A stretch of 48,167 bases of DNA from Candidatus Woesearchaeota archaeon (lineage in GTDB: Archaea > Nanobdellota > Nanobdellia > SCGC-AAA011-G17 > GW2011-AR18): NCBI GenBank assembly GCA_016179945.1, contig JACPCE010000002.1, positions 1 to 48,167 of the forward strand, in the 5' to 3' direction. Below are positions 1 to 48,167 of the stretch, piece after piece. Position 1 is the first letter of the stretch. Each line of letters begins with the position of its first letter. The notes beneath the pieces were generated by a model. The model searched no databases. It worked only from the letters and a program-made list of their open reading frames with translations, and had not been told where the DNA came from. The position numbers were made by a program, and so were the translations under genes.

Positions 1-16
1 TGCATCATCAAGAGCC

Positions 17-3000
17 TTGTCAAACTGCTTTTCATGCCTCGAATCTGCAAATAAGGCTATAAGAATTCTTTTGTCCTGCTTTGCGCTGCGCAGCTCAAAA
101 TTTTTTGATATTGATTTTAAAACTACAAAACAATATGGGCATCCGATTTCACTCTGGAATGGAAATCAAATTCTCCATACAAAAAACGAAAGAGCTATTC
201 TTGCTGGAGAAGCTGCTTGTATAGTAGATCCACTTACTGCAGAAGGAATAAAACCCATAGAGAATATTAGAGAAGGGGAATTAGTATTAACTGCATCTGG
301 TAAATTCAGAAAAGTAGTAAAAACAATGGAAAGATTTTCAGAATCATATAGAGTAATAAATATTTGGAAGATGCCAAAAGAAACTTTAACTGTAACAGAT
401 GATCATCCAATTTTATGTCTAAATAAAGAAACTAAAAAATCTCAATGGAAGTTTGCTTCAGAAATTACATCAGAAGATCATGTTGCATTATCTTACCCTA
501 AACAAACAAATGATAAAGATAAATTAAATGTAATTGATTACTTAGAAAAAAACAAATACATTATAAAAGGGGGTTATATAATTAAACCAAATAAAGATAA
601 AAATTATCCAAAATATAGTATACAAACAAAACCAATAAAAGCAGAAATAGACATTGATTATGACTTATTAAAAATTTTTGGTTATTATTTAAGTGAAGGC
701 GATATAGATAAAGACAATGCTGTTAGATTTACGTTTAATTCTTCAGAAATAGAATATATGCAAGACTTAATATTATTAATGGAGAGAAAATTTGGAGTTA
801 AAGCAAAAATAGAAAAATCAAATTTTGGAAATTGGTCAAATTTAAGATTTTTTTCAAGAATATTAGTAAAATTATTTAAATTTATATTGGGTGAAGGGTT
901 TAATAAGAAAATAATTCCTTATTGGTTATTAGAACTCCCAATAGAAAAACAAAAAGGTCTCCTAGTAGGAATAATAAGAGGAGATGGATTTCCAACTAAA
1001 AATAGGCATACTACAAATATAAGAGCAGTTTTATCTAACAAAAACATGGTTTATGGAATTTGGACTATATTAGCTAGACTAGGTTATTTAGCAACTTTTA
1101 GAAAGGAAAGCCCAAAAAAATTAGCGACTACTGATTCTTATATAAGTTCATTAGACAGTTGTAATTCTGAAAAAATTTTTGATGAAGTTTTTATTGGAAG
1201 AGAATTTTATGGAATAACACAAGCTTCAATGAGAAGAGTAAAAGAATTATTTGTAGAAGGTGTTTTTTATTTACCTGTTAGGAATATTAAAGTTATACAA
1301 GAGTCTATTAAAGTTTATAATTTTGAGGTAGAAGGAGAACATACTTATGTAGCAAATAATGTTGCAGTACATAATTGTTTTGTCCTTCCGGTAGGAGATT
1401 CTATAGAAGAGATTTATTACGCATTAACAGCAATGGCAATGATACATCAAACAGGGGGAGGCACAGGATTTTCTTTCAGCAGAATAAGACCAGAAGGAGA
1501 CCCAGTTCAGTCTACAAAAGGGGTTGCTTCAGGACCAATGTCTTTTATGAGAATATTTGATACATCAACTGAAGTCGTGAAACAAGGCGGATCAAGACGT
1601 GGGGCTAATATGGGTATTATGTATTACAAACACCCAGACATAAAAAAATTTATAACAGCTAAATCTAAAGATCGTGGATTCTTGCAAAATTTTAATATAT
1701 CGGTTGCTTTAGATGAAGATTTTATGAAAGCTGTTGAAAATAATTCTGAAGTAGAATTATTAAACCCAAAAACTAAGAAACTAGTAACTATAGAAAAAGC
1801 AAAAGAACTATTTGATCTGATGGCTCAGTGTGCGTGGGAAACAGGAGATCCAGGTTTTGTCGTTATAGATAGAATAAACAATACAAATTCAAATCCAACA
1901 CCAAAAATAGGACAAATAGAAAGTACAAATCCTTGCGGTGAACAGCCATTATTGCCGTGGGAACCATGCACTTTGGGAAGTATTAATCTCTCAAATCATG
2001 TTAAAAAATTAGAAGGTAAATATGTTGTTGATTACACAAAATTAGAATACACAACAAAATTAGCAACACACTTCTTGGACAATGTAATTGACATGGGAAA
2101 TTATCCATTATCTGAAATAGAATATATATCTAAAGGAAACAGAAGAATTGGTCTAGGTGTTATGGGGTGGGCAGAAATGCTTGCAAAACTACAAATACCT
2201 TATGATTCAGAAGAAGCAATAACATTAGCAGAAGAAATTATGGGTTTTATAAACCTAAAGTCTTTAGAAGCCTCAGAAGAACTAGCTGAAACAAGAGGTG
2301 TTTTCTATAACTTTAAAGATAGTATATATGATGAAAAAAGTTCTTATTTCAGAGGCCAGTTGTCTCGCCCAAGAAACTGTGCAAGAACAACAATAGCACC
2401 AACAGGAACAATAGCGATTACAGCAGGATTGCAGGGCAGCGGCATTGAACCATTCTTTGCAATTGTATACAGACGTTATCAAGCAGAAGCAGTTGATGCT
2501 CTAAAAAAAGGAGAAGAACCAGACCCACGTTATGTTTATTATGAAGTTGTGCCTTTGTTCTTAGAAGTAGCAGAAAAACACAATTGGTTTGGACTTGACA
2601 AAAATACTTTGCTTAAGAAAATAGCAGACAATCATTCTTCTGTCCGTGGCATAAAAGAAATACCAACAAATATACAAAAAATATTTGTATCTTCCCATGA
2701 TATAAATTGGAAGACACATATAGACCATCAAGCAGCATTTCAAAAACACGTTGATAATGCAGTATCAAAGACAATAAACATGTCCAATAGTGTTACTGTT
2801 GAAGACATAAAAGAAGCTTATTTATATGCATATAAAGCAGGCTGCAAAGGAGTTACTGTTTATAGAGATGGTTGTAAAGAAGTTCAAGTTCTTAATTTAT
2901 CTTCTACAGAAGCATCTAAGAAGCAAAAAGAAGAAAAAAAAGAAATTGATTTTAGCAAAGGTATTTCCTCTGATTATTATGAGATAGAAACAGGTTATGG

Positions 3001-3421
3001 TCCTTTACATGTAAATGTAATATATGATAAAGAAGGTCCGCAAAGAATTTTTACTTCAATTCCACCAATAGGAACTGAATTAAGCAGTTTAACATCAGCA
3101 CTTGGGGTATTCATGTCAAAAGCATTCCAGGCAGGTTATGACCCTCACAAAGCAATAAAACATCTTAATTCAGCAAAAGGAGATAGACCATACGGTTTTG
3201 GTCCAAATAGAATTGATTCAATACCTCATGGTGTTGCTATTGCATTAAAAAGACATTTGGAAAAAACAGGCAGAATTGGTGATAAAGAACAAAGAAGATT
3301 AACAGAGCATGTTGAAGTTAAGCAGCAGCATTGCACAAAATGTTATTCTCCCAATGTTGAATACATAAACGGATGTCCATCGCCAACTTGTTTAGATTGC
3401 GGACATTCTGAATGTAGTTAA
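17..3421 (+). CDS. nrdJ: Class II (adenosylcobalamin-dependent) ribonucleotide reductase with intein, N-terminal part missing
   Basis: Reduces ribonucleotides to deoxyribonucleotides. The extein resumes at CFVLPVGDS and contains the reductase signatures STNPCGEQPLLPWEPC and ARTTIAPTGTI, ending in a Cys-rich tail (CTKC...CPSPTCLDCGHSEC) typical of the class II C-terminus. An intein interrupts the protein just before CFVLPV. The reductase sequence normally found before that point (ATP cone or N-terminal domain, then a segment ending LSAC) is absent. The first ~67 residues of this frame (nt 17-217) look unlike any reductase and more like antisense of another gene, so the ATG at 17 is doubtful. 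Either the gene is truncated by a junction near nt 170-217 or it is misassembled there. Identity of the C-terminal two thirds is firm. Confidence 0.9.
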   Translation: MSNCFSCLESANKAIRILLSCFALRSSKFFDIDFKTTKQYGHPISLWNGNQILHTKNERAILAGEAACIVDPLTAEGIKPIENIREGELVLTASGKFRKVVKTMERFSESYRVINIWKMPKETLTVTDDHPILCLNKETKKSQWKFASEITSEDHVALSYPKQTNDKDKLNVIDYLEKNKYIIKGGYIIKPNKDKNYPKYSIQTKPIKAEIDIDYDLLKIFGYYLSEGDIDKDNAVRFTFNSSEIEYMQDLILLMERKFGVKAKIEKSNFGNWSNLRFFSRILVKLFKFILGEGFNKKIIPYWLLELPIEKQKGLLVGIIRGDGFPTKNRHTTNIRAVLSNKNMVYGIWTILARLGYLATFRKESPKKLATTDSYISSLDSCNSEKIFDEVFIGREFYGITQASMRRVKELFVEGVFYLPVRNIKVIQESIKVYNFEVEGEHTYVANNVAVHNCFVLPVGDSIEEIYYALTAMAMIHQTGGGTGFSFSRIRPEGDPVQSTKGVASGPMSFMRIFDTSTEVVKQGGSRRGANMGIMYYKHPDIKKFITAKSKDRGFLQNFNISVALDEDFMKAVENNSEVELLNPKTKKLVTIEKAKELFDLMAQCAWETGDPGFVVIDRINNTNSNPTPKIGQIESTNPCGEQPLLPWEPCTLGSINLSNHVKKLEGKYVVDYTKLEYTTKLATHFLDNVIDMGNYPLSEIEYISKGNRRIGLGVMGWAEMLAKLQIPYDSEEAITLAEEIMGFINLKSLEASEELAETRGVFYNFKDSIYDEKSSYFRGQLSRPRNCARTTIAPTGTIAITAGLQGSGIEPFFAIVYRRYQAEAVDALKKGEEPDPRYVYYEVVPLFLEVAEKHNWFGLDKNTLLKKIADNHSSVRGIKEIPTNIQKIFVSSHDINWKTHIDHQAAFQKHVDNAVSKTINMSNSVTVEDIKEAYLYAYKAGCKGVTVYRDGCKEVQVLNLSSTEASKKQKEEKKEIDFSKGISSDYYEIETGYGPLHVNVIYDKEGPQRIFTSIPPIGTELSSLTSALGVFMSKAFQAGYDPHKAIKHLNSAKGDRPYGFGPNRIDSIPHGVAIALKRHLEKTGRIGDKEQRRLTEHVEVKQQHCTKCYSPNVEYINGCPSPTCLDCGHSECS
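218..1375 (+). other. Intein with LAGLIDADG homing endonuclease in nrdJ
   Basis: A 386-residue protein-splicing element. It starts at a Cys (CIVDPLTAEGIKPIENI, intein block A), has a block B-like stretch (TVTDDHPILCL), and ends in block F/G-like sequence (EVEGEHTYVANN, VAVHN) immediately before the +1 Cys of the extein (CFVLPV). Two dodecapeptide-like helices, LLKIFGYYLSEGDI and KGLLVGIIRGDG, place a DOD (LAGLIDADG) endonuclease in the middle. The nucleophile Cys, the penultimate His, the terminal Asn and the +1 Cys are all present, so splicing competence is plausible. The C-terminal boundary is firm. The N-terminal boundary is less so, because the flanking extein does not resemble a reductase. 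Confidence 0.88.
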
Positions 3422-3439
3422 AAATGTAAGTTGGAAAGT

Positions 3440-3679
3440 ATGAAAAAACATAAGTTATCCAACTCGAAACAAAGAAAGGAACTTTGGTCTGAAGGGTTTT
3501 TTGCAGAAACAATAAGCCCAGAAAAAAATCCAGAAAAAATGAGAACTTTTCATATGAAACATAATGAGGAAATGAATTTTAACTGTTCAAAATGCAATGA
3601 GAGAATATCAACGCATAATAAAGACTGGCATGAAAATATGTGTGATTTGTGTTTTAATAAAATGTATTTTCCAGAATGA
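3440..3679 (+). CDS. Small Zn-ribbon-like protein of unknown function
   Basis: 79 residues, basic N-terminal half (MKKHKLSNSKQRKELW), then two CxxC knuckles (CSKC and CDLC) about 20 residues apart, likely binding one zinc. The ATG at 3440 is preferred over the in-frame TTG at 3431. It follows nrdJ by 18 nt on the same strand and may be cotranscribed; it converges on the reverse transcriptase gene, with stops 8 nt apart. I do not recognise the family. A nucleic-acid-binding role is only a guess from the composition. Confidence 0.6.
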   Translation: MKKHKLSNSKQRKELWSEGFFAETISPEKNPEKMRTFHMKHNEEMNFNCSKCNERISTHNKDWHENMCDLCFNKMYFPE

Positions 3680-3687
3680 CAAATTTT

Positions 3688-4752
3688 TTATTTCTTAATT
3701 AAATCCAATTCTTTTCTAATATTTTTTCTTAGTTTATGAGTATTGGCCCACATTGCATAGCCACTCCATCCCTCGAAGCTTGCATTTAATTCTTCATAAC
3801 TTAAAATTTCTTCTTTATAAAGAAATATTTTATCTTCAATGTTTTTCTTGAATTTTATAAGATTACATTTTCTTAATAATTTATAATGATAAAATATCCT
3901 ATAGCCTAAGAAATTTACCCCCTTTCTTAATGGAACAATGTTTGATTTATTGGGATGTAACTCTAGCTTTAATTCATTAATAAGAAATAGGTTTATCTCT
4001 TTTTTATAGTATTCTAAAAATTTTTTATTTTTATGAAATATTACAAAGTCATCAACATATCTTATGTAATATTTTATTCTTAATTTATGTTTAATAAAAT
4101 AATCAAGTTCGTTTAGATAGACATTTGCAAAAAATTGTGAAGTCAAGTTTCCAAGGGGAATTCCGACACCCTTTATTTTTATTTCATAATTATCTAGTGT
4201 TTGTTTTATTAAAAATAAAATTTTTTCATCTTTAATTTTTCTATTTAATATTTTTAATAATATTTCATGGTTTATAGTTTCAAAGTAATGCTTAATATCT
4301 GCTTTAAGTACGTAACCAATAACATGATTATTATCAAAAGAATTCCTTATAGTTCTGCCATTGTTGGAAATCTTTCTTTTAAATTTATCAAACCTTATGA
4401 CACCATTAAGAGTTCCCTTATTTACTCTGCTTGCATATGAATCATAGATAAATACTTTTTCAAATATTGGTTCTATTATATTTATCAGCGCATGATAGAC
4501 TACCCTATCTCTAAAGGCAGAAGCATGAATTACTCTTGTTTTTGGGTCCCTTACAATAAATCTTTTTAGCTCTCTTGGTTTGTAAGTTAACAATTCAAGT
4601 TCTTTTTGTAAATTCCTTAATTCCTCTTCAAGATTTTCTTTAAATTTAATAACATAATCTTTATTTGTCTTGTTCTTCTTTGCTTTTTCAAAAGCCAGTT
4701 TAAGATTTTCATAAGAACATATAAATTTGTATAAATTATTGTATGTCTTCAT
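3688..4752 (-). CDS. DGR-type reverse transcriptase
   Basis: 354-residue RNA-directed DNA polymerase. Readable motifs in order: RVVYHALINIIEP (~83-95), motif A LKADIKHYFETINH (~148-161), the diagnostic DGR motif GVGIPLGNLTSQFFANVYLNELD (~197-219) where group II intron enzymes have QGxxxSP, catalytic RYVDDFVIF (~230-238), and KGVNFLGYRIF. The C-terminal part is short, with no maturase X or HNH domain, matching the 300-400 residue DGR class rather than intron-encoded enzymes. The YVDD active site is intact. A template repeat lies 31 nt upstream of the ATG on the same strand, and the diversified target gene is divergent. No Avd accessory gene was recognised nearby. Confidence 0.93.
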   Translation of the reverse strand: MKTYNNLYKFICSYENLKLAFEKAKKNKTNKDYVIKFKENLEEELRNLQKELELLTYKPRELKRFIVRDPKTRVIHASAFRDRVVYHALINIIEPIFEKVFIYDSYASRVNKGTLNGVIRFDKFKRKISNNGRTIRNSFDNNHVIGYVLKADIKHYFETINHEILLKILNRKIKDEKILFLIKQTLDNYEIKIKGVGIPLGNLTSQFFANVYLNELDYFIKHKLRIKYYIRYVDDFVIFHKNKKFLEYYKKEINLFLINELKLELHPNKSNIVPLRKGVNFLGYRIFYHYKLLRKCNLIKFKKNIEDKIFLYKEEILSYEELNASFEGWSGYAMWANTHKLRKNIRKELDLIKK

Positions 4753-4759
4753 AATTTTA

Positions 4760-5094
4760 TTGCCCTAGATGTATTGGGATATTCCCAAGCCTGGAGATCT
4801 CGCCTGTTAAGATTTCGAGTTCCTCGGATTCCTATTGCAGTTCAAGTTGACCCTATCGGAATTCGCTCTGAACCTCACGACAGTTCTAGCAGGTGCATCA
4901 AGTTTCACTATGATTTTAATGTTCTTTCAAGACTTTCCCAAGGCCTATCATAATTACTAGTTATTATCATTGTACTTCATCGCATTTAAACTTAAACCGT
5001 CCATGCTTATGCATCTGCGTGTAACCCAACTTTGCAGTTTTTCATTGGTTTACTATCGGGAAGACAGTCCCTCATACAGCAAAATCTAGGGCAA
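4760..5094 (-). ncRNA. Predicted DGR template RNA region closed by an 11-bp inverted repeat
   Basis: No protein gene fits the ~430 nt between the reverse transcriptase start and the target gene start. On the minus strand it holds the template repeat. Perfect 11-nt inverted repeats bracket it: TTGCCCTAGAT at 5094-5084 and ATCTAGGGCAA at 4770-4760 (minus-strand reading), enclosing 313 nt. Their pairing would form a terminal stem around the template, 7 nt before the reverse transcriptase ATG. DGR template RNAs are known to need flanking structured RNA. That this segment is the RNA is inference from position and pairing. Confidence 0.55.
4784..4883 (-). repeat. DGR template repeat (TR)
   Basis: Read on the minus strand from 4883. 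A 68-nt core (4883-4816, starting CTGTCGTGAGG) aligns without gaps to the variable repeat at 6251-6318. There are 14 differences, all at template adenines (A to G 8, A to T 5, A to C 1). All 49 non-adenine positions are identical and 14 of 19 adenines changed. Three further adenines (4815-4813) align to GGC. After this the TR carries 17 extra nt, then a shared 13-mer CTCCAGGCTTGGG at 4796-4784 (VR 6321-6333), the likely initiation-of-homing region. Template codons at variable sites are mostly AAC/AAT, the usual DGR design. Confidence 0.95.
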
Positions 5095-5283
5095 GCAAAA
5101 CAATAAATATCACCTTAATAAATTTTCTTTTTAGAAAATAAGAAAAGAAAGCTTTTTTAAAGATAAATTTCTGTGTTAAATTATATGAAACTAGAGGAAA
5201 TAAATCAGGTTGCAGAAAAAATTTTAGGCCGTGCATTAAAATACAGCTTGAAAATAGCTGTAACAATCACACAGATTGATGAT

Positions 5284-5286
5284 TAA
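5284..5286 (+). other. In-frame TAA inside the DGR target frame
   Basis: Codons on both sides read as one protein (ITQIDD, stop, GEHTPVTIKVLDEEY). It is a single-codon interruption, with no frameshift. A purine-rich TAAGGAGAA overlaps the stop, but no ATG, GTG or TTG follows at SD distance in this frame. Confidence 0.8.
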
Positions 5287-6250
5287 GGAGAACATACACC
5301 AGTAACGATAAAAGTTCTAGATGAAGAATATAGTAATATAATTGAGGGTATAAAAGAACTTTTGATAAGTAACATTGATGCAGTAGTTACCTTCATGCTG
5401 CTTGATGAGTCAGGCAGGCAAGTTGCAAGCGAAAAACAGGAGAAAATTCTTGAAAAAGAACTATTACTTTCACTCGCTAAAACTGATGTGAATTCTACAT
5501 ACAAAGGATTTTTCAGGAAAAGAATGGAATTCTGGCATGAAACATTATTTCATCAAAAAAATTTTGCTTTCCTTACAAGAAATTACAGGCTTACTTACCA
5601 GATTATTGTAAGGCCTATAGGAAAAGTTACTGGAGCGAAATCTTTTAGTTTATCTGATTATTGGAGTAAATTTAAGTCTTTAATCCCTAAAAAGGAACAA
5701 AAATTATTAAGTGAAAAATCTGAAATAGAAAAACCTAAAGAATGGATAAAACTGCCAGGAAATACTTATGAAGATTATTCATATCTAGACTTATTAGTTT
5801 CAATATCAAGATATAATTTCAATAAAAACTGGAATGAATGCCAAAAATTACTGCATAAAAATAAAGAATTTATGTTAACAATAAGACAGTTTGTTGATTT
5901 TTTAAATTTGTTAAGATCTGGAGAAGTTGAATATAGTAATGGAGAAAAAGTTCCAAAAAAAGAAGTTGAAAGAATATTAAATGAAATAATAGAAGTAAGA
6001 AGCCCATGGAGATCTGAATGGCTTGATGCGAAGTTTATTAATAAAGAAGAACAAATTCATATAGTTTATAATAAATTAAATGCCGAAGGTGAAACAACAG
6101 AGGTTATAGAACCATTGAAGGATTGTCTAATAGAAGATAAAACTCCTGGGATAGGTTTTAATTCATGGTTAAATAATAAGGCGAAGCATGGACTTCCTTT
6201 AAATAATATTAAAGACGGTAGTTTATGGTACTGGTATCCAAGAGCGAATT

Positions 6251-6333
6251 CTGTCGTGTGGTTCAGGGCGGGTTCCGGTAGGGTCGTCTTGCTCTGCTTT
6301 GGGAATCCGGGGGACTCGGGCTCCAGGCTTGGG
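6251..6333 (+). repeat. DGR variable repeat (VR)
   Basis: The segment of the target gene matching the template repeat at 4784-4883 (opposite strand). Adenine-only substitutions change the encoded residues: R to W, N to G, D to G, N to V, N to L, N to F, R to G twice, N to D and K to G. Invariant positions keep the scaffold (SVV, FRA, RV, NP, S). GC content here is far above its surroundings, reflecting A to G replacement. The 3' limit is the shared 13-mer at 6321-6333, followed by LGVRR, 12 codons before the stop. Confidence 0.95.
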
Positions 6334-6590
6334 GTACGTCGCGCAAAAATTTTTAGGGTTGATTTATAATAAAATAACAAATAAGGATTAATGAATAAAT
6401 ATATAAAATAATTTTATTCTTTATTATGAATATTTATTAGATGCAATATTTTGTTCTTACATAGTTTATTATTCCTGGCTTAAACCAGAAAAATGTAAAG
6501 TTCTTGGAAATATAAAAAAATGCTAAATTTTTACTCCAGTTTTCGATCACATGCAATAAATTAATAAATAGAAGAATTTGCAAAATTAAA

Positions 6591-6905
6591 ATGTTAGAAT
6601 TAAATAAAAATAATTTTGAGGAAGAAATAAAAAAGAATAAAATTATAGCAGTAGATTTATGGGCAGAGTGGTGTGGTCCATGCAAAGCAATGTCCCCAAT
6701 TTTCGAAGAGTTAAGTAAAGAAATGAAAGACATTAAATTTGCAAAATTAAATGTTGATGATAATACAGATATTGCAACTAAATTAGGTGTAATGAGTATA
6801 CCAACCTTTATAGTTTTCAAAAATGGAAAAGAAATTGACAGGTTTTCTGGCAGCAGGCCAAAATCAGAACTAAAAGCAAAGTTGGAAGTCTCTTCTAAGA
6901 ATTAA
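6591..6905 (+). CDS. trx: Thioredoxin
   Basis: 104-residue cytosolic disulfide reductase. Classic fold order: AVDLWAEWCGPCKAMSPIFEEL with the WCGPC redox pair (~27-31), the cis-Pro loop SIPTFIVFKNGKEI (~69-82), and the C-terminal helix. Full length for the family. A partner thioredoxin reductase is not in the window. It stands alone with ~220 nt of AT-rich upstream DNA after the DGR target gene. Confidence 0.95.
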   Translation: MLELNKNNFEEEIKKNKIIAVDLWAEWCGPCKAMSPIFEELSKEMKDIKFAKLNVDDNTDIATKLGVMSIPTFIVFKNGKEIDRFSGSRPKSELKAKLEVSSKN

Positions 6906-6955
6906 TTATAATCCCATTTTTAATAATAATTACTTAAATATTTTTCTAGCAGTAT

Positions 6956-7972
6956 TTAAGATTTTTCAGCGTTTTCTATACTTAAAGAAGTTTTAACAAA
7001 AGCCTTAGCAACTATTAAAGGAAATAATATTGTGGCATCTCCAAATACTTTAACCATTTTTGCTTCAGACAGTATCTTTCCCCAAGAAACAGCTTCATCA
7101 GGTCTGGCTCCAGCATCACTTCCATCAAATTCCTGTGCATTATTTATATAAACAGCATATTCTGCCCCATTTCTAAACATATTTGCATTGCAGATATGGT
7201 GTTTAACAACTCCAGAGCCTAAAATTATCAATCCAGTTTTTTTAGCAGTTATTGCAATGTCATTTATTTTTTTAATGTCATCAGCAATATCAATTTTAAA
7301 TTTATCATTTTGATATTTATAAAAATAAACCATATCACCAATTGAACCATCAGTTATTGTAGGACAGAATACAGGAATATTATTTTTATGGCACCAGTAA
7401 TAAATGCTTTCTTTATTGTTAATTTCTTTTCCTAAAATATCAATTAGTTCGCTAGGATTATAGCTCTCTTTAATCTTAGATAATTTATCTATTAAAGGAA
7501 CAAAAAATTTCTCAAACTCAGCATATCTATCATTAGGAACAAAAATATTTCCTATTCTGTTTATTCCGGATTCTCTTAATTCTTTTCCGGAAGCAGTAAA
7601 TTCACCTAGTAAAAAAGGTTTAATACATTTAATTAAATCCTCTTCAACACCGCCACCAGTAGTAACTATAACATCTATTAATTTATTTTCTGCTAAAAAT
7701 CTAAATATATCCCTTAACCCAGAACTAACCATATTAGAAGTATATCCTAAAAATATTGTGCATTTATCTTCTCTCATTTTCTTTATAATTTCTATAGCTT
7801 TAGCTAAATGTGTTGCTTGAAATCCAGTAGTAAAATAACTCTCAATTATTTTTGAATAGTCAACACCATTACTAAAATCATAACCCTTGATGAAAATATT
7901 GGAATATAGATTTCCTTCAGGCATTCTTAATATATTCTTCTTTGCTATTTCTAATTTCTTTGACTCTTCCAT
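6956..7972 (-). CDS. dys: Deoxyhypusine synthase
   Basis: Transfers the aminobutyl group of spermidine to a lysine of eIF5A, the first step of hypusine formation. 338 residues, the family's usual length. Signatures: FLGYTSNMVSSGLRD, the NAD-binding TTGGGVEEDLIK, FCPTITDGSIGD, LGSGVVKHHICNANMFRNGA, and DEAVSWGKI with the catalytic Lys (~299). Its substrate eIF5A is encoded at 16657-17049. ATG at 7972 is supported by the alignable N-terminus. Monocistronic by position. Confidence 0.96.
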   Translation of the reverse strand: MEESKKLEIAKKNILRMPEGNLYSNIFIKGYDFSNGVDYSKIIESYFTTGFQATHLAKAIEIIKKMREDKCTIFLGYTSNMVSSGLRDIFRFLAENKLIDVIVTTGGGVEEDLIKCIKPFLLGEFTASGKELRESGINRIGNIFVPNDRYAEFEKFFVPLIDKLSKIKESYNPSELIDILGKEINNKESIYYWCHKNNIPVFCPTITDGSIGDMVYFYKYQNDKFKIDIADDIKKINDIAITAKKTGLIILGSGVVKHHICNANMFRNGAEYAVYINNAQEFDGSDAGARPDEAVSWGKILSEAKMVKVFGDATILFPLIVAKAFVKTSLSIENAEKS

Positions 7973-8070
7973 TTTAAAGTAACTTAAATTATTAGAAAAA
8001 ACTTATATAATTATCGTATAATTGTATTTGGTGCTAGAATGCTATAATTACCTTAATTAATTATCAAGTT

Positions 8071-8355
8071 TTATTTGATGACTTTTAAATACTCTGCCCT
8101 GTTTGGTTCGTAAACACAATTACCAGAAAAATTTCTATTGTAAAAAGGACAATTACACTCAGTTCTCTTTATCTCAGGAGCCAGACATCTTTCTCCCAAA
8201 TCACCTCCTTCACCATATGGTTTTCCAAAATAAGCACACTTATTTCCCCTGCCTATAACGTTTAATAAGTGCACAAGTAAGATCTTATCTGATTCGTCTT
8301 CTTCAAGCTTTTCAATAACTAAAAACTCAGCAAGATTATAACCAAATTGTCGCAT
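8071..8355 (-). CDS. Small Cys-rich protein of unknown function
   Basis: 94 residues if started at ATG 8355 (MRQFGYNLAEFLVIEKL). The frame is open to ATG 8397, but the intervening sequence (AATATAAAAATATTTAAAC) looks like a TATA element about 30 nt upstream of 8355, so the shorter start is preferred. The second half has five cysteines (KCAYFG, RCLAPE, ECNCPF, NCVYEP), suggesting zinc or Fe-S binding. Transcribed divergently from the ThiI-like gene. Family not recognised. Confidence 0.55.
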   Translation of the reverse strand: MRQFGYNLAEFLVIEKLEEDESDKILLVHLLNVIGRGNKCAYFGKPYGEGGDLGERCLAPEIKRTECNCPFYNRNFSGNCVYEPNRAEYLKVIK

Positions 8356-8439
8356 ATTTAAAAATCTAGAAATTAGTTTAAATATTTTTATATTCAAAAT
8401 TAGTTATGTTTATTAATATTTCTTTGATAATTGATATCT

Positions 8440-9216
8440 ATGTATCTAATAGCAATAGGTGAAATATTCCTAAAAGGAAAAAATAGAATAAACTTTGAAA
8501 GAAAGTTAATGAAGAATATAAGGGCTATTTTAAATTTAAATCCAAATGATTTGGTTAGATTTAGAAATAGATATCTGCTAAAGATAGAACAAGAACCTAA
8601 TAACCTAAAAAGAGTTTTTGGAGTAATTTTTTATACAAGAGTTATCGAATCAAAATTAGAAAATATAGACCAGGCAGCACTTTCTTTAATATCAAGTGAA
8701 AAAACTTTCAGAGTAAGCGCAAAAAAATCAATATCTTTAAAGAAAGATTCACAAAAAATAAACGAAGAGATGGGTGCTTATATTTTATCTAAAAATTCAA
8801 ACATAAAAGTGAATCTAGAAAAACCAGAAATAGAAATAAAAATAGAGGAAATAAGCAATAAATTTTATTTATATAAAGCTTCAGATATTACTAGATGTTT
8901 TGGCGGTTTACCAGTGGGAACTGCAGGATTTGTTCACCTAATTGTTAATGACGATGTAAATTCAACAGTTGCGGGGTTTTTATTAATGAAAAGAGGATGT
9001 ATAATTTCTGTTTCCCAAGACCTTCCATTATTGCACAAATTTGAATCAGGTTTTAATATAAGGATAAGGGGGGAAAAAATAACAGATATTATTGCAACTG
9101 ATGAAAACTTTGAAAATTTTAATTTAAAACAAGATGAAAAAATGATACTAAGACCATTATTAGGATATACAAAAGAACAAATAAAAAAAATGTATGAAGA
9201 AATAGTTTCTATTTAA
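8440..9216 (+). CDS. ThiI-like protein: THUMP domain plus degenerate, truncated PP-loop
   Basis: 258 residues from ATG 8440 (MYLIAIGEIFLKGKNRINFERKL, matching the ThiI N-terminal ferredoxin-like domain). A THUMP domain follows, then RCFGGLPVGTAGFVHLIV. Functional ThiI has an ATP-binding SGGIDS at the next position; here it reads NDDVNS, followed by the otherwise conserved TVAGFLLMKRG. The remaining adenylation domain is cut to ~60 residues and there is no rhodanese domain. Full ThiI proteins run ~380-480 residues. The protein may keep tRNA binding but is unlikely to activate U8 for 4-thiouridine synthesis. Ends 8 nt inside the convergent neighbour. Confidence 0.8.
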   Translation: MYLIAIGEIFLKGKNRINFERKLMKNIRAILNLNPNDLVRFRNRYLLKIEQEPNNLKRVFGVIFYTRVIESKLENIDQAALSLISSEKTFRVSAKKSISLKKDSQKINEEMGAYILSKNSNIKVNLEKPEIEIKIEEISNKFYLYKASDITRCFGGLPVGTAGFVHLIVNDDVNSTVAGFLLMKRGCIISVSQDLPLLHKFESGFNIRIRGEKITDIIATDENFENFNLKQDEKMILRPLLGYTKEQIKKMYEEIVSI

Positions 9217-9418
9217 ATTCCATTTTCATTAATGGATAAACCCTAAATTCATCACAATCAGGATTTTCTAATGAATATTTGTTGCATTTGTATATTCTTT
9301 GGTCTCTTCTTACATAGTCAGCAAATGGAGAACTTAACGTTCCGCAACCATAAGAAAAAAGACCCATTACACCCAAAATAATTTTAACTTTACTTTTATT
9401 TATCAATCTCTCAAGCAT
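9209..9418 (-). CDS. Small membrane-anchored or lipoprotein-like protein
   Basis: 69 residues from ATG 9418 (MLERLINKSKVKIILGVMG). This start is chosen over upstream in-frame ATG 9457 because TTGAGGTGGTCT, an SD, lies just before it. A basic N-terminus and hydrophobic stretch VKIILGVMGLFSYGCG ending in a Cys resemble a lipobox or short signal anchor. The mature part carries two more cysteines (YKC, DCDEF). Overlaps the end of the convergent ThiI-like gene by 8 nt. Function unknown. Confidence 0.5.
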   Translation of the reverse strand: MLERLINKSKVKIILGVMGLFSYGCGTLSSPFADYVRRDQRIYKCNKYSLENPDCDEFRVYPLMKMEFK

Positions 9419-9554
9419 ATAGACCACCTCAATAATTCTGTAGTTGAATTTGTTCATAAATATAACTTAGAAATTTCTGAAAAATTTTCAATTAAGTGAA
9501 AATATAGTATAATCTAAAGTAGCATATATAAAAGAATTTAAAAATTAAATAAAT

Positions 9555-9950
9555 TTATTGTTCAGAACCGCCAGTAGGTGGCATGTCTTCGCCAAGACCC
9601 CTATATATTTGTGCAAAACTTGGAGTTACTACAATCCAGTCTTCTCCAAAACCTGCAATATCCCCTTCAATAGCTTCACAAGTCTTCTTCAATTTACTTA
9701 CTGCTCTCTTTAATTCCACTAAGTCTTTGTCTTTAAGTGGTTTTATATTAACAAGAGCAACAGTGTAACCCTCTCTTAAGGCATCAAGCGCTGGTTTTAT
9801 ATCAGCAAAATCTTCAACAATAAAAGGCCTTACGACAACTTTTGCCTTGCCTGACCTATCAACAGGCCTAGCACTTATTTCAACATAATCATCTGTAAAT
9901 TCGTCTGATGGTTGTTTCCCTGAGAATAATTTTTCTAATACACCTGCCAT
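9555..9950 (-). CDS. sepF: SepF-like cell division protein
   Basis: 131 residues from ATG 9950 (MAGVLEKLFSG). A TATA element at 9973-9984 sits 22-34 nt upstream of this start, so the longer MYYYY start is rejected. SepF links FtsZ filaments to the membrane in archaea. The short N-terminal amphipathic segment (AGVLEKLF) fits membrane binding, and VVVRPFIVEDFADIKPALDALREGYTVALVNI through GFGEDWIVVTPS is the SepF/DUF552 core. FtsZ is encoded at 14182-15306. Confidence 0.88.
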   Translation of the reverse strand: MAGVLEKLFSGKQPSDEFTDDYVEISARPVDRSGKAKVVVRPFIVEDFADIKPALDALREGYTVALVNIKPLKDKDLVELKRAVSKLKKTCEAIEGDIAGFGEDWIVVTPSFAQIYRGLGEDMPPTGGSEQ

Positions 9951-9972
9951 TTTATTGTAATAATAGTACACC

Positions 9973-9984
9973 GATATATAAATA
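9973..9984 (-). promoter_or_regulatory. TATA element for sepF
   Basis: Minus-strand AATATTTATATATCGG lies about 25 nt before the preferred sepF ATG, implying a short or leaderless transcript. Confidence 0.6.
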
Positions 9985-10053
9985 TTTCCCTTTTCTTTTT
10001 TACTATTAACGAATTAGTAAATTATCTAATAATAATTAGAAAATATATTTAGT

Positions 10054-10308
10054 TTACTTACTTTCTAGCCTAGAAACAACACTCCAGATCTGCATTCTGG
10101 CGTGCTGAGGCACATTTGGGTCTTCAGCAACATCACCTAATTCTTGTAGTGATCTGTCAATCTTTATACTAACATTGCTTTCTTGTTCATCAGCAAGTAT
10201 GTCTATGGCGTTTTTGACCTTAATTCTAACGTTTTTTGGTATTGTTGTGTCTTTTTCTATTACAGACAAGCCTTCCATTATATCATTAAACTTTTCAACT
10301 TCAAACAT
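10054..10308 (-). CDS. UPF0147 family protein
   Basis: 84-residue all-helical archaeal protein of unknown role. KFNDIMEGLSVIEKDTTIPKNVRIKVKNA and DVAEDPNVPQHARMQIWSVVS are the duplicated family motifs. Follows the prefoldin beta gene by 1 nt and is its operon partner. Full length. Confidence 0.85.
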   Translation of the reverse strand: MFEVEKFNDIMEGLSVIEKDTTIPKNVRIKVKNAIDILADEQESNVSIKIDRSLQELGDVAEDPNVPQHARMQIWSVVSRLESK

Positions 10309-10309
10309 T

Positions 10310-10651
10310 TTAATCTTCCTTCTTCTTCATTTGTTTTAAAACATCAGATTGTAAATTTGCAGCTTTTTCTTTAAGTTGATTTTCCTGTTTCTCTATGTTT
10401 TTAATTCTTAGTTCTAAAATTTCCTTTTTACCATGAAGGTCTTTGTTTATATTTTCCTTGTCAGATGCTACCATTATAGAACCAATAATTTTATAGGTTT
10501 TGCCTTTGGCTTTTTCTATTTCCTCTATTGCATTGTCTACTTCAATTAATTGAGTTTGAAAATTTTGTTTCTGCATCAAGAAATTTTGTATATTTTGTTC
10601 TAACATTTGTAATTGTGCGATTTTATTTTCTGTATCTTTGTTAACTTCCAT
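10310..10651 (-). CDS. pfdB: Prefoldin beta subunit
   Basis: 113 residues from ATG 10651, which has a GGAGG SD upstream; the TTG 18 nt earlier overlaps that SD and is rejected. A co-chaperone delivering unfolded proteins to the thermosome. Two long coiled-coil helices (residues ~1-40 and ~70-113) flank the beta-hairpin region GKTYKIIGSIMVASDKENI. The L37Ae-RpoP-prefoldin beta-UPF0147 order is a conserved archaeal cluster. The alpha subunit is not in the window. Confidence 0.92.
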   Translation of the reverse strand: MEVNKDTENKIAQLQMLEQNIQNFLMQKQNFQTQLIEVDNAIEEIEKAKGKTYKIIGSIMVASDKENINKDLHGKKEILELRIKNIEKQENQLKEKAANLQSDVLKQMKKKED

Positions 10652-10704
10652 ACTAAAAACTTCCTCCAAAATAGTTTATATTTGAAAACATTACTTCCAT
10701 GGTT

Positions 10705-10842
10705 TTATACCGCTTCTACTACAGCACTAGTGACTCTTGGTTTGTATAATATTTTAGAACCACAATAAGGACATCTAACTCTCTTTTTAACTAATTCAAA
10801 TTTTATTTCTTTTTGGCAATCTAAACATACATAATTAGTCAT
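10705..10842 (-). CDS. rpoP: RNA polymerase subunit Rpb12/RpoP
   Basis: 45 residues: MTNYVCLDCQKEIKF, then RCPYCGSKILYKPRV. CxxC plus CPYCG form the zinc ribbon of the archaeal P subunit, which stabilises the polymerase assembly platform. SD GGAGG lies 9 nt before the ATG. Sits between L37Ae and prefoldin beta as in many archaea. Full length for the family. Confidence 0.92.
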   Translation of the reverse strand: MTNYVCLDCQKEIKFELVKKRVRCPYCGSKILYKPRVTSAVVEAV

Positions 10843-10864
10843 TGTAAAATTTCCTCCAACTATT

Positions 10865-11083
10865 TTATTCCCCTAAGTAAAAAGCCTTACCAGTAAATTT
10901 ATGACTGCACTTATTGCAAGCCCATATTCCCTTTGCTACTCTTTTTACTGCTGTTTTTGAACAAGAAGGGCATTCATAACACATCTTCTGTCTTTTTTCT
11001 ATAGCTAAAACTTTCTGTCTTACTGTTAAACCATAACGAACTCCAAAACGCCCTGTTGAACCAACTTTCTTTGTAGATGTCAT
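10865..11083 (-). CDS. rpl37ae: 50S ribosomal protein L37Ae (eL43)
   Basis: 72 residues. STKKVGSTGRFGVRYG at the N-terminus and the zinc-ribbon CPSC...CNKC are diagnostic. First gene of the L37Ae-rpoP-pfdB-UPF0147 operon and directly downstream of the tRNA-Pro gene on the same strand. Confidence 0.95.
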   Translation of the reverse strand: MTSTKKVGSTGRFGVRYGLTVRQKVLAIEKRQKMCYECPSCSKTAVKRVAKGIWACNKCSHKFTGKAFYLGE

Positions 11084-11144
11084 TTTTATCTAAAATTATG
11101 TTTGTATGGTGATTTTGTAAGATTTATAAATATATTGGATGGGA

Positions 11145-11265
11145 TGGGGCTACTGGAATTTGAATCCAGACCTCAACCTTGCTTTTCTTAAATAAGAACC
11201 CAAGGGTCGTATCCTGGCCAAGTTAGACGATAGATATAGTATAGGTCATAAGACTCTATATCCCC
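11145..11265 (-). tRNA. tRNA-Pro(UGG) with two introns
   Basis: Mature exons on the minus strand are 11265-11262, 11233-11199 and 11179-11145 (74 nt, no encoded CCA). Acceptor GGGG+CTA pairs fully with TAGCCCC, D-stem GTCT/GGAT with A14, G18, G19 and A21, anticodon stem CGACC/GGTTG, loop CTTGGGA (anticodon TGG), T-arm CTGGA-TTCAAAT-TCCAG, discriminator A. Intron 1 (11261-11234, 28 nt) lies at acceptor position 4/5. Its bulge-helix-bulge has central helix ATGG/CTAT, bulges GG^A and AT^C, inner helix TATAG/CTATA. Intron 2 (11198-11180, 19 nt) is at canonical 37/38, bulges GG^T and CA^A. The leader also pairs with the D-arm (GCCAAGTTA with TAACTTGGC). Confidence 0.82.
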
Positions 11266-11783
11266 ATTAAAGTTAACTTGGCTAACCCATCCAGAATTTA
11301 AAACAAATAATTTATTTTATAAAGCTGTCGATATTTACTTTTAAAATTTCTTGAAGTTTTTGTTGTTTTCTTGGATTACTAAATCCAATATACTGGTTAT
11401 TTTTTAAATATCTTTTGAGAACTTTGCATAAATAGATTATGCGTTGCAGACTAAATATGATAAGGTTAAGAAGTTAAGAAATAACCTGGAAGAATTTAAT
11501 AAACTTGTAAACTGGAGAAAATTCTTAAGATTCTTTCCAGCAAGAAGCAGCTTTGTTGGAAGACCAGAATATTAGAAGATATTAATGATTAAAATATTAT
11601 TTCTTCTCCTACAAAAAGATTATCCATAATATCTATCTTGGTATTTAAAAATTCCTTCTTCATAGGTTAGCTGTCTGCAACTATCTGGTAAAATATTTTC
11701 ATTTACTTATCCTTGTGTTGCATAAGTTTTTACTTTAGCCTTAATAAGAAATTTTGATAAATTCATTGTAACTACTTAAATAT
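11266..11783. other. Intergenic stretch with decayed coding remnants
   Basis: About 520 nt between tRNA-Pro and L11. It contains one readable plus-strand fragment (listed separately). On the minus strand at ~11760-11600 there is a second stop-broken frame (NENILPDSCRQLTYEEG, then FKYQDRYYG). No intact gene, RNA gene or repeat was found in the rest. Confidence 0.4.
11444..11575 (+). pseudogene. Possible transposase N-terminal remnant
   Basis: An open frame from TTG 11444 reads KYDKVKKLRNNLEEFNKLVNW, then RKFLRFFPARSSFVGRPEY and a stop. A Leu/Asn-rich helical start with a Trp and a GRPxY motif resembles the N-terminus of IS5/IS1182-type transposases, truncated after ~43 codons. No downstream catalytic domain or terminal repeats were seen. 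The assignment is tentative. Confidence 0.3.
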
Positions 11784-12500
11784 TTATTTCTTAGCAGATT
11801 CTTTCTTAGGCGCTACTGCAGGTGTTGCTCCTGTAGCTGGTTTTGTTGCATCAGGTACTGCACTTGTTGCTTTAGCTGCAGTCTCTGCTTCTTTTACAGC
11901 TTTAGCTTCTGCTTTTTGTTTTTCAACTTGTTTCTTTTTAATATCTAGTTCTTTAGCCAAAGTTTCAAGCTGTTTCTTTTTTTCAGCATCAGGTTCTGTT
12001 TTCTCTGATTTAATTAAATCATTATATAAACCTTCATCAATTTCTTTCAAAATATCTTTAGCATCTTTTCCATCAATTAAAATTCCAGCAGATTGACAGC
12101 TTCCAACAATAGTTTTAACAGCAGATTTAAGATTATTAACCAATAAAGAAGAAGATTTCATTCTAGCAACTTTAATTACTTGCTCAAAAGATATTACACC
12201 TGCTTTATTTACATGGGGTTCTCCAGAACCCTTCTCAATATTTATTTCTTTCATTATCAATTGAGAAGCTGGCGGAGTTCCTATTGTAATTGTAAATTCT
12301 TTGGTTTCTGTATCGACAATAACCTTAACAGGAACCTTCATACCTTTGAAATCTTTAGTTTTATCATTAATTTGGGAAACTACTTGCCCTATATTCACTT
12401 TCATTGGTCCCAAACTAGAGCCAAGTGGAGGACCTGCACTTGCTTTGCCACCTTCAACCAATGCATCTACTATTTGTTTCTTTCCCATTTTATTAGACAA
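11784..12500 (-). CDS. rpl11: 50S ribosomal protein L11 (uL11) with C-terminal extension
   Basis: Binds the GTPase-associated region of 23S rRNA. Residues ~1-160 are ordinary archaeal L11 (QIVDALVEGGKASAGPPLGSSLGP, KDFKGMKVPVKVIVD, PPASQLI, KSAVKTIVGSCQSAGILIDGK). After ~160 comes a ~75-residue tail, first a Lys/Glu coiled-coil-like segment and then Ala/Pro/Thr-rich (ATKPATGATPAVAPKKESAKK). Archaeal L11 normally ends near 160-170, so the tail is an addition. Part of the FtsZ-SecE-Spt5-L11 gene order. Confidence 0.95.
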   Translation of the reverse strand: MSNKMGKKQIVDALVEGGKASAGPPLGSSLGPMKVNIGQVVSQINDKTKDFKGMKVPVKVIVDTETKEFTITIGTPPASQLIMKEINIEKGSGEPHVNKAGVISFEQVIKVARMKSSSLLVNNLKSAVKTIVGSCQSAGILIDGKDAKDILKEIDEGLYNDLIKSEKTEPDAEKKKQLETLAKELDIKKKQVEKQKAEAKAVKEAETAAKATSAVPDATKPATGATPAVAPKKESAKK

Positions 12501-12590
12501 TAGTCTTAAGGATTTAAAAACAATTTATAAGGCTTTCTAGTTATAATTTATAGTAGAAAAATTTAAAAATAAAGTTACATTTAGATTGTC

Positions 12591-12941
12591 ATGTGGAAAA
12601 ATCTTGCTCCTTCTTTGGTAAGACAAAGAATTATTATAGAATGTACAACAACAAAAATAGTAGAACCTTATCAGATCAAAGATTATTTATTAAAATTAGC
12701 TAAAATAACTAAAATGGAAGTTTTATCAGAACCATTTGCATATACCGCCCATGAAATGGGTTATGGTGGTTGGATTCATTGGAAAAGTTCAGGAAGTCAT
12801 GTTTATAGTTATCCGACAACACCCCCATTATTTACAGTGGATATTTACACATGCAAACCATTCTCTCCAGAAAAAGCAGTTGAATTTACAAAAAAATATT
12901 TTAAAGCTTTACAAATAGTATGGAAGGAAATAAAAATTTAA
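12591..12941 (+). CDS. SpeD-like S-adenosylmethionine decarboxylase homologue with altered active site
   Basis: 116 residues. The spacing of SSGSHVYSYPTTPPLFTVDIYTCKPFSPEKA matches the SpeD core ([24 protein letters not shown]). The pyruvoyl-forming Ser and the YTC cysteine are kept, but the residue before the Ser is Gly rather than Glu and the IHTWPE His position reads YSYPTT. It may be a neofunctionalised or non-decarboxylating paralogue. A link to spermidine supply for hypusine (dys and eIF5A are in the window) is inference. Ends 4 nt inside the convergent spt5. Confidence 0.6.
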   Translation: MWKNLAPSLVRQRIIIECTTTKIVEPYQIKDYLLKLAKITKMEVLSEPFAYTAHEMGYGGWIHWKSSGSHVYSYPTTPPLFTVDIYTCKPFSPEKAVEFTKKYFKALQIVWKEIKI

Positions 12942-13429
12942 TCCTCATCTTTCTTTTCTTCTATGGTTTCATCAGAATCTCTTCTTATGACTTTAACCCA
13001 GTCCATTTTGACAGTTATTGGTATTGGAATTGCAGCTTCCAACAATTCAACAACAACCTCTTCTTTAGTCTCATCAATTCTTTTTACTTTGGCTTTCTCT
13101 TTCTTAAATGGACCATGAATAATTTCTACAATATCTCTTTCTTGAATATTCATAGGTGCTTTTATCTGTTCTAGCATAGGCTCTATTTCTGAAAAATTTA
13201 CTTCCTTAGGAAGCAATCCCCTAGAATAAGGAATCCCAAAGCAAGCCTGCTCTGCATCTTCCCTTGTTTTAGATTCAATAAATATATATCCCCGCATTCC
13301 ATAAGCATTAATTACACTATAAACTTCAAGATTTTTCTTTTTTACATTAGTATCAATAAAATCCATTACTTGTTCTTCCCTATTGGCTGTTGTTCTTATT
13401 GCAAATATTTTGTTTTCCATTTTTTTCAT
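12938..13429 (-). CDS. spt5: Transcription elongation factor Spt5 (NusG family)
   Basis: 163 residues from ATG 13429, which overlaps the secE stop as ATGA; an ATG 18 nt upstream is possible. An NGN domain (NKIFAIRTTANREEQVMDFI through GIPYSRGLLP) and KOW motif (IQERDIVEIIHGPFKKEKAKVKRID) are clear. An acidic tail ends the protein. Binds the RNA polymerase clamp with Spt4 to promote processivity. Cotranscribed with secE. Confidence 0.94.
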   Translation of the reverse strand: MKKMENKIFAIRTTANREEQVMDFIDTNVKKKNLEVYSVINAYGMRGYIFIESKTREDAEQACFGIPYSRGLLPKEVNFSEIEPMLEQIKAPMNIQERDIVEIIHGPFKKEKAKVKRIDETKEEVVVELLEAAIPIPITVKMDWVKVIRRDSDETIEEKKDED

Positions 13430-13623
13430 TGAAGGAATAATTGCCATAACATATTAATGACAAAACCAATAAAACCTATAACCAATATGCCTATTCCAGT
13501 TACTTTAACTATTACTTTCAATTCTTCCCTTGTAGGTTTTTTAGTAACTTGCCATACCCTTCTGCATTCCACTATAAATGATTTAAAACGTTGTGTAAGA
13601 GAAGGTTTGCCAACTTCTTCCAT
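13426..13623 (-). CDS. secE: Protein translocase subunit SecE/Sec61 gamma
   Basis: 65 residues: amphipathic helix (SLTQRFKSFIVECRRVWQVTKKPTREEL) followed by one transmembrane segment (IVKVTGIGILVIGFIGFVINMLW), the standard SecE layout. Located directly upstream of spt5, as in most archaea. Confidence 0.93.
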   Translation of the reverse strand: MEEVGKPSLTQRFKSFIVECRRVWQVTKKPTREELKVIVKVTGIGILVIGFIGFVINMLWQLFLQ

Positions 13624-13722
13624 ATATTTTTGATAATAGAAAAGGTATTTAAATGTTATTATGAAAAGCTATATTTTATTATCTAAGTTAAGCTTATAAA
13701 TTTTTATATTTGTTATAAAATT

Positions 13723-13968
13723 ATGACACTTGATAAATTATTACCTAATGAATGTAAGATTGGAAGAGAAGATTTTACTCCAGTAAGAGGACTTTTAGAT
13801 TATAGAAGAAGAACAGCAAGATATACTGATGTTATGTGGTCAGATGTAAATATGCCCTTAGCTAGTTCAATAACAGATAGAGATGCTTTATTATTTGGCT
13901 GGAATACAATAATATTTTCTCCACTAGTCCTAACTTTAGGATATGCACTCTACAAATATTTAATTTAA
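13723..13968 (+). CDS. Tail-anchored small protein of unknown function
   Basis: 81 residues with a polar, Arg-rich first half (GLLDYRRRTARYTD) and one C-terminal hydrophobic segment (TIIFSPLVLTLGYALYKYLI). A TATA-like AAATTTTTATATTTG lies just upstream. Convergent with the frameshifted frame after ftsZ, overlapping it by 9 nt. Family not recognised. Confidence 0.5.
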   Translation: MTLDKLLPNECKIGREDFTPVRGLLDYRRRTARYTDVMWSDVNMPLASSITDRDALLFGWNTIIFSPLVLTLGYALYKYLI

Positions 13969-14180
13969 ATATTCTAAACTTCTTATATATACTTTATGGT
14001 TTTCTATTTGTGTTCTTAGCCCAGCAATTTTATCATCTAAAGTATAATAAGAAGTGCATTCTGGTAAATTTGGTCTGTTTTCTATAAGAAAGCAATATCC
14101 CCTATTATTTTTGTTATTGCAACTTCGTGGTTTCGTCTATGTATTTCTATAGCCCCATCACTTAATTCATCTAAAAACAT
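13960..14180 (-). pseudogene. Frameshifted small gene downstream of ftsZ
   Basis: An ATG at 14180, 1 nt after the ftsZ stop, opens a frame reading MFLDELSDGAIEIHRRNHEVAITK before it stops. The -1 frame continues through NNRGYCFLIENRPNLPEC and TLDDKIAGLRTQIENHKVYIRSLEYLN to TAA at 13960. The switch falls in or near ACAAAAATAATAGGGG. Together they make ~73 residues with Cys residues and a helical end. It could be a decayed gene, a sequencing error or a programmed frameshift. No family recognised. Confidence 0.4.
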
Positions 14181-14181
14181 T

Positions 14182-15306
14182 TTAATCCACAAAATCAATA
14201 CCTAATTCTTCTTCCATATCTTTCTTTTTCTTGACAACAACAGGTCCGCTTTTCTTCCCACCAAATATTTGAGGGCTTCTTACACCAGTAACAATTAACA
14301 AAGTTCTTATTGTTGTATCTAAATCTTCTGATATCTGCGCTCCCCAAATAGTTCTTGCATCTTCATCTAATCTTTCTGTTATAGTTTCAACAATTTTCCT
14401 GGCTTCATCCAATGTCATGTTTGGACCGCCAGAAATATTAATTAAAGCACCATTGGCTCCAGTAATATCAACATCAAGCAAAGGATTTTGTATTGCCTTT
14501 TCTACAGATTCTATGGCTCTGTTGTCAGAATCACTTTCACCAACACCAATCATTGCAACCCCGCCCTTGCCCATAACTGTTTTTATATCAGCAAAGTCCA
14601 AATTTACCAAACCAGGCTTTGTAACAAGTTCTGCTATGCCTTTTACAGAATTAGTTAATATTTCATCAGCAACTTTAAATGCGGTATGCAAAGGCAAGCC
14701 AGGACAAAGCTCTAATAACTTATCATTAGGAATAACTATCAAAGTATCAACAGTACTTTCCAATTTTTCTAAACCAGATATAGCATTTCCATATCTACGT
14801 TGGCCTTCCATAGCAAATGGCAAAGTAACTATAGCAATAGTTAGTATTCCTAATTTTTTGGCAACTTCAGCAACAACTGGCGCAGCACCGGTGCCTGTGC
14901 CACCCCCCAAACCACAAGTAATAAAGATAATATCGGACCCTTGTATGGCTTCTTTAATGTCTTTTTCACTTTCCTTTGCAGAATCTTCTCCAACTTTTGG
15001 TATTGATCCAGCACCCAAACCACCTGTTAGTTCTTTTCCTATTAAAATTTTTACATTAGCATTAGTATAAAGCAAGTCTTGAGCATCTGTATTTATTGCT
15101 ACTGTTTCTGTGCCAGAAATTCCAACCTCAGACATACGATTTATAGTATTATTTCCTCCACCGCCACAACCGATAACTTTTATCTTTGCTTTTTGTTTAG
15201 CTACAAGAGATTCTAGTTCTTCATCAATAGCAGTAACTTTTTTTGGAGCTTGTTTAAGCCCAGAAACAGAAATTCTCTGATTAACCTGCCTTAATAAACT
15301 ATCCAT
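14182..15306 (-). CDS. ftsZ: Cell division protein FtsZ
   Basis: 374 residues from ATG 15306 (MDSLLRQVNQRI). The TATA-like GTTAAATATTAG sits 21-31 nt upstream, favouring this start over ATG 15339. Tubulin-fold GTPase: KVIGCGGGGNNTINRM, the tubulin signature GLGGGTGTGAAPV, TLPFAMEGQRR, NDKLLELCPGLP, and T7-loop NLDFADIKTVM. The C-terminus ends in KKKKDMEEELGIDFVD. Forms the division ring, tethered by SepF (9555-9950). Upstream of secE-spt5-L11 with a few interruptions. Confidence 0.97.
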   Translation of the reverse strand: MDSLLRQVNQRISVSGLKQAPKKVTAIDEELESLVAKQKAKIKVIGCGGGGNNTINRMSEVGISGTETVAINTDAQDLLYTNANVKILIGKELTGGLGAGSIPKVGEDSAKESEKDIKEAIQGSDIIFITCGLGGGTGTGAAPVVAEVAKKLGILTIAIVTLPFAMEGQRRYGNAISGLEKLESTVDTLIVIPNDKLLELCPGLPLHTAFKVADEILTNSVKGIAELVTKPGLVNLDFADIKTVMGKGGVAMIGVGESDSDNRAIESVEKAIQNPLLDVDITGANGALINISGGPNMTLDEARKIVETITERLDEDARTIWGAQISEDLDTTIRTLLIVTGVRSPQIFGGKKSGPVVVKKKKDMEEELGIDFVD

Positions 15307-15387
15307 ATAAGCATAAACTACAAAACTAATATTTAACATTATCGGCGAAAAGTCGCATATTTTTTAATAGAAATATCTAAGATTACA

Positions 15388-16038
15388 TTAGTTAAATATT
15401 ACACTAACATCTAGTATTAATTTCTTAGCCTTTTCTATTACTTCTTTTTTGGCTTCTGTAGGAATTGTAACTTTAAGGCTTATTCTGATTTTATCTCCTT
15501 CCATTTTTAAATCATATTCTTTATCTGAAACATTCAGCATGTTTTCTATTAAGGATTTAATTTTTTCATCATTTCTTTCTACAATTCTATTTATTTTAAC
15601 ATTATAGGTAAGATTTTTTCCTGCCAAAGGATGATTAAAATCTATAGTAACTCTTCCACCAGTAACAGACCTTATTGTTCCAATTAGTCCACCAGCATGA
15701 ATTTGCAGTCCTGGAAAAGGATTTATTTTTTGTTTTACAAGAATATCAGAAGGCATTATTTTTATCAAATTTGCATTTTTCTTGCCAAAACCTTCTTCTG
15801 GTTTTAATTCCAATATATAATTTTCACCAACAGTTTTATCAACAAGAAATTTATCTATAGCTTGAAGAACTTGATTTTCTCCTAAGCATATGATTCTTGG
15901 ACCATATTTAGCATTTTCATTATAAATTTTCTCTTTCTTTGCCAACTCTACATCAGTTAAATCAAAAATTTGATTTGTATCTTTAATTCTTCCAACATAA
16001 TCAATTTCAATGAAATCCCTTTCTTTTGTCTTTGTCAT
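15388..16038 (-). CDS. FKBP-type peptidyl-prolyl isomerase (SlyD-like)
   Basis: 216 residues. FIEIDYVGRIKDTNQIFDLTD, an IF (insert-in-flap) chaperone domain (ENYILELKPEEGFGKKN through GGRVTIDFNHPLAGKNL), then FKBP closing strand LTYNVKINRIVE. The ~70-residue C-terminal extension is typical of long archaeal FKBPs. Acts as a prolyl isomerase and holdase in the cytosol. Starts ~90 nt upstream of the divergent 16126 gene. Confidence 0.92.
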   Translation of the reverse strand: MTKTKERDFIEIDYVGRIKDTNQIFDLTDVELAKKEKIYNENAKYGPRIICLGENQVLQAIDKFLVDKTVGENYILELKPEEGFGKKNANLIKIMPSDILVKQKINPFPGLQIHAGGLIGTIRSVTGGRVTIDFNHPLAGKNLTYNVKINRIVERNDEKIKSLIENMLNVSDKEYDLKMEGDKIRISLKVTIPTEAKKEVIEKAKKLILDVSVIFN

Positions 16039-16125
16039 TAGGACTTGGGTTCTAAGAATATATTTAAAGTTTGTTGTTGTAACACAATAAAAACATTTTT
16101 ATATCCATAGATAAATAAAGAAACT

Positions 16126-16605
16126 ATGTTAATATTTCCAAAAGATGTTGATGAAAAAATTCTTGAATTTTTAGGGTCTAGTGAAGAAGGTAAGTATTGT
16201 AAAGTTGAATTTTCTATGTCTGCAAATACAGATTATTGGAGTAATAGTTTCAAAATGGAAAACCATCCCTTCTTTAATCTAAAAACAACAATACAAAGGC
16301 CCTACTTAGAAAAAATAAACCTATTAGCTATTAATAATTTAGGTGGAATAACTAAGGTATTTAAATGTAGTATTCCCAAACAAACTTTAGATGAAATTAA
16401 AAGTGTTATTTCCACAACAATCACAGACTTAAAAAGAACATCAGAATTTATAGAATTTGAATTTGGTGGGGGTTGGGTTAGAAAGAAATTTGTAAAACTC
16501 AGATTTCCTATTAAGATAACTGGAGATATACGTAGAAGAAACATTTATAGATCCTTTTCAGCCAAACAAGTAGAAATAATAATTGATGTTGTAATAAGAA
16601 ACTAA
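16126..16605 (+). CDS. Hypothetical protein
   Basis: 159 residues, mixed alpha/beta, no signal or transmembrane segment. A Gly/Trp-rich EFGGGWVRKKFVKLRFPIKI precedes a basic stretch (GDIRRRNIYR). I recognise no family. Upstream TTTTTATATCCATAG is a plausible promoter. Followed after 51 nt by eIF5A with its own TATA element, so probably separate. Confidence 0.55.
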   Translation: MLIFPKDVDEKILEFLGSSEEGKYCKVEFSMSANTDYWSNSFKMENHPFFNLKTTIQRPYLEKINLLAINNLGGITKVFKCSIPKQTLDEIKSVISTTITDLKRTSEFIEFEFGGGWVRKKFVKLRFPIKITGDIRRRNIYRSFSAKQVEIIIDVVIRN

Positions 16606-16626
16606 TTCTATTAATTTAACGAAAAC

Positions 16627-16636
16627 ATTTATAAAT
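16627..16636 (+). promoter_or_regulatory. TATA element for eIF5A
   Basis: ATTTATAAAT lies 21-30 nt before the eIF5A ATG, implying a leaderless or very short-leader transcript covering eIF5A, L40e and following genes. Confidence 0.65.
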
Positions 16637-16656
16637 CCCACATTTACTACAGGTTT

Positions 16657-17049
16657 ATGGCAGAAACAAAACTTGTCCAAGCAGGAGATCTTAAAGTTGG
16701 AAGCTATGTAATTTTTGATAATATTGCATGTGTTGTTAAAGACATTCAAACATCAAAAACAGGAAAGCACGGTTCTTCTAAATGTAGGATTGAAGCTGTT
16801 GGAATTATAAACAATCAAAAAAAGATTCACCTATGCCCTTCAGGTGATAATGTTCAAGTTCCAATTATTGAAAAGAAAAACGCTCAAGTATTATCTGTTC
16901 ATGAAGATTCAGCTACAGTAATGGACAATGAGAGTTACGAAACCTTTGACATTAAAATACCAGAAGAATTAAAGGAAAATGTTAAAGAGGGCAGTGTTGT
17001 AAATTACTGGATAATAATGGACGAAAAAGTAATAATGCAGGTTAAGTAA
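16657..17049 (+). CDS. eif5A: Translation initiation factor 5A
   Basis: 130 residues. SKTGKHGSSK contains the hypusine lysine (K37, in TGKHG), modified by deoxyhypusine synthase (6956-7972). The N-terminal SH3-like and C-terminal OB domains (VHEDSATVMDNESYETFDI) are complete. Stimulates peptide-bond formation on stalled ribosomes. First gene of an apparent operon with L40e 1 nt downstream. Confidence 0.97.
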   Translation: MAETKLVQAGDLKVGSYVIFDNIACVVKDIQTSKTGKHGSSKCRIEAVGIINNQKKIHLCPSGDNVQVPIIEKKNAQVLSVHEDSATVMDNESYETFDIKIPEELKENVKEGSVVNYWIIMDEKVIMQVK

Positions 17050-17050
17050 T

Positions 17051-17212
17051 ATGGTAAAATTTCCTGAAGCTAACAAAAGATTATTTGGTAACGTTTTTGT
17101 TTGTAGAAAGTGCAAGACAAAAATAAGAACAGATCCTGCGAAAGTTAGAAAAGGAAAAGTTATGTGCAGAAACTGTAATTCAAAGGCATTAAGGCCCGTA
17201 AGGAAGAAGTAG
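17051..17212 (+). CDS. rpl40e: 50S ribosomal protein L40e
   Basis: 53 residues: MVKFPEANKRLFGNVFVC, then RKCKTK and VMCRNCNSKALRPVRKK. Two CxxC pairs form the L40e zinc finger. Tight spacing to eIF5A (1 nt) and to the protease gene (1 nt) indicates one transcript. Confidence 0.93.
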   Translation: MVKFPEANKRLFGNVFVCRKCKTKIRTDPAKVRKGKVMCRNCNSKALRPVRKK

Positions 17213-17213
17213 A

Positions 17214-18398
17214 ATGAATTATGATTTACTGTTATTAGTTTTATTCTATATATTTTTGCTTATAATTTTTAAATTATACAGAAATAAATTTGAAGTTCAG
17301 TGGAAAATTTTCGCTTTATACAAGACAAAAATAGGAATAAAATTAATGGAAAAAATTGCTAATAAATTTCCAAAAGCATTAAACTTTCTAGGATATGTAA
17401 GTGTTTTTATTGGTTTCATAGGTATGGTATTAACAACTATTTTTATTGCTTATTTTACATACAAACTATTGTTTGTTCCAAAAGCAGAAGCAGCACTTGC
17501 ACCCCTACTTCCAGGAATTTCAGTAAGTGACAAGCTTCCAGTTTTATCATTTTGGCATTGGATAATAGCAATACTTATTGTAGCTGTAATACATGAATTC
17601 TCACATGGAATATTTGCTAGATTAAAAAACATAAAAATAAAGTCTTCAGGTTTTGCATTCCTAGGGCCAATACTTGCAGCCTTTGTCGAACCTGATGAAA
17701 AGGAATTAAAAAGAAAACCAATAAGAGATCAGCTATTTGTTTTTTCAGCTGGCCCCTTCTCCAATATAATATTAGGGATTGTAATTCTTTTAATATTGTC
17801 TTTTGTATTTGTTCCAATAGGAAATGCAGTTACAGAAATAAAAGGAGTTAATTTAATTGATATTAATGATACCTTACCAATAAATAACAGCGGACTAAAA
17901 GCAGGACAAATAATAGAAGAAATTGATAGTGTAAAAATAGACAAAGTAGACATAATTCCTAAAATTCTTGATAAAAAATCACCAGGAGATATGATTAATG
18001 TAAAAGCAAACGGAACTTACTACAATTTTTCTCTTGCATCAAGGCCTGAAAATTCTAGTAAAGCTTTAATTGGCGGGGTTTTTGGAAACTACCAAGTAGA
18101 ACTTAAAGAAAATTACAAAAATTTCTCATGGATTTACAAAATTTTTGGTTGGCTTGTTATGTTATTTTTCTGGATATTTAATATAAGTATTGGTGTTGGT
18201 TTGTTTAATTTATTGCCTCTTGGTCCCGTAGATGGTGGCAGAATGTTTCATTCAGCAATGCTCCATATTACAAAAAACAAAAATAAAGCAATGAAAATAC
18301 TCAATTATGTATCTTTTTTCATTTTAGCAATGATACTAATTAATTTAATGCCTTTTATAATAAGAATGTTAAAATTTATATTTTCCCCATTATTTTAA
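17214..18398 (+). CDS. Site-2-protease-type membrane metalloprotease (M50)
   Basis: 394 residues with about five hydrophobic segments. The zinc motif HEFSH (residues ~127-131) lies in a membrane helix (IAILIVAVIHEFSHGIFARL) and the third ligand motif is GLFNLLPLGPVDGGRMFH. A PDZ-like domain sits between (NNSGLKAGQIIEEIDSVKI). Performs intramembrane proteolysis, probably of regulators or signal remnants. Follows L40e by 1 nt; the HIT gene starts 5 nt after its stop. Confidence 0.93.
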   Translation: MNYDLLLLVLFYIFLLIIFKLYRNKFEVQWKIFALYKTKIGIKLMEKIANKFPKALNFLGYVSVFIGFIGMVLTTIFIAYFTYKLLFVPKAEAALAPLLPGISVSDKLPVLSFWHWIIAILIVAVIHEFSHGIFARLKNIKIKSSGFAFLGPILAAFVEPDEKELKRKPIRDQLFVFSAGPFSNIILGIVILLILSFVFVPIGNAVTEIKGVNLIDINDTLPINNSGLKAGQIIEEIDSVKIDKVDIIPKILDKKSPGDMINVKANGTYYNFSLASRPENSSKALIGGVFGNYQVELKENYKNFSWIYKIFGWLVMLFFWIFNISIGVGLFNLLPLGPVDGGRMFHSAMLHITKNKNKAMKILNYVSFFILAMILINLMPFIIRMLKFIFSPLF

Positions 18399-18403
18399 TA
18401 AAT

Positions 18404-18766
18404 ATGAAAAAAGAATCATCAATATATGAAGACAAAAAAGTAAAGATCATTCTTGCAAATTATCCATTGACTAAAGGACACACAATTGTAATATGGAAAA
18501 ACAATATTAAAGATTTAAAGAAATTACCTAAAGAAGATTATGAATATTTAATGGATAAGGTTGATGAAGCAAGAAACGCTTTACTTAAAACATTTAAAGT
18601 AAAAAAAGTTTATTTAGTTTACATGGATGAGTTGCAACATGTTCATTGGCATTTAATTCCAAGATATAAAGAAAAAGGATTTAAGGTCTTTAAACACAAA
18701 CCTAAAAAAACAAAAGACTTTTCTTTGGCAGAAGAAATAAAGAAAAACTTCATTCTAAAAATTTAA
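18404..18766 (+). CDS. HIT family protein (histidine-triad hydrolase)
   Basis: 120 residues. KGHTIVIWK and QHVHWHLIPR, the H-x-H-x-H catalytic triad with the usual following Pro, define a HIT nucleotide hydrolase/transferase. The N-terminal strand portion is shorter than in typical HIT proteins, which begin with a CxxC or CIFCKI motif absent here. Operon partner of the site-2 protease. Confidence 0.85.
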   Translation: MKKESSIYEDKKVKIILANYPLTKGHTIVIWKNNIKDLKKLPKEDYEYLMDKVDEARNALLKTFKVKKVYLVYMDELQHVHWHLIPRYKEKGFKVFKHKPKKTKDFSLAEEIKKNFILKI

Positions 18767-18805
18767 TAGAGGTAAGCTTTTAAACAAATTAAAAATTAAA
18801 AATAT

Positions 18806-19591
18806 ATGTTAATCGACGTTCATTCACATTTGACATTCAAAGCTTTTGAAAAAGACTTAGATGAAGTAATTGAAAGAGCAAAAAATGCTGGTGTCGTTGC
18901 AATATTATGTTCTGGTGTTGATCATGAAAGCAATGTTAAGGTTTTGGAATTAAGTAAAAAACAGAGTATAATAAAATCTTCTTTGGGAATTTATCCATTG
19001 GATGCAGTTGGTCTTGGTCACTATGATGATGTTCCAAGAGAAACAAGAGCTATAGATGTTGATGCAGAAATTGAATTTATAAGAAAAAATAAAGATAATA
19101 TAATATCAATTGGAGAAATTGGATTAGATAAATCACCAGAAGAACCAAAATTAAAAGAACAAGAAGAAGTTTTTTGGAAAGCGATTAAACTTGCAGAAGA
19201 AATAAAAAAACCAATAGTAGTTCATACAAGAAAAGCAGAAAAAGAATGCATTGAAATTTTGGAAAGTTCAAAAATAAAAAATGTTGTTCTGCATTGCTTT
19301 ACAGGAAATTTAAAACTAGTAAAAAAAGCAGAAGACCTGAATTTTTATTTATCAATACCAACAATTATTACAAGATTAAAGCATTTTCAAGAAGTAGTTG
19401 AAAAAATTTCTCTGAATAATATTTTAACAGAAACAGATGCACCATACTTAAGCCATATAAAAGGAGAAAGAAGCGAACCAAGCCACATTAAAGAAACAAT
19501 AAAAATTATTGCACAAATAAAAAAAATAACAGAAGAAGAAGCAGAAAACATAATTTTTTCCAACTATCAAAAAATTTTTCTAAAAAAATGA
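18806..19591 (+). CDS. tatD: TatD-family metal-dependent DNase
   Basis: 261 residues of the amidohydrolase barrel: MLIDVHSHLTF metal site, SIGEIGLDKSPEEPKLKEQEEVF, PIVVHTRKAEKE, VVLHCFTGNLKLV, and TETDAPYL, all in order. Acts as a 3'-5' deoxyribonuclease in DNA turnover. Separated from HIT by 39 nt. Confidence 0.95.
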   Translation: MLIDVHSHLTFKAFEKDLDEVIERAKNAGVVAILCSGVDHESNVKVLELSKKQSIIKSSLGIYPLDAVGLGHYDDVPRETRAIDVDAEIEFIRKNKDNIISIGEIGLDKSPEEPKLKEQEEVFWKAIKLAEEIKKPIVVHTRKAEKECIEILESSKIKNVVLHCFTGNLKLVKKAEDLNFYLSIPTIITRLKHFQEVVEKISLNNILTETDAPYLSHIKGERSEPSHIKETIKIIAQIKKITEEEAENIIFSNYQKIFLKK

Positions 19592-19673
19592 AAAATCGTA
19601 AAGTATTTAAGTACAAATTACGCAAGAATTACTATAATTTTCCTGTCTTCAACCGGGAATAAGAGGTGATAAA

Positions 19674-19712
19674 ATGGCAAAAAAGAAAGCAGCAAAAAAG
19701 AAGAAGAGATAA
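19674..19712 (+). CDS. 12-residue lysine-rich micro-protein
   Basis: Encodes MAKKKAAKKKKR. Supported by a complete expression unit: TATA-like AAGTATTTAAGTAC ~70 nt upstream, a strong SD (GAGGTGAT) 4 nt before the ATG, a TAA stop, and a hairpin with T-run immediately after. I know no family of this size. It could be a ribosome- or nucleic-acid-binding peptide. Short length means chance cannot be excluded, but a strong SD and terminator on a random 12-codon frame would be unusual. Confidence 0.55.
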   Translation: MAKKKAAKKKKR

Positions 19713-19728
19713 ATTCTCTTCTTTTTTT
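19701..19728 (+). terminator. Hairpin with T-run after the lysine-rich mini-gene
   Basis: AAGAAGAGA and TCTCTTCTT pair perfectly (9 bp) around loop TAAAT and are followed by TTTTTT. The left arm overlaps the last codons of the mini-gene. On the other strand it follows the phosphoesterase stop and may serve both directions. Confidence 0.6.
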
Positions 19729-19746
19729 AATTTTTAATTTATTTTT

Positions 19747-20349
19747 TTATTCTAATTCTACAATCATTCCATCTTTTCCTGGATTTATAATTAAACTTTT
19801 CTTGATTTTATCCTGTTTCTTAAAATTTTCATGAAAATGTCCGCAAAAAGTTAGTATTGGTTGTATTTCCTCTACAAATTTTCTTGTACTTTTGCACCCG
19901 CGATGGCCAAAAAAAGGAAGATAATCAACCTTGGTGCCATATATTGGTGCATGTGTAATAAAAATCAACTTTTTTTTATTGTATAAAAAATTTTTAAACT
20001 TCCTAAAAATATCATCAAATTCTTTTTCTATAAAAGAAAAACCCCCGGTTCCCCACCCAAAAAATAAATAATCCCCAAATTCAAAAGTATTTCTGTGTAA
20101 ATTTATTAAATTTTTATTTTTATTACAAATATATTTTATTTCATCAGGAGATTCATGGTTTCCAGGAATAATTAAGGTTTTAATTCCAATATTATTTATG
20201 AATTTTGAGGTTTTGTCCAATTCAAAACCAAATACAGAAATATCGCCGCAGCATATTAAAAGGTCAGGCTTCTCTTTAATTGCTTTCTCCCTTATCCTAT
20301 CAAAAGCATTTTTATTTAGATGAACATCTGTGAATGCCAGTAATTTCAT
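19747..20349 (-). CDS. Calcineurin-like metallophosphoesterase
   Basis: 200 residues. FTDVHLN, CCGDIS, PGNHE, ITHAP and CGHFHEN give the complete two-metal site in family order. Hydrolyses phosphomonoesters or diesters; substrate unknown. Full length for the small archaeal group. Convergent with the TatD side. Confidence 0.93.
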   Translation of the reverse strand: MKLLAFTDVHLNKNAFDRIREKAIKEKPDLLICCGDISVFGFELDKTSKFINNIGIKTLIIPGNHESPDEIKYICNKNKNLINLHRNTFEFGDYLFFGWGTGGFSFIEKEFDDIFRKFKNFLYNKKKLIFITHAPIYGTKVDYLPFFGHRGCKSTRKFVEEIQPILTFCGHFHENFKKQDKIKKSLIINPGKDGMIVELE

Positions 20350-20373
20350 ATAAAAATAATAAATTAATGCGAT

Positions 20374-20493
20374 TTAAATTTTTTGGCATTCTTCATTAAA
20401 ATAACCAATCATAAACGCAGCTTCCTCTAAGCTTATTTCATCATTATCTAACAAATCACTAATATCTTTGTTGTTTTCTTTCATTAAATTCAT
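20374..20493 (-). CDS. Tiny acidic protein B, overlapping A
   Basis: 39 residues: MNLMKENNKDISDLLDNDEI, then SLEEAAFMIGYFNEECQKI. SD GGGGGTGT lies 6 nt before the ATG, inside the upstream gene A, so the two overlap by 35 nt in different frames. Acidic and helical. Function unknown; translational coupling with A is likely. Confidence 0.5.
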   Translation of the reverse strand: MNLMKENNKDISDLLDNDEISLEEAAFMIGYFNEECQKI

Positions 20494-20587
20494 TTTTTAC
20501 ACCCCCTTTTATGTCAATAGGCAGCCTTCTAAGTTGCACACTAAAAATATTAGATATTTTTTCAAGTTCAAAATCAATAGGTAACAT
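20459..20587 (-). CDS. Tiny protein A, overlapping B
   Basis: 42 residues: MLPIDFELEKISNIFSVQLR, RLPIDIKGGVKNEFNERKQQRY. SD GGGGGTGGT lies 4 nt before the ATG. Its 3' half doubles as the leader of gene B. A strong SD on both members argues they are expressed. No family recognised; the pair sits downstream of the Cdc6-like gene. Confidence 0.5.
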   Translation of the reverse strand: MLPIDFELEKISNIFSVQLRRLPIDIKGGVKNEFNERKQQRY

Positions 20588-20632
20588 TTTACCACCCCCA
20601 ATAAAATTTAGAAATTTATTTTAAAAAGCCTT

Positions 20633-20654
20633 ACGTGCAAGTACCTTGACGTGC
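20633..20654. promoter_or_regulatory. Operator-like element with direct and inverted repeats
   Basis: ACGTGC occurs at 20633-20638 and 20649-20654 around a CAAG-TAC-CTTG inverted repeat (20638-20648). It lies in the ~155-nt gap between the cdc6-like stop and tiny gene A, where gene A's promoter should be. It could bind a regulator or be an origin-associated site. Single copy, so function is unproven. Confidence 0.4.
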
Positions 20655-20743
20655 CGTCCACACCCCATAAAGGAAACATATTTTATAGAATATATGAATT
20701 AAAATATTTAATTATTATACAAAAAATTTAAAGAACAACTAAA

Positions 20744-21781
20744 TTATTCTGCGTAGTTTACAATTGTACGTTTTCCAGATTCATATATTTCATCCTTAAG
20801 TGAAATTATTTTCTTATCTTCTAACTCCTTTAGTTTCCTTTGAAATGTTCTATAACTTTTTCCCTCATTAGACTCATAAATCTTAAAAATTTCTCCTTTA
20901 GTCTTTCCAGAGTTTTCTTTTATAATATTAATTATGGCTTCAGTATCTTTATCTGTATTTAAGTCTGCAATATCTAAAGAAACAATAGCCTGTCTAACAT
21001 ATTCTAAATTTATTTTTCTTGAACTATTATTTTCAGCTATTTCTCCAGATTGTTTAAATAAAAATAAACCAGCGCGTATATCCTGACATGCAAAGGTTTT
21101 TTTAATTATAGAATCAAATGCTTCTTTTTCTAAAACATCAGGAACAAAAGCATACTCTGTTCTTTGTTTTAATATAGATTCTGTTTCATCATAATTATAA
21201 GGTTTAAATTCAATTAAATCTGGAATTAATCTTGATCTTATCCTATCGTCAACTTTAGCAACAAAATCATTATCATTTGTTATTAATATAATGCACCTTC
21301 TATGAAAATCCTCAAGTATGTTATATATTATGTTGTGGTCTTGTAATTTGTCTGCTTCATCTAATATAATAACAGCAGATTTTTCGTTTATTATTTCAGA
21401 TGCTGAATTCATTAACTCATCAAAATTTTTATTATGCGTCCATTTATAATTTATTTGCTGGCATATTTCAGAAATAATTTTAAATGATGTATCTCTTTTC
21501 CAGCAGTTTATGTATAAACAATAAACCTCGTTGCTATATTCTTCTTTTAGTTCATTCAATACGTGCCTTAATGAAACCGTTTTTCCAACACCCGGCTTTC
21601 CCAAAATAATTATGTTTTTCCCATTCCTTCTTTGGAGTAATGGTTTTATGCACGTTGCTATATATTTTTGCTGTGATTCCCTAAAAGGAACCAGTTTTGG
21701 CTGATAGTCAAAATCTAAAAATTGAGGATTAAGAAAAATAGATTCATCAGAACTTAATATATTTTCAAACAATTCTCCCAT
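20744..21781 (-). CDS. cdc6: Cdc6/Orc1-type AAA+ ATPase
   Basis: 345 residues. RESQQKYIATCIKPLL leads into Walker A LGKPGVGKT (~61-69), Walker B AVIILDEADK, sensor 1 ILITND, an arginine-bearing DRIRSRL, the lid, and a C-terminal winged helix (KGEIFKIYESNEGKSYRTFQRKLKELEDKKII). Domain order matches archaeal origin recognition/helicase loader proteins, at the short end of their length. Neighbours are accessory unknowns, so this may be an element-derived copy or the chromosomal one. Confidence 0.85.
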   Translation of the reverse strand: MGELFENILSSDESIFLNPQFLDFDYQPKLVPFRESQQKYIATCIKPLLQRRNGKNIIILGKPGVGKTVSLRHVLNELKEEYSNEVYCLYINCWKRDTSFKIISEICQQINYKWTHNKNFDELMNSASEIINEKSAVIILDEADKLQDHNIIYNILEDFHRRCIILITNDNDFVAKVDDRIRSRLIPDLIEFKPYNYDETESILKQRTEYAFVPDVLEKEAFDSIIKKTFACQDIRAGLFLFKQSGEIAENNSSRKINLEYVRQAIVSLDIADLNTDKDTEAIINIIKENSGKTKGEIFKIYESNEGKSYRTFQRKLKELEDKKIISLKDEIYESGKRTIVNYAE

Positions 21782-21832
21782 AATAAAAAGGAATTATTAA
21801 ACATTTTAAGCTTTACTAATCTAAACAACAAA

Positions 21833-22333
21833 TTATGCCGCCCTCTCAACAGAGGTTTTGGCCAAATTAAAGTGTATAAATTTCAATCTATTATCTATTT
21901 CCCCTGAATAAATACCAAGCATTTTAATTAGAAAATATAATTCCTTACGATTTGCCTTAGGTAAATTAATGAAAGCTTTATTAAAATATAGATCCGGGTT
22001 ATTACAAATATTCCAAATACTATTATATATTCCATCAAATTTGGTAAGCAATGTCAAACTTATCTCTTTACCAGAAAAGAGAATTATGTTATTCGGATAA
22101 GTTTCATCTTCCTTTAATAAATTTAAATAATTTTTTTCATATTTATCCAAATCATCAACTGCCTCTTTAAAATCAGTTGTTTGTATTAATTTATTTTGAT
22201 TGTTTGTGATAAAAAACTTAATTTTATCAACATAATCTCTAGTCATAAGTATTAATTTACTAGTATTCAAATCTATGGGGTTTTCTCCCCCAAAACCAAA
22301 AAAAATACTAAGCAGACCAGTAAAAATACCCAT
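21833..22333 (-). CDS. Hypothetical helical protein
   Basis: 166 residues. A hydrophobic glycine-rich N-terminus (GIFTGLLSIFFGFGG) could be a membrane-associating helix; the rest is helical and polar. ATG at 22333. No family recognised. In the minus-strand group with the CARF-like and Cdc6-like genes, each separated by 40-55 nt. Confidence 0.5.
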   Translation of the reverse strand: MGIFTGLLSIFFGFGGENPIDLNTSKLILMTRDYVDKIKFFITNNQNKLIQTTDFKEAVDDLDKYEKNYLNLLKEDETYPNNIILFSGKEISLTLLTKFDGIYNSIWNICNNPDLYFNKAFINLPKANRKELYFLIKMLGIYSGEIDNRLKFIHFNLAKTSVERAA

Positions 22334-22375
22334 ATATTTTAATGAAAAAACAAGTTTATAAAGTTTAGTAATATA

Positions 22376-22732
22376 TTAAATTTCTTTTATTCCGTCTTTA
22401 GTTAAAGCTAAAAACCTCATACCTAAACCCAATTGTAAAATAGCAGACATCATTGCCATATGTTCCTTTCCTTCGCCTGAAATAACGTTCACTGCAACTT
22501 CTGTACCCGTTAATTTTCCATTTAATTGGTTTTTTATATTATCCCTTAATTCTTCTAAACCAACTCTTGAGTCAACAACAATCATTTCAGCTTGCTTTGT
22601 GTTTGTAAAATTTTCTTTCCCAAAATCATTTGTAATTAAGAATATTTTCTCCCAATCCCCATCATTAACAAGCCTAGAAACGTGCCCCCAAGTTCCCTTT
22701 CCAGTACTTAAACAAGCAACTAAATAAGTCAT
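22376..22732 (-). CDS. CARF-like Rossmann-fold protein, standalone
   Basis: 118 residues. MTYLVACLSTGKGTWGHVSRLV and KIFLITNDFGKENF give the first two strand-loop units. VAVNVISGEGKEHMAMMSAILQLGLGMRFLALTKDG resembles the CARF pattern of a strand, a small-residue loop and a long helix ahead of a final strand. No effector domain is fused and no CRISPR array or cas gene is in the window. Binding of a cyclic nucleotide is only a hypothesis. Confidence 0.45.
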   Translation of the reverse strand: MTYLVACLSTGKGTWGHVSRLVNDGDWEKIFLITNDFGKENFTNTKQAEMIVVDSRVGLEELRDNIKNQLNGKLTGTEVAVNVISGEGKEHMAMMSAILQLGLGMRFLALTKDGIKEI

Positions 22733-22788
22733 AATAAAATGAAAATTAATTTGTTTTTAAAGTTTTGTATGGTTTAGTAGAAATTTAT

Positions 22789-23238
22789 TTAGAATATCTG
22801 CCACCAACGTCTATTGACAATTTTCAGAATTTTCGGCTCAGTAGCTTTGCAGAAAACCTCAACTTCATGAATATATGCATAAGTTTTTCCATCAAATTTT
22901 GGAGCTTCTTTATAATCTTTAAACAATAATTTTACGTATTGAGGAAAGTAACTAAGCATATCCTCAAAAATCCCTATAATCGATCTTACTTTATCATCAT
23001 AGGGATTTCTGGATTCTGGGCTACAAAAGCTTATAGCAGATTTTATCATACCTTCAATTTTATCAAATTGGCTTTCAGGTGTATCAGCACCAATTTCAAT
23101 AATTATATTATTTACTGATCTAATAAATTTCTTTCTATTATCATGAAATCTTTTATACAAATTTTGCAAATTCAAATAAAGAATATTCAAGCTTAAATGT
23201 TTTATTTCTATATATGGATCTTTTAAAACTTGAACCAT
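22789..23238 (-). CDS. Hypothetical protein
   Basis: 149 residues, predominantly helical, with conspicuous basic patches (KRFHDNRKKFIR) and an aromatic C-terminus (NRRWWQIF). No signal, transmembrane segment or known motif. The ATG at 23238 is the first in frame. Precedes the CARF-like gene in the same direction by 56 nt. Confidence 0.5.
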   Translation of the reverse strand: MVQVLKDPYIEIKHLSLNILYLNLQNLYKRFHDNRKKFIRSVNNIIIEIGADTPESQFDKIEGMIKSAISFCSPESRNPYDDKVRSIIGIFEDMLSYFPQYVKLLFKDYKEAPKFDGKTYAYIHEVEVFCKATEPKILKIVNRRWWQIF

Positions 23239-23284
23239 AAGTTCCCAAATTAGTTTTATTATTTAAACATATCTATAATAGAAT

Positions 23285-24223
23285 TTATTCTTCGTCTTCA
23301 GATTCTTTCAATAATTTCTTCTTAACCTTATCTTTAAGATCTAATTCTTTAAGAAGTTCTTTGTATCTATTTCTAATTGTAACTTCTGTAACACCAGCTA
23401 CGTCTGCAACTTCTCTCTGTGTTCTTTTCTCATTATTCATTAAAGCAGCAACATATAATGAAGCAGCTGCAATTCCAGTAGGACCACGACCAGAAGTTAA
23501 TTCAGCATCTCTTGCTTTATTAAGAATATCAACAGCTTTACTCTGAGTTTCAGCACTTAATTTTAATGCAGAAACAAATCTTGGTAAATAATCAACAGGA
23601 TTGCTAGGCAATATTCTAATTCCTAATTCTCTTGTAATAAATCTATAAGTTCTCCCAACTTCTTTCTTATCTATTCCAGAAGCCTCACTTAATTCATCTA
23701 ATGTTCTAGGAACTTCATGTCTTCTGCAGGAAGCATACAATGATCCAGCAACAACACTTTCCATAGATCTTCCCCTAACTAAACCTCTTTGTACAGCCAT
23801 TGTATAAATTCTAGCTGCTTCTTCTTCAACAGATTTTGGTAGTTTTAAGTAAGAACTTACTCTTTTTAATTCAGCTAATGCTAATTTTAAATTTCTTTCA
23901 ATAGCAGTACTTATTCTATGCTGCCATTTTCTTAATCTGAAAAATTTATTTTTCCCCTTTGCACTTAATTGATAAATATCTCCTTTCTGTCCAATGTCTG
24001 TGCCTAATCCACGGTCAAATTTTGTGTATGACATAGGAGCCCCAGTTCTTCTACGTTTAGAGGCTTGTTCATCACTAAATTCACGCCACTCCTGGCCAAA
24101 ATCAATCATCTTCTCTTCAATAACCAGACCACAGTCTCTGCAAGTAGCTTCTCCTTTATCTTTTTGGATAAGAAGATTATTTCCCCCACATTCAGGACAT
24201 TTCTTAATATATTCTGCTGGCAT
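23285..24223 (-). CDS. tfb: Transcription initiation factor TFB
   Basis: 312 residues. An N-terminal zinc ribbon (C9, C12, C28, C31: CPECGG...CRDCG), B-reader/linker (EWREFSDEQASKRRRTGAPMS), then two cyclin repeats (KLPKSVEEEAARIYTMAVQRGLVRGRS; AKAVDILNKARDAELTSGRGPTGIAAASLY) and the BRE-recognising helix (TEVTIRNRYKELLKEL). Recruits RNA polymerase to TBP-bound promoters. The upstream region has two TATA-like tracts. Confidence 0.97.
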   Translation of the reverse strand: MPAEYIKKCPECGGNNLLIQKDKGEATCRDCGLVIEEKMIDFGQEWREFSDEQASKRRRTGAPMSYTKFDRGLGTDIGQKGDIYQLSAKGKNKFFRLRKWQHRISTAIERNLKLALAELKRVSSYLKLPKSVEEEAARIYTMAVQRGLVRGRSMESVVAGSLYASCRRHEVPRTLDELSEASGIDKKEVGRTYRFITRELGIRILPSNPVDYLPRFVSALKLSAETQSKAVDILNKARDAELTSGRGPTGIAAASLYVAALMNNEKRTQREVADVAGVTEVTIRNRYKELLKELDLKDKVKKKLLKESEDEE

Positions 24224-24393
24224 TTTTTCCAGTTCTTTCCCCCGCTAAAATATACCCCTCTTAAATTTATAAAAATCTTTATATATAAGTAAATTAAGTC
24301 ATATATAAGACTTTCTATTTTAATTTACTAGTAGCAAGTAACATAGAACAAACTTTAGTAATACTTATATAGGATATATTTTTCATTTAAAAA

Positions 24394-25014
24394 ATGAAAC
24401 TAAAAATAGCAATAATATTAGCATTGTTATTAATGCCAACTGTTTTTGCATTTGAACCTGAGAAATTTAAGGAAATTGAGATACCTCAAGGAGAGAATGC
24501 ATTAGCTTCCTTACCTTTGTTTTCAAAGACATCTCTTAGAATTTATGAAGGTTCAAAAATAGATTTTAATGTAGTTGATCCAGATACAAATGCAATATTA
24601 ATTAGAAATAGTCTAATACTTAAAGAAATTAATCCTGATTATACAAAAATATTACTCTCTTTAGATGGAAAATCATACGAAGAAACAACATTATTTCCTG
24701 GAAAACAACTGCAACTAAATTATACCTATAAATTTATGCCATTCATGCTTATCAAACAAACAATAACACATTATGAAGAAAGCAAAGAAAAAAGAAACGT
24801 TGTATTGTATTTTAATATACCTTTTCTAAAAACAGGCAAAAAAGATATTAGTGAAGGTCCAACGGCAGGCTCAGCCATTCTAGATACAAGTGTTGTAAAA
24901 CCAAAAAATAATAAAATAATAGATCCAGCATTAATATTAATGATAGCAGCAATAATAATTCTAGTTACAGCTATAATATTAATAAAAGTATTTAAGAAAT
25001 CAAAACACCGTTAA
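24394..25014 (+). CDS. Secreted single-anchor membrane protein
   Basis: 206 residues. A signal peptide (MKLKIAIILALLLMPTVFAF), an extracellular beta-rich domain (~20-165), and one C-terminal transmembrane helix (PALILMIAAIIILVTAIILI) followed by a basic cytoplasmic tail (KVFKKSKHR). ACTTATATAGG upstream is a likely TATA element. Family unknown. Its last 23 nt overlap the convergent S8e gene. Confidence 0.65.
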   Translation: MKLKIAIILALLLMPTVFAFEPEKFKEIEIPQGENALASLPLFSKTSLRIYEGSKIDFNVVDPDTNAILIRNSLILKEINPDYTKILLSLDGKSYEETTLFPGKQLQLNYTYKFMPFMLIKQTITHYEESKEKRNVVLYFNIPFLKTGKKDISEGPTAGSAILDTSVVKPKNNKIIDPALILMIAAIIILVTAIILIKVFKKSKHR

Positions 25015-25372
25015 TTGTTCCTTCTTGTCCAGGTCTTGATGTTACTCTTACTTTTCCTAATTTTGTTTCTAGTACAGTACCTCTAGTTATAATATTTCTT
25101 CTTACAAAATTTCTATTAGCGGGGTTTTCTACTACAGTAACTATTTCTGTTGTTTGTGTCTTTTTTGTTTTTTGATTTGTTACATTAATTTTATTAGTAG
25201 AAAGTAGTATTTGTTTTAATGAACCGCCCTTTTCTCTCTTAAATTTTGGCTTAAAATTACCAACTTTAGTTAATGTAGGCAAAGAGCCCATATTACCAAG
25301 CCTTTTCTTTCTAGCAAGCCTGTATCTGCCGCCAGTTACTTTTCTCCTCGAAATTTCGTGATATACTACCAT
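24992..25372 (-). CDS. rps8e: 30S ribosomal protein S8e
   Basis: 126 residues. HEISRRKVTGGRYRLARKKR, then NIITRGTVLETKLGKVRVTSRPGQEGTINGVLI are the family landmarks. Full length for archaea. A TATA element (AATTATATAAAC) lies upstream of the ATG; the Lsm gene is divergent. Confidence 0.95.
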   Translation of the reverse strand: MVVYHEISRRKVTGGRYRLARKKRLGNMGSLPTLTKVGNFKPKFKREKGGSLKQILLSTNKINVTNQKTKKTQTTEIVTVVENPANRNFVRRNIITRGTVLETKLGKVRVTSRPGQEGTINGVLIS

Positions 25373-25460
25373 TAAAAGTCTGAAATTAGGTTTTGTTTAT
25401 ATAATTTTTGATTTTATAGAGATAGACTTGTAATTTACGTAGTTAATTATTTATAGGAAA

Positions 25461-25471
25461 CTTTATATATT
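25461..25471 (+). promoter_or_regulatory. TATA element for lsm-L37e
   Basis: CTTTATATATT lies 21-31 nt upstream of the Lsm ATG at 25492. Confidence 0.6.
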
Positions 25472-25491
25472 GATTCAAAAAACTAAAAATA

Positions 25492-25713
25492 ATGGAACTA
25501 AGACCTTTTGATACGTTAAATGATTCTAAGGGCAAAGGAATTATAGTAGAATTGAAAAGTGGAAAACAATTAGTGGGAAACTTGAAATCCTTTGACCAGC
25601 ATGTTAACATGGTTCTGGATAATTGTGAAGAAAAAGTAAACAATGAAACAACAAGGAAATTAGGAACTGTTTTTATAAGAGGCGACACAATAATTTTTAT
25701 TTCAACTGCTTAG
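25492..25713 (+). CDS. lsm: Sm-like archaeal protein (Lsm)
   Basis: 73 residues. Sm1 motif (GKGIIVELKSGKQLVGNLKSFDQHVNMVLDN) and Sm2 (LGTVFIRGDTIIFIS) are complete. Forms RNA-binding rings. Paired with L37e downstream (9 nt), an order conserved in archaea. Confidence 0.95.
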   Translation: MELRPFDTLNDSKGKGIIVELKSGKQLVGNLKSFDQHVNMVLDNCEEKVNNETTRKLGTVFIRGDTIIFISTA

Positions 25714-25722
25714 GTGTTCTAA

Positions 25723-25923
25723 ATGACAAAAGGAACTACAGCAATGGGCAGGAAAAGCGGAAAAAGAAACCTAGTCCAAAGATGTAGAAGGTGCGGAAAG
25801 CGTTCTTACCATGTTAGAAATAAAAAATGTGCTTCATGCGGTTATGGAGCAACAGCAAAATTAAGAAAATATAATTGGCAGACCAAAAGAAATGGTAAAA
25901 CAAGAATTAGATACAGATTATAA
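25723..25923 (+). CDS. rpl37e: 50S ribosomal protein L37e
   Basis: 66 residues. MTKGTTAMGRKSGKRN at the start, CRRCGKRSYH and KCASCGYG forming the zinc finger, and RKYNWQTKR, all diagnostic of L37e. Operon with lsm. Confidence 0.95.
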   Translation: MTKGTTAMGRKSGKRNLVQRCRRCGKRSYHVRNKKCASCGYGATAKLRKYNWQTKRNGKTRIRYRL

Positions 25924-25970
25924 TTAACCATTAAGTTTTTATATTAAATAAAATTTTGTTCTTATTAATT

Positions 25971-26152
25971 GCGGGGATGCCGGAGTGGCCAAACGGGCTA
26001 GATTCTAATCTTCAGATTGGAAGGCTTAGCTTAGGTAAGTTAGGTATTAAGAGCAATTAATGCTATGACTTAAAGATACCTAGTGACTCAGGTCTACGCA
26101 GGTTCGAAAGAAATCTTTTCAAAAAAAGTTACCGAACGTCCTGTTCCCCGCA
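25971..26152 (+). tRNA. tRNA-Leu(UAG) with three introns
   Basis: Exons 25971-26001, 26029-26035, 26078-26108 and 26139-26152 give an 83-nt type II tRNA: acceptor GCGGGGA/TCCCCGC, discriminator A, anticodon stem CTAGG/CCTAG, loop CTTAGGA (anticodon TAG at 26032-26034), variable arm with GAC/GTC, T-arm GCAGG-TTCGAAT-CCTGT. Introns: 26002-26028 (27 nt, 30/31), 26036-26077 (42 nt, 37/38), 26109-26138 (30 nt, 59/60). Each fits a bulge-helix-bulge cut between the second and third bulge nt: AG^A/TA^G with central GGCT/GGCT; GG^T/AT^A with central CTTA/AAAG (one mismatch); AA^A/CG^T with central TTCG/CGAA. Same fold logic as the tRNA-Pro gene. Confidence 0.88.
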
Positions 26153-26160
26153 TTATACTC
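26142..26160 (+). repeat. Attachment-site-like repeat, copy 1 (tRNA-Leu 3' end)
   Basis: TGTTCCCCGCATTATACTC, comprising the last 11 nt of tRNA-Leu and 8 nt downstream. Recurs identically at 27673-27691. A tRNA 3' end duplicated at a distance is the usual mark of integrase-mediated insertion. Confidence 0.7.
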
Positions 26161-26227
26161 CCAAGCAAGAGCGTTTCTCTGTCGGACACAATTTTATATA
26201 ACAAATCGCCTTTAGGAGATATATAAG

Positions 26228-26395
26228 ATGGCAGAAAACGATATCTATAACAGTAAAAGTAAGTACGATAAATTCAAGGAGAATATTGAACAGCTTGATT
26301 CTTATTTTGTTTCTTCTGCGAAAACTATTGGTGTTACTAAGAGAAGAATTACAATCAAGGCAAATAGTTTGGATTTCATTGAGAAGAAGACTTAG
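26228..26395 (+). CDS. Small hypothetical protein
   Basis: 55 residues, charged: MAENDIYNSKSKYDKFKENI, then VSSAKTIGVTKRRITIKANS. A TATA-like TTTTATATAAC lies ~35 nt upstream and GGAG ~10 nt before the ATG. First gene inside the putative element that follows tRNA-Leu. No family recognised; basic C-terminal strands might bind nucleic acid. Confidence 0.5.
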   Translation: MAENDIYNSKSKYDKFKENIEQLDSYFVSSAKTIGVTKRRITIKANSLDFIEKKT

Positions 26396-26422
26396 TAGAT
26401 AAACTGAATTAAGAATAATTAT

Positions 26423-27034
26423 CTAAAAATACTTTATTTTGTTTATGATTTCATTTCTTATTTTAGAAGCAACTAATGGATCTTTTATAACTGTCAATTT
26501 AATTTCAGTTTCTTCAGTTACTATATCAGTGATATCGGATAATTTAGCTTCTTCTATTTTCTTACATTTTTTAAAAAATTCCTCAATTTTTTGGGCTATT
26601 TTAACAGGATGCGTAGTTTGTACAACTAAATCACCATAAACCCCTAAATTGTGCCCATTAATAAAATCTTTAGGTTTATTTAATAGTTTACATGAAATTC
26701 CAATGTCATTATACATTTTTACTGTTAATTTATCTAAAGAGGTATTTCCATAGCATAAATAATATAATTTTATTCCTTTTTTCATCATTTCTTTAATAAG
26801 TTCTGTTTCCCTGAAATCAAGATCAAAATACGCATGCAGTATGCTCATGCATACATATTCTTTCCTGTTTAAATTGGGCTTTCTTCCTAAATAATTGAAC
26901 TGGAAGGGAATGTATTTTTCATCAACCAATTCAATACAAAAATTCCACACCTTACGATAATCTTTTATTCCAGCTTTCTCATACTGTTTCCAGTATCCAG
27001 CACGTTTCTTTTTGTTGGGATACTTAAGTGCCAT
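26423..27034 (-). CDS. Hypothetical protein in tRNA-Leu-associated element
   Basis: 203 residues with a basic N-terminus (YPNKKKRAGYWKQYEKAGIKD). The middle part GRKPNLNRKEYVCMSILHAY, FDLDFRETELIKEMMKKG recalls the N-terminal domain of some transposases, but no DDE catalytic core is visible. The C-terminal half (GVYGDLVVQTTHPVKIAQKIEEFF) may be a separate sensor-like domain. AGAGGTGATACC overlaps the start as SD. Not assigned. Confidence 0.45.
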   Translation of the reverse strand: MALKYPNKKKRAGYWKQYEKAGIKDYRKVWNFCIELVDEKYIPFQFNYLGRKPNLNRKEYVCMSILHAYFDLDFRETELIKEMMKKGIKLYYLCYGNTSLDKLTVKMYNDIGISCKLLNKPKDFINGHNLGVYGDLVVQTTHPVKIAQKIEEFFKKCKKIEEAKLSDITDIVTEETEIKLTVIKDPLVASKIRNEIINKIKYF

Positions 27035-27148
27035 ATGGTATCACCTCTTTATTTAGCTAAAATATAGAGGTGCCTATTGGCACTTAATCATTTCGCACCA
27101 ACCCCCCTTATCCAATAACTATATAAATATTAAAACCTTAATAAAAAT

Positions 27149-27358
27149 ATGAAATTTAATGTAGTTATAGAACAAGGGGAAGATGGATATATAATCTCTA
27201 ATGTAGTTGAACTTTCAGGATGTCATACTCAAGCTAAAACTATGGATGAATTATTAAAGAGGACAAAAGAAGCAATTTCCTTATATTTAAAATGTAAAAA
27301 ACCTTCTGAAAATGAAGTTAAATTTTTAGGTTTACAGCAAATAGAAATTGAGGCTTGA
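27149..27358 (+). CDS. hicB: HicB-like antitoxin
   Basis: 69 residues. FNVVIEQGEDGYIISNVVELSGCHTQAKTMDELLKRTKEAISLYL is the HicB partial RNase H-like fold. No C-terminal DNA-binding extension. Neutralises HicA toxins; the partner follows 2 nt downstream. Confidence 0.88.
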   Translation: MKFNVVIEQGEDGYIISNVVELSGCHTQAKTMDELLKRTKEAISLYLKCKKPSENEVKFLGLQQIEIEA

Positions 27359-27360
27359 AT

Positions 27361-27552
27361 ATGGGTAAAGTTCCTCTCTTGAATGCAAGAGAAGTAACTA
27401 AAGTTCTTAAAAAGTTAGGTTTTGAACATCCAGATGGAAGGACAACAGTAATTCCAAATCATGGTGGAGAAGAAATAGATAGAGGATTACTAAACAAAAT
27501 CATAAAGCATGATTTGCAGATTTCTAGAGAAGAATTTATGAGACATTTATAG
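27361..27552 (+). CDS. hicA: HicA-like protein lacking the catalytic His segment
   Basis: 63 residues from ATG 27361 (MGKVPLLNAREV); GAGG in the hicB tail serves as SD. HicA mRNA interferases read ...LKKLGFE-xxRxKGSHxxxRHPDGR...PVHG.... Here LKKLGFE joins HPDGRTTVIPNHGGEEIDRG directly, so the strand carrying GSH with the catalytic His is missing (about 10-12 residues) without loss of frame. The fold is probably compromised and the toxin inactive, while HicB binding surfaces may remain. Confidence 0.8.
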   Translation: MGKVPLLNAREVTKVLKKLGFEHPDGRTTVIPNHGGEEIDRGLLNKIIKHDLQISREEFMRHL

Positions 27553-27935
27553 GTAGGATCTTACTACTATTTAGCAACCAAGATGATTTTAAATATAGGA
27601 CTACTGCTATATTAAATTGAGACGTTTAATTTTAAGAAGAACACAAACGCAAGCTGCCGGTGGCCAATCGCATGTTCCCCGCATTATACTCTCAGTAAAA
27701 TGCGGTAACTTTTTTATTCATATATTTTCTAAAATCTTTGTATATTACCAACACATTTAACTAGGGGTTATATACGGGAAACATGCTCCTGCCATAGAGT
27801 CACATGCGTTTTCTGTCCTAAATGGGTTTTTACCAATTATTATTTAATTTGATTATATTTAAGTTCATCCTTGCTGCCTTGAAGTGATTAATATAACATA
27901 ACAAACTTTTTATATAAAAACTAGGGCTTCTTAAA
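27553..27935. other. Intergenic stretch with second attachment-like repeat
   Basis: 383 nt without a gene. It contains the att-like copy at 27673-27691 and a short pair of complementary GCATTATACT.../AAAATGCGG arms just after it. Near its end TTTTTATATAAAAAC is the likely promoter of the 27936 gene. Nothing else recognised. Confidence 0.5.
27673..27691 (+). repeat. Attachment-site-like repeat, copy 2
   Basis: TGTTCCCCGCATTATACTC, identical over 19 nt to the tRNA-Leu 3' end at 26142-26160, 1.5 kb away. Only the 3' end of the tRNA is present here, so this is not a tRNA gene. It marks the probable far end of a small element carrying hicBA. Confidence 0.7.
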
Positions 27936-28751
27936 ATGACGTTGATTATTACTACAATAACTAAAGATACAATTATAGGCAGTACTGATTCTGCTCTTAC
28001 ATATTCAGATAATCCGAGTGAAAGGTTAGCTGAAGAAGCAAATAAAATATTAGAAATCCCTTATATTAATGGATTAATATTATGGTATGGATCTGCAGAA
28101 GTTGGTGGATCAACTGAAAACTGGTTAATTGAGATTATTAATAAAATGCAGTACAAAGTGAATGATGTCAAAGATTTTAGTTCAAAATTTGGAAAAGAAT
28201 TAACAAAACTTCCAAAACAGGAAAGATCTGGTTTTCATATTTCAGGTTTTTGTGATATCGACAATGATGGGAAATTAGAACATTTCTTTGAACATTGGTC
28301 AAATGAAAGCAATTATAATCAGTATTTGGCAGGAGAAAGTTATAATATTTTATCGGAAAGTATGACTGAATTTAAAAGAAAATTTAATCCAGATTATATA
28401 TACTTGTTTTTTAATGGAGAACATGAAATATTTTATAAAATATTTAATAACTATCATGGCTCTCTTAAGCAAGTACAAAGCATACTAGCTTCAAATAATA
28501 TTTGTTATGATGAGGAGAAAGTACGCAATTTGATGGAGTCTTTAATTTCTTTAATATCAAGAACCTGTGAGCTATTTGGGCAACAACATATAGGAGGCAC
28601 GATTAAATCTAAGATTATTAAACTTGACTCTTTTAACATAAAAAATGTACAAAATCAAACACAGCCTATAGAACCACATAAAAGTGAGGATCAAAATACC
28701 CAACAAAATTATTCCAATATAGGATCATTTTCTCCTAAAGGTTATTTCTAA
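27936..28751 (+). CDS. Ntn-hydrolase/proteasome-beta-like protein
   Basis: 271 residues. The start MTLIITTITKDTIIGSTDSALTYSDN, then EANKILEI, follows the proteasome beta pattern of nucleophile Thr, a D17-type Asp in TDS and a K33-type Lys in NKI. Thr2 would become the nucleophile after Met removal. The central part is typical alpha/beta. The last ~45 residues are Gln/Asn-rich and probably disordered. A standalone Ntn hydrolase on an accessory island; substrate unknown. Assignment rests on the N-terminal pattern only. Confidence 0.5.
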   Translation: MTLIITTITKDTIIGSTDSALTYSDNPSERLAEEANKILEIPYINGLILWYGSAEVGGSTENWLIEIINKMQYKVNDVKDFSSKFGKELTKLPKQERSGFHISGFCDIDNDGKLEHFFEHWSNESNYNQYLAGESYNILSESMTEFKRKFNPDYIYLFFNGEHEIFYKIFNNYHGSLKQVQSILASNNICYDEEKVRNLMESLISLISRTCELFGQQHIGGTIKSKIIKLDSFNIKNVQNQTQPIEPHKSEDQNTQQNYSNIGSFSPKGYF

Positions 28752-28852
28752 ATTACATATTTTTTGCACACCATTGTAACATTTTTGTTAAGGACATTTA
28801 TAATTTTATATACCATATTAATTTTAGAAAAGAAAAAACATCCTAAAGATAT

Positions 28853-29065
28853 TTTGTTCAGGAAATAGTAGAATCTGTTTTCTTTAATGGTTCTGTATCA
28901 GTCCATGAACCCACACATACAATGAATGAATACTTGAATCCAAAATTCTTAAGAAAGTATAGAATAACTCATTTTGGAGAATATGGAGATTTTCCATCAT
29001 CTGAACATGTTGATGGAGCCACTTATCCTTGTTTCTTTGTATTAAGAGCAAGAAAAATTAGTTAG
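28853..29065 (+). pseudogene. C-terminal fragment of an unknown gene
   Basis: An open stretch reads EIVESVFFNGSVSVHEPTHTMNEYLNPK and FGEYGDFPSSEHVDGATYPC, then FFVLRARKIS and a stop. It has no upstream start (the frame begins after a TAA); an internal ATG at 28922 would give 47 residues. Composition is protein-like. It looks like the 3' end of a gene truncated by rearrangement. Family not identified. Confidence 0.4.
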
Positions 29066-29070
29066 ATAAA

Positions 29071-29796
29071 CTAATATTGCTTTTCTAGGTCTGATAAGTA
29101 TTTTTTAAGTTTGGCAATAAATGCTTTCTTTTCTGATTCGGTTTTATACTCACCAGTTCTAAACTTGAAAGCATCGTAAATTATGTGTTTCTTATCTTTA
29201 ACAGCTTTCATTATTCCTTGATAAGAATGTTCAACATTTAATCCTTTAACTTTTTGTTCTAGTTCTACAAGCCAAAAAACTTCTTTAATAGAAAAACTAA
29301 ATTTACCTGCTTCATAGGCATTAATCCATAGTTTCATTCTTTCAATCTGTTCTTTTAAAGCTTCAACATCTTGTCTTACTGGAAATTCAGAAATATTTAA
29401 TGGTTTACCATAAATTAGTTTACATTCATTTAATTTGTTTAAGAAACGATCCGGTTTAGCTCTTAAATCTGGTTGACTATCACTCTTTGTAAATAGTTCA
29501 TTATTTTTAAGTTCCCATAAAGATAAAGGAACAACACAGACTGGATCAATTTTTTTATCATTAACTCCAAATACCGCTCCTTCATATTCATTTTCTGTAA
29601 CAATTGGAACCATATCAACATCGCTTCCCTCTTTCATTTCCCTTCTTACAAAACTCCCTTTGATATAAATTGCAACAAGTGCTTTTTTAGGAATTGCTTT
29701 AATCACTAAATCTCTCGCTAGTTTTACTCTTTCTATTGCTTCTTCTTCTATTTTAGTTTTATTTTTCCAATTTTCCCAAAAATCATATTTTGCCAT
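29071..29796 (-). CDS. Nucleotidyltransferase-domain protein
   Basis: 241 residues from ATG 29796 (MAKYDFWENW), which overlaps the upstream gene's end by 14 nt. KGSFVRREMKEGSDVDMVPI is the GS-x(n)-DxD nucleotidyltransferase site, with DPVCV supplying the third carboxylate. The C-terminal ~110 residues are helical (HEPN-like arrangement possible). Downstream partner of a second nucleotidyltransferase. Could be a toxin-antitoxin or RNA-modifying pair. Confidence 0.75.
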   Translation of the reverse strand: MAKYDFWENWKNKTKIEEEAIERVKLARDLVIKAIPKKALVAIYIKGSFVRREMKEGSDVDMVPIVTENEYEGAVFGVNDKKIDPVCVVPLSLWELKNNELFTKSDSQPDLRAKPDRFLNKLNECKLIYGKPLNISEFPVRQDVEALKEQIERMKLWINAYEAGKFSFSIKEVFWLVELEQKVKGLNVEHSYQGIMKAVKDKKHIIYDAFKFRTGEYKTESEKKAFIAKLKKYLSDLEKQY

Positions 29797-30259
29797 TTTT
29801 ACCAATATATTTCTCAAGTATTCTAACTTTTCTTGTATGTTGTCTTCTTTCCCAAGAAGTTTGACAAGCCTTTACACCTACTTTGTAAATAAACAAAAGA
29901 CCTTTAGGACTTAAAGCTTTTACTTTTATTCCATAAAAATCAATATCTCTAAAATCTTTAGGACCTTTGTATAAAAAGTTTAAAGCATCAAGATCAACAT
30001 TCACATCACCTTTGTAAACTTTCAAACAGCCCCATTCTTTTAAGTATTTGTATTTCATTTTCTTTTTTTCTAAAAGTTTAATCGCTTTATGAAGAAACTC
30101 ATCTGGAACATACATATCTACGTCATGGACAACTATTCTTTCATCTTGAGTATAATATTTAGTTAAGTAACTTCCGCAAATTATAGGTGTAAAACCATTA
30201 GCCTTACAGAATAAAATCATCTCTTTTGTGAATTTTATTAATTTTTTATTTACTTCCAC
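29783..30259 (-). CDS. Nucleotidyltransferase-like protein
   Basis: 158 residues. PIICGSYLTKYYTQDERIVVHDVDMYVPDE carries the GS and DVD metal ligands; NVDLDALNF likely the third Asp. Small nucleotidyltransferase fold of the type seen in AbiEii or kanamycin transferase relatives. Overlaps the next gene, implying translational coupling. Divergent from the abiE pair at 30463. Confidence 0.7.
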   Translation of the reverse strand: MEVNKKLIKFTKEMILFCKANGFTPIICGSYLTKYYTQDERIVVHDVDMYVPDEFLHKAIKLLEKKKMKYKYLKEWGCLKVYKGDVNVDLDALNFLYKGPKDFRDIDFYGIKVKALSPKGLLFIYKVGVKACQTSWERRQHTRKVRILEKYIGKNGKI

Positions 30260-30362
30260 AATACCTCATTTATTAAATAATTTATAAATCTATTTCTTAG
30301 GATAAACTAATCTAACATTTACCATTTTTTCATATTTTAATTCACATTATTCTCGAGAAAAG

Positions 30363-30386
30363 TAGCAATTTCTTAAGAAATTGCTA
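30363..30386. promoter_or_regulatory. 24-bp perfect palindrome
   Basis: Half-site TAGCAATTTCTT followed by its exact reverse complement. It sits between divergent nucleotidyltransferase and abiE promoters and is followed by T-rich sequence on the plus strand. Either a dimeric repressor operator or a hairpin. Confidence 0.6.
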
Positions 30387-30416
30387 TTAATTTTTCTTTA
30401 TAAATACTTCTCTTTT

Positions 30417-30462
30417 CCGATATATTGGGAAGCTTTATATATAATAGAAATTACCGATATAT
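30417..30462 (+). promoter_or_regulatory. abiE promoter with duplicated CCGATATAT
   Basis: CCGATATAT occurs at 30417-30425 and 30454-30462, flanking TTTATATATAA (30434-30444), the probable TATA box ~20-29 nt before the abiEi ATG. The second copy abuts the ATG. Repeats around a TATA box suggest autorepression, as known for AbiEi. Confidence 0.6.
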
Positions 30463-31035
30463 ATGAAAGAAAAAGTAAAAGAACGAATAATCAAGGTTTT
30501 ATTAACAAATAAAGGCCTAACTAAATATAAGGTAGCTATGTTAGCTAATGCTTCTTTTGGGTGGACTCATGAATTTCTTAATAATCTGGAAAAGTTAAAA
30601 TTAATTAAAGATACTAAAGTAACAAATATTCAAGAATTATTTAATTACTGGGTTAATAATCATAAAAAACCTAAATATAGAGAATATATGATACAGAATC
30701 CTTTAGAAATTCTAAAAAATATAAAATTAGATTATGCCATAACTACTTATTATGCAGAAAATGTCTTACAAAGATTTTTATTTCCTTCAAGACTGGATAT
30801 TTACATTAAAGAAGAAGACTTAGAAAAATGGCATAAACTATTGACAAATAAAGGCTTATACGGAAAAGGAAACGTAAGAATATTATTAAGTGATTCAGGT
30901 TTGTTTAAATCACAAAAAATAAATAATTTAAAGATAGTTTGTTTGCCTCAATTAATCTTAGATTTAAAGTTAGAAGGAGGACCTTGCGAAGAAGCAGCAG
31001 AAATGCTTCTTGGAAAATTAAAGAAAAATGTATAA
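30463..31035 (+). CDS. abiEi: AbiEi-type antitoxin (winged helix plus C-terminal AbiEi domain)
   Basis: 190 residues. An N-terminal winged helix (KERIIKVLLTNKGLTKYKVAMLANASFGWTHEFLNNLEKL) is followed by a domain with LDYAITTYYAENVLQRFLFPSRLDIYI and KIVCLPQLILDLKLEGGPCEEAAEMLL, the AbiEi C-terminal pattern. Type IV antitoxin and repressor of its own operon. Overlaps abiEii by 8 nt. Confidence 0.82.
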   Translation: MKEKVKERIIKVLLTNKGLTKYKVAMLANASFGWTHEFLNNLEKLKLIKDTKVTNIQELFNYWVNNHKKPKYREYMIQNPLEILKNIKLDYAITTYYAENVLQRFLFPSRLDIYIKEEDLEKWHKLLTNKGLYGKGNVRILLSDSGLFKSQKINNLKIVCLPQLILDLKLEGGPCEEAAEMLLGKLKKNV

Positions 31036-31876
31036 AGAATTTGAAACTAAAACTTCTTACAAATATCTGCAGGAAGTAATTAAAGCATTGCAAGAGCCAA
31101 TTTGCATTTTAGGCGGCTGGGCAGTATTCTTTCATGTAAACAAAAATTTCCAGAAAGCACAGGGAAGGCCTTACTTGGGAAGTAGAGACATTGATTTAGG
31201 TTTTCATTTAGATAAAAATTCAACAATAGAACAAATGAAGAATTCAGGTTTATTCAAATCTTTGAATATTTTAGAAAGCAAATTAAAATTCAAGTCAACT
31301 TCTTTTAGATTATATAAAGAAATTCATACAGAAACAGAAGAGGAAATACCAGAAGGTAAGATAATTCCAAGTCATTTTGTTTTTCCGATGTATATTGATC
31401 CCTTAGTTGATTTTATTCCTAAAAATTTTAAAGAAGTATTCAGATTTGATCCAGCAGATGAGCCTTTGTTGAGCTTTGCATTTAGTAATTCAAAATTTAG
31501 GGAAGGACTTAAGGAATTTGACAAGAAGTTATGGCTACCGAATGTTGAATTATTATTAGCTACTAAGATTAATGCTTTAAGCTTAAGATATAAAGAACAT
31601 AAGAAAATAAAAGATATATGTGATATTTTTGCACTGCTTTGGTACACTGAAGATAATTCAGAAAGAATGCCTAAAAGATTGGGAAATAGAATTCCCGAAA
31701 GATTGCCAGCAAAGTCACCTAGAGTCTTAGCAAAAAATGTCAGACAATTTATTTCTACTAATATAATTAAGAAAACAATTTCTTTGATAGAAAATGAAGA
31801 CTACACAAAAGCAAGTAGTCAGTTAAATCATACGCCAGAAGAAATCAAAAGAGTAATAGAAATTCTGATTGAATAA
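31028..31876 (+). CDS. abiEii: AbiEii-type nucleotidyltransferase toxin
   Basis: 282 residues. CILGGWAVFFHVN and GRPYLGSRDIDLGFHL give the GG...DxD site, then MYIDPLVDF and NVELLLATKINALSLRYKEHKKIKDICDIFALL, matching the AbiEii family, which modifies tRNA acceptor ends. Abortive-infection or element-stabilising role. Full length. Confidence 0.85.
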   Translation: MYKEFETKTSYKYLQEVIKALQEPICILGGWAVFFHVNKNFQKAQGRPYLGSRDIDLGFHLDKNSTIEQMKNSGLFKSLNILESKLKFKSTSFRLYKEIHTETEEEIPEGKIIPSHFVFPMYIDPLVDFIPKNFKEVFRFDPADEPLLSFAFSNSKFREGLKEFDKKLWLPNVELLLATKINALSLRYKEHKKIKDICDIFALLWYTEDNSERMPKRLGNRIPERLPAKSPRVLAKNVRQFISTNIIKKTISLIENEDYTKASSQLNHTPEEIKRVIEILIE

Positions 31877-32452
31877 TTTGATTTATTTATAAATGAATTA
31901 AAACTCAAAATTTATGAAAAATGCCAATTTTCTATAAAAATTATGTTTTAGACCATTCAAAACATTAAAATCTTATAAAAAAGGCTCAAAAATTCTAAGA
32001 AAATTGAAAATTTCAAAAAGCACGGAACTCTTTATATATTTTTATCCACATATTGTTTTCAATATAAAAAAAGTATTGATAATGCATACAAAATTTATAA
32101 ATCACAAAATACAATGTAAGTGTTAAAACATTACAAGACTTAAATACTTTAAAGTCAATATTTAGAGACACGGGGGATTTTACAGGGTATAACTTATAAA
32201 ACTTGAAAATTATAGAATTTAGGACACAAAATCCTGCAAAATTAATAAGCTGTGGCAACAAAAGGACTACAAGGCTTAAATTCACGAAAATTCATATGAA
32301 CTTTCAGGTAAAAAATTGAGCATAAATTTGTCCCGAAAATTTATATATTAAAAATCAAATGTGTGTACAGGATATGTACCCTACTTTATATTTATAAAAA
32401 GAGAAATTATAGTTATTAATTTTGATGTGAAAATTTTTAAGGAGGTTAATAT
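31877..32452. other. Long AT-rich intergenic region
   Basis: ~580 nt with no convincing gene on either strand. It has scattered short hairpins (ATATTG-TTTT-CAATAT near 32052; TGTAA...TTACA near 32117). TTTATATTTATAAAAAG at ~32383 is a likely promoter for the operon starting at 32453. Its length within a mobile island suggests regulatory or replication function, but no specific signal was found. Confidence 0.4.
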
Positions 32453-32563
32453 TTGGGAAAACAAGAACAATTGGAAACAATATATCTAAACTTGCTTCAT
32501 AAAATAAGCAAAATAATAGAAGAAGCGGAGTATGAAATTGAAATTGCAAGGAGGACAAAATGA
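32453..32563 (+). CDS. 36-residue helical protein, TTG start
   Basis: Reads MGKQEQLETIYLNLLHKISK, then IIEEAEYEIEIARRTK. A near-perfect SD AAGGAGGT lies 6 nt before the TTG and the stop overlaps the next ATG (ATGA), so it is probably translated with the ribbon-helix-helix gene. Amphipathic helix; function unknown. Confidence 0.55.
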   Translation: MGKQEQLETIYLNLLHKISKIIEEAEYEIEIARRTK

Positions 32564-32829
32564 ATTTTGACCAAGCAGAAAAGCAAATGAGAAAGAAAAC
32601 AGAAAGGGTTAGTTTCAGATTAAACAGAATTTTATTAAACAAAATAGAATCATTTGCAGAAACTACAGAAGATACTACTTCAAGAGCAATTACATTTTTA
32701 ATAAAATCAGGATTGGAGCATTATGAAGAAAAATCTAAAGCTATTGCCGTTCAGATTAATGAACAGAATAAAATAGAGCAAGCTAGTTATTTACCTATAA
32801 AGATTAATAAAATTTATAATAAGGCTTAA
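32560..32829 (+). CDS. Ribbon-helix-helix DNA-binding protein
   Basis: 89 residues. TERVSFRLNRILLNKIESFAETTEDTTSRAITFLIKSGLEHYEE is the ribbon plus two helices. SD AAGGAGG precedes the ATG. Likely repressor of its operon or of a nearby toxin-antitoxin or element gene. The C-terminal ~30 residues are of unknown role. Confidence 0.7.
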   Translation: MNFDQAEKQMRKKTERVSFRLNRILLNKIESFAETTEDTTSRAITFLIKSGLEHYEEKSKAIAVQINEQNKIEQASYLPIKINKIYNKA

Positions 32830-32841
32830 CTATAAAATCAT

Positions 32842-33135
32842 ATGGGTAATAAATCAAAACCAATAATTTCTGTTAATCGCGCAATTAATTGGTTTATAGG
32901 AAATTATGTATTAAATCCAAACAATGCATTGAGAGATGATGAAGAATTAATGTTAGAAATGCAGCAGGAAACTGAAGACTTAAGAAAGAAATTAAAAGAC
33001 AAACAAATGACACATAAAGATTTTCTTATTATAATAAAGGACATTGGTTTATATGATAAATATTACAAATATCAAAAACCTAAGCCAAATGACTGTTCAA
33101 TATGTAAAGCATTTGGAATAAAATCGAGGTACTAA
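32842..33135 (+). CDS. Hypothetical protein with CxxC end
   Basis: 97 residues, helical and charged (DDEELMLEMQQETEDLRKKLKDKQMTHKDF), ending in NDCSICKAFGIKSRY with a single CxxC. 12 nt after the ribbon-helix-helix gene and in the same operon. Overlaps the convergent 33132 gene by 4 nt. No family recognised. Confidence 0.5.
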   Translation: MGNKSKPIISVNRAINWFIGNYVLNPNNALRDDEELMLEMQQETEDLRKKLKDKQMTHKDFLIIIKDIGLYDKYYKYQKPKPNDCSICKAFGIKSRY

Positions 33136-33461
33136 AATTTATTTACAAACTTAGGTTTTGATTTGCAATAAGAGCTAAACTTATCATAATCCTTTTCATT
33201 AATCAACTTAGCACCTCTTAAATGCTCAGGAATGCTCATTTTACTTGCAATGCATAGATTAGCTGTAATTATACCCATATAAAAATAATTTTCTTTAACA
33301 AGAAATTTTTCATTACTAATGCTCGCCTTACATTTGGGGCATATGACTTCATTTTTAATTAAAGTATTAGATGTTGGATTTTCCCTGCAGTAAAAAACTT
33401 CTCCAAGCTCGAAGTTTCTAGTGCCCTTTCCACATTCTAAACATTTGATATCTGCTTCCAC
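33132..33461 (-). CDS. Small zinc-ribbon protein
   Basis: 109 residues. KCLECGKG, FYCREN and VICPKCKASI supply five cysteines in two CxxC knuckles, followed by a helical C-terminus. A rubredoxin-like zinc site is probable. Function unknown; probably the last gene of the accessory island. Confidence 0.5.
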   Translation of the reverse strand: MEADIKCLECGKGTRNFELGEVFYCRENPTSNTLIKNEVICPKCKASISNEKFLVKENYFYMGIITANLCIASKMSIPEHLRGAKLINEKDYDKFSSYCKSKPKFVNKF

Positions 33462-33618
33462 AAAATTAATAGTTATAAATAATATTTAAAATTAGTGATA
33501 AGAAATTTATCACCAGATAATAATAAACAAACTATTTAAACATTCACCTATATACAATATTAAGTTAGCTAAAGTTTAACAATGCAGAACAAATTGGCTT
33601 TCTTTTAAAAGGCTCGGG

Positions 33619-33633
33619 CATGTTCCCGCATTA
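33619..33633 (+). repeat. Weak third copy of the attachment-like repeat
   Basis: CATGTTCCCGCATTA differs from 27671-27686 by one missing C. It lies just past the stop of the membrane protein gene (33631), where the accessory island gives way to the surface operon. Short, so it may be chance. Confidence 0.35.
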
Positions 33634-34392
33634 ATATTTAGAAATTTTATTAAACAAATAAATTCTTTGTATATTTATTACAATTATAATTATAAAAATT
33701 AAGATAGATGGCCAAATAATTGATGCTCCAACATAAGTTAAAAAAAATAAAAAGAACACCAAAACAAAATAAATAATATTAACAATTAAAACAAATATAA
33801 AAGGCAAAATAAAATTATTAAATTTACTCATTGCAATACGAAAACAAGTTTTCGCAGGTTTATTACAAGATAATAGAAAAAGTCCAAAATAATAGCTAAT
33901 AACTAATAAAATTATTGAAATAACCAGCATTAAAAGCGGCGATTCTGAAATAAAATAATACCTGTAAGCAATATAGCTAAGAATAAAATATGAAGTTGTT
34001 AATATAAACACTATTGGTAAAATAGAAGAAAAAATAAATCTTTTTAAACTAACTCTAGAAGTTAACTTCCAAATAAAAAAGTAAAACAAAAGAGATATAA
34101 AAACTAAGGATATAGGCAGAACAAAATTAATCAAAAATAAACCTTTATCCAAAATAGAATTCATGTTATCCAAACTTGACTGTAGTTGTGCCCTGTCGTA
34201 AGAAGTTAAATTTTGTGTAGCTAAGTCCTTCTCTAAAACACCAATATTCCCTCCCAGCCCCTGAACTTCATATAAATAACCTATTGCTTTTTCTCTCACA
34301 AAAACTAACAATAAAACAAGCAACACAGTAAATAAAATCTCCAAAAAAATAGTCATTGCTATTTTATTTTTATATAATTTTAAATTTAACAT
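33631..34392 (-). CDS. Polytopic membrane protein
   Basis: 253 residues from ATG 34392 (MLNLKLYKNKIAM), 1 nt after the preceding stop. About five or six hydrophobic segments, e.g. TIFLEILFTVLLVLLLVFV, FLINFVLPISLVFISLLFYFF, and LPFIFVLIVNIIYFVLVFF; a ~55-residue extracytoplasmic loop follows the first. Last gene of the surface operon; may anchor or export its products. Family not recognised. Confidence 0.65.
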   Translation of the reverse strand: MLNLKLYKNKIAMTIFLEILFTVLLVLLLVFVREKAIGYLYEVQGLGGNIGVLEKDLATQNLTSYDRAQLQSSLDNMNSILDKGLFLINFVLPISLVFISLLFYFFIWKLTSRVSLKRFIFSSILPIVFILTTSYFILSYIAYRYYFISESPLLMLVISIILLVISYYFGLFLLSCNKPAKTCFRIAMSKFNNFILPFIFVLIVNIIYFVLVFFLFFLTYVGASIIWPSILIFIIIIVINIQRIYLFNKISKY

Positions 34393-34393
34393 A

Positions 34394-35656
34394 TTAAACA
34401 GTATTAAAACTAGATAATTCACCCAATACAACAGTGTAAACTGAATCGTTTATTTCATAATCAATTTTATTTGGTACATCTTTGTAAGAGATTTTGCTGA
34501 CAACATTCTTAAAAGTTTCATCACCAATCTTCAAGTCTACAGATCTGACCAATAACTGTTGTCCATCTCTTTCCAAAGTTTTTACGTCTTTCTCATTTAC
34601 AATTACAGAAAGTTTATCTCTTGTATTTAACTCATAATTTTCTACAATAAGGGCAAGATCTATGTTCTTTTTCACTTTTATTTCAATTAAATTCAATAAT
34701 AATATATCTAGACCACCTTTATAATCAATAATAGTAAAAGTTCTTAATATGGGGAGAAGTTCTTTAATATCTTTGTCAAAGTTTTCCTTGTCAGAAGGGC
34801 TATTTTCACTTAGAACAACTGGAGGCTTGTCACAACTATTTTTGAAAATACTCCTAATGTTTGTTTTGCACCATTGCCATTGTCCTTCTAAGAAAAACAA
34901 CCTGATTTTAGGAGAAGTAAAACTACTTCCAATTACAAAAGAGTAATCTTCAGAAGAAGTTGAAGTAGTTACAGAAGTTTCCTTACAGCATAAGAAATTA
35001 GGATTTTCTTCACAATTTCCTATGCATGACTGTTGTTCTGGATCATAATTATCATAAGCAACACATTTATAGTTTTCACTTGAACCACATTTACTTCCTT
35101 CTTTAGGACCTGGAGTAATTACAATTGGTTCTTTAATAACAATTTTAGGTATTTTATCTATTTCAGGAACAGCCTCTGAAATAACAGAAGGAGGTAAAAA
35201 AGTATATTCTCCCCTTAATGCAGCAACAGTAAATAAACCTCTTGCTTGTGCATATAATGCCTCTGCTTTGATATTCGGATCAAAAGATCTTTCAACTAAA
35301 GCAAAATAATTTATCCCGTCAGGTAATGCAAGACTATTAAGTTTATTATATTTAGCACTTACTCCCGGTATATTAAAAAAATCATATGGATTTGTGCTTT
35401 TGCCTGTGTCTGCTTTTTTTATTGGACAGCAATATAAATTAGCACTGCTGTCACAGCAATCCTTTCCATCACAAAGTTTTCCAATCTTGCAATTATTTTT
35501 TTCAGCATTTGGTTTGTCTATTGCATCGCAATCATAACCTGAAAATTTTGATTTGCATAAAAAATTTTCCTTGCCTTCAATTATCCCATATACAGAAATA
35601 TCTAAAATAAATATAAAAATTATTACAAAAAATAAAAATTTTAATATTTTATTCAT
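34394..35656 (-). CDS. Secreted Cys-rich protein
   Basis: 420 residues. A signal peptide (ILKFLFFVIIFIFILDISVYG) and a Cys-dense segment (FLCKSKFSGYDCDAID, CKIGKLCDGKDCCD, LYCCPIKK). A helical SLT-like stretch FALVERSFDPNIKAEALYAQ, ARGLFTVAALRG echoes lytic transglycosylase folds weakly. A second Cys cluster follows (~190-230). Likely extracellular with disulfides. Operon with the giant hydrolase-like protein 11 nt upstream. Confidence 0.6.
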   Translation of the reverse strand: MNKILKFLFFVIIFIFILDISVYGIIEGKENFLCKSKFSGYDCDAIDKPNAEKNNCKIGKLCDGKDCCDSSANLYCCPIKKADTGKSTNPYDFFNIPGVSAKYNKLNSLALPDGINYFALVERSFDPNIKAEALYAQARGLFTVAALRGEYTFLPPSVISEAVPEIDKIPKIVIKEPIVITPGPKEGSKCGSSENYKCVAYDNYDPEQQSCIGNCEENPNFLCCKETSVTTSTSSEDYSFVIGSSFTSPKIRLFFLEGQWQWCKTNIRSIFKNSCDKPPVVLSENSPSDKENFDKDIKELLPILRTFTIIDYKGGLDILLLNLIEIKVKKNIDLALIVENYELNTRDKLSVIVNEKDVKTLERDGQQLLVRSVDLKIGDETFKNVVSKISYKDVPNKIDYEINDSVYTVVLGELSSFNTV

Positions 35657-35667
35657 TTTTTACCCCA

Positions 35668-38600
35668 TTAAACTACATTGTTAACTCTATTGCCCGCATT
35701 CCTTAATTCTGCTATTTCTTCTACACAGCTGTCAGCACTGTTTGCAAATGTGTATGCACCACGCGGTAAATACTTTAGAGGGTCAACACCAGTGTCTTTT
35801 CCATGAATATCAGCTTCAGATGTATAAACCTTTAAGTCTAAATGGGGTGCAGTGACAGACCCGGTAGCACCAGATTTTCCTATAACTGCTCCAGCATTGA
35901 TATTATCATTTTTATTAACATTTATTTCTGAAAGATGGTTGTAAGCAACAAATATTCCTCCTGTTTCTATTACAACACTGTTTCCAAAGCCCTTGCATGG
36001 GGCTGCGCATGTTTTGTAGACTTTTCCGCTGCCAACAGATTTAATAGGCGTACCTACAGGAGATCTAAAATCAATTCCGTCATGGAATTCATCACCCACA
36101 TTTCTTTTTCCATAGCACGAAGTGATTATTGGATTTGAAACAGGCCATTCTGGTAATCCAGCAACAGCCAAGTTTGCTGCAGTTTTTAATTTATTATAAT
36201 ATTTATTCATAGTTGCAACATAATTATATTGATCTTTTGTATTATAATTATTATCTGCTCTTACATTTCCAGGACCCCCATTATAAGAAGCTGCTAAATT
36301 GTCATAGCTTATAGGCATAGGCAAGCCCTTTCTTTCCAATACAACTCTGTAACGAACTAAAGTACTAATAAGTGCCTCTACTGCTTTTTTATTATCAAAT
36401 CTGTTATCTTCATTGCTTAAAGCTTCAAAGCCTTCTCTATCAATTTTATTTTGTGCATATGCTTTAAGTGCTCTCGCATAAGCGTTATCAGTCTTTTTTC
36501 CATCAGAGGTTCTTTCACATACACCATCAGGAGGAACTTTATCTCTACAAGTTTTTAAACCATCAATACAATAAGAAACTTCTGCGCCTGTATTAGGATC
36601 TCTGACAGTATTTAGTACAGGAGATATTCCAAAGTCATTAGCTGTATGTGGCATTAACTGAACTATGCCAGCAGCTCCAGCACATGATATACTTTTTGGA
36701 TTCCAATTGCTTTCTATTCTTATTATTGCTCTGACAAATAAAGGATCTATTCCATTTGCATTTGCAATTTCTTCAATATAAGTAGATAATTCTTTCTCAA
36801 ATTCCTTTCCATTTGTTGTTGTAGCAGTATAGCCCCCTTTAGGTTCTTCTGTAGGTGTTCCTGTTGGAGTTAATGGAACAGAAGGCACTATAGGTTTTAC
36901 AACCCTTACAGGCCTTGTTTGTATCTTCTTTGCTTTTTGAACTAAACTTCTTATTGAATTTAAAATCTCATCTCTCTGTGCATTTAATATATCAAGTGCA
37001 TCCCTCGCTCTTTCAGATGTTATAATTTGAATTTTAGGGTCTGCTCTTTTCTGTAGTTCACTTCTAAACTCATTTTTCAATTTTAAATCATCAATCTTTA
37101 CAGAATTAACATCAATCCAGCACTCGCCTCTAGATTTTCCAGCATTGTCTTTTCCACAAGTTCCAACCCTCTTCCATCTCCCACTTTCTTGCGTAGGTTC
37201 ATTAATACTGCATACTCTTACAATGCCTGTTGTAAATAAATTAGTTTGAACAATATTTGAAGTAACAATTCCAGTTCCTATGGCTCCTGCTTGAGGTGTT
37301 AATATTCCTAAAGCTCCAGATCCAGCGCCTAATTGTGTTCCAGAAAGTGCACTTAATTTAACAGCAGAATAGTCCTGGCTTCCTTGCTGATTTGGTGCAC
37401 ATTCTTGTGCAGATTTAATTTCTCTCTCAGCTTCTTTAGCAGAAATTTGATCTTTTAATTCATTTAAACCAAAAGAAGTACTTACTCTTCCAAACCCACA
37501 TTGCTCTACACCATTTATATTAACACATATTTGTTTGTAACCCTTTCTGCCAATTTTTTGTACACTTTGTTGTGCATATTTTCCAGAATCTATTCTTCCT
37601 TGGAATTGTTGGAAATCACCTGGAAATGTTACATATAGAGGAGAATAACCTTCTTCTCTGTTTATTAAGTAAACAGAATAAACTATTGGTTGCTGTATTG
37701 TAGTTTCTGTTCCTGGAGCAAAGAAACTGGTTGGCTTAGAATATACACCTTGATAAAATCCAGTTCCAGCATATATGTGGTAGAAAACATTATATGAAGA
37801 TAATTCCTGAGCTCCAAAACCAACTGTTGGAAGTGCAGGAGATTCTCCAGGTGCAGCATAAGGTGTTTCATCAAAAAATGCTGTAAACTGTGGTGGGTTT
37901 TCAGGTTCTGTAATTTGATCTAATATTTTTCCAATAGATGGAAGTTTGCCATTGACACTTAGTCTGCAAATTTGTGTTCCAATTTCTTCTGTAGACTGTG
38001 ATAAAAACTGTGCTGTATAAGTTGTTTTATATTCTTGTGTAAATACCCTAACACTTTCTCCAACATTATCAAGACTACTATGGAAACTTAAATATTCTCC
38101 TCCACCTTGAGGATCTCCTTGTAGTTTTCCAGCAGCCCAGTCTATTACACCACCACTAATTCCCAATAAATTATAAGCTTCTCTCCAAACCATCTCGCAA
38201 ATTCCAACAGATCTTATATAATCACAGATTCCAACATTCTTTCCTTGTTTAAGATTGATTTCTAAACAATTTGAATATCCTTCTAAAATACTTTTTATGT
38301 TTTTAAGACCTGCACTTATTCCAGTTAGACACACAGGCAAATATACTCCTTGATTGAAATTAGGAGTACACAATAATAAAGAACCTATGATGCCTGATTG
38401 AACAACATTTCTTCTAGGAACTCTTCCTCCCAAATCACATCTAGACATTGGACACATAACAGGATCGCAGAAATTAAATAGCCATTTGCAGTCTGTAGGA
38501 TCCATCACGTCTATGCATTTTGGATCTGCTATGCTGCTTAATACTTCTATAGCTTTTAAATCACATTTTACTTGCTTGTTATCTACACTGCTGACAACAC

Positions 38601-41600
38601 TACCTTCTTTTACAGCTCCAGGTAGATTTTCTCTTGTACATCTTTTAATAGGAGCAAGCCTTATGTACTCATTTTTCTTTTTTGGATTTGCTTCTAATGC
38701 TGTTTCATCTCCACCCATAGCATATTCATCATCTCCACCCCCACATTCCATTACACCATTTGAACCAACATTCATAGCTCTGATTTTTCTAATTTCTTTT
38801 GTTCCAGGATATCTCTCCAAGACTTGAACATATTCTCCTTTGCCAGTTGGGTAACAATAAACTAAACCATCACCATCATACTTTGCAACTAAATCCTGGG
38901 TTGAATAAGCAGTATTTACTGGACCGCTAACAGTATTTGTAATTGCAGTGGAATAATGGTATTTTGGATTGCAAACATGTCCCAAAGCAGAAACACTTAT
39001 TTCCCATACTCCGCCTGCTTTTTCACAATCTTCTTGTTTGCTAAATGATGTTGAAAATCCAGGAACAAGATGATAATTTTTATCTAAGAAGATTTGTCTT
39101 CCATCTTTAAAAGCAGGATCTTTCTTTAGCTCATCAATTCTGTTTTGAAGCATTGAAGGCTGAAGACGTTCTCCAACAATGCATCCCTGTGAATCTTCCC
39201 AACGTGCCTTAAATATTTCTCCTTCACATATCTTTTTATTAACATCAGACAATACAAAACCAGATTCTATTAGATATTGGTCATACTTGCTTATGCCTTT
39301 GAAGCTTACTTCTCTAATTCTATCAGGAGAAGTTGCAGTTGGAGTAGTTTCTATCCAAGCACTTCCCTCCCACTGCCCAGGATTTGTATTATAAAGCTTC
39401 ATGCCTTGCAAAACATTTTCATCTTTAGTTTGATTTTGCCTCGTATCTTGTAATTGTAAAATAATTCTTCTCACGTCTTCAGGGTTATCTTCATCCCATT
39501 TATCACCCCTATCTTTTGCAGCATATTTTCTAGCCTCATCATATATTTGCACCTTCTTTAAAGTTCCAAGACTGTCTGCTTTTTCTTGTGCATATTTTAC
39601 ATAGTCTTTGCTAAGGGTTGTATCTCTTATAATTTTGGCATTTAATAAGCAGTCTCTATAAGTTCTTACCAGTTCTTGAGAATTTTCATTTATACTTGCT
39701 TCTTTATAAGCTTTGAAATCACCACAGATTTCTTTCTCTTCTTTTGATGTTAAGTCAGTCACATTAGCTAAATCATCAGAAGTCTTTCCTTTTATTTTTC
39801 TGTTTATATCATCCATATATTTCTCTGTCTTATCAGTGGAAGATTTTATTTCACTAGAATATTGGCTTAAACATTCATCTATTGTTTTAAAAGCAGAATG
39901 TGTGCTCGTCCTGCCTTCTTTTACCTCTTTTTGACATCTTAATTTAAAATGATCAGCAACTGCTTTTCTTGCTATATTTTTTGTTCCAGTAAAGGAATTC
40001 TTTATTGTCAAAGCAGCAAATACACCCAAGCATATTTTCTTAAGTGTAGAAATAAAGCTGTCAAGTTTTGATATCACACTATCCAGTTCTTTAATTATAT
40101 CTTTAGTAGATTTTATCTGTGATTCAAGTTGATCAGGAGTCCATTTAAATGGTCTTGGATCAACTGGAATATGCACTCTAAAATTGGAGTTGACAAATGC
40201 CCTGCCAGCTCCAGGAGTTATTGTAACATAAGCTTCATACAGAGAATTAATTACTGTTATCATGACATCTTTTTTTATTCCAGGGCTAGTAGCTCTTCCA
40301 AATGTGTCCAGCATAGGAATTTCCAAGTCAACTTCATCACGCTGGTTTAATTTTAATGTTTTAACATATCTCCCTCCAAGAACCTGGGAACATTTTCCAG
40401 CCTCAAACTTACACAGCTTCAAATTTATAGACGATGGATAAACATTCTCTATTCTCCATCTATATTCACTAGAATCTCCTTTAATTTTTACAGGTGCACC
40501 TAGATCAAGAAACTCTCCCTGCCTAAACTTTACTTCATTGAATTTAGTTAAGTCTTCATAAAGTCTAACAGTAAATTCTGGTTTTTCATCAAGTGCAGTA
40601 ATTACTCTTTTAAGCTCAAAGGATGTTCCTTCGTCCTTCAAATAATCTTCTCCACCTATTGCTCCAAGTCTTCCAAGAGCAGCATCCTTGTCGCCTATCA
40701 ATTCAGCATAGAAAAAAGTTAGTTCTTGCATATCAACTTCAAATTCATTGCACAAATCAGAATCTTGTGCTACAGATGTGCCAACCAATTCTCTTATACA
40801 GGGAGCAAATTCAATTAATCTTTCAGAATATATTTCTTTTAGATCCCTCTTTGATTGTTCAGCTTGTTTTGATGTAGGATAATTTTTTATTATTTCCTTG
40901 TATAATTTTATTGCACTGCACGCAACATCGTCTTTGTTCACATGTCCAAGCAAAACCATGCTCTGGCAATATTTATTTTCAAGGAAATCAGCTGTGTCTT
41001 GTCCAATAATTTTATAATCATACTTTAAAACATCACCTTTTTTATCAACAATTATTTTTCTTGTTATGCTTTTACGCTCTTGAGTAAGTTGATTCTCTAA
41101 ATCTATAACATGAAGTACAATTACAGGATTCAAATTATTATTTATAAGATTAATAATTTGGTTCTTTTGTTGGGCATTTAATTTAAATTCTTTCGAATAT
41201 TTTTCTAGATTATTTGTATTTAATGTGTCTGCTGTCTTGGTGTTGCCTACCTGCTTCAATATCCAGTTTGATCCAGGATAAAGTCTTCCACCAAGAGGTA
41301 TTTTTCTAACTACTTTTCTTCCATTTACTTCTAATTGTATTTCAGCCTTGTCTGAAGGACCAGATACACTTTCAAGAGTTACCTGAAATAAATCATTTAA
41401 GGGATTTCCTGTATATCTAAAAGATATTGGCTGCGAAGTTGGACGGTCTTTTGTTAATGTTATTGTTGTACCAGGAAAAACACCTGTAGTCAAAGGTGTT
41501 GGAGTTGATGGTGTATATAATGAAAGAGGAACTAAATTCTTGTTATATATTTGCAGTGTAACACGATCCTGGTCTATTCTTATTGCCCTAATATAACCTC

Positions 41601-42393
41601 TGCTGCTAAAAAAAGAATAATCTTCTTTAAATTTAAGAAAACTTTCTTCATTTTCAAATTGTTTTAATGTCAAGTCTTGCTGTGACAAGCCGAACAACCC
41701 AGCATCCTGCAATCTTAAAAATATTTTAGCATTAAAATCTATATCAATGCTATTATCTGAAGGAGTTTGATTTTCATTTTCAAGTCTTTTTAGATATACA
41801 ATAAGATATCCTAAGTTGTTCAAAGAATATTTATCTCTTCTAGTAGGAGGAATATAATTCGAAAATCTTACATGTTTATTGTAGTCTGATGATGTTAAAT
41901 TGGGAAGCACATTAATAAAATCAATAGGAGGTATATTACTTGATATTCCAAGCAAAGGATCTACTGCTGCTTCTTCTGATGTTAAAAATGATATTGCTTT
42001 TTCAGGAGTCAAGCCTTTAAGATAAATAAATACAGGAACATCTTGCTGTTCAAGTAAAGATTGTCTAATTTGTTTTGGCTCATAATCAGCAACATTAATA
42101 ATTATTCCTTCACCTAAAGATATTTCAGAACCAAAGCTATATCCCCCGCTATATCTTCTGACTGTATCTTGATAAGCATTATTATAAACAAAACCGCCAA
42201 GATTTCCACCTAAAGCAGGATCTGTTTGATAGCTTGCTGGTGTAAAAGGAGAACCGCTGAATGCTTGTTGTCCTATTGGTGTCTGTGGTAAATCAGGAGG
42301 TTGCAAAGGAATATGCGAAGTAGCAAAAACTATTGGTGTACTAATTATCAAAAACATACAAATTATGCTTGTAATTATTTTTCCTATTCTCAT
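35668..42393 (-). CDS. Giant secreted protein with lytic transglycosylase and M23 peptidase domains
   Basis: 2241 residues. Signal peptide (IITSIICMFLIISTPIVFA); long N-terminal beta/helical region; a hydrophobic stretch near ~790 (KKICLGVFAALTI); a Cys-rich middle (LFNFCDPVMCPMSRCDLGGRVPRR). A soluble lytic transglycosylase-like domain spans ~1855-2075: GIDPLFVRAIIRIESNWNPKS with the catalytic-type Glu, GAAGIVQLMP, NLAASYNGGPGNV. An M23/LytM domain spans ~2085-2215: HDGIDFRSPVGTPIKSV, VAYNHLS, GATGSVTAPHLDLKV. In M23 the last site is normally HxH; here it is HLD, so one zinc ligand is altered. A peptidoglycan-directed role is unexpected in an archaeon. Overlaps its upstream gene by 4 nt. Confidence 0.85.
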   Translation of the reverse strand: MRIGKIITSIICMFLIISTPIVFATSHIPLQPPDLPQTPIGQQAFSGSPFTPASYQTDPALGGNLGGFVYNNAYQDTVRRYSGGYSFGSEISLGEGIIINVADYEPKQIRQSLLEQQDVPVFIYLKGLTPEKAISFLTSEEAAVDPLLGISSNIPPIDFINVLPNLTSSDYNKHVRFSNYIPPTRRDKYSLNNLGYLIVYLKRLENENQTPSDNSIDIDFNAKIFLRLQDAGLFGLSQQDLTLKQFENEESFLKFKEDYSFFSSRGYIRAIRIDQDRVTLQIYNKNLVPLSLYTPSTPTPLTTGVFPGTTITLTKDRPTSQPISFRYTGNPLNDLFQVTLESVSGPSDKAEIQLEVNGRKVVRKIPLGGRLYPGSNWILKQVGNTKTADTLNTNNLEKYSKEFKLNAQQKNQIINLINNNLNPVIVLHVIDLENQLTQERKSITRKIIVDKKGDVLKYDYKIIGQDTADFLENKYCQSMVLLGHVNKDDVACSAIKLYKEIIKNYPTSKQAEQSKRDLKEIYSERLIEFAPCIRELVGTSVAQDSDLCNEFEVDMQELTFFYAELIGDKDAALGRLGAIGGEDYLKDEGTSFELKRVITALDEKPEFTVRLYEDLTKFNEVKFRQGEFLDLGAPVKIKGDSSEYRWRIENVYPSSINLKLCKFEAGKCSQVLGGRYVKTLKLNQRDEVDLEIPMLDTFGRATSPGIKKDVMITVINSLYEAYVTITPGAGRAFVNSNFRVHIPVDPRPFKWTPDQLESQIKSTKDIIKELDSVISKLDSFISTLKKICLGVFAALTIKNSFTGTKNIARKAVADHFKLRCQKEVKEGRTSTHSAFKTIDECLSQYSSEIKSSTDKTEKYMDDINRKIKGKTSDDLANVTDLTSKEEKEICGDFKAYKEASINENSQELVRTYRDCLLNAKIIRDTTLSKDYVKYAQEKADSLGTLKKVQIYDEARKYAAKDRGDKWDEDNPEDVRRIILQLQDTRQNQTKDENVLQGMKLYNTNPGQWEGSAWIETTPTATSPDRIREVSFKGISKYDQYLIESGFVLSDVNKKICEGEIFKARWEDSQGCIVGERLQPSMLQNRIDELKKDPAFKDGRQIFLDKNYHLVPGFSTSFSKQEDCEKAGGVWEISVSALGHVCNPKYHYSTAITNTVSGPVNTAYSTQDLVAKYDGDGLVYCYPTGKGEYVQVLERYPGTKEIRKIRAMNVGSNGVMECGGGDDEYAMGGDETALEANPKKKNEYIRLAPIKRCTRENLPGAVKEGSVVSSVDNKQVKCDLKAIEVLSSIADPKCIDVMDPTDCKWLFNFCDPVMCPMSRCDLGGRVPRRNVVQSGIIGSLLLCTPNFNQGVYLPVCLTGISAGLKNIKSILEGYSNCLEINLKQGKNVGICDYIRSVGICEMVWREAYNLLGISGGVIDWAAGKLQGDPQGGGEYLSFHSSLDNVGESVRVFTQEYKTTYTAQFLSQSTEEIGTQICRLSVNGKLPSIGKILDQITEPENPPQFTAFFDETPYAAPGESPALPTVGFGAQELSSYNVFYHIYAGTGFYQGVYSKPTSFFAPGTETTIQQPIVYSVYLINREEGYSPLYVTFPGDFQQFQGRIDSGKYAQQSVQKIGRKGYKQICVNINGVEQCGFGRVSTSFGLNELKDQISAKEAEREIKSAQECAPNQQGSQDYSAVKLSALSGTQLGAGSGALGILTPQAGAIGTGIVTSNIVQTNLFTTGIVRVCSINEPTQESGRWKRVGTCGKDNAGKSRGECWIDVNSVKIDDLKLKNEFRSELQKRADPKIQIITSERARDALDILNAQRDEILNSIRSLVQKAKKIQTRPVRVVKPIVPSVPLTPTGTPTEEPKGGYTATTTNGKEFEKELSTYIEEIANANGIDPLFVRAIIRIESNWNPKSISCAGAAGIVQLMPHTANDFGISPVLNTVRDPNTGAEVSYCIDGLKTCRDKVPPDGVCERTSDGKKTDNAYARALKAYAQNKIDREGFEALSNEDNRFDNKKAVEALISTLVRYRVVLERKGLPMPISYDNLAASYNGGPGNVRADNNYNTKDQYNYVATMNKYYNKLKTAANLAVAGLPEWPVSNPIITSCYGKRNVGDEFHDGIDFRSPVGTPIKSVGSGKVYKTCAAPCKGFGNSVVIETGGIFVAYNHLSEINVNKNDNINAGAVIGKSGATGSVTAPHLDLKVYTSEADIHGKDTGVDPLKYLPRGAYTFANSADSCVEEIAELRNAGNRVNNVV

Positions 42394-44426
42394 TCTATAG
42401 TCGCTTCTCTATATAACGGATGATCTTTATTTGTATCTAATTCAATTTGCAATCTCTGTAGATCATCTAAATTTGAAGGCATTTCAGATTCTAAAACATA
42501 TAAATTAAGAGGTTCTTCATTAGCAAGGTCCTCTCTGTTAAATATATGTTCAACACTAGTAGCTCCTCCAACTAGGACAGTATCAAAATCCAATTTTTCT
42601 GTTTCTGTAGTTTTGCAGACTTGTTTTGTTTTAAAGAAGCCCAGCAAACTAAAATCTCTTGTATCAACACAGGTTTCAATTTGTTCTTTTGGTATTGTAA
42701 TTTTATAAGTGCTGCTATTTCTTAATACATAAGAGTCTATAACATAGTTGCCTGCCAACAATTTAATAGTATTTTCTTCCCCCGGATGAATATAATTTAT
42801 TTGATAATTCACATTTCTATGTGCAAACTGGAAGCTTATTTGTTCGCTGCTGTATGGTTCTCTAACTTTTCCAGTACTTTTATCTATTACAAAAAGATTA
42901 ACCTTCTTTGTATAAAGGGGTTCTAATTGTACAACAGCAACTGGAGGTGTATCAACCTGATTAGAAGAATAAAATATTTTTTGTATCTGCTTGTAACCTT
43001 CTCTAGATCCTTCAATTACTCCGTTAAAGCATAAAGGAACAAAAGTAGTAAGAACAGGCTCTCCGTCAGGATTTAAACTAGAACTTCCTAAAGGGCATGT
43101 TGCCGGAAAACATTTAAACATTAAACTGACATTATTTAGAGGAACCAAATCTCCGCGTGAATTTAATGTTCCAGTAAATATTGTAACTTCTTTCTGCGGA
43201 TATCTGCATATTGGTGATTCAACATCAGGCAAGTCTAAAATTTCTCTTCTGTTTTGTCTAGGCTCATTATTATCAATAACAACTTGTGTAGCAAACTGGA
43301 AGCTTAAGCCAGCATTATCTCTCAAGGTAATTAATACAGGATATTTTATATCATAAACAAACCTATGGTGTCTTAAGCAGAAAAATGTTGACATTATAGT
43401 TGCAACAGTTCCTCCGCTTTTCTTAGATATTTGCTCGTTTCTTAATATATTTCCGTCTGAGGGATTTATTTCAATCAAAGTTGGCCAATTTGGAATATAC
43501 ATTAAATTAATATTAATACTATCGTCTTTGTCTTCTAAGGCATCAAATTCAAGATATTTAAAATTTTCATTATTCAATTCATAGTTTGTTCCTTTTATAC
43601 GCATTGCTGCTACATTCTCAAATAAAATATTTTTAAGTTTTATTTCTACATCACTCTTCAGCCAAATTTTCTCAGAGCATGACAAGTCCGTTCCTGTAAA
43701 CGGTATTTCAGGATCATAAGCAACAAGCGTATCTATTGTTTTATTTTCCAAAAAATAAGCCTTGTTTTCTTTTTCCAGAATTTGTTTTGCCATATTATAT
43801 AATTTGCCCAAATTAGAATCTATATCTGCTCTGTGCTGTGATAAAGTAAAATTTGTATCTGCAATTTTAACATTTAAAGGAAAATTAATAACAGCAGACA
43901 GCTTTCCTTCACCCAATTCGACATTTGCTTTCGGTGTTCCACTAGCGCTGATAATATAACCTTGGTCTTCAAAACTAGTTAAATTAAATATACAGCTGCC
44001 AAAATTGCCTGCAACATAATTGCCTATTTCATTCTCAATGCTTGTTTTTGTAGGAACATTTAACTCAGTTAAACTATTGCCTCTTTCTCTAAACCAAACA
44101 GAAGTTTTTAGATCAGAATTTGGGATTATTTCAAGGCTTCTTCCTAAAGGCGTAAACTGTGTTATTGGCAGTTCATCATCTTCCAGTATAATGCGTCCTC
44201 CTTGTAATGCAGCAATACTTACAGCCTCTTTAGTAATGGAAGTCACACAACTGTCTAAAAAATCCTGCAAAGGCCTTATTTGTTGAGGCACAGCCCTTCG
44301 TTCAGTTGCAATGCCTTCAAATAAATCTGTAAGAATGCCTTTTCTTATTGATATAACACTTATAACAACCATTATTATAATAATCCCTATGATTATAAAA
44401 GCAGCTGCCTGACCCCTTTTTCTCAT
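42390..44426 (-). CDS. Large single-anchor surface protein with pilin-like N-terminus
   Basis: 678 residues. MRKRGQAAAFIIIGIIIIMVVISVI resembles a class III (type IV pilin-like) signal: a basic start then an uninterrupted hydrophobic helix. The rest is extracellular and beta-rich, with a few cysteines (CRYPQ, CFPATCPLG). First gene of the surface operon; its stop overlaps the next ATG (ATGA). Probably an adhesin or pseudopilus component. Family unassigned. Confidence 0.65.
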   Translation of the reverse strand: MRKRGQAAAFIIIGIIIIMVVISVISIRKGILTDLFEGIATERRAVPQQIRPLQDFLDSCVTSITKEAVSIAALQGGRIILEDDELPITQFTPLGRSLEIIPNSDLKTSVWFRERGNSLTELNVPTKTSIENEIGNYVAGNFGSCIFNLTSFEDQGYIISASGTPKANVELGEGKLSAVINFPLNVKIADTNFTLSQHRADIDSNLGKLYNMAKQILEKENKAYFLENKTIDTLVAYDPEIPFTGTDLSCSEKIWLKSDVEIKLKNILFENVAAMRIKGTNYELNNENFKYLEFDALEDKDDSININLMYIPNWPTLIEINPSDGNILRNEQISKKSGGTVATIMSTFFCLRHHRFVYDIKYPVLITLRDNAGLSFQFATQVVIDNNEPRQNRREILDLPDVESPICRYPQKEVTIFTGTLNSRGDLVPLNNVSLMFKCFPATCPLGSSSLNPDGEPVLTTFVPLCFNGVIEGSREGYKQIQKIFYSSNQVDTPPVAVVQLEPLYTKKVNLFVIDKSTGKVREPYSSEQISFQFAHRNVNYQINYIHPGEENTIKLLAGNYVIDSYVLRNSSTYKITIPKEQIETCVDTRDFSLLGFFKTKQVCKTTETEKLDFDTVLVGGATSVEHIFNREDLANEEPLNLYVLESEMPSNLDDLQRLQIELDTNKDHPLYREATIE

Positions 44427-44445
44427 AGTTTTAAGTTGATTTATT

Positions 44446-44458
44446 GAATATATAAAAG
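44446..44458 (-). promoter_or_regulatory. TATA element for the surface operon
   Basis: Minus-strand CTTTTATATATTC lies 20-32 nt before ATG 44426. No other promoter-like site is evident inside the 10.8-kb operon, consistent with one transcript. Confidence 0.55.
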
Positions 44459-44562
44459 TAATGGTTAATGGTGTTGTTTCTTTATAATTATTTAAATTTA
44501 TAGAAATCTTTTGGAAATTTTTACTAAATTTTGAATTCTCAATTTAAATTATATATTTTTTA

Positions 44563-44922
44563 ATGAAAACTGAGATTAAAAATCACCCAATTAAAAAATG
44601 GGAAGTTTCAATCGCAGAATTTGAGGATTCAGAAGGCAAAAAATACAAAATTATAGAAATTTATTCTAAAAACAATGAAAATTCTTACTCAGCAAAGCTT
44701 TTAAAACCTTTATTTATCCAAACTAACATGACTAAAAAAACACATACAAAGAGATGGCGTTATATACCAAAAGGAAAGGAGAGAAACAGAACTTCAAGGT
44801 TTAAAACTTTTGATACAGATGAAGCTGCAAACAAATATGCTTCTAGTTTAGGCTTAAAAAAATTTAAAGTTCAAAGAACTAATTTTGGGTTAGGAAAGAA
44901 ATTCAAGATTATTCTAGAATAA
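44563..44922 (+). CDS. Hypothetical basic protein
   Basis: 119 residues, Lys-rich, with mixed strands: KKWEVSIAEFEDSEGKKYKI, then RWRYIPKGKERNRTSRFKTF. No Cys or membrane segment. Upstream TTATATATTTTTT is the likely promoter. 1 nt before the Nudix gene, hence cotranscribed. Family unknown. Confidence 0.5.
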   Translation: MKTEIKNHPIKKWEVSIAEFEDSEGKKYKIIEIYSKNNENSYSAKLLKPLFIQTNMTKKTHTKRWRYIPKGKERNRTSRFKTFDTDEAANKYASSLGLKKFKVQRTNFGLGKKFKIILE

Positions 44923-44923
44923 A

Positions 44924-45448
44924 ATGACTTCTATTACTTCTCTTCAAAATGATGATGAGTTTCTAGATTTAGTTAATGAAAATGATGAAGTTATAGGAAA
45001 AGAAAAGCGTTCAAAAGTTTATTCTTCTGGCATTCACAATTATAGAGTTATAAATGCTTTCGTAGTAAATTCAAAAGGGCAGTTATGGATTCCTAGAAGA
45101 ACTTCAACAAAGAAAATATTTCCTTTAGGTTTAGATATAAGTGTAGGAGGTCATGTAGAAAGTGGTGAAGATTATGCTGAATCTTTTAAGAGAGAAGTAA
45201 AAGAAGAGTTGAATGTTGATATTGATTCAGTAAATTGGAAATTTCTTGGTAAATTAACTCCTAAAGAGGGAGTGTCTTCATTTATGAAAGTTTATGAGAT
45301 TGATTTAGAAGAAGTCGAAAATTATAATAAAGAAGATTTTATAAGTTATGAATGGTTATATCCTGCTGAAGTCTTAGAAAAAATAAAATTGGGTGATAAA
45401 ACTAAAGACGATTTACCAAAAATAATAAAATTAATTTACTTAAAATGA
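44924..45448 (+). CDS. Nudix hydrolase
   Basis: 174 residues. The Nudix box GGHVESGEDYAESFKREVKEELNVD fits GX5EX7REUXEEXGU except that the residue before the final hydrophobic is Asn rather than Gly. The context (FLDLVNENDEVIGKEKRSKVYSSGIHNYRVINAFVVNSKGQLWIPRR) resembles the isopentenyl-diphosphate isomerase-like/YfcD subgroup. Substrate unknown. Overlaps the YbaK-like gene by 4 nt. Confidence 0.88.
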   Translation: MTSITSLQNDDEFLDLVNENDEVIGKEKRSKVYSSGIHNYRVINAFVVNSKGQLWIPRRTSTKKIFPLGLDISVGGHVESGEDYAESFKREVKEELNVDIDSVNWKFLGKLTPKEGVSSFMKVYEIDLEEVENYNKEDFISYEWLYPAEVLEKIKLGDKTKDDLPKIIKLIYLK

Positions 45449-45912
45449 AACAAGACTTTATTAAAATAAAAGCTTTCTTAGATAAAAACAAGGTTGAATA
45501 TAAAGTTCTAGAACATGAACCAGTATACACAAGCGAGGATGCAGCAAGAATAAGAAATGCAGATATTAGAATGGGCGCAAAATCAATGATTATCAGAAGT
45601 GAAGGCAAGTTTTATAATTTTGTATTAAGCGCAGCCAAGAAAATAGACTGGGGCAAAGTTAAGCAAATATTACATACAAAAAGTGCTTCTTTAGCTACGC
45701 CAGAAGAAGTTTTAAAAGTTGTAAACTGTGAGATTGGAAGTGTAGCTCCATTTGGTAATTTGTATGGAATAATATTATATTGTGATCCATATTTATTGAA
45801 AAATGAAGAAATAGAGTTCAATGCAGGATTGCATACAACTTCTATAAAAATGAAGGCAAAAGATTGGGAAAAATTAGTTAAACCAGAAGTTGTTGATTTT
45901 ACAAAAGACTGA
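45445..45912 (+). CDS. YbaK/ProX-type aminoacyl-tRNA deacylase domain protein
   Basis: 155 residues: FLDKNKVEYKVLEHEPVYTSEDAARIR, KSMIIRSEGKFYNFVLSAAKKIDWGKVKQIL, GSVAPFGNLYGIILYCDPYLL, EIEFNAGLHTTSIKMKAKDW. This is the YbaK/EbsC fold, which clears mischarged tRNAs such as Cys-tRNAPro. A Lys in the RSEGK turn is appropriate for catalysis. Translationally coupled to the Nudix gene. Confidence 0.82.
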   Translation: MKQDFIKIKAFLDKNKVEYKVLEHEPVYTSEDAARIRNADIRMGAKSMIIRSEGKFYNFVLSAAKKIDWGKVKQILHTKSASLATPEEVLKVVNCEIGSVAPFGNLYGIILYCDPYLLKNEEIEFNAGLHTTSIKMKAKDWEKLVKPEVVDFTKD

Positions 45913-46001
45913 TCTTTATTATACAATACCTATTTTAGATCATTTCTTACAGCTTCTAAATTATTTTCCTTCTTTTATTTGTTCGCATTTTACAGTAATA
46001 A

Positions 46002-46073
46002 TGGGCCCGGCCTGATTCGAACAGGCGACCTTTTCGACGTCAACGAAATGTCATACCACTAGACCACGAGCCC
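46002..46073 (-). tRNA. tRNA-Val(GAC), no intron
   Basis: Cloverleaf on the minus strand: acceptor GGGCTCG/CGGGCCC (T5-G68 wobble), D-stem GTC/GAC with TAGTGGTA loop, anticodon stem TTTCG/CGAAA, loop TTGACGT (anticodon GAC), T-arm GCCTG-TTCGAAT-CAGGC, discriminator A, no encoded CCA. It contrasts with the intron-rich tRNA-Pro and tRNA-Leu in this window. Confidence 0.97.
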
Positions 46074-46283
46074 TTATGAAAATAGAAAAATCTAAACCCT
46101 ATAAAAATATTCCTAGTTTATAATTCAATAAAATTTAAAAAATAAATTCAACATGAAAAAAGTAAATTTGAAAAATGGTTGAGTATTCTCGGTAAGAGTG
46201 AAAAATAAGCGGAAAATTTTTTATCTTAATAGAACAAAACATCTAAAGATATTCATGAAAGAATAAGAAAAATAATTAAAAGC

Positions 46284-46835
46284 TCACTTCTGATCTAATG
46301 TATAATTAATAATAGTAATACAGTCAGCAGCCAAGTAAACTTTTTTCCCTAAAGAAATTTTCTTTCCATATCTTAAAACAAAACCTTCATCTTTTTTAGG
46401 CAATCCAACCTGATCTCCAATTACAAAAACGCAATTATTATTGATTTCTAAATTATTTATATTTTCCCCTTTCTCTTCTAAAACATAAATTTCATTATCA
46501 TTGCCTAATTCTTTTACAACTTCCTGAAAACTTTTATTAAAAACCTCAAATCCTGTATGTCCCTTGCCGCTAAGCACATTTCTTAGTATCACTTCCCAAG
46601 TTGCTTCATCGCATCTTACGTCATGAATCTTGCTGCCATCAACTTTAATATATTTTGGAGGAAAAGGGGGTCCAGTTAAAATAATATGAAAAATAACATC
46701 TCTTCTTAAAGCATGTGATAAAAAGAATGAAGAAGTTAAACAATGTGCAACTATATCTAATCTTCCTGCATCTCTTAAATTCTTAAAATTTCCTGAAGTA
46801 AATCCTCCTCTTAAATATAGTAAAAAATTTCTCAT
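46284..46835 (-). CDS. trmY: tRNA (pseudouridine(54)-N1)-methyltransferase TrmY
   Basis: 183-residue SPOUT methyltransferase that makes m1-pseudouridine at position 54 of archaeal tRNAs. RDAGRLDIVAHCLTSSFFLSHALRRDV, ILTGPPFPPKYIKVDGSKI, FVIGDQVGLPKKDE and LAADCITIINYTLDQ follow the family pattern, including the C-terminal knot. Full length. In the same direction as the following Cys-rich gene, 36 nt downstream of it. Confidence 0.93.
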   Translation of the reverse strand: MRNFLLYLRGGFTSGNFKNLRDAGRLDIVAHCLTSSFFLSHALRRDVIFHIILTGPPFPPKYIKVDGSKIHDVRCDEATWEVILRNVLSGKGHTGFEVFNKSFQEVVKELGNDNEIYVLEEKGENINNLEINNNCVFVIGDQVGLPKKDEGFVLRYGKKISLGKKVYLAADCITIINYTLDQK

Positions 46836-46871
46836 AAAATAATAATAAGATAATGGAATATAACTCTTTCT

Positions 46872-47972
46872 CTAATCTAATTTTCTCCCTCTTATTTTAA
46901 CTATTTGTTCATGTCCAGGCATAAAACAACCATTGCACCAAAATTTGGAGATATTATGGCTACAAAGTCCAACCCTTCCACCGCTTTCTGCAACAAGTTT
47001 TTCAATGTTAGGATGAAGTTCATTTCCATGAACTAAAGTTGTCTTATCTAGCTCAAATCCACCACATCCATTTCCAAATAAGTCTACACTAGCAGGCCCT
47101 AGAGCATTGCCCCACCCCCCTAAAACTGTTTCTGCAAGATCTCTTCTTGTTATTCTTACAGGTAATAAAAGGACTTTAGGAAATCCAAGTGCTTTTTTAA
47201 GTATGGGTGCAAAATAACCTCCGTCCTCTCTTGTTGGATCTATCAGAACATATGGCACTGCTCTAACTCCTACATCAAGATACATTCTTGCTTGTTTCAT
47301 TCTCCAGTCTTGTGTTCTCCCAAGAGCAGTTCTTCCTTTTTCAATTTCATCACTTCCTAAACTATAAAGTAAAGTAGAATTTGTTGCTCTTAAATGCGCT
47401 GCTATATCAGGATAAAATCCAAGATGTTTTGTTGGCATGATAGCTTTTAATCCTAAATCAAGTAATACTTCAAATGTAATTCTAAGATGATCTAAAAATA
47501 TATCTGGACCAGCATCAGTCATTTTTCCAAGTCTTACATATCTTGTTGGGAGATCTTCTTTAGCTCTTATGTCTCTTGCTTCTCTAAATCTTCTAGTAAG
47601 TTCAATTTTATTTACCTCACGGATAAAAGGATACTGATTGTGCCAATTCCCAGCATAACAATATTCACATGCACCATCTGCATCTAGTTTGCCATCAGGA
47701 GTGATATTGCTCAAACACCAATCAGCAAAGTCAAGATTTACATCAAGAAGACAATCAGGAAATTTTGTTTGTTTTCCAGAAGTTCTAACTTCTGCATGAC
47801 CTAAGGGTGTAATTTTTGCTCTAGATTGTATATCATCAACATAGACTACAGTTGATTCCCTTGTTGCAACAGGTTTTTTCCTTTCTAACATAAAATCATA
47901 TACATCTTGACGAGCTACTTTTCTAATAACTTCATCTAAATGTCTTGCATCATTTCTTATTTCATATTTCAA
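46872..47972 (-). CDS. Cys-rich protein resembling radical SAM/SPL-type enzymes
   Basis: 366 residues from TTG 47972. GACEYCYAGNWHNQYPFIR has the CxxC half of a radical SAM CxxxCxxC motif, but the first Cys is not at the expected place (nearest upstream is in ADWCLSN). A C-terminal GLCSHNISKFWCNGC (C-x8-C-x2-C) suggests a second metal site. In between, barrel-like repeats (TRYVRLGKMTDAGPD, LKAIMPTKHLGFYPDI, RAVPYVLIDP). The frame stays open for 47 protein-like codons upstream of the TTG (to 48113) without ATG, GTG or TTG, so the true start is unresolved. Function unknown. Confidence 0.5.
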   Translation of the reverse strand: MKYEIRNDARHLDEVIRKVARQDVYDFMLERKKPVATRESTVVYVDDIQSRAKITPLGHAEVRTSGKQTKFPDCLLDVNLDFADWCLSNITPDGKLDADGACEYCYAGNWHNQYPFIREVNKIELTRRFREARDIRAKEDLPTRYVRLGKMTDAGPDIFLDHLRITFEVLLDLGLKAIMPTKHLGFYPDIAAHLRATNSTLLYSLGSDEIEKGRTALGRTQDWRMKQARMYLDVGVRAVPYVLIDPTREDGGYFAPILKKALGFPKVLLLPVRITRRDLAETVLGGWGNALGPASVDLFGNGCGGFELDKTTLVHGNELHPNIEKLVAESGGRVGLCSHNISKFWCNGCFMPGHEQIVKIRGRKLD

Positions 47973-48122
47973 GCCAAAATTTCTATCTGTTTCTGGAGGA
48001 ACATCATTTCTTCTTAAGGAAACTCTTGAAGTATACCTGGCATCAGCATTAGTAACAAGAAAATAATCTATAGAGAAGTTTGCAAAATTAGTTAGTGCAG
48101 TTGCATAATCTATTTATTCTAG

Positions 48123-48150
48123 TTTCACCTATCAGTTGTAGAGGTGAAAT
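48123..48150. promoter_or_regulatory. Inverted repeat between divergent genes
   Basis: TTTCACCT and AGGTGAAA (8 bp) face each other around an 11-nt spacer. Each arm includes an SD-like AGGTGA, serving the plus-strand gene at 48154 and possibly the minus-strand gene. Could be a hairpin or operator. Confidence 0.4.
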
Positions 48151-48153
48151 TCT

Positions 48154-48167
48154 ATGGAAAATCTAAT
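48154..48167 (+). CDS. Start of an unknown gene cut by the window edge
   Basis: ATG with a strong SD (GAGGTGA, 6 nt upstream) begins MENL and runs off the window. Only four codons are visible, so no identity can be given. Divergent from the Cys-rich gene at 46872. Confidence 0.4.

Follow-up and report, generated by a model that had tools for sequence, protein, structure and literature searches.

A group of DPANN DGRs with an RT-16 RNA leader and a putative bulge-helix-bulge intron in the template repeat

Our analysis points to a group of DGRs in DPANN archaea whose template repeat (TR) appears, on balance, to contain a natural intron of the tRNA type, with a bulge-helix-bulge (BHB) geometry. 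This intron would be spliced by EndA and RtcB before mutagenic copying, with the VRs preserving a record of the spliced cDNA and the RT-16 RNA acting as leader. The DGR itself is of a known type; the identity of the leader and the putative template intron are what is new. The element considered here lies in a stretch of 48,167 nucleotides from Candidatus Woesearchaeota archaeon (assembly GCA_016179945.1, contig JACPCE010000002.1, forward strand), hereafter the window, which is contig 17 in a DPANN assembly of 74% completeness whose closest named relatives are Woesearchaeota/Nanoarchaeota MAGs. Its features are:

3688-4752, minus strand: DGR reverse transcriptase (RT), 354 aa, an intact ORF with YVDD and the block 4 sequence GIPLGNLTSQ (RVT_1)
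4784-4796, minus strand: TR exon 2 / IMH*, CTCCAGGCTTGGG, then AATA; identical to VR 6321-6333
4797-4813, minus strand: insert found only in the TR and absent from the VR, proposed BHB intron, 17 nt, ATCTTAACAGGCGAGAT
4814-4883, minus strand: TR exon 1 (template repeat core), 70 nt with 21 A, of which 16 are changed in the VR
4881-5089, minus strand: RT-16 RNA (Rfam RF03019), putative structured 5' leader, 65.1 bits against a gathering threshold of 50, full model length
5185-6369, plus strand: target gene frame, with ATG at 5185, an in-frame TAA at 5284-5286 and an open part at 5287-6369
6251-6333, plus strand: VR, at the 3' end of the target, differing only at adenines from a TR with exon 1 fused to exon 2
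6331-6336, plus strand: IMH motif GGGGTA, with the TR counterpart GGAATA

As the neighbors of the element are housekeeping genes (coding for deoxyhypusine synthase, ribosomal and FtsZ-like proteins) and only two relatives of its RT were found in 2.9 million viral contigs, an origin from a provirus is unlikely and the DGR is most likely chromosomal. Elsewhere in the window (17-3421, plus strand) a long ORF resembles, by eye only, an intein-interrupted ribonucleotide reductase (CIVDPLTAEG...VAVHNC).

An adenine-specific TR/VR pair beside a DGR-type RT

When the first 16 kb of the window were scanned without bias for adenine-tolerant repeats, this TR/VR pair was the only one returned. A preliminary description, made from the letters of the DNA alone, had recognized here a complete archaeal DGR with adenine-only differences between TR and VR, and the TR, an intact RT of the DGR type and the VR are indeed all present. 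Adenine-tolerant realignment recovered its gap-free core of 68 nt, with 14 of 19 TR adenines and none of the 49 other bases changed. The TR (4784-4883, minus strand) is not colinear with the VR (6251-6333, plus strand) over its whole length: it consists of exon 1 (4814-4883), the 17-nt TR-only insert (4797-4813) and exon 2/IMH* (4784-4796). Without the insert the TR matches the VR across 83 nt (6251-6333), with changes at 16 of 22 adenines and at none of the 61 other positions. The hypergeometric probability that all 16 changes in this match would fall on A is 1.4e-12, and the bases found at the changed VR sites are G (10), T (5) and C (1). The TR/VR relationship is thus real and far beyond chance. 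For the genome-wide search we used the TR as a pattern in which A could be any base, as BLAST was too insensitive and missed even the known VR; with up to 3 mismatches over the 782-kb assembly, the pattern matched only the TR and this VR, and its reversed control had 0 matches. The difference between GGAAT in the TR and GGGGT in the VR is common to nearly all the DPANN DGRs seen, and a report on nanoarchaeal DGRs (PMC4372165) gives the same difference between IMH and IMH*. Clear GC hairpins were found downstream of the VR in many relatives, and none is clear in the window.

The RT carries the SQ block 4 of the DGR type and adjoins the TR; its assignment rests on the motif and the PDB match, without a tree that includes group II and retron outgroups. 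Its closest solved structure is 8ub7 (E 2.4e-45), which we take to be the Bordetella (BPP-1) DGR RT, bRT, with group II maturases following at E 2.4e-22. It also matches the RT of phrog_1423 (E 5.8e-114), and RTs 49-73% identical to it are found throughout DPANN. The proposal that this is a group II intron or retron RT standing beside a coincidental repeat can draw on the closest NCBIfam RT model, a group II RT/maturase, yet the score of 149 bits is half the cut-off of 300. Moreover, 8ub7 is the closest solved RT by 76 bits, and of the 86 loci scanned most have an adenine-tolerant TR/VR pair beside a homologous RT, which leaves this proposal with a negligible probability. Taken together, the NCBIfam and PDB comparisons do not place the RT closest to group II or retron families.

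A sister species (G001) has a multi-target DGR in which one TR, related to that of the window, matches three VRs on three contigs (C26, L117; C24, L142; C11, L143). The changes in these VRs amount, in one pair each, to 15 of 20 A with 0 other bases, 14 of 21 A with 0 others, and 10 of 21 A with 1 other. Targets in trans are shown in this species.

RT-16 as the putative leader of the template RNA

The preliminary description missed the structured leader, the putative TR intron and the apparently broken target frame. The leader is a member of an RNA family that, at the gathering threshold, was detected in 44 of the 49 DPANN DGR loci scanned for it. In 37 of 42 DPANN DGRs the 3' end of RF03019 is no more than about 10 nt from where the TR begins; in the 5 remaining loci the detected TR core probably starts late. 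Where the TR lies on the strand opposite the RT (L072 and L079), RT-16 accompanies the TR, and in two genomes (G022 and G038) a unit of RT-16 and TR is situated away from any detected RT. Since RT-16 ends at the TR start and goes with the TR across strands and without an RT, it would be part of the template RNA, and we infer from this arrangement that it is the 5' leader of that RNA. The two units with no adjoining RT (G022:C16:6531-6795 and G038:C16:26186-26433) combine RT-16 with an intron-bearing TR. In G022 the RT is about 6 kb from the unit and two VRs match its TR, which suggests an RT that acts on a template at a distance.

By analogy with phage BPP-1, RT-16 sits where avd sits in that phage. 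This raises the possibility, as an inference from the analogy, that RT-16 takes the role of the avd mRNA end in stopping reverse transcription or replaces Avd as a scaffold. The Avd model PF22296 was not found in the assembly, which is weak evidence as no control genome gave a signal.

A putative BHB intron in the TR

In the archaeal BHB motif a 4-bp helix lies between two bulges of 3 nt each (PMC6379350). In the window insert the corresponding helix would pair CTCG of exon 1 (4816-4819) with CGAG (4799-4802), with cuts at CTCGAA^A and CGAGAT^C. What is missing from the VR is the loop and the 3' arm, with the 5' arm retained, and this, as read from the repeats, is the signature of an archaeal BHB intron. 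Nineteen DPANN DGRs were found to have inserts of 17-39 nt with BHB geometry at the same TR site. The edges of the inserts were defined from the TR/VR alignment alone; since adenines act as wild cards, the position of the splice junction is in many cases free to shift by 1-5 nt. The junction under the BHB rule (a 4-bp helix, CTCG:CGAG or CTCG:CGGG, with each cut 2 nt to its 3' side) is one of 4 admissible junctions in the window, and is likewise admissible in G001 (three VRs), L034 (two), L035 VR 1, L036 (two), L040, L041 and L055. The second VR of L035 fits only a junction 1 nt from the BHB-rule cut. No junction passed the strict test in L037, a decayed pair whose core has 3 mismatches, although the spliced TR matches its VR with 3 non-A mismatches.

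When 103 genomes of the order were searched with a BHB pattern, 17 matches were obtained, 16 of them in DGR TRs, and the total of 19 distinct introns was reached with three more (L041, L055 and G041) from TR/VR alignment or the scan of loci. A reversed control pattern was as frequent as the BHB motif genome-wide, and only the place of the motif in TRs is special; we therefore dropped the bare motif as a genome-wide detector and rely on position, not on counts. Excluded from the 19 were L048, L049 and L083, whose TR-only inserts at this site (30-34 nt) have a BHB helix of 3 bp at best. The 19 inserts are homologous rather than independent events, and the RT tree requires about 7 gains or losses. 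As the set was partly gathered with a motif that fixes CTCG and CGRG, the central helix cannot serve as a test; the tests proper are the inner helix, the outer helix and the VR edges, which were aligned independently.

For the inner helix the geometry was fixed by the motif, without alignment freedom. Over the 19 loci, 77 of 95 positions are paired, against 63.8 +- 3.1 in shuffles, and none of 20,000 shuffles was as high. The pairs are exchanged as C-G/T-A, T-A/C-G and A-T/T-A/C-G, position 2 being C-G in 11 loci, T-A in 7 and T-G in 1. The outer helix joins exon 1 to exon 2; it has 72 of 114 positions paired against 56.9 +- 4.7 (5 of 5,000 shuffles), and only in the expected register. The 5' bulge, AAA, has 3 nt; the best outer-helix register has a 3' bulge of 2 rather than 3 nt before the first A-T pair, and the 3' bulge is accordingly 2 or 3 nt depending on that pair. 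The window's own copy has only weak outer and inner helices, of 3 bp apiece, and its MFE fold favors a different pairing.

These geometrical data bear on an alternative in which the insert is a hairpin skipped by the RT through template jumping, and not a spliced intron. The insert can fold, RTs can jump hairpins, and in some loci a 2-nt TC is common to both edges, as such skipping might leave. However, the VR lacks the loop and 3' arm but keeps the 5' arm CTCG, as in BHB cutting and unlike a loss at the base of a hairpin; no similarity between the edges extends to every locus, as L041 and L055 illustrate; and neither the 3-nt bulge on the 5' side nor a covarying outer helix formed by the exons would be expected. 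We therefore consider skipping unlikely.

Spliced TRs match 19 VRs belonging to 13 DGRs. Past the splice point, changes affect 6 of the 13 adenines and only 2 of the 215 other bases (p 2.5e-7). These exon-2 adenine changes occur in VRs of G001, G028, G039 and G022; both G028 and G022 have one VR altered past the junction and a second VR, matched by the same TR, that is unaltered there. Adenine changes beyond the splice point imply that the cDNA crosses the junction and is copied from the template there. They also decide largely against the view that the cDNA comprises exon 1 only, exon 2/IMH being a fixed recognition element and the insert a structural element that is never copied. That view would accommodate the window, where the sole exon-2 adenine is unchanged, and homing needs likeness of IMH and IMH* anyway; but it accounts neither for the changed exon-2 adenines elsewhere nor for the differing VRs of one TR, and we regard it as quite improbable.

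Among the VRs matched to the TRs of insert-carrying DGRs, none bearing the insert was seen. Seven of the 19 inserts are not a multiple of 3 nt and thus could not be copied into a VR without breaking the target; the window insert, if copied, would bring in an in-frame TAA (AAC TCG AAA TCT TAA). One locus (L039) has the same TR place without an insert, AACTCGAATACTTCGCTCGGAATA. The genome encodes both EndA (PF01974, E 1.4e-29) and RtcB (PF01139, E 6.5e-151).

Proposed mechanism

From the order and strand of the features we infer a minus-strand transcript that would contain the RT-16 leader, the TR and then the RT message. EndA would cut, and RtcB would seal, the small BHB intron in the template RNA, a step inferred from geometry, covariation and VR sequences and in our estimation fairly probable. 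The DGR RT would then copy the spliced template with errors opposite adenines, and the cDNA would replace the VR of the neighboring target, which may be C-type-lectin-like. Splicing of the template before reverse transcription is a probable event, inferred from DNA sequence without RNA evidence. The pattern of changes itself shows that copying errs opposite adenines and that the VR is replaced, the enzymology being assumed from BPP-1 by analogy. A use for the intron can only be speculated upon: it may set the TR DNA apart from all VRs and thereby protect the template from being rewritten by homing. The whole of this account, i.e. a chromosomal DPANN DGR with an RT-16 leader, a spliced BHB intron in the template and adenine-error copying into the VR, is the best explanation we can offer and has a good probability of being right.

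The target gene

The in-frame TAA (5284-5286) interrupts a conserved N-terminal frame, the homologs in the sister species reading on through the site (IDDEGDHTP and IDENGEHTP). As judged from this consensus, the target would be broken or would start late, at TTG 5362, the first listed start in the open part, giving 335 aa. The VR lies within the last 40 codons. An AF2 model predicts the C-terminal domain of the target with confidence, and Foldseek on this model has C-type lectins among its weak top fold matches (E above 0.1). No useful match to the target was obtained in Pfam, NCBIfam, PHROGs or by PDB sequence.

The interrupted frame, together with the single VR left in the assembly, would suit the idea that the DGR is a relic in this strain in which mutagenesis has stopped. 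Nevertheless, the RT is intact and the VR has no non-adenine decay over 61 positions; a single base in a consensus drawn from a metagenome may reflect strain variation or a mistake, and other targets may be missing from an assembly that is 74% complete. A relic hence appears doubtful to us, and it concerns present activity, so that it can be compatible with the proposed working of the element. Present activity of the window copy is not shown, its target frame carrying the TAA.

The suggestion that the target scaffold might be novel was not borne out, as relatives of the target are present in 29 of 99 related genomes, with up to 17 copies in one genome. The divergent arrangement, likewise put forward as possibly new, is indeed unusual: among 53 DPANN DGRs with the TR just upstream of the RT, the VR is on the opposite strand in only 2, the DGR of the window and L039. 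The genome with 17 target relatives (G020; L145 and other contigs) yielded neither an RT relative nor an RT-16 RNA. A second gene of the target family in the genome of the window (L140:3386-3443, G000:C1) has a VR-like end that differs from the window TR at 13 adenines and 6 other bases; this end would be old or served by another template.

Poly-G tracts in DGR RT genes

Five RT homologs (minus strand) are split just before block 4, each with a run of 9-10 G at the frame change:

L112:3624-5368 (G000:C14), split DGR RT
L113:592, split DGR RT
L114:5350, split DGR RT
L115:5310, split DGR RT
L116:5434, split DGR RT

The first of these (G000:C14) is a second DGR of the genome of the window; the window RT itself has no poly-G tract. 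Other relatives have runs of G7-G12 at this place or near residue 313, in or out of frame, and coding-strand runs of at least 7 G are found in 12 of 80 DPANN DGR RTs chosen by RT similarity alone, most of them at the same two places. Runs of G or C in RT genes number 13, against 3.4 expected from flanking DNA (p 5e-5). To judge from these tracts, this looks like phase variation of the DGR RT. A programmed frameshift was set aside, as both frame offsets occur, which better fits variation in tract length; homopolymer assembly error is not excluded. Two further RTs (L101:3032 and L104:6017-6029) have frame breaks near residue 280-288 without poly-G. Among the titles and abstracts found on DGRs and phase variation, none describes a phase-variable DGR RT.

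Significance

The DGRs of small symbiotic archaea are known mainly from sequence, and their working without a recognizable Avd is unexplained. A conserved leader that ends exactly at the template is a concrete candidate for an RNA that organizes the RT, and the orphan Rfam family RT-16 would, if the proposal is true, be the leader of the template RNA. The template intron, if true, would be to our knowledge the first natural case in which a splicing step stands in the flow of DGR information. It would demonstrate a naturally occurring RNA intermediate, provide a new class of EndA substrate and make gene diversification dependent on the tRNA-splicing machinery. The TR DNA would be marked as different from every VR, the VRs would record spliced cDNA, and the intron would offer a simple means of telling cDNA-derived sequence from TR DNA. 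In the literature searched, no paper joins DGRs with RT-16, bulge-helix-bulge motifs or template introns; that the source paper of RF03019 (Weinberg 2017) links this RNA to DGR templates is not excluded. As far as could be found, a tRNA-type intron in a DGR template is undescribed.

Comparison with known systems

DGRs were already known from DPANN, as the preliminary description had stated, from the report on nanoarchaea (PMC4372165) and a review (PMC8867640). The nanoarchaeal (DUSEL4) and other DPANN DGRs of Paul et al. 2015 (PMC4372165) resemble the present one in RT type, adenine mutagenesis and IMH/IMH*, and in the occurrence of several DGRs per genome with targets in small uncultured archaea. 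In the passages of that report consulted here neither a TR insert nor an RF03019 leader is mentioned, and Avd-sized ORFs are marked between RT and target; in the window no such ORF is recognizable, the target is divergent and its frame is interrupted. RF03019 is named in Rfam only after the neighboring reverse transcriptase, and is here, with a full-length 65-bit match in the window, tied to the 5' edge of DGR TRs.

The DGR of Bordetella phage BPP-1 shares with the element the TR/VR pair, the error-prone RT, IMH/IMH* and a VR at the 3' end of the target, which has a lectin fold in BPP-1 and may have one here. In BPP-1, avd lies 5' of the TR and the end of its mRNA stops reverse transcription, and a structured spacer 3' of the TR recruits the RT complex (PMC12875486). 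The window has instead the structured RT-16 5' of the TR, a spacer of only ~30 nt to the RT, and the TR insert. With archaeal BHB introns of tRNA, rRNA and cbf5 mRNA (PMC6379350, PMC2738675) the insert has in common its short length (17-39 nt), a 4-bp helix with further helices on either side, and cut sites 2 nt into the bulges, and the genome encodes EndA and RtcB. It differs from them in residing in a DGR TR, in a 3' bulge that may be shorter than 3 nt, and in that its splicing is only inferred. An intron-marked TR of BPP-1 reportedly served Guo et al. in 2008 to prove the RNA intermediate, the intron in that case being an engineered, self-splicing group I intron. Both cases combine an intron in the TR with an intron-less VR; in the DPANN elements the putative intron is natural and apparently spliced by proteins.
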